Assembly (NCBI GenBank): GCA_030692515.1 | Contig: JAUXZS010000020.1 | Coordinates: 1 to 64,000, forward strand | Reading direction: 5' to 3' | Source of the DNA: Bacteroidota bacterium | GTDB taxonomy: Bacteria > Bacteroidota > Bacteroidia > B-17B0 > Aurantibacillaceae | Length of the DNA: 64,000 nucleotides | Translations under genes and position numbers: made by a program | Shown: piece by piece, positions 1 through 64,000 of the stretch | Numbering within the stretch: position 1 is the stretch's first letter | Layout: every line of letters starts with the position of its first letter | The notes under the pieces: model-generated | The model's database searches: none | What the model was told of the DNA's origin: nothing | What the model saw: the letters and a program-made list of their open reading frames with translations, nothing else

Positions 1-1062
1 TTCGTATTTCTCAAGCTCCTCTGAAAACAAACGATGCATTTCTTTTGCGCTTTTATTGCATTTACAGCCGTTTGTTCTGCATTTGTAGTAGTACAAGTTC
101 TTCTTCTTTACGATGTAGCCTGTGAAGGGCTGATTACAATCCGAGCATTTGATGAAAACCTTAAGCGGAATATTTACATCTTCTGCTTTATGCGGTACTC
201 CGAATTTAGTTGAAGATGAAATTACCTCATTTACTTTCATAAAGGTTTCTTTAGTAATCATTTTTTCGTGTATCCCTTCAACTACTTTTCCATTTAGCAT
301 TCCATGTGATACTAATCCGCAATAAAATGGATTAATGAAAATTTTATGCAATTGCTGTTTGTACATTTTTACACCAATAGCCTGAAGCTTCAAAATAATT
401 TCTTCATTCTTCATGCCCATGAGTTTCCATTCCCATGCTTTTCTAATTTTCTTTCCATCCGCATTCACTACAATTTTACGTTCACCACTTGTTCTTACAA
501 TATCATAACCCTGCGGTGGTTTCACAACCCAAATTCCTTTTTCAAACTTTGCTTTCATTCCAGCCATTGCAACTTGCTTTCGTTGTTCGTTATCCCACCG
601 CCCGAATAACAACTGCATATCGTGAAATAGAACTCCGTTTGGATTAGATGTGTCGATTGGTTCTGTTACTGCTTTAATATGAACCCCATGCTTCTCTCTT
701 AGTTCATCAGCAATGGAAATAGCTTTACCTCCTGTTCTGCTAAAGCGAGTCATTTTGTAAACCAAAATGGTGCTTATTTTTCCTTTGCTTGTATTCACAA
801 AACTCAGCATTCGCTGAAACTCTTTCCTCGCATCGGTTTTAGCACTTTCATAAGTATCACCAAACGCTGAAACAATTGTGAGATTATTTCGCTTGGCATA
901 TTCCTCAATTGATTTACGTTGAGTTTCCAAAGATTCGTTTTTATCAAACTGACCTTTTCCGGAAACCCTTGTGTACATGACCGCCAAATTAGATGTGGAT
1001 TGTTTTACTTCCTTTTTACCAAAGCGTCCAAAGCGATTGTCGATTATTTGTTCTTCTGTCAT
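1..1062 (-). CDS. Large serine recombinase, C-terminus cut by window edge
   Basis: Site-specific recombinase of the resolvase/invertase superfamily, expected to integrate or excise the element it sits on. The 354 visible residues begin at an ATG at 1062 with a strong GGAGG ribosome site 6 bases upstream. The resolvase catalytic domain starts near residue 26 with YTRVS (Ser34 is the presumed nucleophile) and contains the arginine-rich stretch YKMTRFSRTGGKA. A recombinase domain follows, then a zinc-ribbon-like segment with four cysteines (FIKCSDCNQ and YKCRTNGCKC). The reading frame is open at position 1, so the coiled-coil tail is missing. It follows a run of minus-strand small genes, which is typical of integrative elements. 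The family call is secure; the target site is unknown. Confidence 0.93.
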   Translation of the reverse strand, partial: MTEEQIIDNRFGRFGKKEVKQSTSNLAVMYTRVSGKGQFDKNESLETQRKSIEEYAKRNNLTIVSAFGDTYESAKTDARKEFQRMLSFVNTSKGKISTILVYKMTRFSRTGGKAISIADELREKHGVHIKAVTEPIDTSNPNGVLFHDMQLLFGRWDNEQRKQVAMAGMKAKFEKGIWVVKPPQGYDIVRTSGERKIVVNADGKKIRKAWEWKLMGMKNEEIILKLQAIGVKMYKQQLHKIFINPFYCGLVSHGMLNGKVVEGIHEKMITKETFMKVNEVISSSTKFGVPHKAEDVNIPLKVFIKCSDCNQPFTGYIVKKKNLYYYKCRTNGCKCNKSAKEMHRLFSEELEKYE

Positions 1063-1088
1063 TTAGCCTCCTTTCTTTTTTTTATTAT

Positions 1089-1340
1089 TTATGCTTGTTT
1101 TCTGTATTCAATTTCCGAAACGTCATTTTCAGTATTCAACAAAATTATTTTTGTTTCACTTGAATCATCGATCTCATTTTTCTTTTTCAGTTTTGAAAGA
1201 TGCTCGCATAAAAGAATAGCCAGTTTTTTGATTGATAATACAATCTTGTTTGCTTGTTCATCGCTCACACTTTCATAACCTTTTATCATTCTTAGTTTTT
1301 CAACCGTTAATCCTTTATTATTTTCGCTCTCACTTTTCAT
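1089..1340 (-). CDS. Small hypothetical protein upstream of the recombinase
   Basis: An 83-residue protein that I do not recognise. It is hydrophilic, with a lysine-rich central helix (LSKLKKKNEI) and an acidic C-terminus, and has no signal peptide or membrane segment. It ends 26 bases before the serine recombinase start on the same strand, so the two are probably co-transcribed. Small proteins in this position are often excision or accessory factors, but nothing in the sequence shows that here. It is judged real because of its uninterrupted frame, compact spacing and Bacteroidota-like composition. Confidence 0.6.
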   Translation of the reverse strand: MKSESENNKGLTVEKLRMIKGYESVSDEQANKIVLSIKKLAILLCEHLSKLKKKNEIDDSSETKIILLNTENDVSEIEYRKQA

Positions 1341-1555
1341 TTCTATTTTTGACTTCCGTTCTATACTCCCTTTTCATTTTTATTATATTGATAATCAATC
1401 TAATAGCTAATTTACGTACATCTTTTGGAATAAAGAAATGCCCTCGAATCGCCCTAAATTTGCCCAATTTTCAGGTTGATTTTATAGCTTTCTCATGTAC
1501 ATTTTAGTATTCTAAAATTTGGCAAGGCGATCTAATTTTTATTTTCTGTTTCATA
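1341..1555. promoter_or_regulatory. Spacer upstream of the recombinase operon with two palindromes
   Basis: This 215-base spacer holds the palindrome TTGATAATCAA at 1388-1398 and an inverted repeat ATTTTAG/CTAAAAT at 1501-1518. Either could be an operator, and the second could also be a weak terminator of the 343-residue gene to its right. No convincing TAnnTTTG promoter was found on the minus strand. Confidence 0.3.
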
Positions 1556-2587
1556 TTACGCTGCTTTATTTAGTTGTTGAGTTTTTAATAGCCCTTGTTT
1601 CTTTAATGCTTCGTATCTGTACCTCCAATCACTTTTCTTTTCTGTTTCATTTTTATTGGAGATGAGTTGCTGCGCTTTTTCCTGATGGAGTTTCTCTTCA
1701 ACAAAATCTATTTCAGAAAATTTTATTTCTGGTGTGTGAAGCATTAATTGATGCCTAATGCAAATCAGCTGTGCTTTTCTTTCCTTTGTTAATTTGAAAG
1801 CAAGCATTTTTAGATTCATCTTTTCTCCAAGTGTTTTATTTAGTCCGAGAAAGAGTTCAATAATTAATTCCTTAAAAGGATAATCATTTGGTAGCCTATT
1901 AAAAGTTGTACTTGTAACCAATCGCTCAAATGCATCCGTTACGCAAAGCAAGGTGTGGCGATCAATCCGGCTATAATTACTTAGCTTGATTAAACTTTCG
2001 GCTAAACATCTAAAACGAGAGTTTACCCAAACAATGTATTTTGCTTCTTCGTATTGCCAATAATCAAAAGGTTCTTTTGTTTTAATACCTCCGGAGTTTT
2101 GCTCGTATTTTTTTTCAATTAAACCAATGAGTTTACTGTTGATCCATTTATAACGTGGCTCGTTTTCATTTTCATGTTTCTGCTCAACTTTTATAAGATT
2201 TTTTATTGGTTCAATTTCCTTTTCAATCTCTCTTACATTATTCGATTCTGCTATTTTGGTTTCTTCTTCTTCTTCTTCTTCTGCATCCGCCAGCGGTACA
2301 AATTCAAATTCACTTTGTTCATCCTTATCGTATTTTACGGTAAGTTCTTCATTACCGTATTTTACGGTATCCTTTTCCTTATCGTATTTTACGCTAACTT
2401 CATTAGTAGTAACAGGCTTTACGTTAACTATAGGAACTTGCAAACTTGGTTCTGCTTCCGTTGTTCCTGAAAGCACCAAACCATTTCTTTTAAAGTATGC
2501 CATTTGCTTACAGTTATCGCTGCAATATTTTTTGCTCGACCGTATTGCCGTAAAATGCCCTCCGCAATATAAACAGGTGCTTTCCAT
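1556..2587 (-). CDS. Zinc-finger protein of unknown function with an internal 9-residue repeat
   Basis: A 343-residue protein. The N-terminus (residues 4-37) has a CLYCGG...YCSDNC pattern, a treble-clef-like zinc finger as seen in small DNA-associated proteins of mobile elements. Residues about 65-95 contain three near-identical 9-residue units beginning VKYD or VKYG, followed by a glutamate-rich low-complexity stretch. The C-terminal half is helical and charged with no recognisable domain. The three repeat units are encoded by 27-bp DNA repeats, each containing a 17-bp palindrome that also occurs outside genes (see findings). It lies in a minus-strand gene run with the recombinase. A DNA-binding replication or maintenance role is possible but is inference only. 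Confidence 0.7.
   Translation of the reverse strand: MESTCLYCGGHFTAIRSSKKYCSDNCKQMAYFKRNGLVLSGTTEAEPSLQVPIVNVKPVTTNEVSVKYDKEKDTVKYGNEELTVKYDKDEQSEFEFVPLADAEEEEEEETKIAESNNVREIEKEIEPIKNLIKVEQKHENENEPRYKWINSKLIGLIEKKYEQNSGGIKTKEPFDYWQYEEAKYIVWVNSRFRCLAESLIKLSNYSRIDRHTLLCVTDAFERLVTSTTFNRLPNDYPFKELIIELFLGLNKTLGEKMNLKMLAFKLTKERKAQLICIRHQLMLHTPEIKFSEIDFVEEKLHQEKAQQLISNKNETEKKSDWRYRYEALKKQGLLKTQQLNKAA
2326..2396. repeat. Three 27-bp-spaced copies of a TACCGTATTTTACGGTA-like palindrome
   Basis: Copies lie at 2326-2342 (TATCGTATTTTACGGTA), 2353-2369 (TACCGTATTTTACGGTA, a perfect 7-bp inverted repeat with a 3-base centre) and 2380-2396 (TATCGTATTTTACGCTA). They are exactly 27 bp apart and lie inside the reading frame of the zinc-finger gene. 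The core GTATTTTAC recurs at 3361, 3396 and 3496 in the adjacent control region and, inverted, at 38685. Confidence 0.85.
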
Positions 2588-2608
2588 TCTTTTTAAATTC
2601 TAATCGGT

Positions 2609-2917
2609 TTAATATTCGTTTTCATCTTCATCCAACATCAAAACTGTATCGCCAAGCAAACTTTTCATGTATTCGCTGTAATCAGTTAATATGCCTTCCA
2701 TGTTTTCTTTGGCTTCTCTATTCTTAAGAAAGTTTAAATCAAAATTCACATTCAGCAATAAAATGTTTTGTCGCTCCTGTATTCCAATAATTTTATGCTT
2801 AATATTGTTACCAAACAAAATGCGTAAAATATCCATCAGCAGATCTTCCGGAATTTTATATCGTTTTACTATGAGTTTATTTTCCATGTCTTTCGTTTTA
2901 TAAATAAGCGGTTTCAT
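2609..2917 (-). CDS. Hypothetical protein
   Basis: A 102-residue soluble, acidic-tailed protein that I do not recognise. It is read from an ATG at 2917, which overlaps the end of the upstream gene by 20 bases. An in-frame ATG at 2887 would give 92 residues with a 10-base gap to that gene and is equally plausible, since neither has a clear ribosome site. The protein ends 21 bases before the zinc-finger gene on the same strand, so the minus-strand genes probably form one operon leading toward the recombinase. It has no membrane segment or known motif. Confidence 0.55.
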   Translation of the reverse strand: MKPLIYKTKDMENKLIVKRYKIPEDLLMDILRILFGNNIKHKIIGIQERQNILLLNVNFDLNFLKNREAKENMEGILTDYSEYMKSLLGDTVLMLDEDENEY

Positions 2918-3353
2918 ATGTTTTCTTTTTCTCCGGTTGCGTTATTGGTATAACATCTCTGATTGCATTCATCCCGATTCCCAAATAAGGATTCTCCGTT
3001 TCTGTTTCCGATAACACTTTTATCTTCTTGTACTTCTTCTTTACTTTTTCAAGATCCTCCTCAAGCTCCGTATAGTCTTCTTTTAGCTTAAGGTTTTCTG
3101 CTTTCAGTTTTTCTATTTCCTCTTTTTGTCCTTTTAATTTAATAAAGGCATAGATCAATAAACCGACACCAACCAATAGTGTTATAGGACTTAATACAAG
3201 CTTTAATACCGACCCCATTAATTTATTATCTCCGGCAATGGTATCTGCTGCTTTTTCCCAAACACCTTTTTCAGCATCTGTTCCTAATAAAGTTTTTTCG
3301 GTCTTGTTTCCGTTTTGTTTTTGTTCTGTTTTTTCTTCTCTCGTTTCTTTCAT
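2898..3353 (-). CDS. Membrane-anchored coiled-coil protein
   Basis: A 151-residue protein of unknown family. Residues 1-25 are polar and lysine/glutamate rich. One hydrophobic segment follows near residues 50-70 (PITLLVGVGLLIYAFIKL), then a long heptad-like coiled coil rich in K, E and L (about 74-112), then a short C-terminal tail. This suggests a single-pass inner-membrane protein with a cytoplasmic coil. It is the first gene of the minus-strand run, directly downstream of the repeat-rich control region at 3354-3747. Function is not known. Confidence 0.6.
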   Translation of the reverse strand: MKETREEKTEQKQNGNKTEKTLLGTDAEKGVWEKAADTIAGDNKLMGSVLKLVLSPITLLVGVGLLIYAFIKLKGQKEEIEKLKAENLKLKEDYTELEEDLEKVKKKYKKIKVLSETETENPYLGIGMNAIRDVIPITQPEKKKTYETAYL

Positions 3354-3747
3354 GGCTATTGTATTTTACGTTTAAAAATTCAAAGGTCGTTTACTGTATT
3401 TTACTGTTTGCCGATTCCCGAACGTATTCAATCTTATTGGTTCTTATTGAACAGTATTGGCGTTTATCGTTTACAAAAACAAAGGTGCAACAAGTGTATT
3501 TTACGCTTTCCGCATTTTTGACGTTCATTGCAATCTTTTTCGTTTGATTTATAATCTTTTCTAAAGTTTTTCGATTTTAGCGTAAAGTAACGGCAGGGGT
3601 TTAACTCGCTTTACCGATTTGGGCGGAAACTGCCGAGAAGTGCTTTCATATGCTATCTAAAGCAGTTGTGGTAAAACTACTCGCTCTATCAGAACTGCTG
3701 AATCCAAGAGGTTAAAAAGTAGTTTAAAAATAAACCCTTCAAGAATA
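3354..3747. promoter_or_regulatory. Divergent control region with GTATTTTAC repeats
   Basis: A spacer of about 400 bases between the minus-strand small genes and the plus-strand XRE operon, with no supported gene. It holds the 9-mer GTATTTTAC at 3361-3369, 3396-3404 and 3496-3504, all in the same orientation as the three copies inside the neighbouring gene. The second copy sits in TACTGTATTTTACTGTT. A related AGCGTAAAGTAACGG lies near 3580, and a CGGCAG/CTGCCG pair brackets 3591-3635. This layout fits operators or iterons controlling the mobile-element genes; a transfer or replication origin is possible but not shown. Confidence 0.5.
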
Positions 3748-3777
3748 TTGTCTAAAAGTTCAAAATTGATATATTTG
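3748..3777 (+). promoter_or_regulatory. Bacteroidota-type promoter of the XRE/defence operon
   Basis: TTG at 3748-3750, a 19-base spacer, and TATATTTG at 3770-3777 match the Bacteroidota -33/-7 promoter (TTG-N19/21-TAnnTTTG). Transcription would start near 3784. That makes it unlikely that the TTG at 3748 is a start codon, although the reading frame is open from there. Confidence 0.7.
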
Positions 3778-3807
3778 ACTAAATATGACAAGTCAATACC
3801 ATTCAAA

Positions 3808-4095
3808 TTGAATACCCTTGGAGATAAAATAAGACAAGCTCGTGAAAGCCAAGGCTTGCTTTTGCGGCAGGCAGCTGCTTTTCTTGAAGTGGATACCGCT
3901 TTAGTTAGCAAACTTGAGCGTGGCGAACGCAGACCACAAAAAGAACAAGTAATAAAATTGGCTGAATTCCTTAAAATTAAACCGGAGGAATTACTTGTGC
4001 TATGGATGGCAGATAAAATCACCGATTTTATAACTCAAGACGAATTAGGCGTTAAAGCATTGGATTTGGTTAAAAAAGAATTTAGCAAAAAATGA
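3808..4095 (+). CDS. XRE-family helix-turn-helix regulator
   Basis: A DNA-binding regulator of the XRE/Cro-C1 fold, resembling controllers found next to Bacteroidota restriction and defence genes. The HTH spans about 55 residues from TLGDKIRQARESQGLLLRQA through SKLERGERRP, followed by a helical tail (LLVLWMADKI) common to this subfamily. The frame is open from a TTG at 3748, but that codon lies in the predicted promoter. The TTG at 3808, giving a protein beginning MNTLGDKIRQ, fits the promoter and my recollection of family starts. An 8-codon leader (ATG at 3785) ends in TGA overlapping this TTG. The next gene begins 7 bases downstream, so it probably controls the operon that follows. Confidence 0.85.
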   Translation: MNTLGDKIRQARESQGLLLRQAAAFLEVDTALVSKLERGERRPQKEQVIKLAEFLKIKPEELLVLWMADKITDFITQDELGVKALDLVKKEFSKK

Positions 4096-4102
4096 AGCTA
4101 CA

Positions 4103-5215
4103 ATGGAAGCAAAAAACATTAATATTATTCATATAAATCAAATGATTAATTCTGCTATTCAGCAGTCTTCGGATGGATCTTCAATAAATATACCAACCGA
4201 GGAAGCGGAAAAAGTAAAGGAATTTTTGACTTCAATTGATACTAATATCGATCGGCTGAAAATTCAACATGCCTTTATTAATAACCTTGGAAATAGCCAA
4301 AGGTTAGCGGCAAAGTACTTTTCTGATTTGATTATTGAATTAAAATCCCATGTTGTAAAATCACAAGCAGAGCTAAATAAGGATAAGCCTTGGGCTTACC
4401 TGTTTACTACTGAATTAGAAGACATGAAGCCACTAAAAGTCAGAATCATTGACTTTTTAATTATGGTTTATGAATGTGCTAATGATACTAAAATTATACA
4501 CGAATACTTTAAAAGTCTATTACAAGTGAGTTTTGATGAATACGAAAACTTTCAAAACAAAAACTTTTGGGGTTATATTAAAACAGACCACTACAGGACA
4601 ATTATCTACGATGTGTTTTTGAATATATCTGCGTATTTAGCTAAAAACGAGAGAATAGAAGAACTTAGCTCGCTAATTAATTCAAGTTATCAAGTGAAAT
4701 GTATTACTGGTTCAGGTTCATCTGATCCACATGTTGAATATAAAACTGTTTCATTTGTTTATTTCAATATGCCAGTTATTTCTATCAACGATATTTATCA
4801 TAGACAGCACAACAATTTAATAGACTGGGATCGTAGAAATTTATATACCGAAACTATTCATGGACTTAACAATGAAAACAAGTCTGTGTCGTTCAATGAT
4901 ATTATAAATATAGATGTTCTACTATATTTTATTTCATTATTTAAATACGCTGAAGGAAAGTCCACTACAGTTTGGGTTCCTCACACCTCACCAATGCGTA
5001 AAGACAACACCTCGGAATTAATGCTTAAATGTACATCTCAGGCATTTTTCAGTAGGGTCATTTCTATTTTTGGAGTTATAGATGTTACTTCATTCAATAC
5101 CATATTACCGAAAGTATTAAAGCTTAAGCAGGAGTCTGATGGAGCGTATGAAAAATATAATTTACCAGAAAGTGATTTCGCTCTCTATTATCAATATATA
5201 AACACACAACTGTAA
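4103..5215 (+). CDS. Unknown protein with N-terminal NSxIQQ motif, candidate defence component
   Basis: A 370-residue protein with no domain that I recognise. Residues 7-30 read NIIHINQMINSAIQQSS..., a pattern shared with the next gene (INVQSMNNSVIQQGSS). In both proteins it precedes a helical stretch (EEAEKVKEFLTSIDTNIDRL here). The remaining 300 residues look globular and mostly helical, with a conserved-looking HNNLIDWDRRN segment in the middle and no transmembrane segment. It starts 7 bases after the XRE gene and overlaps the next start by one base (TAATG), so it is translationally coupled. From the neighbourhood it is probably a sensor or scaffold in an abortive-infection operon; this is inference. 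Confidence 0.75.
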   Translation: MEAKNINIIHINQMINSAIQQSSDGSSINIPTEEAEKVKEFLTSIDTNIDRLKIQHAFINNLGNSQRLAAKYFSDLIIELKSHVVKSQAELNKDKPWAYLFTTELEDMKPLKVRIIDFLIMVYECANDTKIIHEYFKSLLQVSFDEYENFQNKNFWGYIKTDHYRTIIYDVFLNISAYLAKNERIEELSSLINSSYQVKCITGSGSSDPHVEYKTVSFVYFNMPVISINDIYHRQHNNLIDWDRRNLYTETIHGLNNENKSVSFNDIINIDVLLYFISLFKYAEGKSTTVWVPHTSPMRKDNTSELMLKCTSQAFFSRVISIFGVIDVTSFNTILPKVLKLKQESDGAYEKYNLPESDFALYYQYINTQL

Positions 5216-5847
5216 TGAATTTAGAAGAAATTAAAAAGCAACGTTTCCTATTTCTAAAGAAAGCATACGAAGTTACCAAAGGTGATCCTTCATATATGTT
5301 TAGTATGTTTGAACTTGGAAAAGAATTAGAATTTGATTCAGATTTGTCAAAACGAATCGCACAGTATTTAATTAATGAAGGGCTTTTGGAAGCAAGGGCT
5401 TTGGGTGGGACGATTGGAATTTCCCATGCAGGTGTTTTAGAGGTAGAAGAAGCCTTGTCGAATCCTAACAAACCAACCGATCATTTTCTACCGGTAAATA
5501 TTATTAACGTACAGTCTATGAATAATTCTGTTATTCAACAGGGAAGCAGTCATTCTTCACAAACAGTTAATATTACATCAAAAAACATAAATGATTTAAA
5601 GAACTTCATTTCAGAGCTAAAAGGTTCTATTGATAAATTGCAGTTGGAATCTGTAAAACACAGTGAACTTTTATCTGAAATTGCTACTTTAGAAGCGCAA
5701 TCAAATTCACCGAGACCAAAGGTTTCTATTATAGGAGAAACACTTGTCACCATCAGATCCATATTAGAGGGTGTTGCTGGAAACATAGCCACTCCATTAT
5801 TTCAAACGGTTTTACCGCAGTTAATCGCTGCATATACGGGTAGCTAA
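5215..5847 (+). CDS. Winged-helix-like protein with NSxIQQGS motif and hydrophobic tail
   Basis: A 210-residue protein with three parts. Residues 1-85 resemble a winged helix-turn-helix of the kind found at the N-terminus of effector-associated proteins (FELGKELEFD...YLINEGLLEARALGG). Residues 95-120 carry INVQSMNNSVIQQGSSHSSQ, matching the N-terminus of the upstream protein. Residues 123-165 form a likely coiled coil, and 172-208 are hydrophobic and helical (TIRSILEGVAGNIATPLFQT), possibly membrane-active. It overlaps the upstream stop by one base and is followed 10 bases later by the HEPN gene. Similar NSxIQQG segments occur in AbiTii-like proteins as I recall them. The role as a phage-response component is inferred. 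Confidence 0.75.
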   Translation: MNLEEIKKQRFLFLKKAYEVTKGDPSYMFSMFELGKELEFDSDLSKRIAQYLINEGLLEARALGGTIGISHAGVLEVEEALSNPNKPTDHFLPVNIINVQSMNNSVIQQGSSHSSQTVNITSKNINDLKNFISELKGSIDKLQLESVKHSELLSEIATLEAQSNSPRPKVSIIGETLVTIRSILEGVAGNIATPLFQTVLPQLIAAYTGS

Positions 5848-5857
5848 AAACATTAAA

Positions 5858-6685
5858 ATGGCGAACTTATCTTATAGTGAGAAGAAAAGGCTTGAAGTAT
5901 TCCTCGATATGGGCGGAGGATATGTGTTGGATTTTAGCAATAATAAATTGCAAAATTTCGTGCATGATGCGATTGGCGTAGATATATACAATGCCAAGTA
6001 CGATAATGGCGGGAGTGCTTCAAAAGCCAACCGAATTCGAGGTGTTTGGGATAAAGAAACTGATTATCAAGTTGGATTGCTGATTGAAGCCTTTATTAAA
6101 TACTGGACTGAATTTATTGGTGGGGACTCAATTAGTGATGAGCAATACAAATCACTAAAATCATGTGAGGAAATTGCACATAAATTGAAATCTGAATCAC
6201 TTGGCGCACAAATTCAGGTAATTCAGGCAACCTCTGACGATATAAACTTTCATAAGCTCGCAAAGCAAGTAAGAGAAGCTATTGAAAGGAATGAACCGGA
6301 AACCGCATTAGATAGATTACATACATACACGGTAAAATTTGTTAGGGAGTTATGCGATAAACATAGAATAGCATATGACAAAGACAAACCTCTTCATAGC
6401 TTTTTTGGAGAATACGTTAAACACCTTTCAAAAAGTGGTTTGATAAAATCTGTAATGACTGAACGTATCTTAAAAACAGCCATCTCAAATTTGGAAGCCT
6501 TTAATGATGTTAGAAACAATCAAAGTTTTGCTCACGACAATTCAATTCTTAATTATCACGAGAGTTTATTGATATTTAAAAACATATCAAGTATTGTAGA
6601 GTTTATTAATTCAATTGAAGAACCGACTGTTCAGACAGCGAAGGCGGTAGATAAAAACTCATTTGAAGAGGACTTACCATTTTAA
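5858..6685 (+). CDS. AbiJ-like abortive infection protein, predicted HEPN RNase
   Basis: A 275-residue protein. Residues 1-90 resemble an AbiJ N-terminal domain (VHDAIGVDIYNAKYDNGGSA...KANRIRGVW). Residues about 135-250 resemble the Abi_C domain of the HEPN superfamily. HEPN ribonucleases use an RX4-6H motif, and here R219-NNQSFA-H226 fits it exactly with Asn after Arg. Infection-triggered RNA cleavage is therefore the likely role. The last residues, EEDLPF, closely resemble the C-terminal tip of bacterial single-stranded DNA-binding protein, which is unexpected (see findings). It is the last gene of the four-gene operon and starts 10 bases after its neighbour. The domain call is fairly sure; the trigger is unknown. 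Confidence 0.8.
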   Translation: MANLSYSEKKRLEVFLDMGGGYVLDFSNNKLQNFVHDAIGVDIYNAKYDNGGSASKANRIRGVWDKETDYQVGLLIEAFIKYWTEFIGGDSISDEQYKSLKSCEEIAHKLKSESLGAQIQVIQATSDDINFHKLAKQVREAIERNEPETALDRLHTYTVKFVRELCDKHRIAYDKDKPLHSFFGEYVKHLSKSGLIKSVMTERILKTAISNLEAFNDVRNNQSFAHDNSILNYHESLLIFKNISSIVEFINSIEEPTVQTAKAVDKNSFEEDLPF

Positions 6686-6900
6686 TATTATGGATCTGTT
6701 CAAACAACCAGGTAGGGAGTTATGGCTTTTGGGTAAATAAATAGTATGATTAGATAAACCATGATGCTTACTCAATGATTTGAGATTTTACTTTCCAAAT
6801 TATTTTCCAAATTATTTTTCAAATTCTGTAACCTTTCCGGTTGTCAACTACTCTAATGTAGTATAAGTCAAAATTAATTTCATCTCTAAACCAAATTAAA
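6686..6900. promoter_or_regulatory. Spacer with AT-rich tandem repeat before the ECF-type promoter
   Basis: Three imperfect 12-13-bp units of TTTCCAAATTATT lie at about 6792-6825, directly upstream of the candidate sigma-factor promoter at 6827. This is either an UP-like element or a slippage-prone repeat. No gene was seen. Confidence 0.4.
6827..6857 (+). promoter_or_regulatory. Candidate ECF-sigma promoter for the DoxX gene
   Basis: TGTAACCTTT (6827-6836) and TCAACTACTCTAAT (6844-6857) recur with identical 17-base offset upstream of the cytochrome c gene at 7295-7325. TGTAAC is a typical ECF -35 element, with CTCTAAT as the likely -10. An ECF sigma gene lies 0.8 kb downstream. Confidence 0.6.
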
Positions 6901-7284
6901 ATGGAAAGTATCAATTTAAATCAGTCAATCAAACCTACATTAAATCTTCTAAAACTAACATTTGGCATAGTTCCTATTGTTGCGGGTTTAGATAAATTCA
7001 CTAATCTACTTACCAATTGGGAACAATATGTTCATCCAAGTGTTGCAAGTATGTTACCTATTTCAGCATCTGCATTTATGATGATCGTTGGAGTTATTGA
7101 AATTGTAGCCGGAATAATAGTATTAAAGAAAACCGAGATAGGTGGTTACATTGTTGCGGCATGGTTAACATTAATAGCACTTACTCTTTTGGCAAGTTTT
7201 AAATTTGTGGATGTGGCAGTTCGTGATCTTGTTATGGCAATTGCCGCTTTTTCAATGGCTCGCATAGCCAAATTTGTTAAATAA
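6901..7284 (+). CDS. DoxX-like small membrane protein
   Basis: A 127-residue integral membrane protein with four predicted transmembrane helices: about 15-30, 50-75 (SASAFMMIVGVIEIVAGIIV), 80-100 and 105-125. Size and pattern match the DoxX/MauE-like family, whose members are linked to redox or quinone-associated stress. The helix boundary sequence FGIVPIVAGLDKFTN near residue 20 is typical. It is preceded by a candidate ECF-sigma promoter matching that of the next gene and forms a cluster with a cytochrome c and the sigma factor. The biochemical role is not established for the family; membrane topology is clear. Confidence 0.75.
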   Translation: MESINLNQSIKPTLNLLKLTFGIVPIVAGLDKFTNLLTNWEQYVHPSVASMLPISASAFMMIVGVIEIVAGIIVLKKTEIGGYIVAAWLTLIALTLLASFKFVDVAVRDLVMAIAAFSMARIAKFVK

Positions 7285-7294
7285 ACTCCTTACT

Positions 7295-7325
7295 TGTAAC
7301 CTTTATTAGTATCAACCACTCTAAT
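7295..7325 (+). promoter_or_regulatory. Candidate ECF-sigma promoter for the cytochrome c gene
   Basis: TGTAACCTTT at 7295-7304 and TCAACCACTCTAAT at 7312-7325 match the element upstream of the DoxX gene, with the same offset and one difference in the second block. The start codon of the lipoprotein cytochrome follows 19 bases downstream. Confidence 0.6.
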
Positions 7326-7344
7326 AATTCATAAACCTATATAA

Positions 7345-7689
7345 ATGAAAAAAATAATTGTTATCGCCACACTATTAATATCAATAACCGTAGCTTGTAA
7401 GTCAAAAAAAGCTGCAACTTCAACTGCAAAAGCAGATTCTAATATGGATGCACAACTAACAGCCGTAAATGCCCGGTTTCCAAATACTACAATGGAAGAA
7501 TTGAAAAAAGGACATTCCATTTATACTGGAGCGTGTACCAAATGTCATGGCGCAAAGGATGTAACAGTCTATACAGAACCAAGATTGTTGGAAATAGTAG
7601 ATGTAATGGCTAAAAAAGCGGAAATTACAGCAGAAGAAAAACAAGCGTTAATAAAATTTGCTGTTGGAGTAAGAGCCACGTCAAAATAA
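7345..7689 (+). CDS. Monohaem c-type cytochrome lipoprotein
   Basis: A 114-residue exported electron carrier. Residues 1-18 form a lipoprotein signal ending at Cys18 (SITVAC), so it is probably anchored in the periplasm-facing membrane. A single haem site, CTKCH, lies at about residues 64-68 (TGACTKCHGAKDV), and VMAKKAEI later supplies a possible methionine ligand. It has its own copy of the ECF-type promoter and is followed 16 bases later by the sigma factor gene. It may donate electrons to a partner such as the DoxX-like protein or the oxidase further on; the partner is not shown by the sequence. Confidence 0.85.
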   Translation: MKKIIVIATLLISITVACKSKKAATSTAKADSNMDAQLTAVNARFPNTTMEELKKGHSIYTGACTKCHGAKDVTVYTEPRLLEIVDVMAKKAEITAEEKQALIKFAVGVRATSK

Positions 7690-7705
7690 TATTCAACTTT
7701 ATAGT

Positions 7706-8365
7706 ATGGCGAACGTAAAAGAATTCGAGCATTATTCAGATATTGAAATAATAGGCAAAATACTTGATGGCGAAAGTAAACTCTATGAATTAATTATTCG
7801 CAGGAATAACCCCTTTTTATATAAAATTGGTAGAGCCTATAATTATACGCATCATGACACTGAAGACTTGATGCAGGAAACTTACGTCAATGCATTTTAT
7901 AATTTATCAAAATTTGAAGGAAAATCTACTTTTAAAACGTGGATCACAAGAATAATGCTTAATAACTGTTATCAAAAAAATAAAAAGCATAGTTACAAAA
8001 ACGAAAATACAGTTGAGGAAATAACACTCGAAAAAAACAAACCGATGTTTCAAAATCACACGAATACCGAAAAAAATATTTTAAATAAGGAACTGGGACA
8101 TGTATTAGAAAAAGCACTTAATAAAATCCCTGAAGATTACCGGTTAGTGTTCACGATGCGAGAATTAAACGGACTAAACATAGCTGAAACAGCTGAGGCA
8201 GTTAATATCAGCGAAACAAATGTGAAAGCTAGATTAAGCAGAGCAAAAACAATGTTAAGATCAGAAATAGAAAAAATGTATTCGCCCGAAGATATCTACG
8301 AATTTAACTTGGTTTATTGTGACAGAATGGTAGAGCGAGTAATGGCAAAAATTACAACAAAATAA
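7706..8365 (+). CDS. ECF-type RNA polymerase sigma factor
   Basis: A 219-residue sigma-70 family factor. Region 2 (about residues 25-95) includes HHDTEDLMQETYVNAFYNL, the core-binding and -10 recognition helix. Region 4 (about 135-190) includes the HTH IAETAEAVNISETNVKARLS. A 30-residue tail with one cysteine (LVYCDRMVERV) follows region 4. It lies 16 bases after the cytochrome c gene and 9 bases before folE. No anti-sigma gene is adjacent. The two identical-architecture promoters just upstream suggest that it drives its own cluster. The family call is very secure; the signal is unknown. Confidence 0.92.
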   Translation: MANVKEFEHYSDIEIIGKILDGESKLYELIIRRNNPFLYKIGRAYNYTHHDTEDLMQETYVNAFYNLSKFEGKSTFKTWITRIMLNNCYQKNKKHSYKNENTVEEITLEKNKPMFQNHTNTEKNILNKELGHVLEKALNKIPEDYRLVFTMRELNGLNIAETAEAVNISETNVKARLSRAKTMLRSEIEKMYSPEDIYEFNLVYCDRMVERVMAKITTK

Positions 8366-8374
8366 GAAGAGGCA

Positions 8375-9040
8375 ATGATAGAAGATGTTATAACGGAAAA
8401 ATTATTACACGAATTAAACGAGGAACATTTCAGTACGTCGTTAGATACTCCTATGCGTGAAGATGCTTTTAAATTAAATGACACTCAAAAAATTAAAATT
8501 ATTGCTGATCATTTTAAGCAAATAATGCAAACGCTGGGTTTAGATTTAACAGACGATAGTCTAAAAGACACACCGCTCAGAGTTGCAAAGATGTACGTTA
8601 AAGAAGCTTTTAGTGGTTTAAATCCTTCAAATAAGCCACAACCTACATTATTTGAAAATAAATATGAATACAACGAAATGTTGGTTGAAAAAGACATTAC
8701 TCTGTATTCTTATTGTGAACATCACTTTGTTCCCATCATTGGTAAAGTCCATGTGGCATATATTCCTAATAAGAAAGTTATTGGATTGTCTAAAATAAAT
8801 CGTTTGGTGCAATATTATGCTAAACGTCCGCAAGTTCAGGAGCGTTTGGTAAATCAAATAGCAGAGGGGTTAAAAACCGCCTTAAACAGTGATGATGTTG
8901 CTGTTGTTATTGACGCTACACATCTTTGCGTAAGTTCAAGAGGTATAAAAGATACTAATAGCAGTACGATTACTACATGTTTTTTTGGTAAATTTAGCAA
9001 CGAAAAAACACGTTTAGAATTTATATCGTTCATTAAATAA
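8375..9040 (+). CDS. folE: GTP cyclohydrolase I
   Basis: Converts GTP to dihydroneopterin triphosphate, the first step toward tetrahydrofolate or tetrahydropterin, in the cytoplasm. The 221 residues match the family length. The zinc and active-site segments are visible: SYCEHHFVP near residue 112, the GLSKINRLV helix, and HLCVSSRGIKDTNSS near residue 187 (the usual form is HLCMTMRG). The ATG at 8375 lies 9 bases after the ECF sigma gene, so it is probably co-transcribed. A folE behind a stress sigma factor in a cargo region suggests an inducible second copy supplying pterin under stress, which is inference. Confidence 0.92.
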   Translation: MIEDVITEKLLHELNEEHFSTSLDTPMREDAFKLNDTQKIKIIADHFKQIMQTLGLDLTDDSLKDTPLRVAKMYVKEAFSGLNPSNKPQPTLFENKYEYNEMLVEKDITLYSYCEHHFVPIIGKVHVAYIPNKKVIGLSKINRLVQYYAKRPQVQERLVNQIAEGLKTALNSDDVAVVIDATHLCVSSRGIKDTNSSTITTCFFGKFSNEKTRLEFISFIK

Positions 9041-9055
9041 AATATTATTATTTAA
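9033..9055. terminator. AT-only hairpin between convergent folE and terC
   Basis: TTAAATAA and TTATTTAA are separated by 7 bases between two convergent genes. It could act as a weak bidirectional terminator; no GC stem is present. Confidence 0.4.
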
Positions 9056-9737
9056 TTTTCTTCATTTGTATGGTGTTTACAAAAAAAGCAAATGCCATTG
9101 AGAAGTAAATATATCCTTTAGGAATTACGAAATGTAACCCTTCGCCAATTAATGAAACGCCTATCATCATTAAAAAACATAGTGCCAGGATTTTAAAAGA
9201 CGGGTGTTTTTGAATAAACTTGCTTATTGGCTTTGATGCTATTAGCATAATACCGACAGCTACAATAACTGCTGTATACATAATCCACAGTTCTTTAACC
9301 ATTCCGACTGCCGTAATAATTGAATCAATAGAAAATACTAAATCTAGAATAATTATTTCAGACAATAATTTTTTGAAAGTACCTTTTTTAATTAAGCTTG
9401 TTTCATTATGATGCTCGTCCTCTGTATTATAAAATATTTCCTTTGTACTCTTATAAAGTAAAAAAACACCCCCAATTATTAATATTATACCCTTACCAGA
9501 AAAACTAATATCAAATACATTAAACAACTCTGAATCAAGTTTTAAAATCCATGAGATTACTCCTAACAGGCATAACCTAATAATCATCGCCAAGCCTATA
9601 CCCCAATATCTTAATTTGTCTCTTTTGTTTTCGGGTAACTTATCCGATAATATTGAAATAAAAATAATATTGTCAATACCTAAAATAACCTCTAATGCAA
9701 TTAAAGAGAATAGGGCTATAAGTGTTTCAGCTAGCAT
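9048..9737 (-). CDS. TerC family integral membrane protein
   Basis: A 229-residue polytopic inner-membrane protein of the TerC family, members of which are linked to tellurite resistance and metal export, for instance of manganese. Acidic residues inside membrane helices are kept: ALEVILGIDNIIFISIL near residue 20 and LDLVFSIDSIITAVG near residue 130, the family signature. About seven transmembrane segments are seen. It is convergent with folE and lies 51 bases downstream of the RND outer-membrane gene on the same strand. The substrate cannot be read from sequence. Confidence 0.9.
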   Translation of the reverse strand: MLAETLIALFSLIALEVILGIDNIIFISILSDKLPENKRDKLRYWGIGLAMIIRLCLLGVISWILKLDSELFNVFDISFSGKGIILIIGGVFLLYKSTKEIFYNTEDEHHNETSLIKKGTFKKLLSEIIILDLVFSIDSIITAVGMVKELWIMYTAVIVAVGIMLIASKPISKFIQKHPSFKILALCFLMMIGVSLIGEGLHFVIPKGYIYFSMAFAFFVNTIQMKKIK

Positions 9738-9787
9738 AAATTGTGATTAAAATGAATATATTGTTTAAAGTAATGAAATTTTATAAG

Positions 9788-11230
9788 CTACTTCCAGCCG
9801 CCACCTAAAGAACGATAAAGATTTATTATAGAAATATTTTGACGCTTTTTGAAATCAATTAATTCCATTTGAGATTGTAATGCATTTTTTTGAGCGAGAA
9901 TTATTTCCATATAATTTGCTCTACCTGCTTTAAACAATTCTGATGAAGTTGAAATGGATTGTTTTAAAATGGTTACTTCTTCAAGTTTTGTGTCATGCAT
10001 TTCTTTTGTATTCTTTATATTATTTAAAGAATTATAAACTTCCATAAAGCCATTCACTATATTTTTTTCATAATTTATATAAGCTTGCATTTGCTCTGCT
10101 TTAGCACTCATTAAATCAGCTTTTAATCTTCGTCGATTGAGTAATGGTGTCGCTAACCCTCCTATTGCATTATAAGCTAAAGAAGCAGGTGTTTCAAGTA
10201 ATAACAAAGCATTAAAAGATTGTAAGCCTAAAAATGCGTTAATGTTAAACGTGGGATAAAAGGCAGCCTTCGCAGATTTTACATCGGCATTTGTTGCTTT
10301 CAATTCCATTTCGGCTTGTCTTATATCTGCTCGATTTATTAAAATATCTGATGGCACTCCAGTGTTAATGGATGAAATTATGCTTTCTGAATTAAAAGAT
10401 GTATCACGAACAATATCTTTCGGATAGCCACCATATAAGAAATTTAATTTGCTTTCACATTCAATTAATTGTTGCTTTACATCTACCAAAATAGTTTTAG
10501 AATTTAGTAGTTGTGCGCGCATCAACTCAACCGCTAATTCATTTGACTTACCTGTTTGTTTTTGTATGGTAACAATGTCCAGAGCATCTTGTTGTAAAAT
10601 AATATTGTTTTCTAATATTTCAATTTCATTATCTAATGCTAATAATTCGAAATAGGTTGTAGAAATTTCGGCAACTAAATTGGTAATAATTAAATCTTTA
10701 CCATATTGACTTGCGATGAATTTGGCGGCAGCTGCCTTTTTTTTGTTTTTTAATTTGCCCCATAAATCGATTTCCCATGAAGTCTGAAATCCAACATAAT
10801 AATCTGGTAGAGGATTAGGGATTTGTTGTTTATCATTAATATTGGTGGAAAATTTAGTGTCGTAATTTCCAACACCATCCATGGTGTATTCGCCAAATTT
10901 TCTTTGTCCCACAGATGCAGATGCTCCAATTTCTGGCAAACGAATACCCTTAGCAAATTTAATTCCAGCCCTCGAAATTTCTATTTTTTGTAGCGCGATT
11001 TTTAAGTCAAAATTATGTTTGAGAGCTGTGTCGATAATTGACACTAAATGCTTATCGAAAATTAATTCGCGCCATTTTAAAAGTTTAGCACTTGCTGAGT
11101 CGTTATTTAAGACATAGTTTTTTGGTAATTTATTATTTATCGTTTTTGTTGTTAATTCTGTTGTTTTACAACTCAATAAAACACCAGATAATATTAAGAT
11201 ATATATCAGATTATTTTTTTTCATTATCAA
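9788..11230 (-). CDS. RND efflux outer-membrane lipoprotein, OprM/NodT type
   Basis: A 480-residue outer-membrane channel of a tripartite efflux pump. Residues 1-21 are a lipoprotein signal ending at SGVLLSC. Two tandem outer-membrane efflux repeats follow, each a long helical pair with a TFNINAFLGL-type strand. The start at 11230 overlaps the end of the RND transporter gene by 20 bases, so the gene is the third of a translationally coupled MFP-RND-OMF operon. An alternative ATG two codons further in is possible. Drug or metal specificity is not evident. Confidence 0.92.
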   Translation of the reverse strand: MIMKKNNLIYILILSGVLLSCKTTELTTKTINNKLPKNYVLNNDSASAKLLKWRELIFDKHLVSIIDTALKHNFDLKIALQKIEISRAGIKFAKGIRLPEIGASASVGQRKFGEYTMDGVGNYDTKFSTNINDKQQIPNPLPDYYVGFQTSWEIDLWGKLKNKKKAAAAKFIASQYGKDLIITNLVAEISTTYFELLALDNEIEILENNIILQQDALDIVTIQKQTGKSNELAVELMRAQLLNSKTILVDVKQQLIECESKLNFLYGGYPKDIVRDTSFNSESIISSINTGVPSDILINRADIRQAEMELKATNADVKSAKAAFYPTFNINAFLGLQSFNALLLLETPASLAYNAIGGLATPLLNRRRLKADLMSAKAEQMQAYINYEKNIVNGFMEVYNSLNNIKNTKEMHDTKLEEVTILKQSISTSSELFKAGRANYMEIILAQKNALQSQMELIDFKKRQNISIINLYRSLGGGWK

Positions 11231-14200
11231 TAATAATTTCAGTGTTTATTTTCTTTTTTTTCTTTTCGTTTATACTTGCAAAGAGTACATATAATCCAGG
11301 AATAATAATTACTCCAAATAGAGTTCCGAATAACATTCCGCCAGCTGCCGCAGATCCAATGGTTTTATTTCCAATAGCCCCAGCACCAGAAGCTATCATC
11401 AAGGGAATTAATCCTGCAATAAAAGCAAAGGAAGTCATTAAAATAGGTCTTAAACGAGCGATGGCTCCTTCAATAGCAGCTTCAATAACAGTTCTCCCTT
11501 CTTTCTGTTTTAGGATGGCAAATTCTACAATTAGAATAGCATTTTTTCCTAATAAACCGATGAGCATAACCATCGCTACTTGGGCATAAATATTATTTTC
11601 TAAACCTAGAATGTATAATAAAAACAACGAACCAAAAATTCCTATGGGCAGTGATAAAAGAACTGGCAGTGGTAATAAGAAACTCTCGTATTGCGCTGAA
11701 AGAAGTAAGTAAACAAACAATAAACAAATAGCAAAAATAAATACCACTTGATTTCCCGAGAGAATTTCTTCCCTTGTCATTCCCGACCATTCGTGGGAAT
11801 AGCCACGTTGTAGTTTTTCTTTAGCTACTTCTTCAATGGCTTTAATTGCATCACCACTGCTATATCCATCAGATGCTTCTCCATTTAACATAGCCGAAAC
11901 ATACATATTATAACGTGTTAATTGTTCAGGCCCATATACCCGTTCTATTTTACAAAATAGAGAGTATGGCACCATTTCTCCATCTTTATTTTTAACTCTT
12001 AGTTTTAAAATATCTTCAGGTTGCGCTCTAAACTTCGGATCGGATTGTAACATGACTTTATACATTTGTCCGAACCGAATGAAATTAGTAGCATAAAAAC
12101 TTCCCATTAAGGTTTGAAGATTACTCATTGCATTATCTACAGTAATACCTTTTTTTGCAGCAACATCCTGATCAACGTGAATTAGATACTGCGGAAAAGT
12201 AGGATTAAAGCTGGTGAAAATGCTTTTAATTTCTTTTCGTTGTTTTACAGCTTCCATAAAGTCTTGAGTAACCTTATAGGTTTCCTGTAGATTACCTGAA
12301 CCAGTTTTATCTAATAAACGCAATTCAAAACCACTAGCATTTCCAAAACCAGGAACTGCTGGTGGAGGAAAAAACTGAATTTCTGCATCTTTTATGTGTT
12401 TGGTTTTTTCTTGTAAAAGAGCAATGATGTCATCAGCTGTTTTTTTTCTATCTTTCCAAGGTTTTAAGCTAATGGTACTCATACCAAACGAAGCGCCAGA
12501 ACCATCCGTCATCATACTAAAGCCTGCTAGGGTTGATGACGATTCTAGTTCTACTATAGTTTTTGCTATATCATCAATTTGATTCATAACTTTTTCAGTT
12601 CGTTCAAGAGTGGCACCAACAGGAGTTGTAACATTTACATATATGGTACCTTGATCCTCTGTTGGAATAAAACCTGTCGGCAACACTTTTCCAACACCCC
12701 AAGTTGCAAAAGAAAATAGAGCCAGTACGCCAACCGTCACAACACGTCTATTTACAATAACATCTAATAATTTTCTATACTTCAATGCAATGGAATCATA
12801 ATAGCGATTAAAGCGATCAAAAAAACGTGTTAGCCAATTTTTAGATTTAGGATGATGGTGATGGTTTATTAAAATTATGGCACATAATGCAGGTGTAAGT
12901 GTTAATGCGTTAATACCTGAAATTACAATGGAAATTGCCATCGTTACGGAAAACTGTCTGTAAAACACACCAACAGGACCATCTAAAAATGCAACAGGAA
13001 TAAATACTGCCGACATAACTAATGTAATGGCAACAATGGCACCTCCAATTTCTCCCATGGCTTGCATAGTTGCAGTTTTTGGATCAGCATTGTTTTCCTC
13101 CATTTTGGCATGAACAGCTTCTACTACCACAATGGCATTATCCACCACAATACCAATGGCTAATACCAATGCAAATAGGGTTAATAAATTTATTGAGAAG
13201 CCAAATGGTTGCATAAAGGCAAAGGTTCCAATAAGAGATACAGGAACTGCTAATACAGGTATTAATGTAGAACGCCAATCTTGTAGAAATAAAAATACAA
13301 CTAAGGCTACTAAAAGAAACGCTTCGATAAGTGTTTTAATTACTTCGTGAATGGACGCATCTAAAAAACGAGATACATCGTAACTAATGGTGTAATCCAT
13401 TCCTGGAGGAAAAGACGTTGATTTTAAAAACTCTAATCGAGCTTTAATATTCGAAATAACTTCACTGGCATTTGAACCTGGGCGTTGCTTTAAAATAATA
13501 GCAGCAGAAGGTTTCCCATTTTCTTTTGAAAGTACATCATAGTCTAATGATCCAAATTCAATATCTGCAACATCTTTTAAACGAAGCATCTCACCACTCT
13601 CAGATACTTTTATAACAATATTTTCATACTGTTCTTTATGGGTTAGTTTACCAGTATAACGTAATACGTATTGAAGAGATTGAGGATTCCTGCCCGAACT
13701 TTCTCCAACTTTTCCAGGAGCAGCCTCTATATTTTGAGCTCTTAAAGATTGTATAATTTCTTCTGCCGAAATTTCGTAAGCATCCATGCGTTGAGGCTTT
13801 AACCAAACACGCATCGCATACTCTCGTTGCCCCATAATATCAGCAAAACCGACACCATCAATACGTTTTAATTCAGCTAATACATTAATATCGGCAAAGT
13901 TGTAAATAAATTTTTCGTCAAGTGTACTATCGTTACTTATTAAATTTAAATACATCAACATACTATTTACTTCCTTTTCTGTTGAAACTCCTGCCTTAAT
14001 AACCTCCTCTGGCAATTCGTCTAATACTGTTGCCACACGATTTTGAACATTTACAGCAGCTAAATCAGGATCAGTTCCAACTTTAAAATAAACTTGAATA
14101 ATACTAGTTCCATCATTTCCTGAAACAGAAGTCATATAGGCCATGCCTGGCACACCATTAATGGCTCTTTCTAAAGGTGTAACAACTGCTTTAGCACAAA

Positions 14201-14366
14201 CTTCAGCATTTGCTCCTGTGTATTTTGTTGTTACAGAAACTGCAGGTGGCGCAATGTCGGGATATTGCGTAACAGGCAACTGACTTAAAGCCAATACTCC
14301 CAACAAGGTTATAAATAATGATATAACTAATGATAATACGGGACGTTGTATGAATTTTTTTAGCAT
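11211..14366 (-). CDS. RND multidrug efflux transporter, AcrB/MexB (HAE1) type
   Basis: A 1051-residue inner-membrane proton-driven pump, full length for the family. TM1 begins at about residue 10 (FIQRPVLSLVISLFITLLG). The proton-relay segment VLAIGIVVDNAIVVVEAV with the paired aspartates of TM4-type helices is present near residue 405, and the second set of helices contains GLLGKNAILIVEFA near residue 945. Porter-domain segments lie between, as in hydrophobe/amphiphile pumps rather than metal pumps. It follows the adaptor gene by 16 bases. It would form a trimer with the adaptor and the OprM-like channel. Confidence 0.95.
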   Translation of the reverse strand: MLKKFIQRPVLSLVISLFITLLGVLALSQLPVTQYPDIAPPAVSVTTKYTGANAEVCAKAVVTPLERAINGVPGMAYMTSVSGNDGTSIIQVYFKVGTDPDLAAVNVQNRVATVLDELPEEVIKAGVSTEKEVNSMLMYLNLISNDSTLDEKFIYNFADINVLAELKRIDGVGFADIMGQREYAMRVWLKPQRMDAYEISAEEIIQSLRAQNIEAAPGKVGESSGRNPQSLQYVLRYTGKLTHKEQYENIVIKVSESGEMLRLKDVADIEFGSLDYDVLSKENGKPSAAIILKQRPGSNASEVISNIKARLEFLKSTSFPPGMDYTISYDVSRFLDASIHEVIKTLIEAFLLVALVVFLFLQDWRSTLIPVLAVPVSLIGTFAFMQPFGFSINLLTLFALVLAIGIVVDNAIVVVEAVHAKMEENNADPKTATMQAMGEIGGAIVAITLVMSAVFIPVAFLDGPVGVFYRQFSVTMAISIVISGINALTLTPALCAIILINHHHHPKSKNWLTRFFDRFNRYYDSIALKYRKLLDVIVNRRVVTVGVLALFSFATWGVGKVLPTGFIPTEDQGTIYVNVTTPVGATLERTEKVMNQIDDIAKTIVELESSSTLAGFSMMTDGSGASFGMSTISLKPWKDRKKTADDIIALLQEKTKHIKDAEIQFFPPPAVPGFGNASGFELRLLDKTGSGNLQETYKVTQDFMEAVKQRKEIKSIFTSFNPTFPQYLIHVDQDVAAKKGITVDNAMSNLQTLMGSFYATNFIRFGQMYKVMLQSDPKFRAQPEDILKLRVKNKDGEMVPYSLFCKIERVYGPEQLTRYNMYVSAMLNGEASDGYSSGDAIKAIEEVAKEKLQRGYSHEWSGMTREEILSGNQVVFIFAICLLFVYLLLSAQYESFLLPLPVLLSLPIGIFGSLFLLYILGLENNIYAQVAMVMLIGLLGKNAILIVEFAILKQKEGRTVIEAAIEGAIARLRPILMTSFAFIAGLIPLMIASGAGAIGNKTIGSAAAGGMLFGTLFGVIIIPGLYVLFASINEKKKKKINTEIIIDNEKK

Positions 14367-14382
14367 TATAAATGGCCTTTAA

Positions 14383-15531
14383 TTATTTTTTACCTAATTG
14401 AGATATGATAGTTTTCATGCTAATAAAATTGGGTTTTATATTCATCCCGTTTTTAACATTTTGTATGCCTTCAAACAATATTTTGTCCCCTTCTTTTAGT
14501 CCTTTAGAAATAATAAACAAATGAGGTAAACGATAAATCGTTTCGATATTTCGAACCTCCAATTTGCTGTTTTTATCTAACACGTATGCATACAATTTAT
14601 CTTGAATTTCGAAAGTTGACTTTTGAGGAATAACAATAGCATCGTCGTATTTTTTTAATAGTCTTATTTTACCACTTGCACCATGCTTTATGATTTTACT
14701 TGGATTTTTAAATCGAGCTCTAAACGCTATATTACCTGTGCTTTCATCAATTTCTCCTTCTATTGTTTCAATCATACCTTTATAGTTGTGTTCTTTTCCG
14801 TCGGCTAATATCAATGCGACCACTTTTGAGTTGACGCTATCTTTTTCAATATTTCGAGCATAGTTTAAGTACTCTTTTTCAGATACATCAAAATAGGCGT
14901 AAACTTCATCATTTTCAGATATGGATGTTAATAAGGTTCCTTCATCAATTAAACTTCCAATTTTGTGTGGTATACGATTAATGATGCCGTTAAATGGTGC
15001 CCGAATTTCTGTATTTTCTAATTTAAGTTTTGCATGAGCCTGATGAGCTAGTGCTTCTTCTAAATTGGCTTTTTCAATTTCCAATTTGTTTTTAGCAATT
15101 TCAATTTCTGTTGATGATACAATTTTCTTTTCAGCTAATTGCAATACGTTTTTTACTTCTAACTCAGCTGCATTTACTTGAGCAATAATGCTCTTATAAA
15201 TTGCTTTCGCTTTGGCTAATTCTTCTACATATTCTTTATTATTAATGCTAAATAACAACTGGCCCTCTTTTACATAAACGCCTTCGTCAATGTGGAACTT
15301 CTCAAGATATCCTTTTACACGGGCTCGTATTTCTACATTTTGTAGCGCATGAATCTCCGTTACATATTCGATATATGAACAGGTGTCAATTTTAATAGCC
15401 TCTGTCACAGGAAATGTTTCCTGCATGTTTTCTTTATTTTTATTAGAGTTGCACGCGCTTAATAAAATAATGCTGCAAGCAATTAAACTTATTATTTTCA
15501 CAATAATTAAATGATTAAGTAAGATAGGCAT
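14383..15531 (-). CDS. RND efflux periplasmic adaptor (membrane fusion protein)
   Basis: A 382-residue adaptor linking the RND pump to its outer-membrane channel. A lipoprotein signal ends at Cys27 (ILLSACNSN). Barrel-sandwich halves (RARVKGYLEKFHIDEGVYVK and NTEIRAPFNGIINRIPHKIG) flank an alpha-hairpin of about 80 residues, then beta-barrel and membrane-proximal domains. It is the first gene of the MFP-RND-OMF operon. The family call is secure. Confidence 0.93.
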   Translation of the reverse strand: MPILLNHLIIVKIISLIACSIILLSACNSNKNKENMQETFPVTEAIKIDTCSYIEYVTEIHALQNVEIRARVKGYLEKFHIDEGVYVKEGQLLFSINNKEYVEELAKAKAIYKSIIAQVNAAELEVKNVLQLAEKKIVSSTEIEIAKNKLEIEKANLEEALAHQAHAKLKLENTEIRAPFNGIINRIPHKIGSLIDEGTLLTSISENDEVYAYFDVSEKEYLNYARNIEKDSVNSKVVALILADGKEHNYKGMIETIEGEIDESTGNIAFRARFKNPSKIIKHGASGKIRLLKKYDDAIVIPQKSTFEIQDKLYAYVLDKNSKLEVRNIETIYRLPHLFIISKGLKEGDKILFEGIQNVKNGMNIKPNFISMKTIISQLGKK

Positions 15532-15579
15532 AGGCCTAGTAAAATTTATAAATAAAAAGTAATGGAATGGATAAAAGGC

Positions 15580-15930
15580 TTATCCGAAAAGGAGTTCAGG
15601 TGGTAATATGTGTATATCATAATATATACTAGGTATTGAAAAAACCGTATGTGATCTTTTTAATTCAGAAGAGGTTTTTTGAAGATTAACTTTAGTGATC
15701 TCAAAATAAAATAAATTAATAGACTCTTCGGTTATATCCTTTTCAGCATCCGACCCTTCAATATCTTTAGAAAGATCGCAATTTAATTCAATGGAATTAA
15801 CCCTATGGGTGTCTGATAAAGAAGGGTAAATAGCGATCATCAAAAATGAGATCAATAAAATAGCGATCATCGAAAATGAAAACCATTGCATGCTATTTTT
15901 TTTTGAACTCACTTGAATTATTTTACGCAA
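15580..15930 (-). CDS. Hypothetical single-pass membrane protein
   Basis: A 116-residue protein that I cannot name. One N-terminal transmembrane anchor lies near residues 16-36 (FSFSMIAILLISFLMIAIYP), followed by an acidic, probably periplasmic segment. It lies between hemD (67 bases upstream) and the efflux adaptor (48 bases downstream) on the same strand, suggesting co-transcription with the pump. No catalytic motif is visible. Confidence 0.6.
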   Translation of the reverse strand: MRKIIQVSSKKNSMQWFSFSMIAILLISFLMIAIYPSLSDTHRVNSIELNCDLSKDIEGSDAEKDITEESINLFYFEITKVNLQKTSSELKRSHTVFSIPSIYYDIHILPPELLFG

Positions 15931-15997
15931 AGCTATTTGTTATTTTATTATTTCACAATCAAACTAAAAATATTTACATTTTTTAGCTTTTGTTTGC

Positions 15998-16681
15998 TTA
16001 AAAAATCTGATTTTCAACTAAAACTTTCACTAATCCTCGCTCATCAAATGAATCAGGAGTTAGGACATTACTTACCTTATATTCATTTAATTTATATTTA
16101 GTAGTTGAACCGATAGCAATAACCGATTGTCTGGGGTCAACCTTATATTTGTTATAATAAGCTATAACATTTGAAGGACTGGTAAAAATCAAAATATCGG
16201 AATAAGGTATCTCGATATCTGTTCTAATACTGGTTTTATATACATACAAATTATAACACGTATTAGTAAAGGCCAATTGTTTTTGAATGGTTTGATAAGA
16301 ATCAATTGCTTGCGGAAATAAAACGCTTTCGTTTTGCAAAATTTCTCTGAAATCTTTCGCGATCTTAATCAGGTCTACACCTGCACCAATAAAATCAGCA
16401 GTAACCGTATATTTTAATAGGTGTTTAGCCGAAGCATTGCTAATAACTCCATATTTAACTTGCTTTGGAATATCTGGATTTTGAGCGAAAAAACAGTCAA
16501 TTGAATTTTTACTTGTGAAAAATATCCAATTTGTTTGTGGCGTATATGAAAATCTTATTTGAGTAATTTGAATTAGCGACTGGTCAATGACTTCATAGTT
16601 CTGATCCTTCAAAAGAATATTGAAAGGACTATCAGGCAATAGTTTTCGTGATATGAATATTTTTTTTCCTGTTAGTTTCAT
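15998..16681 (-). CDS. hemD: Uroporphyrinogen-III synthase
   Basis: Cyclises hydroxymethylbilane to uroporphyrinogen III in the haem and sirohaem pathway. The 227 residues fit the family, which is poorly conserved in sequence. Recognisable segments are the N-terminal strand KIFISRKL, the NWIFFTSKNSIDCFF motif near residue 52, ILIFTSPSNVIAYYN near residue 163 and the IGSTTKYKLNEY helix start. It stands alone without other haem genes, near genes for haem-containing proteins. A promoter-like TACTTTTG (minus strand, 16706-16699) overlaps an AAGTACT/AGTACTT inverted repeat upstream. Confidence 0.8.
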   Translation of the reverse strand: MKLTGKKIFISRKLLPDSPFNILLKDQNYEVIDQSLIQITQIRFSYTPQTNWIFFTSKNSIDCFFAQNPDIPKQVKYGVISNASAKHLLKYTVTADFIGAGVDLIKIAKDFREILQNESVLFPQAIDSYQTIQKQLAFTNTCYNLYVYKTSIRTDIEIPYSDILIFTSPSNVIAYYNKYKVDPRQSVIAIGSTTKYKLNEYKVSNVLTPDSFDERGLVKVLVENQIF

Positions 16682-16698
16682 TAGAAAATTCTAAAGGC

Positions 16699-16719
16699 CA
16701 AAAGTACTAAAAAGTACTT
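16699..16719 (-). promoter_or_regulatory. Candidate hemD promoter with overlapping inverted repeat
   Basis: On the minus strand TACTTTTG (16706-16699) matches the TAnnTTTG -7 element. The 7-bp inverted repeat AAGTACT-AAAA-AGTACTT (16702-16719) overlaps it, as expected for a repressor site. No clear -33 TTG was found. Confidence 0.4.
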
Positions 16720-16798
16720 AGATGAAATTTATATTAGTTATTAAAAGTTAAAATCTTCACATAGCAAAAAAAATATCGTAATTTTACGGTATAACAAA

Positions 16799-16900
16799 AT
16801 GAGCAATATTAATATCATACTAAAGCTTTTATCTTTCTCTCCATCTATTGGAAGGAGTAAGCTCATTTTTTCTTCGAATAATAAGGCCTTTATCAATTAG
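16799..16900 (+). CDS. Possible 33-residue leader peptide
   Basis: An ATG at 16799 opens a 33-codon frame ending in TAG at 16898-16900, three bases before the GC-rich hairpin. The product is serine-, isoleucine- and lysine-rich with no recognised motif. Its position just before tandem hairpins recalls a leader peptide, but an accidental frame is equally possible. Confidence 0.25.
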   Translation: MSNINIILKLLSFSPSIGRSKLIFSSNNKAFIN

Positions 16901-17054
16901 GCCCCGCCGAGTATACTCAGCGGGTAAAGAGTCACACTCTTTTAGCAAAACATTTCAGAAACTTTTCTTTTAAATATTGGCTTATGTTTAATGTTTAAAA
17001 AAATAAGCCATAACACAGCTAGTTCATTTGTTCAAAATTTAAGCGGATATTACC

Positions 17055-17219
17055 ATGAGAACGCATGTAGAAATAAAAAAAATAGTCAATCAATTAAATA
17101 AAAAGTCAAAAGAGCACCAACGTAAAATTGAAATTATAAAGAGGATCAAATATTTGATCAAATCAGATGCCAATAAATACATTAAAGACTCAAACGAAGT
17201 AAAAAATAAATTAAAATGA
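17055..17219 (+). CDS. Small basic protein preceding the GreA/Rnk-like pair
   Basis: A 54-residue, strongly basic and helical protein (KKIVNQLNKKSKEHQRKI). Its TGA overlaps the ATG of the next gene (ATGA at 17216-17219), the usual sign of translational coupling and the main reason to accept it as real. Nothing else is recognisable. It may bind nucleic acid, judging by charge only. Confidence 0.5.
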   Translation: MRTHVEIKKIVNQLNKKSKEHQRKIEIIKRIKYLIKSDANKYIKDSNEVKNKLK

Positions 17220-17587
17220 AATTATTGAAACCCATAATCTCCGAATCAGTTTATAAAATTCTTCGCAATTTGGTCAGAAGAAAAAAGACGCTAGAAGTAA
17301 AGCCATTAAATGACGAATTAGAAAAGGCGAAAGTTGTAAAGGATAACTTTTTAGATTCAAAAATCGTTAGTTTATATTCCATCGTAGAGTTTATTAACTC
17401 TACATTAAAAAAGCCTATGCGCTTTCAAATTGTGCTCCCTGAAGAAGCAGATCTTACTAAAAAAAAGATCTCAATTTTATCGCCTATAGCTACGGCATTA
17501 ATAGGTTTTAAGGAAGCTGACGATTTTGTATGGAAGATGCCTTCCGGAATTAAAAAAATGAAAATATTAAAGGTTTATAATTCTTAA
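17216..17587 (+). CDS. GreA/GreB C-terminal domain protein, Rnk-like (first copy)
   Basis: A 123-residue protein of the Rnk/GreA family: a short N-terminal helical part replaces the long Gre coiled coil, followed by the FKBP-like C-terminal domain (FQIVLPEEAD, SPIATALIGFKEAD). Such proteins bind RNA polymerase near the secondary channel and modulate transcription. The usual glycine in ALIGFKEGD-type motifs is replaced, as is common in Bacteroidota copies. A close paralogue follows 10 bases later. It is probably co-transcribed with the small basic gene. Confidence 0.82.
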   Translation: MKLLKPIISESVYKILRNLVRRKKTLEVKPLNDELEKAKVVKDNFLDSKIVSLYSIVEFINSTLKKPMRFQIVLPEEADLTKKKISILSPIATALIGFKEADDFVWKMPSGIKKMKILKVYNS

Positions 17588-17597
17588 TGATCATTAT

Positions 17598-17957
17598 ATG
17601 AAACCAATAATTTCCGAAACAGTTTATAAAACGCTTTATGAACTCATCATAAAACACAGGTCGCCCGAGGTAAGGCAATTGGGAGAAGAGTTATCTAAAG
17701 CTGAAATTGTAAAAGATAATGCATTAAAAAAAGACATAGTGAGCTTAAACTCTATAGTTGAGTTTATTGATGGGTCTATTAATAAGCCTGTTAGAATGCA
17801 AATTGTGTTACCTGCACAAGCCGATCTTGAACAACGCAAAATCTCAGTTTTAGCTCCAATAAGCATTGCTTTAATTGGGTTTAAGGAGAGAGATCAATTT
17901 TCTTGGAAAATGCAATCAGGTACTAAGTATTTAACTATTCTTAAAGTTGTCAATTAG
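17598..17957 (+). CDS. GreA/GreB C-terminal domain protein, Rnk-like (second copy)
   Basis: A 119-residue paralogue of the preceding gene. The two share the PIISE.VYK start, the SIVEFI segment, the QIVLP strand and a SPI/API.IALIGFKE C-terminal motif, so they arose by tandem duplication and have diverged considerably since. The domain is the Gre C-terminal fold of Rnk-like transcription modulators. It ends 4 bases before the ATG of the helical sensor-like gene. Two copies side by side suggest different binding partners or conditions. Confidence 0.82.
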   Translation: MKPIISETVYKTLYELIIKHRSPEVRQLGEELSKAEIVKDNALKKDIVSLNSIVEFIDGSINKPVRMQIVLPAQADLEQRKISVLAPISIALIGFKERDQFSWKMQSGTKYLTILKVVN

Positions 17958-17961
17958 TAAC

Positions 17962-18615
17962 ATGAACATTTTGTATAATATTCGTCAAAAAGGCAGGGTC
18001 ACAATTTTAATGATTTTAATGTTTTTCCTTGTCGCATTTAGTTCCTATACATATAACGATAATATTGGGCAAATAGATGATTTATCTTCTGAAATGTACT
18101 CTGATAGATTAATTGCGCAAAATTATATTTATAAGCTTGAGAAGATATTATGCCAAAGAAAGGTCATGATAGCAGAGCAAAACGCCACTAAGATTGGTGA
18201 TATTTTTAAACATGATAGAGGCAGTATTTTAGGGCTTTTAAATAATTATGAAAAAACTAAGCTGACAAAAAACGAAAAAATTCAGTTTCAAGAATTGAAA
18301 AAGAACGTTTTGCTCATGATGAATTTTGAACAGAAATACCTATTAGGGGGCAACAAAGATTTAAAGCGCAACATGCTTAAACTACAAAGCGAATCACTAA
18401 ATATCTCTCTAAAACAGTTAGATAAATTAGCAGAGACACAAATGTCCATTGGAAAACAATTAAACGAGGCTTCGAAGAAAATAGTTACTTTCTCTACCTT
18501 ATTAAATCAGTTTGATTTGGCTATTATAATAATTATCGGTTTAATAATTCAGGGTATCATCTTTACTTCTAGATCGGCAGTTCCCAAAAATGCTCAAAAT
18601 CAATTTTTAAATTAG
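17962..18615 (+). CDS. Membrane protein with four-helix-bundle chemoreceptor-like sensor domain
   Basis: A 217-residue protein. One transmembrane helix near residues 14-32 (VTILMILMFFLVAFSSYTY) and another near 185-203 (DLAIIIIIGLIIQGIIF) flank a periplasmic helical domain of about 150 residues, as in 4HB_MCP sensors. There is no HAMP, kinase or methyl-accepting output domain; the protein ends about 14 residues after the second helix. The ATG at 17962 follows the previous stop by 4 bases and is preferred over an upstream in-frame TTG that overlaps it. It may sense small ligands and signal through a partner; the partner is unknown. Confidence 0.65.
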   Translation: MNILYNIRQKGRVTILMILMFFLVAFSSYTYNDNIGQIDDLSSEMYSDRLIAQNYIYKLEKILCQRKVMIAEQNATKIGDIFKHDRGSILGLLNNYEKTKLTKNEKIQFQELKKNVLLMMNFEQKYLLGGNKDLKRNMLKLQSESLNISLKQLDKLAETQMSIGKQLNEASKKIVTFSTLLNQFDLAIIIIIGLIIQGIIFTSRSAVPKNAQNQFLN

Positions 18616-18639
18616 TAGTATTTTATTTATAGTGTTTTT

Positions 18640-18975
18640 ATGGAGATAAAAAAACATAAAGAATTTTCCGCAAAGGGTATTTTACTAATAGAGGGGCAGT
18701 TTGATAATTATAAGTGTAAATCAGGCTTATGGAAGGAATATAATTCTGATGGTTTAATAGTGATCGAAGAGCGCTATCAGAAAGGAAAGCGCCACGGTGA
18801 ATACATTTCTTATCATGATAATGGCATAGTTTGGTGCAGAGGTTATTTTAAAAATGGTTTAAAAGATGGGGAATTCAGAACATTTGATCGTGATGGCAAA
18901 CTAGTTTTAACACAAACCTTTTTTAAAGATCAACTATTTAGTGAATATAAAAGATCCTGTAATAATAAGTCATAA
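18640..18975 (+). CDS. MORN-repeat protein, YwqK antitoxin-like
   Basis: A 111-residue protein built of MORN-type repeats: GLWKEYNSDGLIVIEERY, GKRHGEYISYHDNGIVWCRG and GLKDGEFRTFDRDGKL, each about 23 residues. Many are annotated as YwqK-family antitoxins, but no toxin gene is adjacent, so an antitoxin role is doubtful here. It starts 24 bases after the sensor-like gene. It probably forms a beta-rich binding surface. The fold call is good; the function is open. Confidence 0.7.
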   Translation: MEIKKHKEFSAKGILLIEGQFDNYKCKSGLWKEYNSDGLIVIEERYQKGKRHGEYISYHDNGIVWCRGYFKNGLKDGEFRTFDRDGKLVLTQTFFKDQLFSEYKRSCNNKS

Positions 18976-19051
18976 ATCATTTATTATAACTTTCAAGAAC
19001 CATTTTTTTAAATAAATAGTATTTTTGCTTCTGTAACTAATATTTAAAAAA

Positions 19052-19924
19052 TTGAGATTTATACTTAGAATCTGTCAGGCATTAATATATTCGAATTTAT
19101 ATATATCTATTGCAGCAGTATTTTTAACAATTGAAACACAAATTCAGCTGGGAATGAGACCTCAGTTGCATCCCTACGTGTTTATTATTTTTTTTGCAAC
19201 TTTATTTGAATATAACATACATCGTTTAATATTAGTTTTAACTAATAAGGATGCGTTAAACCATCATAGACATTCTTGGATCAAAAAACACCCTAAACCA
19301 TTCTATTTCATTGTAGTCTTTTCAATTATAGGCTTTTTGGTTTCAATACTACTTGCTAAAGAAAGAGTACTTATTGCTTTAGCACCAATAGGTTTATTAA
19401 CCATTTTCTATTCCTTACCATTTCTTAAAAAAATAAAGTATGTTTTTAGATTGAGAGAAATTCCCTTTCTTAAAATATTTTTAATCTCATTTGTGTGGTC
19501 AGTAGTGACAATATTAATTCCTATAATTCAGTCAAATAACACTTATGATAGAGGTCATACATTACTTATGTTAATTGAAAGATTTATATTCGTATTTGCA
19601 ATTACTATTCCATTTGACATTAGAGATATTTCTGACGATAGGCTATCTAGATTAAAAACAATTCCCATATTAATAGGTCAAAAGAAGTCAATAGTTGTAG
19701 CTAATATTTCTCTGCTATTATTTACAATAATTTGTTTAGTTCATTATCCAATGTATAAACTTACATTTATTTTGCCTGGTCTGATTTTATCAGCATTAAC
19801 TACCTTGTTTTTTCTTAATAATAAGATGTTACGTAGCCTTTACTATTATCATTATGGCATTTTAGATGGCACAATGATTTTACAGGGATTTTTAGTAATT
19901 ACCTTTTTCTATTTTTTAAATTAG
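19052..19924 (+). CDS. UbiA-family prenyltransferase-like membrane protein
   Basis: A 290-residue protein with about eight transmembrane helices. UbiA enzymes carry two aspartate-rich motifs. Here the second is clear (IPFDIRDISDDRLSRLKTIP near residue 190), while the first is altered to YNIHRLILVLTNKDALNHH, so it may not prenylate a classical aromatic acceptor. The start is a TTG at 19052; no better ATG lies before the first helix. TATTTTTG at 19020-19027 may be its -7 promoter element. Such divergent UbiA homologues are common in Bacteroidota without assigned substrate. Confidence 0.7.
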   Translation: MRFILRICQALIYSNLYISIAAVFLTIETQIQLGMRPQLHPYVFIIFFATLFEYNIHRLILVLTNKDALNHHRHSWIKKHPKPFYFIVVFSIIGFLVSILLAKERVLIALAPIGLLTIFYSLPFLKKIKYVFRLREIPFLKIFLISFVWSVVTILIPIIQSNNTYDRGHTLLMLIERFIFVFAITIPFDIRDISDDRLSRLKTIPILIGQKKSIVVANISLLLFTIICLVHYPMYKLTFILPGLILSALTTLFFLNNKMLRSLYYYHYGILDGTMILQGFLVITFFYFLN

Positions 19925-19993
19925 CTAAAAAATAAATTCATGGAAAAGAATTGCAGTCACTACAAAAATGATTTATAAATAGACATTGCGTTT

Positions 19994-20587
19994 ATGCCAA
20001 CAAAAAAAATAAAAAGAAGTTATAGAAAGGTTAAGTATGTTTTTTATAAAGAAACGTTAATTGATAAAAAAGAACATTTTTTTACATTTCTCGGTGCATT
20101 TTTCGGCATTGGTATTATAGGATTCATTAACAGCAAATATTTTGTTTTTAATGATAATTTATTCTTGATAGGTTCATTTGGAGCCTCTTCTGTTCTTATA
20201 TATGGCTCAATAAACAGTCCATTAGCTCAACCACGTAATTTAATTGGCGGGCACATTTTGTCTGCTATTATAGGAGTCACAGTTCACAAATTAATACCAA
20301 ATGAAATTTGGCTATCCTCAGCACTAGCCGTTGCTCTTTCTATTGTTTTTATGCAGATTACAAAAACGCTCCATCCCCCAGGCGGAGCCACAGCTTTAAT
20401 CGCAAATATCGGCAGTGAAAAAATAAAGGCATTGGGATATATATACGTTCTTTCTCCAGTACTAACTGGTGTTTTAATCTTATTTTTAGTCGCACTAATT
20501 TTTAACAATATCACGCCAAACAGAAGGTATCCTGTAAAAAAGGATTATAGAAAAAGAATTCGATTCATTTTAGGGTTAAAAAAATAA
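19994..20587 (+). CDS. HPP family membrane protein, possible nitrite transporter
   Basis: A 197-residue protein named for its HPPGGATALI motif (residues about 128-137). Four to five transmembrane helices are seen, matching the family. Some HPP proteins have been described as nitrite transporters of chloroplasts and cyanobacteria. This fits the neighbouring Rrf2 regulator, oxidase and nitric-oxide-related genes, but transport here is inference. It is separated from the Rrf2 gene by 61 bases containing a perfect palindrome. Confidence 0.8.
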   Translation: MPTKKIKRSYRKVKYVFYKETLIDKKEHFFTFLGAFFGIGIIGFINSKYFVFNDNLFLIGSFGASSVLIYGSINSPLAQPRNLIGGHILSAIIGVTVHKLIPNEIWLSSALAVALSIVFMQITKTLHPPGGATALIANIGSEKIKALGYIYVLSPVLTGVLILFLVALIFNNITPNRRYPVKKDYRKRIRFILGLKK

Positions 20588-20588
20588 T

Positions 20589-20608
20589 AAAAGATAATTT
20601 TATCTTTT
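20589..20608. promoter_or_regulatory. Perfect palindrome upstream of the Rrf2 gene, candidate operator
   Basis: AAAAGATAATTTTATCTTTT is a perfect 9-bp inverted repeat around TT, one base after the HPP stop. AAGATA...TATCTT half-sites resemble those bound by NsrR/Rrf2 repressors. It overlaps the expected -33 region of a promoter whose TACATTTG (20622-20629) fits TAnnTTTG. It could also help end HPP transcription. Confidence 0.5.
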
Positions 20609-20648
20609 ATTTAAAATTGTATACATTTGTACTATAAATATCATTACC

Positions 20649-21083
20649 ATGTTTTCAAAAGCTTGTGAATACGCTATTAGATCTACAATATACATTGCAG
20701 AACAGTCCAATTTAGATAAGCGTGTAAGTATTACAGACATTGCAAAAGCGATTGATTCGCCTGAAGCCTTTACTGCAAAAATTTTGCAACAACTTTCCAA
20801 AAATCAAATAATAGACTCAATTAAAGGTCCTAATGGAGGATTTTCTATAGAAAAAAAAAATATGCGTAATTTAAAACTTAGTCAGATAGTATTGGCTATT
20901 GATGGTGATTCTATATACAAGGGTTGTGGATTAGGCTTTAAAGAATGTTCGGAAAAACAGCCTTGCCCAGTACATAATAAATTTAAAATTGTAAGAGATG
21001 AATTAAAATATATGCTCGAAAATACCACTATTCTTGAATTGTCACTAGGGCTAAAAGAAGGGTTAACATTTCTGCATAGGTAA
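20649..21083 (+). CDS. Rrf2-family transcriptional regulator, likely iron-sulfur sensor
   Basis: A 144-residue winged-helix regulator. The DNA-binding part is typical (ACEYAIRSTIYIAEQ, ITDIAKAIDSPEAFTAKILQ, IKGPNGGFSI). Three cysteines at about residues 98-112 (GCGLGFKEC...PCPVHNKF) match the cluster ligands of NsrR/IscR-type Rrf2 proteins, so it probably senses nitric oxide, oxygen or redox state through an Fe-S cluster. It directly precedes the oxidase cluster and has a palindromic operator candidate in its own promoter, suggesting autoregulation and control of the genes downstream. Confidence 0.9.
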   Translation: MFSKACEYAIRSTIYIAEQSNLDKRVSITDIAKAIDSPEAFTAKILQQLSKNQIIDSIKGPNGGFSIEKKNMRNLKLSQIVLAIDGDSIYKGCGLGFKECSEKQPCPVHNKFKIVRDELKYMLENTTILELSLGLKEGLTFLHR

Positions 21084-21152
21084 AAAAATTAAAACATTAA
21101 AGGATATAAAGGTCTTAATATATTGTAATATAAAGTTCAAAAAATAGAAATC

Positions 21153-21491
21153 ATGAATACATCTAAACAATCACAAATCAATGCTCGGAATGGAAGCCAA
21201 AATTCATCTAACAGAGGAATTGATACTTGGTTCAACGAGCAAGCAGAAAAATTCGAAAAGTCCCGTTTTGGATGGATGGCAATGGGTATTACAATTCAAA
21301 GCTGTTTGGGTTCCATTGCTTGTGGCTTTATTCTTCAAAATAATGCTCACGTTATTGTGTTAGCAACTTGTGCAGCAATTACAATGGCTAGCAACGCTGT
21401 TTTTATTGCCCTTGGCTCGGGTAAGCTCTGTCTTTCGATGTTTTACTTAAGTATTTTTTTGAACACCATTTTTATTATTACAAACATCTAA
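21153..21491 (+). CDS. Small membrane protein at the head of the oxidase cluster
   Basis: A 112-residue protein with a polar N-terminus (residues 1-40) and three hydrophobic segments: WMAMGITIQSCLGSIACGFI, VIVLATCAAITMASNAVFIA and LSMFYLSIFLNTIFII. I do not recognise the family. It starts 12 bases before the oxidase catalytic gene ends of spacing begin, so it is almost certainly co-transcribed with it. A role as an accessory subunit is likely from context alone. Confidence 0.65.
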   Translation: MNTSKQSQINARNGSQNSSNRGIDTWFNEQAEKFEKSRFGWMAMGITIQSCLGSIACGFILQNNAHVIVLATCAAITMASNAVFIALGSGKLCLSMFYLSIFLNTIFIITNI

Positions 21492-21502
21492 ATTCATTCA
21501 AA

Positions 21503-23638
21503 ATGAAGCTAAGACTAATAATAACCACCATACTTATATTTTATGGCTCAACGCTATTAAATGCTCAAGAAGCGAATAACATGATTCATCTTGAAAATTC
21601 ACCACCAACCGCAACCTTCATATTTATATTATTCATAGGATTATTTTTAGCCATCATTTGGCATTTCCTTAGGAAATTTAAGATTCAGGTATCTCTTGAA
21701 AAAAAATGGGGAAAGGAAACTACTGCTCAAAGATTTTCTTCCTATATATCTAGTTTAAATTCAAATCAGATAACAGAATATCTTAAAGTAAAACGGCTAC
21801 TTCGTTCTAAAAATAAACCTGATATAAATAAAGGTATGAGCACTATTATACTTATACTTTTCTCCTCATTAACATTATCTGCTCAAAATAATACTAATCC
21901 GGAAAAGGGATTGTTTGGTCAAGGCGGTATTATTATAACCCTTATATTAATTTTAATACCTGTTTTGCTAGGATCAATTTTTGCAATTGTTAAAGCAATT
22001 AATGCGTTCAAAATTTATAATAATCAAAATAAATTACAAGATTCTAAGCAATTCGCAGAAAATCTTATAGCAATAGAAGATGAGGAACTGGAAAGTACTC
22101 TTCTAAAACGTAAAGCTGCACTTGATTATACATTGTCTAACTATGAGCTATCTGGAAAAAATAAGGCAGAAGATACAATAGGCATCATTCAAAATGCAAG
22201 TCCAGATCATCAGGTTCATTTCACAGCACAAAAAAAGAAAGCAATTCCAAGGCCTAGCCTCGACAAAGATATCACAAAATTAATCCTATGGTATTTGGGA
22301 TGTGCTGCCTTTTGGCTTGTACTTGGTGGTACTATTGGCGAATATGTAGGAATAAAATTTGTGTCTCCTGATGCGGATCATATTAGTTGGTTAAGTTTTG
22401 GAAGGCTAAGACCTGTTCATACGAATATGGTTTTTTGGGGTTGGGCATCATTAGGCATAATCGGTTTAGGATATTACGTAGTACCAACGGTTAGTAATGC
22501 AAAAATACACAATATAAAATGGGGATGGAATGCTCTTTGGTTAATTAATGCGATGGTAATCTTTGGTACAATAAGTTTAATGGCAGGTATCAATAATGGT
22601 GGCGGGGAGTTTAGAGAATATATATGGCCAATCATGGCGCTATTTGCAGTTGCTCTTATTCTAACATTATTAAACTTTTTAAAAACTGTAGCTAAACGCA
22701 CTACCAAAGAAATTTACATTTCAAACTGGTATATTATTTCATCCATTATTTTCACAATTATAATTGCACTAACGGCTTACTTGCCATTTTGGCAAAATGG
22801 AATTAGCGAAACAATCATTCAAGGCTATTATATGCACTCCGGTGTTGGTATGTGGTTTACTTTATACACACTTGGGTTATTATATTACTTTATTCCTCAG
22901 CAATTAAACCGTCCAATCTATGCTTATAGCTTAGGTATATTGGCGTTTTGGACACAAATTTTATTTTACACAATAATAGGTACACATCATTTTGTTTTTA
23001 GCGCAATTCCATGGTGGCTGCAAACAGTTGCAATTGTTGGTAGTGGTGGTATGATAATTCCTGTTGTAGCCGCTACAATTAATTACTTTTTTACGTTTAA
23101 AGGTCAATGGAAAAAAGTATCGAACAGTTACACTTTACCATTCTTTTTTGTTGCTGTTATGTACTATTTTATTGTTTCCATGCAGGGTACAGCTGAAGCA
23201 TTTAAGTTTACAAATCTATTATGGCACTTTACCGATTTTACAGTGGGGCATTCTCATCTTGGTTTTTACGGGATAATCACATTCGCTATTTGGGGTGGTA
23301 CTTACACAATCGTTCCAAGATTAACAGGTATAGAGCCACAACATCATATCGTTGGAGCGCACTTTTGGTTAGCCTTTATTGGGTTACTGTTTTATGCCAT
23401 CCCTTTATCCATTGGTGGTACATTAAAAGGTATGATGTGGATGGAAGGTAAACCTTTTATTGATAGCGTAGTAATGATGTTTGATTACTGGTTATGGAGA
23501 GCAATTGGCGGCAGTTTAATGTTTCTAGCTCACTTTGTCTTCGCTTATAATTTTTATAAAATGACACGGAAACCAATTGCTGAAATTGATATTAAAGAAG
23601 AGGCTATTAAACATTTGAAATCAATCACTGGAAATTAA
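21503..23638 (+). CDS. ccoN: cbb3-type (C-family) haem-copper oxidase subunit I with N-terminal extension
   Basis: A 711-residue catalytic subunit of a terminal oxygen reductase or related NO-reducing enzyme. The core begins near residue 258. Haem and copper ligands are visible: RPVHTN (low-spin haem), YYMHSGVG (CuB His), GTHHF (CuB His pair) and VGHSHLGFYG (haem His pair). A tyrosine six residues before the HH pair (FYTIIGTHH) matches the cross-linked Tyr of cbb3 oxygen reductases, which argues against a classical cNOR. Residues 1-257 form an unusual extension with a signal-like N-terminus, a membrane helix, and at Met112 a second signal-like stretch (MSTIILILFSSLTLSAQ) and helix. It is followed 9 bases later by the CcoO gene. 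Confidence 0.88.
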   Translation: MKLRLIITTILIFYGSTLLNAQEANNMIHLENSPPTATFIFILFIGLFLAIIWHFLRKFKIQVSLEKKWGKETTAQRFSSYISSLNSNQITEYLKVKRLLRSKNKPDINKGMSTIILILFSSLTLSAQNNTNPEKGLFGQGGIIITLILILIPVLLGSIFAIVKAINAFKIYNNQNKLQDSKQFAENLIAIEDEELESTLLKRKAALDYTLSNYELSGKNKAEDTIGIIQNASPDHQVHFTAQKKKAIPRPSLDKDITKLILWYLGCAAFWLVLGGTIGEYVGIKFVSPDADHISWLSFGRLRPVHTNMVFWGWASLGIIGLGYYVVPTVSNAKIHNIKWGWNALWLINAMVIFGTISLMAGINNGGGEFREYIWPIMALFAVALILTLLNFLKTVAKRTTKEIYISNWYIISSIIFTIIIALTAYLPFWQNGISETIIQGYYMHSGVGMWFTLYTLGLLYYFIPQQLNRPIYAYSLGILAFWTQILFYTIIGTHHFVFSAIPWWLQTVAIVGSGGMIIPVVAATINYFFTFKGQWKKVSNSYTLPFFFVAVMYYFIVSMQGTAEAFKFTNLLWHFTDFTVGHSHLGFYGIITFAIWGGTYTIVPRLTGIEPQHHIVGAHFWLAFIGLLFYAIPLSIGGTLKGMMWMEGKPFIDSVVMMFDYWLWRAIGGSLMFLAHFVFAYNFYKMTRKPIAEIDIKEEAIKHLKSITGN

Positions 23639-23647
23639 TAAAGTATC

Positions 23648-24658
23648 ATGAATATATTTAATAACCATAAGAAATTATATACAACGGCAGGTGCTTTGTT
23701 TTTGGGACTAACATTCTTTACGGCAATTATGCCCGCTCTTCAAAATCAAAAAAATACTGCACCTCTGCCCGAATCTAAACCATTAAGTGGTGATGCTTTA
23801 GCCGGTAAAATGATTTACATATCCGAAGGTTGTGTTGCTTGTCATTCACAACAAGTAAGAAATGTGGATATGGACAAAGTATTTGGCTCTCGCCCAGGAA
23901 TGGCTGCTGATTATGCCAATATAGAAAGAACCAGTTTTTGGCAAAACACGGCAACATTAATGGGTACAGAAAGAACAGGCCCGGATTTAACCGATGTAGG
24001 AAATAGGCAACCAAGTTTAGATTGGAATTTAATGCACCTATTTAATCCTCGTACCGTTGTTAAGCAATCCATCATGCCATCCTACGAATGGCTGTTCGAA
24101 ACAAAACTTCATCCAACTAAATCAGATGTTGTTGTAAATGTGCCTCCAGAATTTTTAAAGGGTTTGCATGGAAAACTAGTTGCGAAAAAAGAAGCCTTAC
24201 AGCTAGTTGCATATATACAATCTTTAAAGCAAATTCCACTACCAGACGGATCTAAAACTCCAATTTTTTTATACAAGAAAGAAACCAAGGTATCACTTGA
24301 GTCTAATTCGAGTAGCGATGCTGATGGCAAAGCGCTTTACATAGCCAATTGTCAAAGCTGCCATCAAGCAAATGGTGAAGGCCTTAAAGGTGCATTCCCT
24401 TCATTAAAAGGAAGTCCTATTGTTAACGGAGACAATTTAGAACTATATGTAGATATTATTATGAATGGTTATGATGCCCGAGCAGAATATGGAGTCATGT
24501 CCGCAGTGGGCACAAACATGGAATTCAACGAACATCAAGTTGCGGCAATTATTAATTACGAAAGAACAAGTTGGGGAAATACTGGTAAAAAGGTAAGCCC
24601 TGATGAAGTAAAGAAAATAATGGATTTTATTAAAATTAAAGCGACAGCAGCAAAATGA
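23648..24658 (+). CDS. ccoO: CcoO-type cytochrome c subunit fused to a second cytochrome c domain
   Basis: A 336-residue membrane-anchored dihaem protein. Residues 14-32 are the membrane anchor. The CcoO domain holds haem site CVACH at 62-66 and the CcoO-typical SQQVRNVDMDKVFG stretch, with MGTERTGPDLTDVGNR downstream. After residue 220 a separate cytochrome c domain begins, with CQSCH at 235-239. The second domain may replace CcoP, for which no gene is seen nearby. The stop overlaps the next ATG by 4 bases (ATGA), so translation is coupled. Confidence 0.88.
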   Translation: MNIFNNHKKLYTTAGALFLGLTFFTAIMPALQNQKNTAPLPESKPLSGDALAGKMIYISEGCVACHSQQVRNVDMDKVFGSRPGMAADYANIERTSFWQNTATLMGTERTGPDLTDVGNRQPSLDWNLMHLFNPRTVVKQSIMPSYEWLFETKLHPTKSDVVVNVPPEFLKGLHGKLVAKKEALQLVAYIQSLKQIPLPDGSKTPIFLYKKETKVSLESNSSSDADGKALYIANCQSCHQANGEGLKGAFPSLKGSPIVNGDNLELYVDIIMNGYDARAEYGVMSAVGTNMEFNEHQVAAIINYERTSWGNTGKKVSPDEVKKIMDFIKIKATAAK

Positions 24659-24912
24659 AAAAGAAAATTGTGATATTAATTATATTTCTGCAAACACTTG
24701 CCAACGCTTGCCCAGTTTGTGAAAGACAACAACCGAAAATTTTAAGAGGTATTGTGCATGGTACTGGTCCCGATAATAGTTGGGACTATGTTATCGTTTG
24801 GTCAATTGCAATTATAGCCATATTGACACTTTTCTTTTCAATAAAATGGCTTGTTAAGCCAGGTGAGAAAAACAAATCACACATCAAGTATTTTATTTTA
24901 AATAACGATTAA
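24655..24912 (+). CDS. Small exported membrane protein with CPVC motif
   Basis: An 85-residue protein. A signal peptide or anchor (residues 1-17) is followed by ACPVCERQQPK, a CxxC pair on the periplasmic side, then one transmembrane helix (VIVWSIAIIAILTLFFSI). It overlaps the CcoO gene by 4 bases and precedes the next cluster gene by 2. The CPVC pair could bind a metal or handle thiols during oxidase assembly. The family is not recognised. Confidence 0.65.
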   Translation: MKKKIVILIIFLQTLANACPVCERQQPKILRGIVHGTGPDNSWDYVIVWSIAIIAILTLFFSIKWLVKPGEKNKSHIKYFILNND

Positions 24913-24913
24913 A

Positions 24914-25321
24914 ATGAGCGCTAAAAGTAAAGTAATTATATTCTTAGACGAAGAAAAATTTCCGTTTGGGGAATTTGAAGCTCCAATAAATTTTGAACTC
25001 GATACGCGTAAGTTGGTTGATGGAGCTCATAATCTAAAAATAGTCAGCAAAGATCCATTAGGTAAAGAAGGCATCCGCCTCATTCCATTTACAGTCCGAA
25101 ATGGACCTGCTATTGCTGTTGAAGGTATTTCAGAAAACGAAGTAGTAGATGGCGTTTTACCAATTATGATAAATGCCTATGGTAAAGGTGATCAAAAAAG
25201 ATTTTTGATTGAAGGTAGTGAAACTCCCCAAAGCATACCTGCTTGGCTTTGGGCTTTAATTATTGGCTTCGTAGGCTGGGGAATCTATTATGCAGTAACC
25301 GCTTTAAATACACTTCTATAA
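24914..25321 (+). CDS. Oxidase-cluster membrane-tail protein of unknown function
   Basis: A 135-residue protein. Residues 1-105 look like a beta-rich domain (FLDEEKFPFGEFEAPINFEL...VDGAHNLKIVSKD), and residues 108-130 are a C-terminal transmembrane helix (PAWLWALIIGFVGWGIYY). No haem motif is present. Related proteins, as I recall, accompany this oxidase type in Bacteroidota. Its stop shares one base with the globin start. It is probably an accessory or structural subunit. Confidence 0.65.
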   Translation: MSAKSKVIIFLDEEKFPFGEFEAPINFELDTRKLVDGAHNLKIVSKDPLGKEGIRLIPFTVRNGPAIAVEGISENEVVDGVLPIMINAYGKGDQKRFLIEGSETPQSIPAWLWALIIGFVGWGIYYAVTALNTLL

Positions 25322-25707
25322 TGAAAGAAATAATAACCATTGAGGATATAAAATTATTGGTCGATGCGTTTTACACAAAAGTAAGAACTGACAGTTTATT
25401 GGCTCCAATTTTTAATGATAAAATTCAAGATAGATGGCCACTTCATTTAGAAAAAATGTATCGTTTTTGGCAGACCGTTTTATTAAATCAACATACCTAT
25501 AACGGCAGTCCATTTGTTCCTCATGCTAAACTTCCTGTAGACCAACATCATTTCGATAGATGGCTATTATTGTTTTACCAAACAATAGATGAAAATTTTA
25601 GTGGGGAAAAAGCAACAGAAGCCAAGTGGCGAGCCGAAAAAATGGCCGAAATGTTTTATCATAAAATTGAATATTATAAAAACAATCCAGATAAATTAAT
25701 CTTATGA
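25321..25707 (+). CDS. Group III truncated haemoglobin
   Basis: A 128-residue globin of the 2-over-2 truncated fold, group III. Typical features are FNDKIQDRWPLHLEKMYRFW near residue 35 and LPVDQHHFDRWLLLF near residue 80, where the proximal haem histidine lies. Such globins bind oxygen and can detoxify nitric oxide. The ATG at 25321 overlaps the previous stop by one base and gives the expected N-terminus; an upstream in-frame ATG lies inside the previous gene and is rejected. Its stop overlaps the next start by 4 bases. Confidence 0.9.
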   Translation: MKEIITIEDIKLLVDAFYTKVRTDSLLAPIFNDKIQDRWPLHLEKMYRFWQTVLLNQHTYNGSPFVPHAKLPVDQHHFDRWLLLFYQTIDENFSGEKATEAKWRAEKMAEMFYHKIEYYKNNPDKLIL

Positions 25708-26138
25708 CAGCCGCCACAAAAGATCCGTTAGCATTTGCCGTAATTTATTTATGGATAGGCTTTGTCTGTGCAATCAGTTTTATGGAAGCATGGTTAAAAT
25801 TTAGAGCGCCCGGTGTAAATCTACAAATTGGATTAGGTATCGGAAGATTAATTTTTAATGCCTTAAACAAAGTAGAATGGGTTTTTGCAATCGCATTAAT
25901 GATTAGCTTATTTAATTCAAAAGATACTATATATGCACCTTCTAATTTATTCTTTTACCTCCCACTAGTATTGCTAATTATACAAACAACTTGGTTGTTG
26001 CCAGCCTTAGATACAAGGGCTCAAATGCATATAGATAACAAGGTAGTACCCGCTTCAAACCTTCATTTATATTACGTTGGAATTGAAATTATAAAAACAA
26101 TTTTCCTTTTTATTTACAGTATTAAATTTTTAAAATAA
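25704..26138 (+). CDS. Four-helix membrane protein of unknown function
   Basis: A 144-residue protein with four hydrophobic segments (AVIYLWIGFVCAISFMEAWL, VFAIALMISLF, LVLLIIQTTWLLPALD, YYVGIEIIKTIFLFIYSI). The charged residues E and R next to or inside the helices suggest cofactor or proton binding, but no known motif is visible. Overlap with the globin gene and a 6-base gap to the dioxygenase gene place it in the same operon. The family is not recognised. Confidence 0.65.
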   Translation: MTAATKDPLAFAVIYLWIGFVCAISFMEAWLKFRAPGVNLQIGLGIGRLIFNALNKVEWVFAIALMISLFNSKDTIYAPSNLFFYLPLVLLIIQTTWLLPALDTRAQMHIDNKVVPASNLHLYYVGIEIIKTIFLFIYSIKFLK

Positions 26139-26144
26139 TCAAAT

Positions 26145-27059
26145 ATGGAACAAACAATCATTCATCAAATTGAAGAAAAGTATAAGAATTTGGGCGAAAA
26201 TCCTGAAACATACTTAAAAGGCTTACTACAAGCAAAACCAATTAACTATTGGGATTACGTTGAAGTTGATACGCTATTATCATTACAAAAACCACGTACA
26301 AATTTTAAAGATGAAGAAATCTTCATTATGTATCATCAAGTTACAGAATTGTTTTTAAAATTAATGATTCATGAAATTAAACAAATTGTTTATAGTGATT
26401 CAATTACTGAAACATTCTTAATTACAAAAATGAGTCGGCTTAATCGTTATACCACGATGTTAATCAATTCGTTTGACGTTATGAAAGATGGCATGGATTA
26501 CGATGACTATAATACATTCAGAACAACCTTAGCGCCAGCAAGTGGTTTTCAAAGTGCTCAATTCAGATTAATAGAAATTTATTGTACTCGTATTAAAAAT
26601 TTAATTAATCAAGAAGGTAAAAAACGCATCTCAGATCAACCATCAATCGAAGAATATTTTGAACATATTTATTGGAAAGATGCTGGATTAAACCGGAAAA
26701 CTGGAGAGAAAACACTGACTCTAAGACAATTTGAAGAAAAATATCTTGACCGTTTTATATCTCTAGCTAAAAAAGTAAAGGGAAAAACAATCGAAGAACA
26801 AATATTAAAAATTGAAAACCCATCTAATGAACTCACACAAATTTTGCGAGAGTTTGATTGTTTGTATAATATTAAATGGCCACAAGTTCATCTTAACACA
26901 GCTAAACAGTATTTAGACAAAAAAGGCGAAAATCAGGCAGCAACAGGTGGTTCTGAATGGAAAAAATATTTGCACCCACAGTTTCAACAACGAAAATTTT
27001 TCCCTGAGTTGTGGACTGAACATGAGATATCAGAATGGGGAAAATCAACTAATATTTAA
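26145..27059 (+). CDS. Tryptophan 2,3-dioxygenase-family haem protein
   Basis: A 304-residue haem enzyme of the TDO family, whose known members open the indole ring of tryptophan to N-formylkynurenine. Conserved pieces are EIFIMYHQVTELFLKLMIHE (substrate-site His), APASGFQSAQFRLIEIY (substrate Arg), the WPQVHLNTAKQY haem ligand segment, and TGGSEWKKYL. It lies inside an oxidase, globin and RIC operon rather than with kynurenine-pathway genes, so a role in nitric-oxide or oxygen chemistry is conceivable. Family membership is firm; the physiological substrate is uncertain. Confidence 0.88.
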   Translation: MEQTIIHQIEEKYKNLGENPETYLKGLLQAKPINYWDYVEVDTLLSLQKPRTNFKDEEIFIMYHQVTELFLKLMIHEIKQIVYSDSITETFLITKMSRLNRYTTMLINSFDVMKDGMDYDDYNTFRTTLAPASGFQSAQFRLIEIYCTRIKNLINQEGKKRISDQPSIEEYFEHIYWKDAGLNRKTGEKTLTLRQFEEKYLDRFISLAKKVKGKTIEEQILKIENPSNELTQILREFDCLYNIKWPQVHLNTAKQYLDKKGENQAATGGSEWKKYLHPQFQQRKFFPELWTEHEISEWGKSTNI

Positions 27060-27064
27060 ATGAA

Positions 27065-27352
27065 ATGAATAAACCAGAAGTAACATTACTCAAAAAAGGA
27101 GTCGTATTTAAAATATTACAAGTAACAGGTGAAAAAGATATGCAGATGCCTAAACATATCAGTACCAAAGAAGCAGTTATTGTTATCGAAGAAGGTAATG
27201 CAATCATTGAAATAGCCTCCAAAGAGCGTTTATTAAAAAAGGGTGATTCAATGATAATTCCAGCTGCCGTTCCACATTCATTATTAGTAATGACTAGTCT
27301 TAAAGCAATTGTAATGATGCCAGTTGAATCAGAAATAGAATTTATAAACTAA
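27065..27352 (+). CDS. Small cupin-domain protein
   Basis: A 95-residue single-domain cupin. The conserved barrel has GDSMIIPAAVPHSLLV with one clear metal-type histidine in the second motif, and MPKHISTKEAVIVIEEG in the first. It sits 5 bases after the dioxygenase-like gene and 11 before RIC. It is one of three short cupins in this cluster. It may bind a small ligand or metal; no catalytic role can be assigned. Confidence 0.75.
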   Translation: MNKPEVTLLKKGVVFKILQVTGEKDMQMPKHISTKEAVIVIEEGNAIIEIASKERLLKKGDSMIIPAAVPHSLLVMTSLKAIVMMPVESEIEFIN

Positions 27353-27363
27353 AAATTAATAAC

Positions 27364-28095
27364 ATGAATACCACTAAAGAAAAAACAATTGGTGAAATGG
27401 TAGCAGACGATTACCGCACCGCAGGAGTGTTCCAATCATTTGGAATCGATTTTTGTTGTAAGGGCAATCAAACGATAGATGAAGTTTGTGAAAGCAAAAG
27501 TATTAGTAAAAGCTTATTGTACAATGATCTCGAAAAAGTAAAGATAAGTGAAGATAATCCAGCAACAGATTACAAGTTTTGGCCATTGGATTTATTAGCT
27601 GATTATATTGAGAAAAAGCATCACAGGTACGTTGAAGATAAAACACCTGTCTTAAAACAATACCTTGATAAAATATGTACAGTGCATGGTAAGAACCATC
27701 CAGAATTATTTGAAATAAAAGATTTGTTTAATCAATCTGCGAGCGAACTCGCTGCTCACATGAAAAAAGAAGAGTTGATTTTATTTCCGTTTGTAAGAAA
27801 AATGGCAATTGCAAAACAAGAAAATCAGCCTTCTCCTCAGCCTCCTTTTGGAACAGTTCAAAGTCCCATAAAAACAATGATGCACGAGCATGATACCGAA
27901 GGCGAAATATTTAGAAGAATCGAAAAATTAACTGATAATTATACACCGCCACTTGATGCTTGCAATACATATAAAGTAACCTTTGCTTTGCTTAAAGAAT
28001 TTGAAACTGATTTACATCTTCACATTCATTTAGAAAACAACATCTTGTTTCCAAAATCAATCGAGATGGAAAAGGAAGTTAAAAAAGAATACTAA
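27364..28095 (+). CDS. Iron-sulfur cluster repair di-iron protein (RIC/ScdA/YtfE)
   Basis: A 243-residue di-iron protein that repairs Fe-S clusters damaged by nitric oxide or peroxide. The N-terminal ScdA domain has FGIDFCCKGNQTIDEVC near residue 26. The hemerythrin-like body supplies His and Glu ligands in KKHHRYVEDKTP, HGKNHPELFEI, HMKKEELILFPF, MMHEHDTEGEIF and HLHIHLENNILFP. It is near-terminal in the oxidase/globin operon and is followed by a terminator-like hairpin. Its presence is the strongest sign that the cluster answers nitrosative stress. Confidence 0.93.
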   Translation: MNTTKEKTIGEMVADDYRTAGVFQSFGIDFCCKGNQTIDEVCESKSISKSLLYNDLEKVKISEDNPATDYKFWPLDLLADYIEKKHHRYVEDKTPVLKQYLDKICTVHGKNHPELFEIKDLFNQSASELAAHMKKEELILFPFVRKMAIAKQENQPSPQPPFGTVQSPIKTMMHEHDTEGEIFRRIEKLTDNYTPPLDACNTYKVTFALLKEFETDLHLHIHLENNILFPKSIEMEKEVKKEY

Positions 28096-28117
28096 AATAT
28101 ATTTAAGCAAAAATTTC

Positions 28118-28153
28118 AATAGGGAAATGTCTTAAAATAGATGTTTCCCTATT
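28118..28153 (+). terminator. Hairpin terminator after the RIC gene
   Basis: AATAGGGAAA (28118-28127) pairs with TTTCCCTATT (28144-28153) and is followed by a T-rich run, 22 bases after the RIC stop. It probably ends the oxidase/RIC transcript. Confidence 0.75.
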
Positions 28154-28209
28154 TTATATTTTAATGCTAATGTCTGAAATCAAATAATTCATTGTTTTTA
28201 ATTACCCAC

Positions 28210-28530
28210 GTGAGTCAAATAAAAGATATAAAAATAATTGTAATTAAAGGGGGTGAAAAAATCCAATTATTAACTTACACTAATGAGTATAGAAGCCTGA
28301 TGGAGCTTTTATCGGATAAATTGTATCTAGAGAATTTTGGCGAATGTAAAGGCATGGGACGTTGTTGTACTTGTCTGATTAAAATAAATTCTAAATTCCA
28401 TAAAGTAAACGATTTTGAAGGAAATGAATTAGCTACTCTTAAAAAACACAATTTTAATAATTTAAATGATAGGCTTTCTTGCCAGATAATAATTGACCAA
28501 AATTTAAAATTAATAGAAATAGAATTATAA
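28210..28530 (+). CDS. 2Fe-2S ferredoxin
   Basis: A small electron carrier of about 107 residues with the plant-type 2Fe-2S pattern: Cys in GECKGMGRCCTCLI, and the fourth Cys in RLSCQI near the end. The start is uncertain: GTG at 28210 gives MSQIKDIKII, while TTG at 28192 would add six residues. It follows the RIC terminator and is 2 bases from the next cupin gene. It may reduce one of the haem or di-iron proteins of the cluster. Confidence 0.85.
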   Translation: MSQIKDIKIIVIKGGEKIQLLTYTNEYRSLMELLSDKLYLENFGECKGMGRCCTCLIKINSKFHKVNDFEGNELATLKKHNFNNLNDRLSCQIIIDQNLKLIEIEL

Positions 28531-28532
28531 TC

Positions 28533-28871
28533 ATGAAAAATAAACTTAAAAATTACAAAGTTGATGTAACTGATTTAAATTGGAAAACAGGTCAAGTAAA
28601 GGGTTTTTTAGGAAAGGAATTCATTCAGTTATCAAATGGCGGAGTTAAGTTAATTAAAATTGATCCTATGTCAGTTTATCCTGAACATTTACATCCAGAT
28701 AAAACAGAATATGCCTATGTAGTTTCAGGAAACCCTGAATTTTCTATTGATAATGAGTATTTTATTGGCAAGTCAGGTGATTTTTTTATTTTTCCGTGCA
28801 ATGTTAAACATTCAATAAAAAGCAATACAGTCGTTGAATGCCTTGTTTTAATAGGCTCTATTAATAATTAA
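28533..28871 (+). CDS. Cupin-domain protein
   Basis: A 112-residue single cupin with classic metal ligands: PEHLHPDKTEYAYVVSG (H, H, E) in motif 1 and GDFFIFPCNVKHSI (H) in motif 2. It resembles ChrR/anti-sigma-like or small oxygenase cupins. It starts 2 bases after the ferredoxin gene and precedes the hemerythrin gene by 11. The specific role is unknown. Confidence 0.8.
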   Translation: MKNKLKNYKVDVTDLNWKTGQVKGFLGKEFIQLSNGGVKLIKIDPMSVYPEHLHPDKTEYAYVVSGNPEFSIDNEYFIGKSGDFFIFPCNVKHSIKSNTVVECLVLIGSINN

Positions 28872-28882
28872 AACTAGTGATA

Positions 28883-29353
28883 ATGAAAACAGTACCAATT
28901 AAAAGAAGCATTGCTTTACAACCCCTAAGTCGTGAACATCATCATGGCTTACTGCTATGTTGGAAAATAAGAACAGGGCTAAAGAAAGGTATTGATATCG
29001 ATAGGATAAAAAAATATTCAGATTGGTTTTTCAAGAATAGTTTGTCAACCCATTTTAATATAGAAGAAGAGTTCGTTTTTCCACTATTGGGCAATGAACA
29101 TGAGTTGGTCAAAAAGGCACTAACGGACCATCGAAGATTAAAACGGCTCTTTGAAGACACAACGGATATTGAAAAATCTCTAAGCCTGCTTGAAGAGGAA
29201 CTTGAGAAACATATTCGTTTCGAAGAAAGAGTATTGTTTCCTGCAATAGAAACAATCGCAAATGAAAAAGAACTACAGCTCATTATGGAAATTCATTCTG
29301 AAGACAGTACTTATGAAGATTGGGGAGATGAATTTTGGAAAATAATTCGTTAA
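28883..29353 (+). CDS. Hemerythrin-like domain protein
   Basis: A 156-residue four-helix protein with the hemerythrin pattern SREHHHGLLLCWK, HFNIEEEFVFPLLG, LTDHRRLKRLF and HIRFEERVLFPAIE, which supply di-iron ligands. Likely roles are binding of oxygen or nitric oxide, or iron handling. The ATG at 28883 is preferred over a GTG two codons earlier. It is the last gene before a new promoter at 29401. Confidence 0.88.
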   Translation: MKTVPIKRSIALQPLSREHHHGLLLCWKIRTGLKKGIDIDRIKKYSDWFFKNSLSTHFNIEEEFVFPLLGNEHELVKKALTDHRRLKRLFEDTTDIEKSLSLLEEELEKHIRFEERVLFPAIETIANEKELQLIMEIHSEDSTYEDWGDEFWKIIR

Positions 29354-29366
29354 CTAGGTGTTAATG

Positions 29367-29378
29367 TGATTTAAATCA
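29367..29378. promoter_or_regulatory. FNR/CRP-like palindrome TGATTTAAATCA
   Basis: The perfect palindrome TGATTTAAATCA has the TGAT-N4-ATCA core of FNR-type sites and lies about 65 bases upstream of the start predicted from the promoter at 29401-29431, a common activator position. Confidence 0.45.
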
Positions 29379-29400
29379 TTCAAAATAGTTGTTAAAATAA

Positions 29401-29431
29401 TTGTGGGGGAAAGAAATGTTTAATACTTTTG
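29401..29431 (+). promoter_or_regulatory. Bacteroidota-type promoter of the TetR/efflux operon
   Basis: TTG at 29401-29403, a 20-base spacer and TACTTTTG at 29424-29431 match TTG-N19/21-TAnnTTTG. It lies 29 bases before the ATG of the small membrane gene that begins the second efflux operon. Confidence 0.65.
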
Positions 29432-29459
29432 TAAGTGAATACTAACTTACATTAAAATT

Positions 29460-29873
29460 ATGAAAGGAAAAAATAACATATCTATCGGTTTTCTTGTAAT
29501 GGGATTGTTTATGGCATACGGCTTTCTATTAATATATTTAAGAGACTTTGCTCCCGGTAAGGACGAGTGGATTAACTCTTACTCAATAGGTAAACACTTT
29601 GAAACAAGATTAGCCCATGTACACGGTAATCTTTTCGCCTTCTTAAATATTTTGATAGGTTACTTACTATTACATTTTAAAAATCAACTTAAAAACACAA
29701 CGGTAATTTCTTGGCTTGGTTTAATTGGTCTGTTAATGCCAATAGGGATTCTGTTAGAAGTGTATTTAGGTGCGCCTCCTGTATTTGTGCTTATTGGCGC
29801 AATTAGTATGACGGTGTCAGTAATTTGGTTAGGAATATCTTTTTATAAAATGAAACTTGAAAATGAAAAATAA
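29460..29873 (+). CDS. Four-helix membrane protein with an HVHG motif
   Basis: A 137-residue protein with four predicted transmembrane helices. ETRLAHVHGNLFAFLNILIG near residue 50 recalls the histidine-glycine motifs of haem-copper oxidase helices, but the protein is far too short to be a catalytic subunit. It has its own promoter with an FNR-like palindrome upstream, and its end overlaps the TetR gene. It may bind haem, or be a remnant-like accessory; this is inference. Confidence 0.65.
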   Translation: MKGKNNISIGFLVMGLFMAYGFLLIYLRDFAPGKDEWINSYSIGKHFETRLAHVHGNLFAFLNILIGYLLLHFKNQLKNTTVISWLGLIGLLMPIGILLEVYLGAPPVFVLIGAISMTVSVIWLGISFYKMKLENEK

Positions 29874-30462
29874 TAAATTCTCTGAAAGACAAATAGAAAT
29901 CATTGAAGCTGCTACCAAAAGGATTGATGAGCATGGCATTCAGGATTTAACTATTAAAACACTTGCTGCTGATTTAAATCTATCAGAAGCAGCGTTGTAT
30001 CGCCATTTTAAAAGCAAAAACGAAATATTACTTGGCTTGCTAACTTATTTTATTGAGGAAATGAAAGATAGGCTTGATGTAATACTTTCCAATAAAGATC
30101 GCAGTCCATCAGAACTATTAAAAGATCTGTTTGATTCACAACTGAAAACATTTGTACAAAAGCCTTCAGTTGTTAGTGTGATTTTTTCCGAAAGTATTTT
30201 TCAGTTTAATAAAGAGCTGTCTTCTACGGTTTCATCCATGATGGAATTGATGCAGAATCATATAGAAAGTATTGTAAAAAAAGGTCAAGCAAATGGCTCA
30301 TTCAGTAAAATAGTGGGCGTTTCAACAACAACTACAATTATAATGGGTGGTATGCGAATTACAGTTCTTAAATGGAAACTATCAGGTCATAAATCCGATT
30401 TGATAAAAGATGGAAATAAAGTATTGAATGGCATATTAAAAATGGTAGAAACTAATCATTAA
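29863..30462 (+). CDS. TetR/AcrR-family transcriptional regulator
   Basis: A 199-residue repressor-type regulator. The N-terminal HTH (IIEAATKRIDEHGIQDLTIK, LNLSEAALYRHFKSKNEIL) is typical, with a helical ligand-binding remainder. The ATG at 29863 gives the expected start and overlaps the previous gene by 11 bases; a TTG two codons earlier is less likely. It probably controls the downstream efflux genes in response to a small molecule. Confidence 0.88.
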   Translation: MKNNKFSERQIEIIEAATKRIDEHGIQDLTIKTLAADLNLSEAALYRHFKSKNEILLGLLTYFIEEMKDRLDVILSNKDRSPSELLKDLFDSQLKTFVQKPSVVSVIFSESIFQFNKELSSTVSSMMELMQNHIESIVKKGQANGSFSKIVGVSTTTTIIMGGMRITVLKWKLSGHKSDLIKDGNKVLNGILKMVETNH

Positions 30463-30472
30463 CAAAAAACTC

Positions 30473-30865
30473 ATGAAACCAATTATTTTAAAAGCAGCAG
30501 CAGTTATCATTACATTATTTGCTTTAATTACTCTATTTATGAGTACGTCTGTAATATTTGATTTGTTCGGAATAAGAGCGAAGGAGGGTAATTATGTATT
30601 GTTTGTTGTAGTCTCCAATTTTATTGCAGGTTTCCTGTATCTGTTTGCTGCATATGGATTATTTACAGAAAAAGCGTGGGCAACAAAATTACTTTTAATC
30701 ACAACAACAATTCTTGTTGTGAGTTTTGTTGGGTTATTAATTCACGCAAATACAGGTGGAATTTATGAGCATAAAACGATTAAAGCCATGCTTTCTCGGA
30801 TTGCCATTACGGCAGCATTTGCAGGAATATCATGGTTCTTTATAACAAAAAAAAGATTAGCATAA
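30473..30865 (+). CDS. Four-helix membrane protein of unknown function
   Basis: A 130-residue hydrophobic protein with helices near residues 5-25, 42-63, 70-90 and 108-125. No named family is recognised. The spacing of 10 bases after TetR and zero bases before the lipoprotein gene shows that it belongs to the same operon. Confidence 0.65.
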   Translation: MKPIILKAAAVIITLFALITLFMSTSVIFDLFGIRAKEGNYVLFVVVSNFIAGFLYLFAAYGLFTEKAWATKLLLITTTILVVSFVGLLIHANTGGIYEHKTIKAMLSRIAITAAFAGISWFFITKKRLA

Positions 30866-31351
30866 ATGAAAAAGAACATCGCCATATTAATTGTGGTTCT
30901 CATAGGTATTACCTATGGCTGCAATAGTTCTGTAAAGGAAGAAAACAATGAGATTTCGAATGCCAAACCTCTACCATCATCCAAGGAAAGTGAACACCAT
31001 CATTCTGAAAGCGATTCTATTGAATTAAATAACGGAGCCAAATGGAAGGTTGTTTCGGAAATGATGGTGCATATTAGAAACATGGAATCAGACATTAACC
31101 GCTTTTCGGAAACTAAACACACAGAATTAAAGGACTTCACACAACTTGGAACAAACTTGCAGAAAAACATTGATCTGTTAACTTCAAATTGCACAATGGA
31201 CGGAAAAGCCCATGATGAATTACATAAATGGTTGTTGCCTTATATTGATATGGTAGACAAATTGAATAAATCAAAAAATAACGATGAGGCATTGCACACC
31301 TTTGAGGAAATAAAAGCTTCTTATAAATTATTTAACATATACTTTGAATAA
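30866..31351 (+). CDS. Hypothetical lipoprotein
   Basis: A 161-residue exported protein. A lipoprotein signal ends at Cys19 (IGITYGCNSS). A histidine-rich patch (SEHHHSESDS) follows, then a helical domain. The patch could bind a metal such as copper or zinc, which would fit the efflux genes downstream, but no family match is known to me. Confidence 0.65.
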   Translation: MKKNIAILIVVLIGITYGCNSSVKEENNEISNAKPLPSSKESEHHHSESDSIELNNGAKWKVVSEMMVHIRNMESDINRFSETKHTELKDFTQLGTNLQKNIDLLTSNCTMDGKAHDELHKWLLPYIDMVDKLNKSKNNDEALHTFEEIKASYKLFNIYFE

Positions 31352-31361
31352 AAAAGAAATC

Positions 31362-31649
31362 ATGAACATAAAATCAATCCATACCGAAGAAAAGCCTGTC
31401 AGCGCAAAGAAATTATTTTCTACAACTGAAGGAAATGTAACTGCTTTACAAATCAAAGCAAACGGCACATTAAAAGAACATATAACAACTGTTCCTGCAT
31501 TACTTATTTGTATTAATGGCAATGTAGTTTTTAAAAATGAAAATGGTGTAACAGAAAACCTTTTAAGTGGCGACATGGTTAACATTGAGCCAAACGTAAA
31601 ACATTGGGTAGAAGGAATAGAAGACACTCAATTACTATTAATCAAATAA
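31362..31649 (+). CDS. Cupin-domain protein
   Basis: A 95-residue cupin, third in the region (KEHITTVPALLICINGNVVF, GDMVNIEPNVKHWVEG). Only one histidine per motif is kept, so metal binding is uncertain. The ATG at 31362 follows the lipoprotein stop by 10 bases and is preferred over an overlapping TTG at 31344. It precedes the TolC-like gene by 16 bases. Confidence 0.75.
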   Translation: MNIKSIHTEEKPVSAKKLFSTTEGNVTALQIKANGTLKEHITTVPALLICINGNVVFKNENGVTENLLSGDMVNIEPNVKHWVEGIEDTQLLLIK

Positions 31650-31665
31650 AAAAATTTGTGTAATC

Positions 31666-33000
31666 ATGTTAGTAAACACTCACTTATTAAAATTGAAATT
31701 ATTAATGGTTCTCACCATTTTAATTTTTACAACCAATTCTGAGGCTCAAAATTGGTCACTAAAGCAATGTATTGATACAGCATTAGTGCATAATAAAACG
31801 CTGAAAATTGCACAAGGCGATATTGATATTGCCAATAAAAGAAACAAGGAAGCAAAAGGTGGTTTAGTACCCAAATTGTACGGTAATGTCGACTATCGGT
31901 ACTACACCGATCTTCCATATCAGTTACTCCCTGCATCTGTTTTTGGTGGACCAGCTGGCGTATATAAAGAAGCTCAATTTGGTGTGCCTCATAACTTAAA
32001 TGCAAATCTAACTCTTGATGTGCCTTTATACAATCCTCAAGCTATTGGAGCAATTACCGTTTCAAAAAGAGCAAAAGAATTAAATCAAATACAGTTTCAA
32101 CAAACCGAGGAGCAAGTGGTATTTGATGTTTCTAATTTGTATTACAATGCACAGTTAGTATCAAATCAGATTGTGTTTATCAAAAACGGATTAAGTAATA
32201 GCGAAAAACTACTTAGCAATATTCAATTGCTTTACTCCCAACAAATGGCAAAGGGTACAGATGTAGATAAAATTAAACTTCAGCAAAGTCAGCTAAATAC
32301 ACAGTTAAGTAAGGCGAATGCACAGTATCAACAAATCCTTAATTTGTTAAAACTTCAATTGGGCATAACACCATCCCGACTACTTACAATTGAAGAAACA
32401 TTTAGCACATCGTCAGAAGTAGTAAAGTATACAAGCAAACCAACCTCTGATATATTATTGTTTAATACGAAAGAACAGCTCTTAAAATCTGAATTAAAAA
32501 CTTTAAAACTATCACATTTACCTTCTTTTTCACTTTATGGTACTTATGGAACTAACGGATTTGGAAACTACAGTGGTACAAATGATTTCTTTAAAACATA
32601 CCCCATTGGATTTGCCGGAGTAAAAATGTCGTGGTTGATCTTCTCCGGTACTACTTTAGAATACAAGGTTTTTCAAAAGAGAGAAGAGATAAAGCAAAAT
32701 ACAACTCGATTAGAATTATTAAATGATAAACAAAACGTTCAGATAGAAAATGCACAGATGCAATATGAAGTTGCAAATTCTAATCTATTAAATGCAAAAT
32801 CACAATTGACATTAGCAGAAACAATTTATTCTAAAACACTTATTCAGCAAAAGGAGGGTGTTGCATCATTAACAGATGTTTTACTTTCAGATAATACCCA
32901 AAAGGAAGCGCAACAAAATTATTTGTCGGCATTAGTGGATGTGATGAAGGCAGACTTAGAACTAAAAAAAGTATCAGGAAATATTTTAAAAACGAAATAA
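31666..33000 (+). CDS. TolC-family outer-membrane efflux channel
   Basis: A 444-residue outer-membrane component with a cleavable signal (IFTTNSEAQNWS), not a lipoprotein. Two outer-membrane efflux repeats are visible, beginning SLKQCIDTALVHNKTLKIAQ and again after residue 250 (FNTKEQLLKSELKTLKLSHL), with long helical pairs. It is the first of three genes of a second tripartite pump in this region, preceding the adaptor by 24 bases. Confidence 0.92.
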   Translation: MLVNTHLLKLKLLMVLTILIFTTNSEAQNWSLKQCIDTALVHNKTLKIAQGDIDIANKRNKEAKGGLVPKLYGNVDYRYYTDLPYQLLPASVFGGPAGVYKEAQFGVPHNLNANLTLDVPLYNPQAIGAITVSKRAKELNQIQFQQTEEQVVFDVSNLYYNAQLVSNQIVFIKNGLSNSEKLLSNIQLLYSQQMAKGTDVDKIKLQQSQLNTQLSKANAQYQQILNLLKLQLGITPSRLLTIEETFSTSSEVVKYTSKPTSDILLFNTKEQLLKSELKTLKLSHLPSFSLYGTYGTNGFGNYSGTNDFFKTYPIGFAGVKMSWLIFSGTTLEYKVFQKREEIKQNTTRLELLNDKQNVQIENAQMQYEVANSNLLNAKSQLTLAETIYSKTLIQQKEGVASLTDVLLSDNTQKEAQQNYLSALVDVMKADLELKKVSGNILKTK

Positions 33001-33024
33001 ATTAATAATTAAAAATAACAGATA

Positions 33025-34074
33025 ATGAAAAAGGTTTTATACATCATCATACCATTGGCATTAATTGCAATTGTAGTCATAAAATTAAAAAGCAATAAAG
33101 AAATCGTAAAAGATAAAGTTTATCAATATGATAAGGAGCAAGCAATTAATGTTCAGGTGGATACAATCAAATCGGAATTAATAGGAGCTGAATTTGCTTA
33201 TTCAGGAACATTTGAACCTAATAAAGAGACTAAGCTTAGCGCTGAGATACAGGGCAAGATAAATGATGTTTTAGTTGAAGTTGGAACTTTTGTAACAAAA
33301 GGACAATCATTAATTCAGTTAGATAATTCACTATTGAAATTGCAATTACAATCAGCGGAGGTTCAAGTTGAAGGATTAGAAGCGGATGTAAAACGATTTA
33401 CTGTTTTAGCGAATGCAGATGCTGTACAAGGGGTTCAATTAGAAAAAGCAGAGTTAGGTTTAAAATCTGCAAAAGTTCAAAGAGCAACTTTGCTTGAACA
33501 AATTAGTAAAACAACCATCAAAGCACCGTTTAATGGAGTGGTTACTGCTAAACTTACTGAAGAGGGCGCATTTGCTGCACCGGGTTTACCATTGCTTCAA
33601 ATTACAGATATTTCTGTTTTAAAATTTACCGTTAATGTGTCTGAAAATGATTTGAGTTCATTTCAATTAAATCAAACCTTCTCGATTAATGCAGATGCTT
33701 ATTCGGATGTGCTATTGTCGGGTAAAGCAACAATGATAGGTAGTAAAGCTAATATGGGCAGTAGTTTTCCTGTTCAGTTTATTGTAAGTAACACCTCCGA
33801 TTTTAAAATCAAATCAGGAATGTTTGGTAAAATAAATTTGAAAAGTGACAATCAAAAATCCGGAATTATTATACCGTCTTCTGCCATTATAGGCTCTTCA
33901 AGTCAACCACAAGTATATAAAGTAAAGAATGGAAAGGCTGTTTTGCATAACATAACTATTGCACAGAAAATAAAAAACAAAACTGTCGTGGCAAAGGGAT
34001 TAGAAGAAGGAGATGTGATTGTAACAAATGGATTTATTAATCTATTTGACAATGCGAATGTAACTATTAAATAA
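33025..34074 (+). CDS. RND efflux periplasmic adaptor
   Basis: A 349-residue membrane fusion protein with an N-terminal membrane anchor (residues 3-20, VLYIIIPLALIAIVVIK) and no lipobox. The barrel-sandwich hybrid is clear: LSAEIQGKINDVLVEVGTFV and TTIKAPFNGVVTAKLTEEGA, with a short helical hairpin between. The gene follows TolC and precedes the transporter by 10 bases, forming a complete pump set. Confidence 0.92.
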   Translation: MKKVLYIIIPLALIAIVVIKLKSNKEIVKDKVYQYDKEQAINVQVDTIKSELIGAEFAYSGTFEPNKETKLSAEIQGKINDVLVEVGTFVTKGQSLIQLDNSLLKLQLQSAEVQVEGLEADVKRFTVLANADAVQGVQLEKAELGLKSAKVQRATLLEQISKTTIKAPFNGVVTAKLTEEGAFAAPGLPLLQITDISVLKFTVNVSENDLSSFQLNQTFSINADAYSDVLLSGKATMIGSKANMGSSFPVQFIVSNTSDFKIKSGMFGKINLKSDNQKSGIIIPSSAIIGSSSQPQVYKVKNGKAVLHNITIAQKIKNKTVVAKGLEEGDVIVTNGFINLFDNANVTIK

Positions 34075-34084
34075 AATTTGAATT

Positions 34085-37000
34085 ATGAATATTACAGAAA
34101 TATCAATAAAACGTCCATCGCTGATAATTGTTCTTTTCAGCGTACTTACCTTATTGGGAGTTATAGGATATAAAAATTTAAGTTATGAATTGATGCCTGA
34201 TTTTAATCAACCTGTTGTGGTTATTAAAACCGTGTATCCCGGAGCAGAGCCCAACGAAGTAGAAACTTCGGTGTCACGAAAAATAGAGGATGCTTTATCT
34301 AATTTAGAAGGCGTTGATTATTTGGTAACCAAATCTTTACCAAACGCTTCTATCATTATTGCCAACCTGAAATACGGAACTGATTTGGATAAAACCATGC
34401 AGGATGCTCAACGCTATATTGACAACATTCGCAAAGATTTACCGCAGGATATTTTAAGTCCGGTAATGAGTAAGGTTTCTCCTAATGATTTACCGATCAT
34501 GTCCATTAGTGCAACAAGTAATTTACCCGCAACTGAGTTTTATCAAAAAATGAAAGACGAGTATCTTCCTCAAATTCAACAAATAAAGGGGGTTGCAGAG
34601 TTGACGATTTTGGGCGGTGAAGAACGAGAAATACAAGTAAAAGCAAACCGGGATAAACTGAAATTATATAAAATTTCATTGTATCAGGTTGTTGAGGCTA
34701 TTAATCGTTCAGGCTTAGACTTACCTGCCGGAAAAGTACAAACGGATCAGGAGAATAACTCCGTTCGTTTAACCGGAAAATTTGCAACGATTGATGATGT
34801 AAAAAATGTTCAGGTGGCTATGCCAATGCTCGGCAGCCCAGTCTATGTAAAAGATGTTGCTCAGGTAGTTGATGGAATAAAAGAAACGACATCTATCAGT
34901 AGATACAATGGAAAAGATGGCATTGGAATTCTATTAAAAAAACAAGGCGATGCAAATGCTGTTGATGTTTCAAAAATGGTTCGTGCAAAATTTAAAAGTA
35001 TCGAAGCACAAAATAGTAATTCCTCTGTAAAATTCATCATTGCAGATGATAGCACCGACAATACAATTGCAGCTGTTAATTCTGTTGTATTTGATTTGGG
35101 ATTAGCAGTTGTTTTAGTTTCTTTAGTAATGCTATTATTTTTAAGAAGTTTCAGAAACTCTTTAATTGTAATCATTGCAATACCTACCTCTTTGGTCACA
35201 GCTTTTGCAGTTATGTGGCTTCTAGGATACACTCTAAATTTAATGACCTTGCTCGCCATGTCTTTAATTATTGGAATCTTGGTTGATGATGCTACTGTGG
35301 TGTTGGAAAACATTCAAAGGCATTTAGATATGGGAAAAGAAAAACATACTGCCTCAATGGATGGGCGTATGGAAATTGGATTTTCTGCATTGTCGATCAC
35401 ATTGGTTGACGTGGTTGTGTTTTTACCGATATTGTTTTTACAAGTATTTGTGGCAGATATGCTCAAACAATTTTCAGTAGTTGTAGTAACTTCAACCTTA
35501 ACGAGTTTGTTAGTTGGCTTTACGCTTACACCTTGGTTGGCATCAAGAATAGGTAAGAAAGAAGATTTACAACCAACCAACTTCTTCAATCGTTTTTTGC
35601 TTGGATTTGAACATCAATTAGAAAAATTCACCAATTGGTATGGCAAACAATTAGAATGGGTACTCAGCCACAAATTAATTTTCACAGGAATAGTTGTTTT
35701 ACTTTTTGCGGTTACTTTGGGAATAATGAAACAAGGTATCATTGGTAAAGAGCTTATCTCTACTGGAGATCAGGGTAAATTTCGTATGGCTTTAGAGTTT
35801 GACAAATCAACTTCCATTCAACAAAACAATTTAATCGCTCAGAAAATAGAAACCTATATTATTAAGCAAGCAGATGTCTCTACTGTGTTTAGTAACATAG
35901 GTGGTCCGAGTACAGGCATTGGAAGTTTAGGTGTAGGATCAGCTAATAAAACTGAATTTACTATTCAGTTAAAATCCGCAAAAGAACGCCATAAGCAACC
36001 TACTGAAGAGTTTATGAAAAAATTGAGGGAAGAATTAAAAATGAAATTCCCTGGAATAAATTATTCAATGGCTGCATTAGGATTGATACCACGTTCAGCT
36101 CCAATTGAAATTACTTTAAGCGGCAGTAATTTAGATTTAGTAATGAAAACAGGTAATGATTTAAAGTCGGTGATTGAAAAAATACCGGGTTCAGATAATG
36201 TGCGTTTATCTGTTGAACAAGGTAGTCCTGAATACAAAATAATTCCCGATAAAGATAAAATGCAACGCTTAGGATTAACGACAGCTTATGTTGGTATGAA
36301 TTTAAGAACAGCTTTTACTGGCAATGACGATGCAACATTAACAGAAAACGGAACAGAATATCCTGTAAGAATTTGGCTTGACGGTTACAGTAGGCAAAAT
36401 TATGAAGATGTACAGCGCCTCTCAATTGTTAATCCAATGGGGTTACCAGTAGAAGTATCGCAGTTTGCAACGGTGGAACGAGATAATTCACCATCCTTAT
36501 TGGAAAGAAAAGATCGTCAGCCAGCGGTAACGCTTACGTCTGACGCACTTGGTAGACCTTCGGGAACAGTTGCTGATGATGTAGTTGCTTACCTTAAAAA
36601 TAACCCATTACCCGATGGAATTCAAATGACTTGGGGTAGTGATATCAAAAGACAAAATGATAGTTTTGGTGCATTGGGTTCGGTTCTATTAATCTCGTTC
36701 CTATTGATTTATTTAATCATGGTTGCTTTATATGATAGTTTCGTTTACCCATTTGTGGTATTGTTTTCAATTCCCGTAGCTGCTATTGGTGCGTTTTTAG
36801 CATTGAATTTATCATTAAACAATCTTAGTTTATTTGCTTTGCTCGGATTGATTATGCTCATGGGATTAGTAGTAAAAAACGCTATTTTAATTGTAGACTT
36901 TACAAATCAATTGAAGGCGGAGGGAAAACATTTCAAAGAAGCATTAATCATTGCCGGAAAAGGTCGTATGCGTCCAATCTTAATGACAACCATTGCAATG

Positions 37001-37183
37001 ATTATAGGAATGTTGCCAATTGCCCTTGGCAAAGGAACAGCAAGTGAATGGAAGAATGGTTTGGCATGGGTAATTATTGGTGGGCTGTTTTCATCCTTGA
37101 TATTAACTGTTTATTTAGTGCCAATGGTTTATTATTTAGTAGATCGTTTAAAAGAAAAAATTACAAATAGAAAAACGAAGTAA
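34085..37183 (+). CDS. RND efflux transporter, AcrB family
   Basis: A 1032-residue inner-membrane proton-coupled pump of usual length. TM1 starts IKRPSLIIVLFSVLTLLGVI, and proton-relay acidic residues lie in SLIIGILVDDATVVLENIQR near residue 400. The second membrane domain contains GLVVKNAILIVDFTNQLKAE. It lacks histidine-methionine-rich metal motifs and so is nearer to hydrophobe exporters. It differs clearly from the minus-strand pump at 11211-14366 and is not a recent copy. Last of the three pump genes. Confidence 0.95.
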   Translation: MNITEISIKRPSLIIVLFSVLTLLGVIGYKNLSYELMPDFNQPVVVIKTVYPGAEPNEVETSVSRKIEDALSNLEGVDYLVTKSLPNASIIIANLKYGTDLDKTMQDAQRYIDNIRKDLPQDILSPVMSKVSPNDLPIMSISATSNLPATEFYQKMKDEYLPQIQQIKGVAELTILGGEEREIQVKANRDKLKLYKISLYQVVEAINRSGLDLPAGKVQTDQENNSVRLTGKFATIDDVKNVQVAMPMLGSPVYVKDVAQVVDGIKETTSISRYNGKDGIGILLKKQGDANAVDVSKMVRAKFKSIEAQNSNSSVKFIIADDSTDNTIAAVNSVVFDLGLAVVLVSLVMLLFLRSFRNSLIVIIAIPTSLVTAFAVMWLLGYTLNLMTLLAMSLIIGILVDDATVVLENIQRHLDMGKEKHTASMDGRMEIGFSALSITLVDVVVFLPILFLQVFVADMLKQFSVVVVTSTLTSLLVGFTLTPWLASRIGKKEDLQPTNFFNRFLLGFEHQLEKFTNWYGKQLEWVLSHKLIFTGIVVLLFAVTLGIMKQGIIGKELISTGDQGKFRMALEFDKSTSIQQNNLIAQKIETYIIKQADVSTVFSNIGGPSTGIGSLGVGSANKTEFTIQLKSAKERHKQPTEEFMKKLREELKMKFPGINYSMAALGLIPRSAPIEITLSGSNLDLVMKTGNDLKSVIEKIPGSDNVRLSVEQGSPEYKIIPDKDKMQRLGLTTAYVGMNLRTAFTGNDDATLTENGTEYPVRIWLDGYSRQNYEDVQRLSIVNPMGLPVEVSQFATVERDNSPSLLERKDRQPAVTLTSDALGRPSGTVADDVVAYLKNNPLPDGIQMTWGSDIKRQNDSFGALGSVLLISFLLIYLIMVALYDSFVYPFVVLFSIPVAAIGAFLALNLSLNNLSLFALLGLIMLMGLVVKNAILIVDFTNQLKAEGKHFKEALIIAGKGRMRPILMTTIAMIIGMLPIALGKGTASEWKNGLAWVIIGGLFSSLILTVYLVPMVYYLVDRLKEKITNRKTK

Positions 37184-37184
37184 A

Positions 37185-37634
37185 ATGAAACAATTACTCT
37201 TATTCGCACTTGTCAGCATATCATTATTGACCTTATCTTCATTTAATAACCAAAAAGGAGAAAACTTTTCTTTAACCGTGGAAGTAAATGGTCTACAGAA
37301 CTCGAAAGGTATTGTCCAGTTTGCATTATATAATAAGGACGGAACGATTCCTGATGAAGATTACAAAAAGTGTTGTAAGATATTGAAAGAAAAAATACAA
37401 AATGGATCATCTAAAGTAACCTTTAGTAATCTTCCGGTAGGTAAGTATGCTGTAAATATTCTTCACGATGAAAATGAGAATGGTGAGATAGACAAAGGGT
37501 TTATTTTACCAATAGAGGGAATTGGGTTTTCGAATTATGAATCAATTGGATTAACAAACCGCCCCAACTTTTCAAAAGCAAGCTTTGAGTTGAATTGTGA
37601 TAAGAAAATCTCAGTAAAAGTCATCTACATGTAG
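37185..37634 (+). CDS. DUF2141 exported protein
   Basis: A 149-residue secreted protein. A signal peptide at residues 1-18 (LLFALVSISLLTLSSFN) is followed by a beta-rich domain with LPVGKYAVNILHDENENGEI, the hallmark of the DUF2141 family. Starts 1 base after the transporter stop, so it belongs to the pump operon. Function of the family is not known. Confidence 0.82.
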   Translation: MKQLLLFALVSISLLTLSSFNNQKGENFSLTVEVNGLQNSKGIVQFALYNKDGTIPDEDYKKCCKILKEKIQNGSSKVTFSNLPVGKYAVNILHDENENGEIDKGFILPIEGIGFSNYESIGLTNRPNFSKASFELNCDKKISVKVIYM

Positions 37635-37666
37635 CTATCGAGAATCTATTACAGTATTTTAGCATT

Positions 37667-38458
37667 GTGAAAAAATCAACTATTTATATTTCTAAAATGG
37701 ATTGCCCTTCAGAGGAAAACATGATCCGACTAAAATTGCAAGGTCTGCATTTTATGAAACTTGATTTTGACATCCCTAATAGAAATTTATATGTGTACCA
37801 TGAAGGTGATATAACGTCTATTTTTAATGCTGTTAACGACCTTAAACTTGGGGCTTCATTAATTGGTAGTGAAGAAAGTAATTATACCCATGTTAGCGAA
37901 GACCATTCAAAAGAAAAAAAATTACTGTGGACAGTTTTATTGATCAATCTTTCGCTTTTTATTTTGGAAATTATCGCAGGGTTTATTTCAGAATCAATGG
38001 GATTAGTTGCCGATAGCCTTGATATGCTTGCTGATGCTATGGTCTATGGATTAAGCTTATATGCTGTTGGTCATTTAGCGTCTAAAAAGAAGCAAATTGC
38101 TAAAATGAGTGGATATTTTCAGATGGCATTAGCTCTGTTTGGAATAATTGAGGTTATTAGAAGGTTTTTGGGGATTGAGGAAGTTCCCGAATTTCAATTA
38201 ATGATCATCATTTCGCTTTTCGCCTTAGTAGGAAATGCGGTTTCACTTTACCTTCTTCAGAAATCAAAAAGCAAAGAGGTTCACATGCAAGCAAGTGTAA
38301 TTTTTACGAGTAATGATGTAATCGTAAATATTGGAGTTATTTTAGCTGGTGCAATTGTTTATTTCACAAATTCCAAATATCCCGATTTAATTGTGGGCTC
38401 CATTGTTTTTATTTTGGTCGCAAAAGGAGCAATAAGAATTCTTAAACTATCTAAATAA
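37667..38458 (+). CDS. Cation diffusion facilitator-like transporter with N-terminal HMA-like domain
   Basis: A 263-residue membrane protein. Residues 1-75 resemble a heavy-metal-associated fold starting YISKMDCPSEENMIRLKLQG, with one cysteine rather than the CxxC pair. Six helices of the CDF type follow: SMGLVADSLDMLADAMVYG holds the aspartates of the transport site, and ASVIFTSNDVIVNIGV the second set. The cytoplasmic C-terminal domain usual in CDF proteins is absent. The start is GTG at 37667. A zinc or other divalent metal export role is likely. It is the last gene of the cargo region. Confidence 0.8.
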   Translation: MKKSTIYISKMDCPSEENMIRLKLQGLHFMKLDFDIPNRNLYVYHEGDITSIFNAVNDLKLGASLIGSEESNYTHVSEDHSKEKKLLWTVLLINLSLFILEIIAGFISESMGLVADSLDMLADAMVYGLSLYAVGHLASKKKQIAKMSGYFQMALALFGIIEVIRRFLGIEEVPEFQLMIIISLFALVGNAVSLYLLQKSKSKEVHMQASVIFTSNDVIVNIGVILAGAIVYFTNSKYPDLIVGSIVFILVAKGAIRILKLSK

Positions 38459-38680
38459 TATTTTTTGAATTAAGGCAGGAAATTCCCCTCCCCCTTAGAA
38501 CTTGAAAATCATCAGTAAAACTTGATAAATTTACCGGGAATAAGTTCGGAATCAGTTTTCAGGGTTAAAATTAAAACTCCTTACCTTCCTTTCAACAGCA
38601 AGCTTTCACTTAAATAGCGTTAAGAAATTCGTTGTAAAGTCATTTACCTGAGACCCTAAGGGGGGATCTTACAGTAAAAT

Positions 38681-38697
38681 TACCGTAAAATACGATA
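38681..38697. repeat. Right-end copy of the 17-bp element palindrome
   Basis: TACCGTAAAATACGATA is identical on the opposite strand to the 17-mer at 2326-2342, 36 kb away. An imperfect copy with a 4-base centre lies at 16774-16791. It is probably a binding site of an element-encoded protein. Confidence 0.8.
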
Positions 38698-38704
38698 ACC
38701 GCCC

Positions 38705-38866
38705 CTATTTCTGACCAACCCTAAACACCTTGCAGAAGTGACTTATCGCCCGTAAATCAGCTAAAAATCGCTGAATTTCAGCATCTTTCAATTCTTCAGG
38801 GTTTTCGTTGGTTATTTGGTTCGAACAGGGTAAATTTGAGCCCGCAAAAAAAATTAACCGGCTTGA
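38705..38866 (-). pseudogene. Possible gene remnant in the right-end spacer
   Basis: On the minus strand a frame of about 53 codons is open from 38866 to a TAG at 38705. It has no start codon, but its last 35 residues look protein-like (NPEELKDAEIQRFLADLRA, then a short basic tail). It may be the 3-prime end of a disrupted gene. It could equally be chance. Confidence 0.22.
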
Positions 38867-38888
38867 TTATAAGGCAGGTTTTTTTTAT
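38856..38888 (+). terminator. Terminator-like hairpin with long T run
   Basis: AACCGGCTT pairs imperfectly with AAGGCAGGTT and runs straight into eight T residues. It lies 400 bases after the CDF-like gene, so what it terminates is unclear. Confidence 0.5.
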
Positions 38889-39171
38889 TTTACATAAGCC
38901 TTTAACATCTTTTTGGGCTTTAAAAAACCCTTATAAGACACCTAATTTTTAAAAACTAGGGTGTTTTTCATCCTCTTTAGTGTGTGGAAATTAAGGTATG
39001 AAACCATTATTATATCGTTCTATATTTTATTTAAGAAAGACGAAATTGTGATTCCAAAAAAAAATAAATAATTACAATTTTAGCACGAAGATTGCACCTT
39101 TAAAGGCAAACTTGTGAGTAGTTTCATAAGTTTAATTCTTACATTTATTTTTTTTATATTTGGCTAAACGC

Positions 39172-39633
39172 ATGGTTAAGAAATTATTATATAATTCACT
39201 TTTAGTATTTATCTTTTTTAATTTAGCTTCTTGCATTGTTAATGCCCCAAAATACACAACGGTTGAAAAAGTACTCAATTTAAAAATAGGGCAATCTAAA
39301 GGAGAGGTTTCTTTATTATTAGGAACAGTCCCTTATAATTTAATATTAATGACGGATAGCGAAACTACTTTGTTATATAAATACAGGGTTACTGATCGCA
39401 CAACGCTCCCCTTTCTTTTAAAAGAAAATAATGGTAAAAAAATTAAAGGGCGTTATGTTAATTTACTTGTTACCTATGATAAAGATGGTTTGTCAAAAAA
39501 AATAGAAAGTTGCAGCAACTGTGATGAAACAATTGTACAAGAAAAACGGGTTGACATTAATAAGGTAATTACTTTCCTTACAATTACATTACCAATAGCA
39601 TTAGTTTTTCTTGGAATTACGACCTTGAAGTAA
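39172..39633 (+). CDS. Hypothetical lipoprotein with a BamE/SmpA-like segment
   Basis: A 153-residue exported protein. A lipoprotein signal ends at FNLASCIVN. KVLNLKIGQSKGEVSLLLGT resembles the short helix-turn of BamE/SmpA-like domains, and a hydrophobic helix ends the protein (VITFLTITLPIALVFLGI). CxxC-type cysteines occur in ESCSNCDET. The ATG at 39172 is preferred over a TTG at 39160, which overlaps a promoter-like TATATTTG at 39155-39162; the transcript leader would then be very short. Function unknown. Confidence 0.65.
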   Translation: MVKKLLYNSLLVFIFFNLASCIVNAPKYTTVEKVLNLKIGQSKGEVSLLLGTVPYNLILMTDSETTLLYKYRVTDRTTLPFLLKENNGKKIKGRYVNLLVTYDKDGLSKKIESCSNCDETIVQEKRVDINKVITFLTITLPIALVFLGITTLK

Positions 39634-39687
39634 CAATCTAAATGTTTATTGTTCTTTCAAAAATATAAATGTTTTTAGTTTGGAATG

Positions 39688-40161
39688 CTATTTTAATCGA
39701 GCCAAAATACCTAGCAGTTGAGTTGAGTTAATATATTGGTTGTATTGAAAAATAATTTCGTATTCAGAATTTAAAAAACAAAGTGTGGGGTAGGATATTT
39801 TACCATCAACCGTTCCCAATTGCTCCGCCAACTCATTTATACCCGTACTTGCCCCTGTTGGTTTATATTTGAAAGTATGTTTATTAAAATTTATATTCAG
39901 CTTTTCTTCAGCGTTTAAATCAATAAAATAAAAATGTTTATTCAAAAACTCAATAACGCTATCTTTTTTAAAGGTTGTGTGTTTCATTGTTGCACAATAC
40001 TTACACCAGTCGGTATGAATAAAAACAACAATCTTTCTTTTTTCTACTTTCATCAAACTATCAATTTGCTCAAATTGAAATAATTTTATTTGTGAAAAAG
40101 AATTTTTTGGGAGCAATAAAACAGTACTCAAAATTAAAATGATGTTTAAACTAATTCTCAT
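39688..40161 (-). CDS. Thioredoxin-fold exported protein
   Basis: A 157-residue periplasmic thiol protein. A signal peptide (residues 1-23) precedes a thioredoxin-like domain with active site DWCKYCATMKHT at about residue 52, as in DsbD-gamma or SoxW-like proteins, and the cis-proline segment KISYPTLCFLN. It starts one base from the TonB receptor stop, so the two are coupled. It may reduce the receptor's plug cysteines or another exported partner; this is inference from the CxxC in the receptor. Confidence 0.85.
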   Translation of the reverse strand: MRISLNIILILSTVLLLPKNSFSQIKLFQFEQIDSLMKVEKRKIVVFIHTDWCKYCATMKHTTFKKDSVIEFLNKHFYFIDLNAEEKLNINFNKHTFKYKPTGASTGINELAEQLGTVDGKISYPTLCFLNSEYEIIFQYNQYINSTQLLGILARLK

Positions 40162-42455
40162 TACTTAAAATTAAATCGTACTCCAAAAAACGCCCTTGCC
40201 CCTTGTGTTGGAGCATAGATATATGTTGGATCAAAAGTTAAACCATAGGGATTATTTTGATTTGCAATTACTTTTCCGTTACTGTCAAACTGAACATTTT
40301 TATCAAAAGGATCATTTGTTCTGGCAATGACGAAGGGATTATTTTCTTTGAAGGGTGTCCAGTTTAGTAAATTTTTCACTCCTCCATATATTTCAAAGTT
40401 TTTAAAACCACTATACACTAATTGTATGTTTTGAATGCTCCACCAAGGCGAATTTAATTTTCTAGGATCTAAATCGCCCAGTAACGGCAAACGCATTGGG
40501 CTGTATACATTACCTGTATAGTCAATTGCCAAATTTATTTTTTTGATTTTATATGAAATTGCCCAAACCCCTGTAAAGTTTTCGGTTAAAATTTGTTGTT
40601 TCGTTATTCCGTTTTCAGTAAGAGTATTTTCCATTAATGTAGAGCCTGCAATAATTTTTAACCCATTATTAAAAGCTAAATCAATATTTAAACTCACACC
40701 TTTACTTTCTGCATAGCCATTTAAATTATCGTAAATAATTTTGTTCGGGTCAGTTTCATAATCACCTACAATTCTGTTGTTGAAATAAGTGTAAAATGCA
40801 GAAGCATCAAGACTAATAAAAGTTCCATTTTTCGCGAATATTTTTTTGATATAGTTTAGGTTTATATTGTACGATTGCTCTGGTTTTAGCTCGTTTTTAA
40901 TCTCTACAGTTCTTGCGCCTGTTAATGCAGCGTGATCTTCAGTAAATAAATTTACTACCCTAAATCCCGTTCCTGCATTTAAACGAAAAATATTTTTATC
41001 ATTTAAACTCCATTTATAGGCGAAACGAGGAGTATAAATGTTGCCATGGTAATTATTGTGATCGTACCTAAAACCTAACAATAATTTATGTTTGTTGGTA
41101 ATTGAAATTTCATCTTGAACAAATACACCAGGAAGTCTGGTTTTTTGTGATTGGGTTTGTGGATTGATAGAATCGGAAGTGGCTGTTGCTGGAGTGTTAT
41201 CATCATAAAAAGTGTAGCGTAATGCAGTCCCCACTAAAAAATCATTTATGCCAATTTTTTTATCCCACGTTAGTTGAGAAAAAGCAATGTTTTGTTGAGC
41301 AATATATGAAGTAGTTCCATACACACTGTTTTGGTCGTGGTTATTATAAGAAAATGAAAGCATTAATTTTTCTTTGGTTGGGAGTTGATAATTTCCTAAG
41401 AGTTCCCAACGTTTAGTGTAAATACTTTCTCCGTAAATACTGTCGCCTCCTCTAAACTTTTTTTGCCAAGTCATATCACCACCAAAGCGGTCTTCATACA
41501 TATAACGACCAGCGACACTAAACAAACGATTTTCTTTTCGTTGAAAATTCCATTTTTGAAAAACAGAAATTCTATCTTGCAAAGTCATATCCGTAAAATT
41601 GTCTTTATTTTTATCTACTCTATTTTGAAAATTAAAATAATTTATACCTGTAAGAACACTTGCTTTATTACCCGCATTAAATTTAAAACCTAAATCGGTA
41701 TTGTATTCTTGCCAACTTGTAGCAAAAATATCGGCTGAAACAATTGGAGCATTTTGGGGCTTCTTGGTAATAATGTTAATCAAGCCTCCAACCGCTTCAC
41801 TGCCATAAAGTGATGATGCAGGGCCTTTAACAATCTCTATACGTTCAACCAATGAATTAGGAATACCAGATAAACCATAAACAGTAGATAAGGCACTTAC
41901 AATTGGCATTCCATCAATAAGCACCATGGTATACGGTCCTTCTAAACCGTTAATATGTATATCGCCTGTATTGCAAACATTGCAATTTAATTGGGGTCTA
42001 ACACCGTTAATATTTTGTAATGCCTCATAAATATTTGGGGTAGGATTTTTCTTAAAATAAGTTGGTGTGTAAACTTCAACAGGAACAGGGCTTTCGAGTC
42101 GACTCACTTCTTTAAGCGTGCCGGTTACAACTACTTCGTTTAATGTGTTTTGATAATTGGTAAGGTCAAAATTTACAATGAAGTTACCGTCATCTTTTAT
42201 GACAATAGATTTTTCCATTTTATTAAAACCTAAACTTGACGTTTGAATTTTGTATACACCCGCAGGAATATTTTTAATTTTAAATTTACCAGTGCTGTCG
42301 GTTATACTATCAAAAGAAGTTCCAATTAATCCAACATTAACAAATTCTACTGGTTTACCTTCCGATACTATTTTACCAGAAACGCTTGCTGTTTGGCCTA
42401 TTATTGCTAGATCAATAAATGCCAACATTGCTATAAAAATAATTTTATGAAACAT
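40161..42455 (-). CDS. TonB-dependent outer-membrane receptor with CxxC plug motif
   Basis: A 764-residue receptor for energy-dependent uptake. A signal peptide and a carboxypeptidase-like regulatory domain (residues about 22-100) precede the plug, followed by the 22-strand barrel. The plug contains LNCNVCNTGDIHINGLEGPY, a CxxC pair at about residue 158, then VERIEIVKGPASSLYGSEAV. The barrel ends GARAFFGVRFNFK. It is paired with a thioredoxin-fold gene and is divergent from a DtxR-type metal regulator whose likely site overlaps its promoter, suggesting that a metal complex is the substrate. Confidence 0.92.
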   Translation of the reverse strand: MFHKIIFIAMLAFIDLAIIGQTASVSGKIVSEGKPVEFVNVGLIGTSFDSITDSTGKFKIKNIPAGVYKIQTSSLGFNKMEKSIVIKDDGNFIVNFDLTNYQNTLNEVVVTGTLKEVSRLESPVPVEVYTPTYFKKNPTPNIYEALQNINGVRPQLNCNVCNTGDIHINGLEGPYTMVLIDGMPIVSALSTVYGLSGIPNSLVERIEIVKGPASSLYGSEAVGGLINIITKKPQNAPIVSADIFATSWQEYNTDLGFKFNAGNKASVLTGINYFNFQNRVDKNKDNFTDMTLQDRISVFQKWNFQRKENRLFSVAGRYMYEDRFGGDMTWQKKFRGGDSIYGESIYTKRWELLGNYQLPTKEKLMLSFSYNNHDQNSVYGTTSYIAQQNIAFSQLTWDKKIGINDFLVGTALRYTFYDDNTPATATSDSINPQTQSQKTRLPGVFVQDEISITNKHKLLLGFRYDHNNYHGNIYTPRFAYKWSLNDKNIFRLNAGTGFRVVNLFTEDHAALTGARTVEIKNELKPEQSYNINLNYIKKIFAKNGTFISLDASAFYTYFNNRIVGDYETDPNKIIYDNLNGYAESKGVSLNIDLAFNNGLKIIAGSTLMENTLTENGITKQQILTENFTGVWAISYKIKKINLAIDYTGNVYSPMRLPLLGDLDPRKLNSPWWSIQNIQLVYSGFKNFEIYGGVKNLLNWTPFKENNPFVIARTNDPFDKNVQFDSNGKVIANQNNPYGLTFDPTYIYAPTQGARAFFGVRFNFK

Positions 42456-42498
42456 TCTCCTAATTCTTATGGCCGTCTAATTACTTAGTTTTGGGTAC

Positions 42499-42530
42499 AA
42501 ATATAATAAAGTTTTGCTAATCTAACATTA
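42499..42530 (-). promoter_or_regulatory. Receptor promoter with overlapping DtxR-like site
   Basis: On the minus strand TATATTTG (42506-42499) is a good -7 element. The TTAGATTAGCAAAA segment just upstream (about 42530-42512) falls over the -33 region and loosely resembles TTAGGTTAGxCTAACCTAA sites of DtxR/MntR repressors. The match is partial. Confidence 0.4.
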
Positions 42531-42568
42531 TTTGTTTTATGATTCTATATCTATATCCTAATAATTCA

Positions 42569-42576
42569 TATCTTTG
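42569..42576 (+). promoter_or_regulatory. -7 element of the DtxR gene, possibly leaderless
   Basis: TATCTTTG fits TAnnTTTG and lies only 5 bases before the ATG at 42582, so transcription would begin at or next to the start codon. No clear -33 TTG is seen. Confidence 0.45.
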
Positions 42577-42581
42577 TTTTA

Positions 42582-43244
42582 ATGTTATCATTTACAGAAG
42601 AAAATTATTTAAAAGCTCTCTTACAGTTAACTATTGAAAAAGTTAGCAAGGCCGAAGTTGGTACAAACGAATTGGCGGCACATTTAGGTGTAAAGCCTGC
42701 AACGGCAACCGACATGGTCAAAAAACTGAAAAGTAAGAAATTGATTAATTATGAGAAATATGGTAAAATTTCTTTGACGAATGATGGTAGGAAAAATGCT
42801 ATTGAAGTTTTACGTAAACATCGTTTGTGGGAAACTTTTTTATACAAAAAATTAGATTTTACTTGGGATGAAATACATGAGGTAGCTGAGCAACTAGAAC
42901 ATATTCAATCAGCAAAATTGGTTGAAAAACTAGATAAGTTTCTTGGATATCCAGAGTTTGACCCACACGGTGACGCTATTCCAAATTCAAAAGGTGAATT
43001 GAAAGTGATGGTCAAAAAAACCTTGTCGGAAGTAGAAGTTGGTAACAGTTGTAAAATGATCGCTGTAAAAGATAATTCTGCACCTTTTCTTCAATATGTT
43101 GTAAAGGTTGGATTAGGAATTAATAGCAAAATAAAAGTAGTTAGTAAACAAAGCTACGATTCCTTAATTGAAATTGAAGTGAATGGAAAAAAATCAAGTG
43201 TAAGCCAAAAATTTGCTGAAAATATTTTTATTGTCACTAAATAG
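42582..43244 (+). CDS. DtxR/MntR-family metal-dependent regulator
   Basis: A 220-residue repressor that binds DNA when loaded with iron or manganese. The winged HTH begins at once (LSFTEENYLKALLQLTIEKV, ELAAHLGVKPATATDMVKKL). The dimer domain has HRLWETFLYKKLDFTWDEIH, the EQLEH metal-site segment and DPHGDAIP, and a C-terminal SH3-like FeoA domain follows (CKMIAVKDNSAPFLQYV...). It is divergent from the TonB receptor and so probably regulates it. The start codon is the family-typical one although almost no leader remains. Confidence 0.92.
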   Translation: MLSFTEENYLKALLQLTIEKVSKAEVGTNELAAHLGVKPATATDMVKKLKSKKLINYEKYGKISLTNDGRKNAIEVLRKHRLWETFLYKKLDFTWDEIHEVAEQLEHIQSAKLVEKLDKFLGYPEFDPHGDAIPNSKGELKVMVKKTLSEVEVGNSCKMIAVKDNSAPFLQYVVKVGLGINSKIKVVSKQSYDSLIEIEVNGKKSSVSQKFAENIFIVTK

Positions 43245-43268
43245 TTAAGCACTCAAAACAAATCAAAA

Positions 43269-44390
43269 TTACATTTTCGCTAAATCTAAATTAAACGAAA
43301 AACCTAATTTTTTGAGCATGCCTAAATGTGATGCAAATGCTTGTTTAATTGTTGGTGCGCAAAGGTAAGGCACGTTAAATTCATTAGCAGTTTCCTCAAC
43401 AATTTTAGAAATTTGAGGGTAATGAACATGACAAATATTCGGAAATAAATGGTGTTCTACTTGAAAATTTAATCCGCCAACATACCAAGATAAAAGCTTG
43501 TTATTTCTTGCAAAATTAACGGTTGTTCTCATTTGATGAACCGCCCAATCGTTTTCAATAATATTTAAATCATTTGGTAAAGGAAATTCGGCCTCTTCTA
43601 CAGAATGTGCCAATTGAAAAACTAAGCCTAACACCAAGCCTCCAATAGCCTGCATTATAAGAAACCCTGATATTATTAATCCCACAGAGTAACCCTGAAA
43701 TACGATTGGTAAAATAATCATGTAGGTAAAAAAAAGCAGTTTAAGAAATACCATACTAATAAAATACTTTATGTTTTCAGATTTAGTAAATCTATTAGTA
43801 CCTTCTTTTATATATTTAAAATATTGTATAAAATCTTTGGCTAAAGCCCAATACAAAGTTAGTATTGAATAAAAAAAGAAAACATAAATGAACTGAAATC
43901 GATGGAATTTTTTTGCAGTTGAATGCGGCGAAAACCTCAGTACTAATTTATCCGCAATATCATCATCTAAATTATGAATGTTTGGATAAGTATGATGCAA
44001 TACGTTATGCTGTAGCTTCCAATTAAATACCATTCCTCCTATTAAATTTAACGAATAACCTAACCAATTATTTACATATTGATTTTTTGAATAAGCACCA
44101 TGATTTGAATCGTGCATAATTGACATTCCAATTCCGGCCAAGGCAAAACCCATTATTGAATAGAGAACAACTACTAGCCAAGTGTTTAAGAACATTAGGT
44201 TAACCATTAAAACAGGAACAATAAAAGCTGCCAATAAAACAATCGTTTTTATTACCATTGTAGAATTAGCATTTTTTGAAATGTTATTATCCTTAAAATA
44301 CTGATTTACTCTTTTTTGTAGCGTAGGAAAAAAAATTGATTTTTCTTTTGGAACAAATCGCGGGAAGGTTTTTTGATTAGTAGAAGTCAT
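43269..44390 (-). CDS. Fatty acid desaturase (acyl-CoA/front-end type)
   Basis: A 373-residue di-iron membrane desaturase. The three histidine boxes are intact: MHDSNHGAYS (about residue 92), QHNVLHHTYPN (about 130) and NFQVEHHLFPN (about 320), the last with the Q-x-x-HH form of front-end (delta-5/6) desaturases. Four transmembrane helices lie between. The ATG at 44390 is preferred over an in-frame TTG six codons upstream. It adjusts membrane fluidity by introducing double bonds. It stands alone, convergent with the DtxR gene. Confidence 0.9.
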   Translation of the reverse strand: MTSTNQKTFPRFVPKEKSIFFPTLQKRVNQYFKDNNISKNANSTMVIKTIVLLAAFIVPVLMVNLMFLNTWLVVVLYSIMGFALAGIGMSIMHDSNHGAYSKNQYVNNWLGYSLNLIGGMVFNWKLQHNVLHHTYPNIHNLDDDIADKLVLRFSPHSTAKKFHRFQFIYVFFFYSILTLYWALAKDFIQYFKYIKEGTNRFTKSENIKYFISMVFLKLLFFTYMIILPIVFQGYSVGLIISGFLIMQAIGGLVLGLVFQLAHSVEEAEFPLPNDLNIIENDWAVHQMRTTVNFARNNKLLSWYVGGLNFQVEHHLFPNICHVHYPQISKIVEETANEFNVPYLCAPTIKQAFASHLGMLKKLGFSFNLDLAKM

Positions 44391-44409
44391 ATTTTTTTGA
44401 ATACACAAA

Positions 44410-44450
44410 TATAAAAATAAAAAAAAGCCTCAGAAAATTCTGAGGCTTTT
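44410..44450 (-). terminator. Strong hairpin terminator after the lipoprotein gene
   Basis: AAAAGCCTCAGAA pairs with TTCTGAGGCTTTT (44423-44450), and on the minus strand the hairpin is followed by a T-rich run. It terminates the 44471-45439 gene and isolates the desaturase promoter. Confidence 0.85.
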
Positions 44451-44470
44451 AAAATTAAATTTAAAAAAAA

Positions 44471-45439
44471 TTAGTTAGCAGTAAAGCCTCCAAAAGAGAA
44501 ATTAGTTGCGTTTCTGTTTTCGTTGTTAAATAAACCACCTTGATTTGTTGATGAGTTATTGAATACACCACTAGGACCAGCAGTAGTTGGAGCATTTGAA
44601 CCGTTTACGATACGCAATGTATCACGATTTGCAGCATGATCAGCTACCCAAATAGTTGCGTTTTGAAAAAACCCTGGAGTTGAAGCAGCTACAGTTGGGA
44701 ATGTAAATGAATAACGACCAGCAGCATCAGTTGTAGCAGTATATAATTTAGCAACTAAAGTAGTAGGATCTTTATCTAAACTCATATAAACAGTAATACC
44801 TGCAGGAACTGCAACGTTAGTTCCAGTAGGGATATTAATAATAGGATTAGTTCCGGTTTTTGTAGTTAAAGCCATATTCATACTAATAGAACCGCTTAAT
44901 TGAGCAGTTCCAATGGTAATATTATTAGGATTTGATGAAACGTTTGTAGCAGTAAAATTATGATCAAAAGTTGTGTTTTGACCCATAAATAAAGTTCTAG
45001 TTGTAGATGTACCAAAATAAGTAGCATATAAACCAGTTTTAACTACGCTATTAATGATTGTATCTTGAGTTCCTGTAAAACCATCAATTGTAATTAATGC
45101 AGAAACACCAGTTGCGTTTGATTTTACGCTAATTGCATAATTACCATTTGCATCAGTTGTACCAGAATAAACATCTGCTCCATTAGCAGTTGAGTTCGGG
45201 TATAAACCTTGAGCTCCACCTTTGTTAACCTTAATAGTTACAACTACACCTGCCATATTAATACGACTAGTATTTGTCCAAGCGCCAACACCATTTGGTG
45301 TAATAACGTTTTTGTTTACGTTACCTTTAACAACTGAAGTACCTGTAACATCTGTTGCGGTGAAATCTGTTGTTGTTTCTTTTTTCTTACAAGAAAATAA
45401 TGCTAATGTAATTGAAAGTGCTAATATTGATTTTTTCAT
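44471..45439 (-). CDS. Hypothetical lipoprotein with beta-sandwich repeats
   Basis: A 322-residue lipoprotein (signal ending LALFSCKKK). It is rich in T, N, S and V, and carries two regions typical of carboxypeptidase-like or CNA-B folds: YSGTTDANGNYAISVKSNAT and LYTATTDAAGRYSFTFPTV. This suggests tandem beta-sandwich domains on the cell surface. The strong terminator just downstream and the adjacent outer-membrane gene upstream (48-base gap) suggest co-expression of the two. Function unknown. Confidence 0.75.
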   Translation of the reverse strand: MKKSILALSITLALFSCKKKETTTDFTATDVTGTSVVKGNVNKNVITPNGVGAWTNTSRINMAGVVVTIKVNKGGAQGLYPNSTANGADVYSGTTDANGNYAISVKSNATGVSALITIDGFTGTQDTIINSVVKTGLYATYFGTSTTRTLFMGQNTTFDHNFTATNVSSNPNNITIGTAQLSGSISMNMALTTKTGTNPIINIPTGTNVAVPAGITVYMSLDKDPTTLVAKLYTATTDAAGRYSFTFPTVAASTPGFFQNATIWVADHAANRDTLRIVNGSNAPTTAGPSGVFNNSSTNQGGLFNNENRNATNFSFGGFTAN

Positions 45440-45486
45440 GATATTATATATTTAAATTATTTATATTTTTTTTTAATTATTATTGT

Positions 45487-46512
45487 TTAGAAATGGAAAA
45501 TTAAAGTTAACGCTCCAGCTCCTCCACTTAATGCAGTATTACCACCTAAAGTGTTATTCATCGAGAAAATTGAACCATTGTTATTATCAACTGAAAAACC
45601 TTTTAATTTCTCAGAAGAATCAACGTCAACTTCTTCAATTAAAACTTCTGGTCCTTTTTGACCATTGTTATAAACTTCTTGTGTAGAAGTTTGACCTCTT
45701 CTTGTAGTTAAAGAATAACCCCAACCATATTCAGCACCAATTGAAATTTTAGAGAATATAAAATACTCAATACCTATAAAACCTCTAACACCAAAACGAA
45801 TACCGCCTCTGTTTTTTGATTCTAAATTTCTTACTGTTCTTCCAGCTGCAATTGGGTTAACAGTTGTAACACCAAAAGAGTTAAAGTTGTTTGTAAATTG
45901 AACAGGGTATTGGTCTGAGAATTTGTTACCATATTCTACTGATTGCTTAGATCCGTTTGTTCCAAATCCAATTTCACCACCATAAAAACCTTGTAGTCTG
46001 CGGTAGCCTCTTCTTTTTTCATAACCAACTGTAATTAATACATTGTTCTTAGAAAATTTTAATTTATCATCAACTCTAATTAAAGAAGCTGCATTGATAT
46101 CGTCTTGAGTTCCTTTAGTTGCTTCAAACATAACAGCAGCATCTTGAACTTGGCTAACCATAGATCCAGATAAGGTGTTAAAACCAACACGACCACGGAT
46201 TGCTGTTTTAGCATCCAAATAGTATTTTCCAACTATTTGATTATTTGAGGCTTGAACGTATGAAACAACGTTTGATGAACCCGCAAATGGCGTTGCACGA
46301 TTTAGCGTTCCTAAAAACATATCTAGTACAGGAATTGTGTTAAATCCTAAAGCTATATCACCTTTAACAGGTAATATCTCATGTCCTTTTTTGTTTAATA
46401 CCTCCTCATCACACGCGCATTTGACGCAATGTGCCCCATCAGTTTTTGGCTCCTGGGCATAAGTTAACATTGCAGAAAACAATGTCGTAATAATTAGTAC
46501 TTTTTTCTTCAT
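45487..46512 (-). CDS. Outer-membrane beta-barrel protein with N-terminal cysteine cluster
   Basis: A 341-residue exported protein. The signal ends MLTYAQ, and GAHCVKCACDEEV just after it forms a CxxCxC cluster. The rest alternates strands as in 8- to 14-strand barrels, ending with the aromatic residue of ALTLIFHF, the usual barrel-insertion signal. It pairs with the downstream lipoprotein gene. The cysteine cluster is unusual for a porin-like protein and could bind metal. No substrate is known. Confidence 0.75.
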   Translation of the reverse strand: MKKKVLIITTLFSAMLTYAQEPKTDGAHCVKCACDEEVLNKKGHEILPVKGDIALGFNTIPVLDMFLGTLNRATPFAGSSNVVSYVQASNNQIVGKYYLDAKTAIRGRVGFNTLSGSMVSQVQDAAVMFEATKGTQDDINAASLIRVDDKLKFSKNNVLITVGYEKRRGYRRLQGFYGGEIGFGTNGSKQSVEYGNKFSDQYPVQFTNNFNSFGVTTVNPIAAGRTVRNLESKNRGGIRFGVRGFIGIEYFIFSKISIGAEYGWGYSLTTRRGQTSTQEVYNNGQKGPEVLIEEVDVDSSEKLKGFSVDNNNGSIFSMNNTLGGNTALSGGAGALTLIFHF

Positions 46513-46663
46513 TTTTTTTTGTTTTTGGTTAAATTTTTATTTTTTGTACTTACTAATTAGTTTTAAAGTTCGACTAACACATGTAAATACTACGACAAAA
46601 ATAGTTTATTTTTTTTGAGTAAAAAAATAAAAAACAAAATTCAAATTTCTTTAGATAACTACC

Positions 46664-49360
46664 TTATTTAAAGATTGTTACATGTCCTTTAAGCTCATGA
46701 ACCTCTCCAATATTATCAGTAATGTTAACTCTCCAATAATAGATACAAAATGGGTTTGTATCTGAATCATTAATTTTTCCATCCCATCCCTGTAATAAAT
46801 CATTCGTCTTAAAAATTCTATTTCCCCAACGACTGTATACTTCAAACAAATAATTTTTTGAAGTCCAACCTGTTCCTAGTGGTATTAATACATCATTTAA
46901 ATTATCGTTATTAGGTGTAAAGCCATTTGGCATGTAAAAATTAAACCCTTCAATTACGCAAACGAATTTATCGAGTGTATCAACACAATTATTTTGATTC
47001 GTAGCTATTAATCTAAAAAAATTACAGCCTGTATCTTTAAAAGTATAACTTATATCTTTTGTTTGTCCTTGAAAAATTCCATTTACTCGCCAGTTATACG
47101 ATTGTCCGTTTACAGTTGTGTTCTCGATTAAAACATTTTCGGAATTGTTTAATGTAATCACAGTTGGGTTTGTACTAAAGGAAGCCTTTGGTTTAGACAA
47201 TACTGTAATAACATTTGAATAGGTGAAGGATGTTTTACAGTTATTTGAATCGTTAATGGTAAGTTTTATATTAAAAATTCCAGCTTTTTGATAACAATAA
47301 TTTGTGGAGTTTCCGGTTTGCTCAAAAGGCTTATCTCCATAATTCCAAATTACATTAGAGGACTTTGGCGTTAAATTAATAAATGAAGTGCAAAATGGCT
47401 CACAACCATCGGTAGCGCTTGTTGCAAAAATAGGTTTAATAACAGGAAATAAATTAATTGGGATAATTTTTACTGCAGTTGGCGAGCCACAGCCATCATC
47501 TACACTTAAAGTATACGATGGTATAGAGGCATTTTCGACAAATATTGAAGATGAATTTAAGGAGCCCGGTTGCCATGTGTAATTATAATTGCCATCACCT
47601 CCTGTAATTGTTGGTGTAATTTGTGCGGTTGTTCCAGGACAAATACCCGCATTTGAACTATTTATGTTTATAGAAATTGGCGGGTTAACATTTACCGTTA
47701 ATTGAAAAGGTGCTAATGTACAGCCATTGCTATCGTATACATTTAAACTATAAACAGTAGTTGCGTTTGGTACTAAATTAACGGCTTGTCCCGCAATGTT
47801 TCCAGGATTCCAAATAAAATTATAGCCCCCCGAACCACCAAATGCTGTGGCTTGTAGGAGAACAGACTTACCAAAACAAACAGATGAAGGCGCACTTGCC
47901 GAATAAGAAAAAACAGGAGGAGATGGAAAATTAATGGTGGTAGTAGCCGGACAACCAATTGCATCAATTGCTTTGATTACATAAAACCCTGAGCATAAAT
48001 TTGAAATAAAACTGCTGCTTGTTGTTGGCGTATTGCTTACGCTATAAGTTATAGGCAGAACTCCATTTTGAACGGCCAATTGTATACTGCCTGTGCATTG
48101 ATTGTAGCATAAAACAGGAACCGAATTTACAATTGAAACACTAACGGTACTTAGATTGCCAACATTAAAAATTAAAGTATCCAAACAATTATTTGCATCT
48201 TTAACAACGGTTGTGTAGCTGCCACTACTTAATAAATTTATTGTGTTGCTTATATGTGCGCCAACGGTTGGCTGTGTTGTAAAACTATAAGGAAAATTTC
48301 CTCCTGTAACATTTAAAGTTGCCGTCCCATCAACAGCACTGCAGTTTTCGGGGCTTGTTGTGATGTTAACAGACATGCTTGCAGCCGGTAACACAATTGC
48401 TACACTTTTTGTAACGCAAGCACTTCCATCCTTAACGGTTAATGTATAGCTTCCTATTGGAATATTAGATAAAGAAGAAAAACTTGTTAAGCTTGGTTGC
48501 CATGTATAGGTATATGCAGGTGGAGCGTTTGATATAGTGGACGTTATGGCCCCGTCTGTTTTCCCTGGACAACTAGGCTTTATAATTGTAAAGGATATAA
48601 TTGGTTGTGCTACCTGAGCAATTAAAATAGATTTATTTTGAAAACAACCTTTACTGTCTTTTGTTAATATTGTATGCGAACCTGCTATTAAATTACTAGC
48701 TACATTTCCAGCAATTGCAAAACCATCTACTGTATAAGTAAATGGTGGCGTTCCTCCAGTTGATATTATTGTACTGCTAATACTGGTTCCAAAACAGGTT
48801 ATAAATGTGTTTGAAAAAGTACTGTTTATTTGAGCTGGCTCGGTTATTTGCACGGAATTAGTAACTGTACAGCCTTTAAAATCTTTAATAGTTACTGAAT
48901 ATATGCCTGCCGTAAGATTTGGCGCTGTTTGATTGTTAGAACCTGATGTCCAAGTATAACTAAAAGGAGGGCCGTTTGAACCGTTAAAGCTTGCGAAAGA
49001 AGCCCCATTGTTTCCACCAAAACAACTTACCATTGTGTTTGAAAAAGCCACACTCCCAGAAGTATATGGATTATTTATGATGAGTTGCGTGAGGTATGCA
49101 CAATTATTTACATCCTTTATAATAATAGTATGACTACCAATTGCAAGATTTGCCGCTGTTTGAGTTGTAATACCACTTGGAATCCAAGAATAAGTATAAG
49201 GTGGAACACCCGGAGAAATTATTGCAACTGAAGCAAAAGCAGTTGCCGTAATACAATCATAAGTATAACTGGGCAAGGCTGTTTGGCATTGCGATTTACC
49301 AATTTGAAAACAACAAATCGTCAATAAAAAAACAAACCAACTATGCTTTATGATTTTCAA
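46664..49360 (-). CDS. T9SS-exported adhesin with SprB-like repeats and type B sorting domain
   Basis: An 898-residue secreted surface protein. After the signal peptide come at least six SprB-like repeats, each ending in a motif such as LTAGIYSVTIKDFKGC or LPIGSYTLTVKDGSAC, which supports calling it a gliding or adhesion-related protein. A PKD-like domain (VIWNYGDKPFEQTG) and a C-terminal type B sorting domain follow (NGFTPNNDNLNDVLIP, YSRWGNRIFKTN, GWDGKIN, YYWRVNITD). That tail directs export through the type IX system. Function in motility is not shown by sequence. Confidence 0.9.
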   Translation of the reverse strand: MKIIKHSWFVFLLTICCFQIGKSQCQTALPSYTYDCITATAFASVAIISPGVPPYTYSWIPSGITTQTAANLAIGSHTIIIKDVNNCAYLTQLIINNPYTSGSVAFSNTMVSCFGGNNGASFASFNGSNGPPFSYTWTSGSNNQTAPNLTAGIYSVTIKDFKGCTVTNSVQITEPAQINSTFSNTFITCFGTSISSTIISTGGTPPFTYTVDGFAIAGNVASNLIAGSHTILTKDSKGCFQNKSILIAQVAQPIISFTIIKPSCPGKTDGAITSTISNAPPAYTYTWQPSLTSFSSLSNIPIGSYTLTVKDGSACVTKSVAIVLPAASMSVNITTSPENCSAVDGTATLNVTGGNFPYSFTTQPTVGAHISNTINLLSSGSYTTVVKDANNCLDTLIFNVGNLSTVSVSIVNSVPVLCYNQCTGSIQLAVQNGVLPITYSVSNTPTTSSSFISNLCSGFYVIKAIDAIGCPATTTINFPSPPVFSYSASAPSSVCFGKSVLLQATAFGGSGGYNFIWNPGNIAGQAVNLVPNATTVYSLNVYDSNGCTLAPFQLTVNVNPPISININSSNAGICPGTTAQITPTITGGDGNYNYTWQPGSLNSSSIFVENASIPSYTLSVDDGCGSPTAVKIIPINLFPVIKPIFATSATDGCEPFCTSFINLTPKSSNVIWNYGDKPFEQTGNSTNYCYQKAGIFNIKLTINDSNNCKTSFTYSNVITVLSKPKASFSTNPTVITLNNSENVLIENTTVNGQSYNWRVNGIFQGQTKDISYTFKDTGCNFFRLIATNQNNCVDTLDKFVCVIEGFNFYMPNGFTPNNDNLNDVLIPLGTGWTSKNYLFEVYSRWGNRIFKTNDLLQGWDGKINDSDTNPFCIYYWRVNITDNIGEVHELKGHVTIFK

Positions 49361-49450
49361 TTTATTTTACAATAGCATAAAGGTAAGAAATATGTAAGCA
49401 AAACCCTTACGATTTAATAATTGGTACGTATATTTAAATAACTGGAATCT

Positions 49451-50512
49451 TTAAATTGAGGCAGAAATACTAAAAATACTAGAATTGCCAGGAAAAGCCA
49501 TTTTTGTAAAAGAATAAGCAAAACCAAATCGCTTAACTCTTAAGCTAAAACCAAAACTCAATCCGTTTGCCCCTCTTCTTTCTGGTAAAGTCATTTCGCG
49601 TTGACGACGATAATTGTAGGCTAAACGTAAATTAAAATTTTTAGTCAATAAAATTTCTGTTCCAAAAGTTATATGACGCATAAAATTATCACTTCTATTA
49701 CCAAAACGGTTACTAAATTTTTGAAATTTAGAAGAATCAACTGCAGTTTCTGACGCGTTAAAAGGATTTGATTTACCGGCTGTATCAATAGAACTAATGT
49801 ATTTTAAATTCCATTTTAATAATTGATCGTAAACCATAAATAATCTAAATGGAGCCTTTGCTACCTTATAACTTAAACCCAATTGTACAGTTTGAGGTAA
49901 GGTTTGAGACTGCGCTTGCGTATTCGTATATTCTTTCCAAACAAAACCAACATTTTTAGCAAGTAAACTAACCACTAAATTATTTTTGCTGTGATAAGTT
50001 ATACCAAAATCTAAAGCGCTTGCATAAGATTTGTAAATATCATATTGCGATATTATTGTTTTTAAGGCTACTCCAATATTAAAAGCCGAATCTTCGAAAG
50101 GTTTTGCGTAATTTAAATTAATGCTATAATCACTTGCATTAAAGTCATTTGTTTTTTGCCCGTATTCATCATAACCAACAAACTTTCCATAATCATAAAA
50201 CTGTAATCCTCCCGCAACCGTTCCATACTTGTTTAAACTATGCGCATAAGCCAAATATCCAAAATTAAGATCGCCAACATAATTGCTATAATTAAGAGCC
50301 ACTTGTTTAGTCATTGTTGGATTTAATAATGCAGGATTACTATAAATCAAATTAACATCATCGCCCCAAATGCTCATATTACTCCCCCCCACTCCAGCAG
50401 CGCGGGCAGTCATAGGTATATCTAAAAAACGGTAAGAGTTAACACCGCCAATTTGAGAATTACAAATAAGGCTTAGAAAAATGAATATAAAAACGATTAC
50501 TTTTTTCAACAT
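49451..50512 (-). CDS. porQ: Type IX secretion system protein PorQ
   Basis: A 353-residue outer-membrane beta barrel of the PorV/PorQ (FadL-like) family, needed for attaching or processing exported proteins. Typical segments are FLDIPMTARAAGVGGSNMSI near residue 30, WGDDVNLIYSNPALLNPTMT, and the C-terminal strand FGFAYSFTKMAF. The call PorQ rather than PorV rests on length and on the ARAAGVGG start. It sits by itself between the adhesin and the two-component genes. Confidence 0.85.
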   Translation of the reverse strand: MLKKVIVFIFIFLSLICNSQIGGVNSYRFLDIPMTARAAGVGGSNMSIWGDDVNLIYSNPALLNPTMTKQVALNYSNYVGDLNFGYLAYAHSLNKYGTVAGGLQFYDYGKFVGYDEYGQKTNDFNASDYSINLNYAKPFEDSAFNIGVALKTIISQYDIYKSYASALDFGITYHSKNNLVVSLLAKNVGFVWKEYTNTQAQSQTLPQTVQLGLSYKVAKAPFRLFMVYDQLLKWNLKYISSIDTAGKSNPFNASETAVDSSKFQKFSNRFGNRSDNFMRHITFGTEILLTKNFNLRLAYNYRRQREMTLPERRGANGLSFGFSLRVKRFGFAYSFTKMAFPGNSSIFSISASI

Positions 50513-50560
50513 ATTAATAACGTTAAAAATATTAAATTATTGTGATTTATAAACCAGCGT

Positions 50561-51274
50561 TTATAAACTCATCATATCTTTTAATTTAACGGCTTGCCTC
50601 CGAGATATTTCAACTTCCTTACCATCCTTTAATTTAACGTTTAGTCCGCCATTAAACCAAGACTCAACACTAGCAATAAAATTTAAATTAATAATATGCT
50701 TTCTACTTCCTCTAAAAAATTCTTTCTCGTTTAAGCGCGTCTCTAGGCTATTTAAACTTCTAAGAATTAATGGCCTGAAAGTATCAAAATATACACGCAC
50801 GTAATTTCCTTCAGACTCAAATAATCTTATATCAGATAACTTAACAAACCAACATTTTTCTCCATCTTTAATAAACACCATGTCGTTTTTTGTGAGAGGT
50901 GAATTATTATCAGTTTTTGTAGAGGTTTCCTTAATAGATAATTTTTTAATAGTTTCTGCCAATCTTTGAGGTTGAATTGGCTTTAATAAATAATCAAATG
51001 CATTTAATTCAAAAGCCTTAATAGCATGCTCGTCGTGAGCAGTAATAAAAACAACATCAACAGCTCCTGAAATTTCTTCTACTAATTCTAATCCGGTTTT
51101 TCCTGGCATTTGAATGTCGCAAAAAATTACATCTGGTTTTAATTCACTAATTTTTTCCTTTGCTTGAATAGCATCAGAACACTCGGCTATAATTTCTATT
51201 TCTTTATGTGCTGCTAATAAATTTTTTAACTCTTGGCGAGCCAAACGTTCATCATCTATTATAATTGCTTTCAT
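50561..51274 (-). CDS. LytTR-family response regulator
   Basis: A 237-residue regulator. The receiver domain (residues 1-120) has the acidic pocket and phospho-acceptor Asp in DVIFCDIQMPGKTGLEL, with the LLKPIQP lysine. A LytTR DNA-binding domain follows (VRVYFDTFRPLILRSLNSLE ... FFRGSRKHIINLNFI). It is the partner of the histidine kinase gene 81 bases upstream on the same strand. Such pairs often control cell-surface or secretion genes in Bacteroidota. Confidence 0.92.
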   Translation of the reverse strand: MKAIIIDDERLARQELKNLLAAHKEIEIIAECSDAIQAKEKISELKPDVIFCDIQMPGKTGLELVEEISGAVDVVFITAHDEHAIKAFELNAFDYLLKPIQPQRLAETIKKLSIKETSTKTDNNSPLTKNDMVFIKDGEKCWFVKLSDIRLFESEGNYVRVYFDTFRPLILRSLNSLETRLNEKEFFRGSRKHIINLNFIASVESWFNGGLNVKLKDGKEVEISRRQAVKLKDMMSL

Positions 51275-51355
51275 ATTTTTTTACGAATTAATTTTTTTTT
51301 TGAGTTACCATTAATATTAAATCTATGTGCCCTATATGGTTTAAGTTTGTATTTC

Positions 51356-52381
51356 CTAATTCAAAGGTATATTAATCTCTACAACAACCAAATCGTTAAC
51401 CTCGTTTATAAAAATTTTTCCATGATTACCATACAACAATTCTAATCGTTGAATTGAATTTTTAAAACCTATGCCGGTTAAAGGTGTTTCGTTATTTAAC
51501 TTACCTGTATTAGATACTTTTATTTTTAAAATGTTTGCCAATTTAAAAGCTTCAATTATTATATTACCGTTACCTGGAAGTATTGAGATGCCATGTTTTA
51601 TTGCATTCTCTACTTGCGATTGTATTATAAATGGTGGTATTCTGCAATTTTGAACATCTTCAGAAACATTAATTTTATAACTCAAACGCTCTTCATATCT
51701 AATATGTTCTAAATTTAGATAATCCTTTACAAGATTAATTTCATCTTTTAAAACAATTTTTTTTCCTTTATCCATCATTAAAGTATTACGTAAAATATTG
51801 GATAATTGGGTTATTGCTAATTTTGCCTTGGATGGATTTTCGTCAATTAAAGCCCTAATACTATTCATACTATTAAACATAAAATGTGGATTTAGTTGAG
51901 CCTTTAAATTATTTAACTCAGACTCTCTACTTGCTGCCAGATAACGTAAAGAGTTAATTTCGTTCCGTTTATAGTTTTGAAAGTATTGAAAGCCAAAATA
52001 AATAACATTCCACAAACAAAAAACAACAGTAAAATTTATTATTGAAGAAGTTATATAAACATAATTTAAATCAGTCTTTATTAAGCCAAACATTTTTGAT
52101 AAACCAAAGGTCATAAAAAAGAAAGCTGTTGCTTTAATAATACTAAATAAAACAATTAAAAATAGTTGTAAAGGAATTTTAAAATTTATAATTTTTTGTT
52201 TGATTACAAAAAGCCTGTAAACATGTGAAATACCAATACCAATTGGCATGGTGAGAAAATAAAATACATAATCGTTTAGGGTGGTTTGATAACTTAAACC
52301 TAAAAAAATAGCATTAATTATAACAAAAAAAGACCACCCAAAAATTTGACAATACCAATAAATATTTTTTTTATTTGCCAA
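51356..52381 (-). CDS. LytS-like sensor histidine kinase
   Basis: A 341-residue membrane kinase. Four transmembrane helices occupy residues about 8-135. The His_kinase domain shows the phospho-acceptor helix LKAQLNPHFMFNSMNSIRAL and a HATPase_c domain with QSQVENAIKHGIS, where Asn is the N-box, and GIGFKNSIQRLELLYG. It has no recognisable extracellular sensor domain, so the signal is probably membrane derived. Functions with the LytTR regulator just downstream. Confidence 0.92.
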   Translation of the reverse strand: MANKKNIYWYCQIFGWSFFVIINAIFLGLSYQTTLNDYVFYFLTMPIGIGISHVYRLFVIKQKIINFKIPLQLFLIVLFSIIKATAFFFMTFGLSKMFGLIKTDLNYVYITSSIINFTVVFCLWNVIYFGFQYFQNYKRNEINSLRYLAASRESELNNLKAQLNPHFMFNSMNSIRALIDENPSKAKLAITQLSNILRNTLMMDKGKKIVLKDEINLVKDYLNLEHIRYEERLSYKINVSEDVQNCRIPPFIIQSQVENAIKHGISILPGNGNIIIEAFKLANILKIKVSNTGKLNNETPLTGIGFKNSIQRLELLYGNHGKIFINEVNDLVVVEINIPLN

Positions 52382-52415
52382 AATCAGAGTGTAATTTTTT
52401 AAATTTTCAAAAAAA

Positions 52416-53756
52416 TTAATTACTGATAGTCCATTGGTTTTCGAAAGTGCAAGAGTATTCTGGATCGAGTTTAATGTATGTTATTTTGGATCTTGCTTTA
52501 ATCCACTCCTTAACTTGTTTTTTATTATAATCAGAGTTAGCAAGTAAAGCTAGTTTTTGATAATCGTCTTTTAAATTAGTTTTATGAGGGTCAATTCTGT
52601 TTTTTAATTTTAATAATCTAAAACCAGGCTTACCATCAACAGGACTCATATATTGCATTGGTTTACTAATATCACCAATTTGCATTGCATTTAAAGTTAC
52701 AATAAGGTTTGGGTCGGTTTGACTTAAATCTTCGTTATCAAACTTTGTACTTGCGGTATTACGGTTAATCATTAAACCACCATTTTGTTTGGTTTCAGCA
52801 TCATCACTGTATTTTTTTGCGGCATCTTCAAAAGTTATTTTGCCTTCTTTAATATTTGAGTAAATTGAATCTAAAAAAAGTTTGCTCAAATAAAAATCTT
52901 CGTTTGACATTTTTGGAACGACTAAAATATGTCTAAGATCTAATAATTCTCCCTTACGTTGAACCAATTCTATAAAATGATAACCATAGGCAGTTTCAAA
53001 AACGTTAGATATTTCGCCTTGTTTTAAACGAAACGCAGCTGATTCAAAAGCGGGGTCCATAACACCTCGTGCAACATTTCCATAAAAACCACCTTCTTTT
53101 GCTGAGCCTGGATCTTCGCTGTACAAACGAGCAAGAGTCGTCATTTTTTCCCCTTTAACAACACGTGCTCTATATTCTTCTAACTGTTCTTTTGCTGCCA
53201 GTTTTGCTTCAGCGCTAAACGTTGGTTTTTTTACAATTTGTTGTAATTCAACTTCAGAATTTATTAATGGTAAGCTATCTTGAGGAATGGAGTTGTAAAA
53301 TTTTCTAACTTCGGCAGGGGTTAATTTTACATCGCCAGTAATTTTTCCTTGCATTTTTTGAGCAATTAATTGTTCCTGAATATCACCTCTTAATTCATCT
53401 TTAATAACGTTTGTACGTTTGCCATAAAACTCTTCAAGTTTCTCTGCACTTCCAAATTGCTGAATGTAATACGTCATTCTTTGATCTAATTCATGATCTA
53501 CTTCAGCATCCGTTACTGTAACACTATCTCTATCTGCTTGAGCAACTAATAATTTTTGAAACACTAGCATTTCAAAAGCCTTACACTTGCTTAAATTAAC
53601 ATCTTGCTTTTCTCTTTCAAGCATAGAGTTTTGAAGATCTGATAATAAAATTGGGTATTTGCCAACAATACCTATTACTTTATCTATAACTTGAGGTTGC
53701 CCAAATGAAATGGAAACAACAAATAAAAAAACGAAACCAAATTTTAACTTTTGCAT
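52416..53756 (-). CDS. SurA-like periplasmic peptidyl-prolyl isomerase
   Basis: A 446-residue chaperone that helps fold outer-membrane proteins. A signal peptide (about 1-19, VVSISFGQPQ) precedes the SurA N-terminal domain (KVIGIVGKYPILLSDLQNSM). Two parvulin domains follow: one near residues 175-285 (YSEDPGSAKEGGFYGNVARG, FETAYGYHFIELVQRKG) and a second near 285-390 (YSDDAETKQNGGLMINRN). A shorter relative of the first parvulin domain exists at 55407. It probably serves T9SS and barrel proteins encoded nearby. Confidence 0.92.
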   Translation of the reverse strand: MQKLKFGFVFLFVVSISFGQPQVIDKVIGIVGKYPILLSDLQNSMLEREKQDVNLSKCKAFEMLVFQKLLVAQADRDSVTVTDAEVDHELDQRMTYYIQQFGSAEKLEEFYGKRTNVIKDELRGDIQEQLIAQKMQGKITGDVKLTPAEVRKFYNSIPQDSLPLINSEVELQQIVKKPTFSAEAKLAAKEQLEEYRARVVKGEKMTTLARLYSEDPGSAKEGGFYGNVARGVMDPAFESAAFRLKQGEISNVFETAYGYHFIELVQRKGELLDLRHILVVPKMSNEDFYLSKLFLDSIYSNIKEGKITFEDAAKKYSDDAETKQNGGLMINRNTASTKFDNEDLSQTDPNLIVTLNAMQIGDISKPMQYMSPVDGKPGFRLLKLKNRIDPHKTNLKDDYQKLALLANSDYNKKQVKEWIKARSKITYIKLDPEYSCTFENQWTISN

Positions 53757-53863
53757 GCAGGGTAAATTTACATAAATAATGGTTGGGCCATTGGGTGAAA
53801 GTCCTAAAAAATTACAAAAAAATAGTTATTTCTTCATAGATTTATGTTTAACTTTAATAGACC

Positions 53864-54835
53864 ATGAAAAACCTGATTGTTTTCTTTAATATTTTATTTA
53901 CAAGTAGTTTTTATTGTCAAAAACCTCCACAAATATATTTTGATTTAATAAAAAAGGCAGATTCACTTTATTACGCTAAAGACTATAAAAGTTCGGCGCT
54001 ATTTTTTTCATCTGCTTTTAAAGAAAATGGGGGAAAGGCATATGAAAAGGATCGGTATAGCGCTGCCTGTTCATGGGCCTTAGCAAATTATCCTGATAGT
54101 GCTTTTTTTCATTTGAATCGAATTGTCATCCAAGGTAAGTATAAGGACCTCATTACTCTAACTTCGGATAAGAATTTTGTTACTTTACATCCTGATCAAA
54201 GATGGACAGTATTAATTGAAACTGTTAAGCAAAATAAAGAAAAAGCGGAAGCTAAATTAAATAAACCTCTCGTAAAAATACTAGATAGTATTTATTTCGA
54301 AGACCAACATTACAGATTACAGGTAGATGTGATTGAAAAGAAGTTTGGAAATAATTCTAAACAAATGGACAGTATCTGGCATATTATTAGGGAAAAAGAT
54401 TCGTCAAATGTAATTGTTATAACAAAAGTTTTAGACCAATATGGGTGGCTTGGTCCTGACGTTATTGGAGGCCGAGGAGGCTCAACTTTGTTTTTGGTTA
54501 TTCAGCATTCAGACCAAAAAACACGTGAAAAATACTTACCAATGATGCGTGAAGCCGTAAAAAATCGTAAAGCTGCAAGTAGAGATCTTGCTTTATTAGA
54601 GGACAGGGTTGCACTTGGTCAAAACAAAAAACAAATTTATGGAAGTCAAATTGGGCGAGATGATGAAACGGGCATTATGTATGTTCTTCCTCTTGAAGAT
54701 CCGGATAATGTAGATAAACGTAGGGCAGAAGTATATTTACCCCCGATAGCGGAATATATAAGCAATTGGCAGTTGAAATGGGATGTGGAGCAATTTAAAA
54801 AAGAACAATTATTACGAGAATTAAATAAAAAATAA
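53864..54835 (+). CDS. DUF6624-like exported protein with TPR-like N-terminus
   Basis: A 323-residue secreted protein of unknown function. A signal peptide (1-18) is followed by a helical region of about 90 residues resembling tetratricopeptide repeats (KKADSLYYAKDYKSSALFFS). A C-terminal half follows with LDQYGWLGPDVIGGRGGSTL, QHSDQKTREKYLPMMREAVK and YGSQIGRDDETGIMYVLPLE, which I associate with DUF6624. A long hairpin overlaps the stop codon. Confidence 0.75.
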   Translation: MKNLIVFFNILFTSSFYCQKPPQIYFDLIKKADSLYYAKDYKSSALFFSSAFKENGGKAYEKDRYSAACSWALANYPDSAFFHLNRIVIQGKYKDLITLTSDKNFVTLHPDQRWTVLIETVKQNKEKAEAKLNKPLVKILDSIYFEDQHYRLQVDVIEKKFGNNSKQMDSIWHIIREKDSSNVIVITKVLDQYGWLGPDVIGGRGGSTLFLVIQHSDQKTREKYLPMMREAVKNRKAASRDLALLEDRVALGQNKKQIYGSQIGRDDETGIMYVLPLEDPDNVDKRRAEVYLPPIAEYISNWQLKWDVEQFKKEQLLRELNKK

Positions 54836-54854
54836 ACTACGTTTTTTATTTAAT
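54820..54854 (+). terminator. Perfect 13-bp hairpin over the stop codon
   Basis: ATTAAATAAAAAA (54820-54832) and TTTTTTATTTAAT (54842-54854) pair perfectly around a 9-base loop that contains the stop codon at 54833. It may end the transcript despite having no GC pairs. Confidence 0.5.
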
Positions 54855-55320
54855 AAAGCCTCAAAAAGTCGAGTTTCTGTTTTTGTCTTACTTTTCTTCC
54901 TTGATGAAGAAAAGTAACAAAAGAAATCAAGGCGATTTGCCAACCTAAATTTTTCGCGTTGTTTGCTAAATTCAATACCCATCTAACGAAAAATTCGGGT
55001 TCGCACCAAATCGCCCTTCACAGCCGCACTCTCCAAGACGTAGCTGTATGCAAAGAAGTCAAGTCTCAAAAAGTCAGTTTAGAAAATAAATTTTATAGGC
55101 TCACAGTTTTTCAACGCAATGCTATTTTGATTTTTTGCAGAGATAGTTGCTGTCTAAACTCTGCGGCTAGTTGAATCAGCACACAGACAAGAGTTTAGAC
55201 AGACAATGGTTTTATTTTGGCTGCCTCTACATCGCCAAAATAAAAATCTCCTATAAAAGATCAAAAGCATTTTGGTTACTTTTGTGCGCCAAAAGTGACA
55301 AAAAATACCGAAAATTTAAG
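54855..55320. repeat. Structured intergenic element with four hairpins
   Basis: About 450 bases with no convincing gene hold four inverted repeats: TTACTTTTCTTC/GAAGAAAAGTAA (54888-54917), TGTCTAAACTCT/AGAGTTTAGACA (55151-55201), TTTTATTTTGGC/GCCAAAATAAAA (55210-55245) and GTTACTTTTG/CAAAAGTGAC (55275-55299). The first and last are similar and carry an ACAAAA tail in the same orientation, so they may mark the ends of a non-autonomous repeat. From memory, such blocks recur in Bacteroidota genomes, but copy number cannot be seen here. Confidence 0.55.
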
Positions 55321-55406
55321 CCGTTGTAAATATTTCCAAGATACTTGATCCGTAATTTAAACTTTAAATCAATAGCGATAGGCGTCACAGAGAATTTGAT
55401 GTTCGA

Positions 55407-55793
55407 CTACTTAGGAATTATTAAAATATGTCTTAAATCTAAGAGCTTTCCATGAATTTTTACCAGTTGAATAAAATGAAAGCCATAAGCTGTTTCAAAT
55501 ACCTGCGAAATTTGACCTTGTTTTAAACTAAAGGCTACGGATTCAAATTTTGGGTCCATAACACCTCTGGCAACATTATAATAAATTCCACCCTCTCCTG
55601 CCGAACCTGGATCTTCGCTATACAAAATAGCTAAAGAAGCCATGCTTTCGCCTTTAATAACGCGGGCTCGGTATTTTTCAATTTGTTTTTTAGCATTTAA
55701 TTTTACATTTGAAGTTGAATCAACATTTTGTTTTTGCCCAAAAGAAATAGCAGCAAGAAATAAAAAAAAGAGAATAAATTTATTTTTTTTCAT
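55407..55793 (-). CDS. Single-parvulin exported isomerase, partial paralogue of the SurA-like gene
   Basis: A 128-residue protein with its own signal peptide (FILFFLFLAAISFGQKQ) and one parvulin domain. Residues about 35-128 are strikingly similar to the first parvulin domain of the SurA-like protein at 52416: IEKYRARVIKGESMASLAIL, YSEDPGSAGEGGIYYNVARG, FETAYGFHFIQLVKIHGKLL, ending at LRHILIIPK with a stop. The SurA N- and C-terminal regions are lacking, so it is a domain-sized duplicate. It may work as a free isomerase or be degenerate. Confidence 0.75.
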   Translation of the reverse strand: MKKNKFILFFLFLAAISFGQKQNVDSTSNVKLNAKKQIEKYRARVIKGESMASLAILYSEDPGSAGEGGIYYNVARGVMDPKFESVAFSLKQGQISQVFETAYGFHFIQLVKIHGKLLDLRHILIIPK

Positions 55794-55824
55794 TAATTAC
55801 GAATTTACAAAAAAAATATAAACT

Positions 55825-55900
55825 ATTTCGTCCCTCTGGGACTTAGATTGTTTTTGTTACTCGTTCTCTAAATACATTCTGTCCGTAGGGACAAAAGATT
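55825..55900. repeat. Inverted-repeat element GTCCCT...AGGGAC
   Basis: GTCCCTCTGGGAC at 55830-55842 and GTCCGTAGGGAC at 55881-55892 form an imperfect long-range inverted repeat, with each arm itself near-palindromic. This is a REP-like intergenic form that I recall from many Bacteroidota genomes. Confidence 0.45.
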
Positions 55901-55937
55901 CAAAGACCAGTTACATTTATAAATCAATCCAAATTAT

Positions 55938-55999
55938 TGTTGTCATCCTGACGTAGGAAGGATCTTTATAAACAGATTTCTCCTTTCGTCGGAATAACA
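55938..55999. repeat. REP-like imperfect inverted repeat
   Basis: TGTTGTCATCCTGACG at the left and CGTCGGAATAACA at the right form an imperfect inverted repeat of about 27 bp around a short AT loop with AGGATCT/AGATTTC inner arms. It resembles the GTCATCCTGA...AGGATCT family common in Bacteroidota spacers. Confidence 0.5.
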
Positions 56000-56011
56000 A
56001 TTAAGATTAAT

Positions 56012-56299
56012 TTACTTTCTTACTTCGAAAGTTTGAAAGCCAATTAAGTCTGTTTCTTCTGCTTCAACCTCTGTTACTTTGGCTAATCTTGAGCCTAAAT
56101 AACACCAATCTATAAACTTATTAATTTCTTCTTCTTTACCCTCTACATGAGCAAAAACTGCTCCATTAAATAAGTTTTTTACATAGCCAGTTAAGTTTAA
56201 TTTATGCGCTACAGCTTGTGCGTTAAAACGATAAGAAACTCCTTGAACTTTTCCTTTTATTGTAACCTTATAACTACGAAATATTATTTTTTCTGACAT
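56012..56299 (-). CDS. acyP: Acylphosphatase
   Basis: A 95-residue enzyme that hydrolyses acyl phosphates in the cytoplasm. The active-site loop KGKVQGVSYRFNAQ contains the catalytic Arg (near residue 21), and NLTGYVKNLFNGAVFAHVEG contains the conserved Asn of the second motif. Length and motifs match the small acylphosphatase family exactly. Flanked on both sides by intergenic repeats and not obviously in an operon. Confidence 0.93.
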   Translation of the reverse strand: MSEKIIFRSYKVTIKGKVQGVSYRFNAQAVAHKLNLTGYVKNLFNGAVFAHVEGKEEEINKFIDWCYLGSRLAKVTEVEAEETDLIGFQTFEVRK

Positions 56300-56421
56300 A
56301 CTTTAAAATTTTAACCACATAGACACATAGGTTTAAAAAGAAAAAATTGTTTGCAACCAACTGAACACATAGAAAAGTCCCTCTCCTTTGGAGAGGGATT
56401 TAGGGTGAGGCTTAAAGCCAA
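56300..56421 (-). terminator. Spacer with hairpin TCCCTCTCC/GGAGAGGGA and CACATAG repeats
   Basis: The 9-bp GC-rich stem TCCCTCTCC-TTT-GGAGAGGGA (56378-56398) lies 24 bases after the OmpA-family stop and could terminate the T9SS cluster. Three CACATAG units occur at 56315-56372. Both motifs also look like dispersed repeats, so the terminator role is tentative. Confidence 0.45.
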
Positions 56422-58566
56422 TTATTTTGTTTTATTAATGATGTTAATGTTAGACTCACCAATAACTCTAAATGCGGTACGGCGATTTTTTTGATGAGCA
56501 GTTTCAAACTCCTCACTTTTTGGAACCATTTTATTTATTTCTGATTCAAGAATAATTGGTTTTGTTTCGCCGTAACCAGTTGCATTAATTCTGTTTTTAG
56601 CAATTCCCTTACTAACAATGTAATCAACACAGCTTTGTGCACGACCTTGTGACAACTTCATATTATAAGCATCATTACCTCTAGCATCGGTATGAGAACT
56701 TAATTCAATACTTAAATTATCATTAACTTTTAAAACCTCTACTATTTTATCTAAAACTTCCATTGATTTTGGACGTAAGGTAAATTTATCAAAATCATAC
56801 TCTACCCCTTCTATTTCAATATCACCTTCAGGGATTTTTCCTAAAAAGAAATCTTGTTCAAAATCTTTTGATTCTGTTAAACCCTTTGTAGCAAGACTTG
56901 CAGCCTGACCAAAGTATTTATTTTTTTGCGCTTTTAAGAAATATTCTAGATTTGGTTTTAAGGGTGTTTCATAATAACCTTTATCATCTGTAACCACAAA
57001 AAATGGTTCTTCGCCATCATGTACATCTTTAATTGTAACTAACGCACTCGGAATTGGGTCGCTTGTTTCTGCATCAAAAACAATACCACTTAAATTAAAA
57101 AATATTGGAGCATTAACAAAAGAATAAATATCGTAACAATGTCCGGTAGGGCAATCTTCTCTATCACTACTAATGAAACCCTTCTCACCTAAGCGGTCCA
57201 TTACATAATAAGCATCATCCTTACTTGAATTTAGTGGTGCATTTAAATTTATAGGAAATTGATATATACTATCATCTACATTTAAACTCACTTTATAAAT
57301 ATCAAATCCGCCTAAACCGGGTAAGCCATTTGAACTGTAAAAAAGTGTACTGGCTAAATCATGGAAGAATGGTGTGATTTCATCGCCAGAAGTATTTACA
57401 GGTGCTTTTAAGTTTTGAGCTTCTCCAATAAAACCATTTCCATCAATAGGTGCCATCCATAAATCGAAACCACCTAAGCCACCTGGGCGATTTGAAGAGA
57501 AAAATAATTTAGTACCATCATTACTAACAAATGGTTGTTGCGCTTTATAACCCGGCAAATTAACGTTGGTTCCAAGCTTCATGGCATCATAAAATTTACC
57601 ATCAATACTTCGAGCCATATAAATAAACGATTCGTTTTTGTTATTATCGCTCCAGCGGGTAAAGAGCATAACACCATCTTTAGAAAAATAGGCTGCTCCT
57701 TCGTGCAATGAAGTATTTACCGGACGACCAAAATTTACAGGGCGTTGCCAAATAGTATCATCAATAACAGATGTATAAACATCACAAAAATACTGAGAGT
57801 CTTGTTTATCAGGGTCTGTAATAACACCACCCTTACGTGCGCTTGTAAATAAAACTTTAGTATCGTTTTCAAAATACATTGCACCAAAACTACTGGTTCC
57901 TCTATTAAAAACTAAGGAATCCATTTTTCTAACTTTGATTGGTTTTCTGGGAGTAAGAGAATCTAAAGCAAAATAGCAAGATTTTTGCTTTGTACCCGCT
58001 AATTTAATTAGGGAGTCTGTACCCGGTTTTAGAGGTTCAGCATTTAGTGAATCTGTTGACGGTTTAGGATGAATATAATCATCAAATACTTTTAATGCAT
58101 CAGAATATCTTTTTAAACTCATTAATGATAAACCATAATAATAAGGAGCATCAGGATAAACTTTTCTTTCAACACATTTTTTGTATTGTTCAACCGCATG
58201 GTGATAATCAAAGTTTAATCTATAACTTGTAGCTAAACGATACATGATAAAATCAAATTTACTTGAGTTTACTAAATTTTCCTTTACAAGATTAGTACTG
58301 TCTTTACGTTTAGTGACTCTTAATTCCGGCACCTTAAATAAAGCTTTAGAATTTAAATTTACTAATTGGGTTTCGTAAGGTAAAACGTAACTTCTTAAAA
58401 CCGTGGTATCATCTAATACTTTGGCGTAGTTTGCTGCGGCAGTGGCATAATCTTTTTTAGCAAATGCATCATCAGCAATTTCAGTCCACAATTTTTTAGA
58501 TTGAGAGAAAGTTATAGCGCTAAATAAAACGAATACTATTTGGAGAACTAATTTTCTTTTTAACAT
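56422..58566 (-). CDS. OmpA-family protein of the T9SS/PorE type
   Basis: A 714-residue periplasmic or outer-membrane protein. The signal peptide is followed by TPR-like helices (residues about 25-180), a PD40 beta-propeller region (FTSARKGGVITDPDKQDSQY, SSNRPGGLGGFDLWMAPIDG, SNGLPGLGGFDIYKVSL), a carboxypeptidase-like domain (IPSALVTIKDVHDGEE) and a C-terminal OmpA peptidoglycan-binding domain (SSHTDARGNDAYNMKLSQGR). This order matches PorE-like proteins that link type IX components to the cell wall. It lies 5 bases downstream of the PorP/SprF gene. Confidence 0.88.
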   Translation of the reverse strand: MLKRKLVLQIVFVLFSAITFSQSKKLWTEIADDAFAKKDYATAAANYAKVLDDTTVLRSYVLPYETQLVNLNSKALFKVPELRVTKRKDSTNLVKENLVNSSKFDFIMYRLATSYRLNFDYHHAVEQYKKCVERKVYPDAPYYYGLSLMSLKRYSDALKVFDDYIHPKPSTDSLNAEPLKPGTDSLIKLAGTKQKSCYFALDSLTPRKPIKVRKMDSLVFNRGTSSFGAMYFENDTKVLFTSARKGGVITDPDKQDSQYFCDVYTSVIDDTIWQRPVNFGRPVNTSLHEGAAYFSKDGVMLFTRWSDNNKNESFIYMARSIDGKFYDAMKLGTNVNLPGYKAQQPFVSNDGTKLFFSSNRPGGLGGFDLWMAPIDGNGFIGEAQNLKAPVNTSGDEITPFFHDLASTLFYSSNGLPGLGGFDIYKVSLNVDDSIYQFPINLNAPLNSSKDDAYYVMDRLGEKGFISSDREDCPTGHCYDIYSFVNAPIFFNLSGIVFDAETSDPIPSALVTIKDVHDGEEPFFVVTDDKGYYETPLKPNLEYFLKAQKNKYFGQAASLATKGLTESKDFEQDFFLGKIPEGDIEIEGVEYDFDKFTLRPKSMEVLDKIVEVLKVNDNLSIELSSHTDARGNDAYNMKLSQGRAQSCVDYIVSKGIAKNRINATGYGETKPIILESEINKMVPKSEEFETAHQKNRRTAFRVIGESNINIINKTK

Positions 58567-58571
58567 AAATA

Positions 58572-59567
58572 CTATAATCTTGGACAGTTTTTAACATCTT
58601 GATTTTTTGCTTTCTTACCTAACCAGGTTAAAGAAATTTCATAAGCACCTCTTGACTTTGAGGTTCCTCTTAATGTAGACGTGTTAAAGTCATATCCCAT
58701 TTTAAAAATATAATTATCTTTTTTAAATCCAATATAAGCAACACTTGCATCTTTAATTCTATGCACATATCCCGCTAAAGCATAAAATTTTTCCCCTTTA
58801 AAAAAGTATGCCCCATCAATTGCATAAGTTTGCTGAATAATATTGGTTTGATTATAAATTAAAACCTTTGGTATAAAATATAACAATTCGCTCACATTTA
58901 CCCTTACTCCTAAGTGTGTATACATTCTAATGGGTAATCTGTTATCGCTTCCAAAAAAAGTTTCTTTAGGGCGAGTTAAATTAAAAGCGCTAAATCCTGC
59001 AAAAGGATTTATTCGAGATTGATGTTTACCATAAAAATATAAAGCACCAAAATTTACGGCTTCTTGAAATTGAGTTCCTCGATTAAAATTTTCGTTATTA
59101 GAAATAGATTTATCAAATGAACCACCATCTAAACCACTCCATTGATTATCGAATGTGAAAATTTGATATTCAATTCTTTTTTGAGTGAAACCAATTTGTG
59201 CACCAAGAGATAAATTGTGATATTTATTTTTGTCGATAGGAACAGCATATGAAACAGAACCTAAAGCTTGAAACACATTATAGTTACCATATCCGGCGCG
59301 CATATTACTTACCTGACCACCAAAACCCCATTTACCTTTTGGTATATCAAAACTAACTAAGGCTGTTGTAAATGGTTTGTGTGCAACAGCACTCCATTGA
59401 TTTCTATAATGAGCATGTAATCTCATTTTCCCATCAACCAAGCCAGTCATAGCAGGATTTAAAAATAAGGGTGCTGCATCATATAAACTTAAATGAAAAT
59501 CTTGTGCTTTAAGAATTGTAAACAAAAACAAGCAACAAATAATTGAATATTTTTTTATGTTTTTCAT
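58572..59567 (-). CDS. PorP/SprF-family T9SS membrane protein
   Basis: A 331-residue outer-membrane barrel that helps export or anchor a cognate adhesin with a type B sorting domain. Typical features: a signal peptide, LYDAAPLFLNPAMTGLVDGK near residue 28, RLHAHYRNQWSAVAHKPFTT, FKMGYDFNTSTLRGTSKSRG and a final strand GAYEISLTWLG. It starts 2 bases after the adhesin gene, a pairing usual in Bacteroidota (SprB/SprF). Confidence 0.92.
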   Translation of the reverse strand: MKNIKKYSIICCLFLFTILKAQDFHLSLYDAAPLFLNPAMTGLVDGKMRLHAHYRNQWSAVAHKPFTTALVSFDIPKGKWGFGGQVSNMRAGYGNYNVFQALGSVSYAVPIDKNKYHNLSLGAQIGFTQKRIEYQIFTFDNQWSGLDGGSFDKSISNNENFNRGTQFQEAVNFGALYFYGKHQSRINPFAGFSAFNLTRPKETFFGSDNRLPIRMYTHLGVRVNVSELLYFIPKVLIYNQTNIIQQTYAIDGAYFFKGEKFYALAGYVHRIKDASVAYIGFKKDNYIFKMGYDFNTSTLRGTSKSRGAYEISLTWLGKKAKNQDVKNCPRL

Positions 59568-59569
59568 AT

Positions 59570-62500
59570 TTATCTAATAATTGTTACATCCCCATTTTTC
59601 GTAACCTGGCGATTATTATACATATCCACTACTAAAGTCCAAACATACACACCAACTGGTTGATCTATGCCGTTTTTAGTTCCATCCCACCCAATTTTTT
59701 GATCGTTTGTCTCAAACAATAATTCTCCCCAATTATTATATACTCTAAAAACCATCGAGGCAAAAGGACCTCCCTTTACAAATAATAAATCATTGTTGTT
59801 ATCTTTGTTTGGAGTGAATGCCGTAGGTACTTGAGGCAATATCTGCACATCAATTGTTTTACTTGCAGTATCTGAACAGCCATTATTATCAAAAACTGTT
59901 AGCGTTATAACGTACATTCCTGAATTTTGATAAACGTGTGTTGGCGAACTTCCGCTACCGGATCCTTCGTCGCCGAAAGACCATAACCAAGAAACAATAG
60001 ACCCTGTTGGCGCAGAAAAATCAGAAAAGTATACAGGCTCTAGCGCAATTGTTGGGTCGTTGGTCATACCAAAATTAGCGATTGGTTGAGGGTTAATTGT
60101 TACTAGCTTAGATATAGTAGCTGCACAAGAGTTATTAGAAATTGCTGTTAAAACTACATTATATACACCGGCAGTTGTGAAAGTGTGTACTGGATTTTTT
60201 ATGGGAGAACTAGGGCTTCCGTCACCAAATTGCCAATTCCACCCTAAAATGTTTCCCGGTATAACAATAGATGAATCTCTAAATTGCGCGGGTAATCCCT
60301 GGCAGGCATTTAAATAATTATAATTAGCTATCGGCAAAGGATTAACCGTTATACGCTTACTTACAGTATCTGGACATTGAATATTAGGTATGGTAAGCGT
60401 ATTAGTTCCTGTTACCGTTAAAGTAATAACAAAACTTCCAATACTTGTGTAGGTATAAAGTGGGTTAAGACTTGTGGAAGTTCCATTAGGAGGACCATCA
60501 CCAAAATTCCAATTGTATGCCAAATTTGAGGTGTTATTAGCCTGAGAGCCATTAATAAAGGTTATTATAGAATCTTTGCATCTGACTGACGAAACGGTAA
60601 ACAATGCTTTTGGAGCATCCACAAAAGTTGCAACAAAAGAGCCTGATTGAGCTGGACAACCTTGGTTATTCGTCGACAATAAAGTTAAAGTCACTGTTCC
60701 GTTTGCCACATCTCCATTACTAGGAAAATATTGCCCACCTAAAGCTGTATTGGTAGGTGTAAAAACACCAGTTCCTGTTGAGCTCCACATACCAGTATTT
60801 GTATAACCCGTAACTGTTCCTGTTAATGCGACAGGTGCATTTTCACACACCGAAGTATTAGTATTTACTGTTACAACCGGTGCATCAAGTACTGCAATCT
60901 TTAAAGTGTCGGTATCATTCGGACAATTATAAACGCCATTATCAGTTGTTAAAACAAACGTTAATGTCCCAATCGTCATATCACCAAAGCTCATTGTATA
61001 ACTTGATACAGGCGGTGCCGGCGGAGGATTGAATGCACCTGTTCCATTAACTGTATTCCATGTTCCTGTTGAAGCAGAACCACCGATAGAACCATTTAAA
61101 TTTATTAAGCCGGCGTTAGCACAAACTGTAAAATCTGCAGGTGCAATAGCTAAAGGTTTTGGTCGCATGGTTAATTGAACTACGTCTTGCACTGCAGCGC
61201 AGGGGCCAGTTGGACCTAAATCAACAGTAAAATTAATTACAGATAAGGAATAATCGGCAACGCTTAAAGAATAGGTTGGAGTTAAACCAATATTAGTTGG
61301 TGTAAAAAAGCCGGTACCATTGTTGGTTGTCCAAGAAGGTAAAACGGTACTACCGACAACCGACGAACTTAAAACAAATGATTGCGTGTTTGTGCAGACA
61401 TTGCCATTTAAGCCAGTAATTGTTGGTGGATCAACAAAGGAAACTACTAAACTCCTGGTTGTTGTGGTGCAACCTCCTACACTACTGAGTGTTAATGTTA
61501 TTGAACCAGCGGCGAGATCTGCAGGCGTTGGTGCATAACTAATATTTACACCTGGCGCAAAAAAACCAGTTCCACCAGACCACGTTCCACCTAAAGCATT
61601 ACTAATAGTTCCGGTTAGTACAATAGGTACAACATTATTTTTACATATAATTGATCCTGTACCAATAGATACTTGAGGACGCTGAATAATTGGTACGCTC
61701 ATGGTAGCTGTTTTGGGTGTGCAATTACCTGTTGATGTTAAAGAAAAAACTAAACTACTTAATAAAGTATCTGCGTTAGATAAGGTATAATTGGTAGAAA
61801 TAGTCCCTAACGTTGAAGTATATGCTCCAAAAGTACCTGAACCATTTGTTGACCAAAAACCAGTAATAGCACCGCCAGAAACTGTGCCTGATAATGGAGC
61901 TACAACTCCAGGACTAACACAAATTGGAGTAACAGACTGAGTTGTAACAAAGGTTTTTCTTAAAAATGAAGACATATAATGGAATAGAGCTCCTCCACCG
62001 CCACTACCATCAAAAACACCTAGAGCGAAAACATCTGCATTATTTCCAATAGTATAAGAGCCAATTGGTAGTTGAGCTGCGCTAAATGGTATTTGCGCTC
62101 CTACATATAAACCTAAGGTTCCAGGCACTACAGTAAAAGCAGAGGCTGGAACTAAAGTTGTTGAACCATTAAGCGTAAATGTAGTTTCGGCTCCAGCTTT
62201 ACATAAAATATTCAAATTAAATTGTAAAATTTTATTTCGAGAAAAAGCTACTAAATTTGAACCAGCGCAGTTTAAAGGAGGTAAAATTGCTGCCCCTACC
62301 TCGCAACCGATACCGTCTGCTTGCCATAAGTAAACATTTTTATCTGCTTCTACATAAGTCAAAGGTTGTTGTATATTATAAAAATATGTATCCCCTTTAT
62401 TTAAAGTAGTAGTAGTAACAGCTACATCCGTTATTTTAACGGTTGTAAAATTTTGAGTGGCCACAATGTATGCTCCTTCTTGTGCGCCAGCAAACATAGC

Positions 62501-63370
62501 ACCTTTGTTAATAATATAATTTGTACCAACTATATCAACAGGTACAATTTGGTCTCCCATTAAATCATGGCATCCGCCTGCTGGGGTTCTAACAGAATCA
62601 TCAGCTACAGTTACTGATATTGGTTTATCGGAAACAACAATGGTTCCAGAAAGATTATTTCCCGCTACATTAGTATTTTGAACTGGATTTTCAATAGTAT
62701 AAGCATCACCAGCATTTGTCATCATTATACTGTAAGTAATATTCGCAGGATGGCCAATAATTGGACATTTAGGTGTAATCCAAACAACAGTGTTGGGCTG
62801 ACTTGCTACAATGTTAATTTGAGAAATAGGTTGATTAACTCCCGCAGGAGTATTCGCGAAATTTGCTTTAAATTGATTAAACCATCTAGTTTGAAACGGA
62901 CAAACAAATTCTAATCCCAAACCATTTTGTCCTTTTAAAGAAAAAGTTTCCGGATTATTACCAGTTGTAACTACGTCATATACAATTGAAATATTGGAGG
63001 TAGATGAAAAGTACAAGCCGTAGGGTAAAACTTGATCTGCAGGCCTGACTTCCAAAGAGTCGTACCCTCTATTCGCAGGAGTAGGACCCGTAGCCACAGC
63101 ACCCTTCCAAAACGTATAATTAAACGTACTATTTGGAAGAATGTTTATTGTTGTATCATAAGCATAAGTTGCAGGTGCAGCCGGTTGTCTAAGGCGGACT
63201 GTTGCTGAGGCACTAAAAGTTGAAATATGGGCTATTATGGGATGTCTGGCAGCATGATCAGGGGTAACCCATGGCGCCGCGAACCAAAAAGCTGTGTCTA
63301 TTTGAGCAAAAGACATAGTAAGTTTTATAAAGAAAAATAAAACCAAAAAGGCTATTCTATTACTTTTCAT
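59570..63370 (-). CDS. Giant T9SS-exported adhesin: IgGFc-binding-like, PKD and type B sorting domains
   Basis: A 1266-residue secreted protein. Residues about 20-470 resemble the IgGFc-binding N-terminal domain (DKPISVTVADDS, DLMGDQIVPVDIVGTNYIIN, QEGAYIVATQNFTTVKIT). The centre has six or more Ig-like repeats of about 85 residues. Three PKD domains follow (YNWNFGDGPPNGT, WNWQFGDGSPSS, WLWSFGDEGSGSG), then the type B sorting domain (TAFTPNKDNNNDLLFV, VYNNWGELLFETND, GWDGTKNGIDQPVGVYVWTL). It probably sits on the cell surface through the adjacent PorP/SprF. Its end overlaps nothing; its start overlaps the upstream gene by 11 bases. Confidence 0.9.
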   Translation of the reverse strand: MKSNRIAFLVLFFFIKLTMSFAQIDTAFWFAAPWVTPDHAARHPIIAHISTFSASATVRLRQPAAPATYAYDTTINILPNSTFNYTFWKGAVATGPTPANRGYDSLEVRPADQVLPYGLYFSSTSNISIVYDVVTTGNNPETFSLKGQNGLGLEFVCPFQTRWFNQFKANFANTPAGVNQPISQINIVASQPNTVVWITPKCPIIGHPANITYSIMMTNAGDAYTIENPVQNTNVAGNNLSGTIVVSDKPISVTVADDSVRTPAGGCHDLMGDQIVPVDIVGTNYIINKGAMFAGAQEGAYIVATQNFTTVKITDVAVTTTTLNKGDTYFYNIQQPLTYVEADKNVYLWQADGIGCEVGAAILPPLNCAGSNLVAFSRNKILQFNLNILCKAGAETTFTLNGSTTLVPASAFTVVPGTLGLYVGAQIPFSAAQLPIGSYTIGNNADVFALGVFDGSGGGGALFHYMSSFLRKTFVTTQSVTPICVSPGVVAPLSGTVSGGAITGFWSTNGSGTFGAYTSTLGTISTNYTLSNADTLLSSLVFSLTSTGNCTPKTATMSVPIIQRPQVSIGTGSIICKNNVVPIVLTGTISNALGGTWSGGTGFFAPGVNISYAPTPADLAAGSITLTLSSVGGCTTTTRSLVVSFVDPPTITGLNGNVCTNTQSFVLSSSVVGSTVLPSWTTNNGTGFFTPTNIGLTPTYSLSVADYSLSVINFTVDLGPTGPCAAVQDVVQLTMRPKPLAIAPADFTVCANAGLINLNGSIGGSASTGTWNTVNGTGAFNPPPAPPVSSYTMSFGDMTIGTLTFVLTTDNGVYNCPNDTDTLKIAVLDAPVVTVNTNTSVCENAPVALTGTVTGYTNTGMWSSTGTGVFTPTNTALGGQYFPSNGDVANGTVTLTLLSTNNQGCPAQSGSFVATFVDAPKALFTVSSVRCKDSIITFINGSQANNTSNLAYNWNFGDGPPNGTSTSLNPLYTYTSIGSFVITLTVTGTNTLTIPNIQCPDTVSKRITVNPLPIANYNYLNACQGLPAQFRDSSIVIPGNILGWNWQFGDGSPSSPIKNPVHTFTTAGVYNVVLTAISNNSCAATISKLVTINPQPIANFGMTNDPTIALEPVYFSDFSAPTGSIVSWLWSFGDEGSGSGSSPTHVYQNSGMYVITLTVFDNNGCSDTASKTIDVQILPQVPTAFTPNKDNNNDLLFVKGGPFASMVFRVYNNWGELLFETNDQKIGWDGTKNGIDQPVGVYVWTLVVDMYNNRQVTKNGDVTIIR

Positions 63371-64000
63371 CTTTTTTATTTTTTAAGTTAGTTTTAATAC
63401 TATTGTCGATTGTGTTTAATTCTTCTTCGTCAGCATCCTGAATTTTATCTCCGACAGTTTTTCTCTTTTTTGCTGATTTTGTGTACGTTAAAATTATTTC
63501 GTGACTTCCTGAAGAATATTTTTGAAGTGCTGTTGTAGTATAATCATAACTATAACCAACAGTAAATTGTTTGCTAATTGTAGCTCCAAACATGGCACAG
63601 GCAGAGGTACTAACTCTGTATGCTCCACCAATCCAAAACATTTCTTTATATATACATTTTAAATTAAATTCTAATTGATATGGAGCAGGATTATTATATC
63701 GAATAAGCATTGAAGGCTGCAAAACCCATTCTTTCTTTTTATCTACTTGAAAATTATAACCCATAAAACCATAAACATGTGGTGTTAATCTTCCAATAGT
63801 ATTTTGCCAGTAAATTTTACCTTTAGATAATTGCTGGCTGCTAATCCCCATGAAAAATTTATTACTATATAAATACAAACCAGCATTTGCATCAAAGGCA
63901 TTTGCATTTAATATATTATTTTTTAAAAACTCATCATCTTTATCATACGTTTTTGCATTATATATTTTAACGTTATACTGCACTCCACCTAAACCTAAAC
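63360..64000 (-). CDS. PorP/SprF-family protein, start beyond right edge
   Basis: The last 213 or so residues of a second PorP/SprF-like outer-membrane barrel, with its N-terminus outside the window: the frame is open to 64000 upstream of GLGGVQYNVKIYN. Typical elements are AFDANAGLYLYSNKFFMGIS, SSQQLSKGKIYWQNTIGR and a final barrel strand SGSHEIILTYTKS. A 35-residue polar tail rich in K, D and E follows that strand, which is unusual for this family. The stop overlaps the adhesin start by 11 bases. Confidence 0.85.
   Translation of the reverse strand, partial: LGLGGVQYNVKIYNAKTYDKDDEFLKNNILNANAFDANAGLYLYSNKFFMGISSQQLSKGKIYWQNTIGRLTPHVYGFMGYNFQVDKKKEWVLQPSMLIRYNNPAPYQLEFNLKCIYKEMFWIGGAYRVSTSACAMFGATISKQFTVGYSYDYTTTALQKYSSGSHEIILTYTKSAKKRKTVGDKIQDADEEELNTIDNSIKTNLKNKKDEK

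What the first reader, a model, noticed from the sequence alone, without database searches (positions are those of the whole stretch)
6647..6685. AbiJ-like HEPN protein ends in an SSB-like tail (EEDLPF)
Bacterial SSB ends in an acidic tip closing with PF (Bacteroidota SSBs commonly end DDLPF) that recruits repair and replication proteins. A predicted HEPN ribonuclease with the same end could watch the SSB partner network, for instance by competing with SSB or sensing displaced partners during phage replication.
Basis: partly seen in the sequence, partly recalled or inferred. Interest (0 to 1): 0.68.

Follow-up and report, generated by a model that had tools for sequence, protein, structure and literature searches.

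The report
HEPN defence protein with SSB-like tail
A predicted phage-defence protein that probably cuts RNA ends in the same kind of short tail that the cell's single-stranded-DNA-binding protein uses to recruit its repair partners; the tail is kept in distant relatives, which suggests the defence protein plugs into the cell's DNA-repair network.

Summary
The 275-aa protein at 5858-6685 ends FEEDLPF and is an Abi_C HEPN protein. Of 36 homologues compared, 19 end in PF, 2 keep a final Phe (DLKF, DISF) and 15 stop 1-8 residues after the core. At 30-45% core identity, linkers match at 13% and the last four residues at 62%. AlphaFold2 leaves the tail disordered.

In 80 genomes of the phylum, 103 of 143 translated [DE][DE]PhiPF endings lie in long ORFs (56 SSB, 23 DUF3127); the shuffled ending PhiFP gives 5 of 65. 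In the host genome only a DUF3127 gene and this one fit the pattern. Similar tails occur on unrelated effector-type proteins (deoxyribosyltransferase/TIR-like 3 of 3, extended Ymh HEPN 2 of 2, caspase 1 of 4).

Best reading: an SSB-tail mimic that docks a HEPN effector on SSB's partner proteins. Binding and defence were not tested. Main rival: a ClpXP degron, as LPF is in some Streptococcus mutans strains, where an 'Abi C' protein ending LPF was also noted; variable -3 residues and conserved acids argue against it. 'AbiJ-like' is not supported. My searches listed no paper proposing an SSB-tail mimic on an Abi/HEPN protein.

The parts
5858..6685 (+). Abi_C HEPN protein, 275 aa, ending FEEDLPF
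   Evidence: ORF; Pfam PF14355 1.4e-9, 38.4 bits against cut-off 24
5858..6211 (+). N-terminal helical domain (residues 1-118; GYVLDFS...SKAxRxR motif)
   Evidence: AF2 model mean pLDDT 91.4; also found with other C-termini in L025-L034
6236..6625 (+). HEPN domain (residues about 127-256)
   Evidence: VIA-align Z 11.5 to sacsin HEPN 3o10, 10.5 to 2hsb, 10.3 to HepT 6m6w; Foldseek alone gave no match at E <= 0.001
6512..6535 (+). Predicted HEPN RNase motif R219-N220-x5-H226
   Evidence: invariant in A1 (12 rows) and A3 (10 rows); pattern present in 36 of 36 rows
6620..6664 (+). Variable disordered linker (residues 255-269)
   Evidence: residues 256-275 pLDDT below 50; linker identity 13% at 30-55% core identity
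6665..6682 (+). SSB-Ct-like tip EEDLPF (residues 270-275), Phe last before the stop
5215..5847 (+). ORF 210 aa, upstream and probably co-transcribed; C-terminal part weakly like PADLOC PDC-M14B/AbiTi
   Evidence: overlaps the preceding ORF by 1 base; 10 bases before the Abi gene
4103..5215 (+). ORF 370 aa, upstream, rare (no confident family)
   Evidence: no plasmid match; 3 of 296 genomes including its own
3748..4095 (+). XRE-type HTH regulator at the head of the cassette (TTG start as listed, uncertain)
   Evidence: PF01381 4.3e-12; PADLOC capH 8.5e-11 and other HTH models

Best explanation
The protein is a HEPN-type abortive-infection effector (Abi_C family; predicted RNase). Its C-terminus is a short disordered tether ending in a mimic of the SSB C-terminal tip (acidic residues, usually a hydrophobic residue, Pro, terminal Phe). 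The tip most likely docks the effector into the SSB-tail pocket of host genome-maintenance proteins such as RecJ, RecO, PriA, RecQ or RNase HI. The effector is thereby held at, and reads out, the SSB partner network. The likeliest logic is that phage replication, which makes much ssDNA and SSB or phage SSB-binding proteins, changes pocket occupancy and so frees or concentrates the HEPN dimer, which then cleaves RNA and arrests the cell. Shown here: the tail exists, is kept while its linker drifts, is predicted disordered, is found in only part of the Abi_C proteins sampled, and its ending is otherwise mostly that of SSB-like and DNA-metabolism proteins. Inferred: pocket binding (about 0.6), gating by occupancy (about 0.35), RNase activity and abortive infection (from family).
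For: Tip kept while linker drifts: pairs at 30-45% core identity share 13% of linker and 62% of the last four residues; L007 and L011 have 100% identical cores but different linkers and tips, both still ending PhiPF (DDEVPF, DESIPF). Of 21 rows with an extended C-terminus ending in Phe, 19 have Pro before it, and each of these 19 has D or E at -4 or -5. Untailed relatives stop 1-8 residues after the core. The tail is unstructured in AF2. Census of 80 genomes of the phylum: of 143 translated places, 56 are SSB, 23 DUF3127-like and 4 DnaB, plus ERF (2), B-family polymerase (3), RusA (1) and VapE-like (1); the shuffled-ending control gives 5 long ORFs of 65 places against 103 of 143. The -3 residue is L in 7 of 9 tails from this phylum and 0 of 9 proteobacterial plasmid tails (three viral-contig rows left out); census SSBs are L in 54 of 56, and E. 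coli SSB ends DDDIPF (PMC5872125, start of abstract in listing). The same kind of tail is kept in unrelated effector-type families: deoxyribosyltransferase/TIR-like 3 of 3 homologues of near full length and extended Ymh HEPN 2 of 2, each count including the census protein itself. EDDLPF, the exact last six residues of the 88%-identical homologue L004, was the SSB-Ct peptide crystallised with RecJ; F177C in E. coli SSB-Ct is reported to abolish DinG binding (PMC11981726, passages).
Against: No binding or activity was tested. The host's canonical SSB ends GLPY, though its DUF3127 protein ends NDDLPF. Fifteen of 36 homologues lack the tail, including one inside the tailed proteobacterial clade (L288), so the core can work without it. 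Two sister rows carry DLKF/DISF; two rows have T or S at -3, and one ends IDGSPF, weakly acidic. The -3 pattern is confounded by phylogeny: eight of the nine proteobacterial plasmid tails sit in one clade. Six 4Fe-4S proteins in the census also end [DE][DE]FPF with no evident link to ssDNA, so the ending is not exclusive to the SSB network. The structural model is modest (mean pLDDT 76.7, pTM 0.46, 10 sequences; the HEPN motif loop 223-229 below 50).
Confidence: 0.6

Rival explanations
1. The tail is a ClpXP (or similar protease) degron that keeps the effector at low level until phage infection disturbs proteolysis.
For: In Streptococcus mutans UA159 the SsbA ending LPF is sufficient for ClpXP degradation, and that paper notes an 'Abi C family' protein (AFM81543) in about 25 S. 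mutans strains among LPF-containing proteins (PMC5143411, passages). The window protein ends LPF.
Against: The same paper reports that E. coli, S. gordonii and S. sanguinis ClpXP do not use the motif and that S. mutans GS-5, OMZ175 and V403 do not, GS-5 being a strain that has the Abi C protein; of the substitutions tested only LPY was tolerated. Only 7 of 19 PF-ending Abi homologues have L at -3 (V 5, I 4, F, T, S 1 each). Acidic residues are kept although LPF alone suffices as degron.
Confidence: 0.12
2. The acidic tail acts in cis: it folds back on the basic RNA-binding face of the HEPN dimer and blocks it, as SSB's own tail is reported to touch its DNA site.
For: Acidic and mobile; a weak SSB tail-to-DNA-site interaction is mentioned in PMC5928155 (passages).
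Against: AF2 leaves the tail undocked with block pLDDT 32-37, which is weak evidence. A purely acidic tail would not need a kept terminal Phe; related HEPN proteins do without it (15 of 36).
Confidence: 0.1
3. The tail is bait for phage proteins: phage-encoded SSB-tail-binding recombinases or replication proteins bind it and switch the effector on.
For: Phage recombinase Sak4 needs the NDYPPF tail of its phage SSB (PMC5928155, passages). Phage SSBs trigger AbpAB and are cited as triggering Hna, Nhi, Retron-Eco8 and Hachiman (PMC10732053, passages).
Against: No tested link; conservation between two phyla suits a universal host ligand better than fast-evolving phage proteins.
Confidence: 0.12
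4. The tail contacts the restriction-modification or other defence protein encoded next to it.
For: 7 of 17 tail-bearing loci whose surroundings I read have a DNA methyltransferase gene next to or within a few genes of the effector.
Against: The neighbours differ (type I, IIG-like, Eco57I-type, BglII-type; Gabija genes in L004), in 10 of 17 I recognised none (partly judged by eye), and the window operon has none recognised, so no constant partner was seen.
Confidence: 0.04
5. The ending is a chance or neutrally inherited sequence.
For: The tailed rows share ancestry; the label needs only 4 changes on the tree.
Against: Linker has diverged to near-random identity while the tip persists; long ORFs with this ending far exceed the shuffled-ending control.
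Confidence: 0.02

Closest known systems
Abi_C family (Pfam PF14355), HEPN abortive-infection proteins
   Same: Pfam match above cut-off, HEPN fold, R-N-x5-H motif, often defence-type neighbours
   Different: None of the 21 other Abi_C loci printed (of 30 fetched; 8 are this subfamily, 1 was not printed) ends in PF; three end NEPFD or NEPFN
Bacterial SSB C-terminal tip (SSB-Ct, e.g. E. coli DDDIPF; EDDLPF in the RecJ crystal)
   Same: Acidic residues, usually hydrophobic -3, Pro, terminal Phe, on a disordered tether
   Different: Carried by a HEPN protein without an OB fold; the whole extension is 12-25 residues
Defence systems triggered by phage SSB (AbpAB, Hna, Nhi, Retron-Eco8)
   Same: Tie phage defence to the SSB/ssDNA machinery (PMC10732053, PMC12887533; passages)
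   Different: They are reported to respond to a phage SSB; here the effector itself bears the SSB-like tail
S. mutans 'Abi C' protein ending LPF (AFM81543)
   Same: Reported Abi C family member with LPF motif (PMC5143411 Discussion passage)
   Different: Discussed there in the context of ClpXP recognition; I did not obtain its sequence

Membership tests
Abi_C / HEPN | Profile match above the curated cut-off | tested here: met
   38.4 bits against 24
Abi_C / HEPN | HEPN helical fold | tested here: met
   best VIA-align matches are HEPN structures, Z 11.5/10.5/10.4/10.3, residues about 127-256; the tool warns that Z under 13 is weak for helical bundles and Foldseek alone had no match at E <= 0.001, so this rests on motif and Pfam too
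Abi_C / HEPN | R-x4-6-H catalytic motif | tested here: met
   R219-N220-x5-H226; RN-x5-H in 36 of 36 rows
Abi_C / HEPN | RNase activity and abortive infection | not testable with these tools
   needs bench work
AbiJ | Match to an AbiJ profile | tested here: inconclusive
   no PADLOC family at E <= 1; I did not confirm that the library holds an AbiJ model
SSB-Ct mimic (works like) | Terminal Phe, Pro and acidic residues at the extreme C-terminus, kept in homologues | tested here: met
   19 of 36 rows end PF with D/E at -4 or -5, 2 more end in Phe, 15 have no tail
SSB-Ct mimic (works like) | Disordered tether | tested here: met
   residues 256-275 pLDDT below 50
SSB-Ct mimic (works like) | Binding to SSB-partner pockets | not testable with these tools
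   no complex prediction or assay available
SSB protein | OB-fold SSB domain | tested here: not met
   only Abi_C passes its cut-off in Pfam; model helical without strands
S. mutans-type ClpXP LPF degron | C-terminal LPF (or LPY) | tested here: inconclusive
   met by the window protein; not by 12 of 19 PF-ending homologues

The most novel reading that the evidence does not exclude
SSB-type tails are a recurrent wiring device of bacterial immunity. Unrelated effector-type proteins (Abi_C HEPN, extended Ymh HEPN, deoxyribosyltransferase/TIR-like, caspase-like, and an ORF beside SIR2-HerA) have separately acquired them, so that the SSB partner network serves as a shared monitored hub through which several defence effectors are tethered and triggered.
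Probability: 0.4. Interest if true: 0.87.

Novelty: new variant of a known kind. Interest (0 to 1): 0.72.

Why it matters
How Abi_C/HEPN effectors sense infection is, as far as I know, open. A kept SSB-type tail gives a concrete, cheap test (delete one Phe) and points to the SSB partner proteins as the sensor. If the tail docks there, phage SSB-triggered systems and tail-bearing effectors would share one monitored hub. The tail would also be a simple sequence flag for finding further defence effectors.

Tried and rejected
AbiJ assignment: no PADLOC model matched at E <= 1. NCBIfam gave nothing above its cut-offs for the protein. PDB by sequence gave only a chance-level hit (E 0.66); Foldseek with the whole model gave no match at E <= 0.001. 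Exact-host-match idea (Abi tail copies the host's own SSB tail): not supported for this host, whose canonical SSB ends GLPY while two further SSBs have no tail. The variant Abi tails in G280 and G111 (DLKF, DISF) sit in hosts that have SSBs ending DDDLPF, or NDLPF and DDLPF. A CARD-like identity for the N-terminal domain: best relevant match 9frr Z 5.4, rmsd 3.4, 87 residues, not the top row and below the tool's level of trust; Foldseek nothing; not claimed. A constant genomic partner: not seen. The rare 370-aa neighbour led nowhere. Promoter scan: 19 sites against 15.7 in shuffles; terminator-like sites 7 against 1.7, but none between the Abi gene and position 7000.

Rows dropped before counting the 36 homologues: L005 (the window itself), L006 (same gene as L004), L037 (same place as L022), L332 (same contig as L038), L043 (cut by a contig end), L296 (frame broken), L025-L036 and L047-L049 (N-terminal domain only or partial). 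L022 is only the downstream piece of a split gene. Plasmid rows: 18 of 148 matching records were read, chosen by hand to avoid near-copies; most of the unread ones listed are near-copies or match only the C-terminal part. Census limits: the pattern needs TAA or TGA, two acidic codons and T in the middle of the -3 codon, so endings such as DETIPF or LPY are missed; 4 of 147 places were not fetched (three Abi genes and one SSB); 38 of 143 lie in frames under 60 aa and are taken as chance. SSB, DUF3127 and DnaB were assigned by phmmer against nine census proteins; Pfam confirmed three DUF3127 and one DnaB of them.

Results against a general 'tailed effector' rule: caspase homologues 1 of 4 tailed; Ymh family 1 of the 8 members whose end was printed, of 10 found; partial relatives of the deoxyribosyltransferase-like protein, none of those printed (25 loci fetched, many more places listed).

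Full report
WHAT IS THERE. The ORF at 5858-6685 (+) encodes 275 residues ending FEEDLPF. It stands last in a tight + strand cassette: an XRE regulator (3748-4095), a 370-aa ORF (4103-5215), a 210-aa ORF (5215-5847) and this gene; the joints are a 7-base gap, a 1-base overlap and a 10-base gap. Pfam gives Abi_C (38.4 bits, cut-off 24) over residues 181-250; PADLOC gives nothing for it. The AF2 model is modest (mean pLDDT 76.7, pTM 0.46, 10 sequences). Its residues about 127-256 match HEPN structures best (3o10 Z 11.5, rmsd 2.9, 118 residues; 2hsb 10.5; HepT 6m6w 10.3; the HEPN part of AbiA 8oz7 9.5). The tool warns that such Z values are weak for helical bundles, and Foldseek alone gave no match at E <= 0.001, so the assignment rests on fold, Pfam and the R219-N220-x5-H226 motif together (RN-x5-H in 36 of 36 rows). 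The N-terminal domain models well (pLDDT 91.4), has no trustworthy fold match and is found with other C-termini (L025-L034).

PHYLUM. I take the phylum to be Bacteroidota because the homologue in a genome of the same family (G058, L006) has the same neighbours as L004, a contig titled 'uncultured Bacteroidetes bacterium'.

IS THE TAIL KEPT? Homologues came from the phylum search (21 of 395 genomes match; 9 carry both domains, one of them split), the order search (2 of 87), viral contigs (12 loci), one MAG contig (L004, 88% identical), and 18 of 148 plasmid records plus one phage record. Thirty-six usable sequences were compared. Nineteen end in PF: EEDLPF, EDDLPF, DDDLPF, WEDLPF (2), INDLPF, SDELPF, LDDVPF, VDDVPF, DDEVPF, DDDVPF (2), CEDIPF, DETIPF, DESIPF, DLEIPF, DDTFPF, EDDTPF and IDGSPF. 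Two sister sequences end WQDLKF and WNDISF. Fifteen have no tail and stop 1-8 residues past the core. For tailed pairs with core identity of 30-45% (50 pairs), linker identity is 0.13 and last-four identity 0.62; at 45-55% (103 pairs) 0.13 and 0.61; above 70% (23 pairs) 0.40 and 0.59. L007 and L011 have identical cores with different linkers and tips, yet both end PhiPF. On a tree of the core, PF-tail presence needs 4 changes against 12.2 for shuffled labels. L288 (no tail) lies inside the tailed proteobacterial clade, and L016 (Agrobacterium, EDDTPF) lies on a long branch in an otherwise untailed group, so it may be a separate gain, though its place is unsure. AF2 gives residues 256-275 pLDDT below 50.

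IS THE ENDING SPECIAL? In the own genome the [DE][DE]PhiPF pattern hits two genes only: this one and a DUF3127 protein ending GDNDDLPF. In 80 genomes of the phylum, 74 have at least one match, 147 places in all. I translated 143: 56 SSB, 23 DUF3127-like, 4 DnaB, 38 frames under 60 aa, and 22 others. The others include two ERF annealing proteins, three B-family polymerases, RusA, a VapE-like protein and several effector-type proteins, but also six 4Fe-4S proteins ending FPF, which do not fit. The control ending PhiFP in the same number of genomes gave 65 places, 5 in ORFs of 100 aa or more, against 103 of 143 for PhiPF; the pattern read backwards gave 50 places, not translated. The three Abi genes among the 147 places were recognised by position and not refetched.

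RECURRENCE ON OTHER EFFECTOR-TYPE PROTEINS. The census also found SSB-like tails on a caspase-domain protein (L244, Peptidase_C14 2.2e-12, ESDDLPF), an extended Ymh-type HEPN protein (L245, PF09509 9.4e-32, DDDELPF), a deoxyribosyltransferase/TIR-like protein (L247, PADLOC TIR effector 1.2e-7, WEDDLPF) and an ORF just 5' of SIR2 and HerA genes (L246, KDDLPF). Follow-up, census protein included: for the TIR-like protein, 3 of 3 homologues matched over 90% or more of its length are tailed, namely WEDDLPF, YDDLPF (71% identical, same phylum) and DFDEIPF (39%, Tritonibacter). For the extended Ymh protein, 2 of 2 that match well beyond the Ymh domain are tailed (the other is from Alkalihalophilus, 43% over 268 residues, EYVDLPF, with an N-6 DNA methylase gene downstream). 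For the caspase, 1 of 4. Of 8 Ymh proteins whose ends were printed, only the census one is tailed.

HOST SIDE. The host's canonical SSB ends SAGLPY and two short SSBs are tail-less; its DUF3127 protein has the classical tip. The host has RecJ. The -3 residue is L in 54 of 56 census SSBs and in 7 of 9 Abi tails from this phylum, but in 0 of 9 proteobacterial plasmid tails (Fisher p 0.002, not corrected for kinship; three viral-contig rows left out); E. coli SSB ends DDDIPF (PMC5872125, start of abstract in listing).

LITERATURE. In the Deinococcus RecJ crystal the SSB-Ct peptide EDDLPF puts Phe in a deep hydrophobic pocket and an Asp near a Lys, a site described as similar to that of RNase HI and other partners (PMC4846377, passages). 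L004 ends in exactly that hexapeptide; the window protein differs by E for D at one position. F177C in E. coli SSB-Ct is reported to abolish DinG binding (PMC11981726, passages). Phage SSBs activate AbpAB, and are cited there as activating Hna, Nhi, Retron-Eco8 and Hachiman (PMC10732053, passages; Retron-Eco8 also PMC12887533, passages). The nearest prior remark is in PMC5143411 (passages): LPF is a ClpXP degron in some S. mutans strains, and an 'Abi C' protein there is listed among LPF-containing proteins. Searches for an SSB-type tail on Abi/HEPN or other defence proteins listed no paper that, from its listing, proposes it; the library is open-access only, lists were capped, and I read listings and passages, not whole texts.

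NEIGHBOURHOOD. Of 17 tail-bearing loci whose surroundings were read, 7 have DNA methyltransferase genes beside or within a few genes on the same strand: L004 (type IIG, then GajA and GajB), L007 and L011 (Eco57I-type), L008 and L009 (IIG-like), L013 (BglII-type), L020/L253 (type I). For L011 and the BglII-type endonuclease this rests on the record's annotation; neighbours of L250-L252 and L254-L256 were judged mostly by eye. The effector therefore travels between contexts and has no constant partner that I could see, which favours a universal host ligand.

JUDGEMENT. A conserved SSB-type peptide on this HEPN effector: very likely (about 0.95, my estimate). That it works by docking on SSB partners: about 0.6. 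The triggering logic is open. 'New variant of a known kind': both parts are known, the combination and its recurrence appear new in the searches made.

Noticed in passing
L070 (G000:C32, stop at 73519): DUF3127 proteins often carry an SSB-like tip (23 census cases); in this host the DUF3127 protein has DDLPF while the canonical SSB ends GLPY.
   Followed up: partly
L247 5942-6796, L344, L372 from 2001: A deoxyribosyltransferase/TIR-like protein family with SSB-like tail in 3 of 3 near-full-length members from this phylum and an alphaproteobacterium.
   Followed up: partly
L245 4861-5964, L368 2001-3125: Extended Ymh (TIGR02391) HEPN proteins ending DDDELPF and YVDLPF, the second in Bacillota.
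   Followed up: partly
L244 5019-6428: Caspase-domain protein ending ESDDLPF; three plasmid homologues lack the tail.
   Followed up: partly
L246 3-893: ORF without a known family ending KDDLPF just 5' of SIR2 and HerA defence genes.
   Followed up: no
L173, L176, L180, L181, L184, L189: Six 4Fe-4S proteins end [DE][DE]FPF; meaning unknown, a caution for reading every such ending as SSB-like.
   Followed up: partly
L085 and three further census loci: Some DnaB replicative helicases of this phylum end in an SSB-like tip (e.g. DDDDDFPF).
   Followed up: no
window 5858-6211; L025-L034: N-terminal domain with GYVLDFS...SKAxRxR motif occurs with other C-termini; no confident fold or family.
   Followed up: partly
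window 4103-5215: 370-aa upstream ORF is rare: no plasmid match and only two distant genome matches in 296 genomes besides its own.
   Followed up: yes
L255 10627-11535: A Ymh-family HEPN gene lies about 3.6 kb from the tailed Abi gene in genome G145.
   Followed up: no
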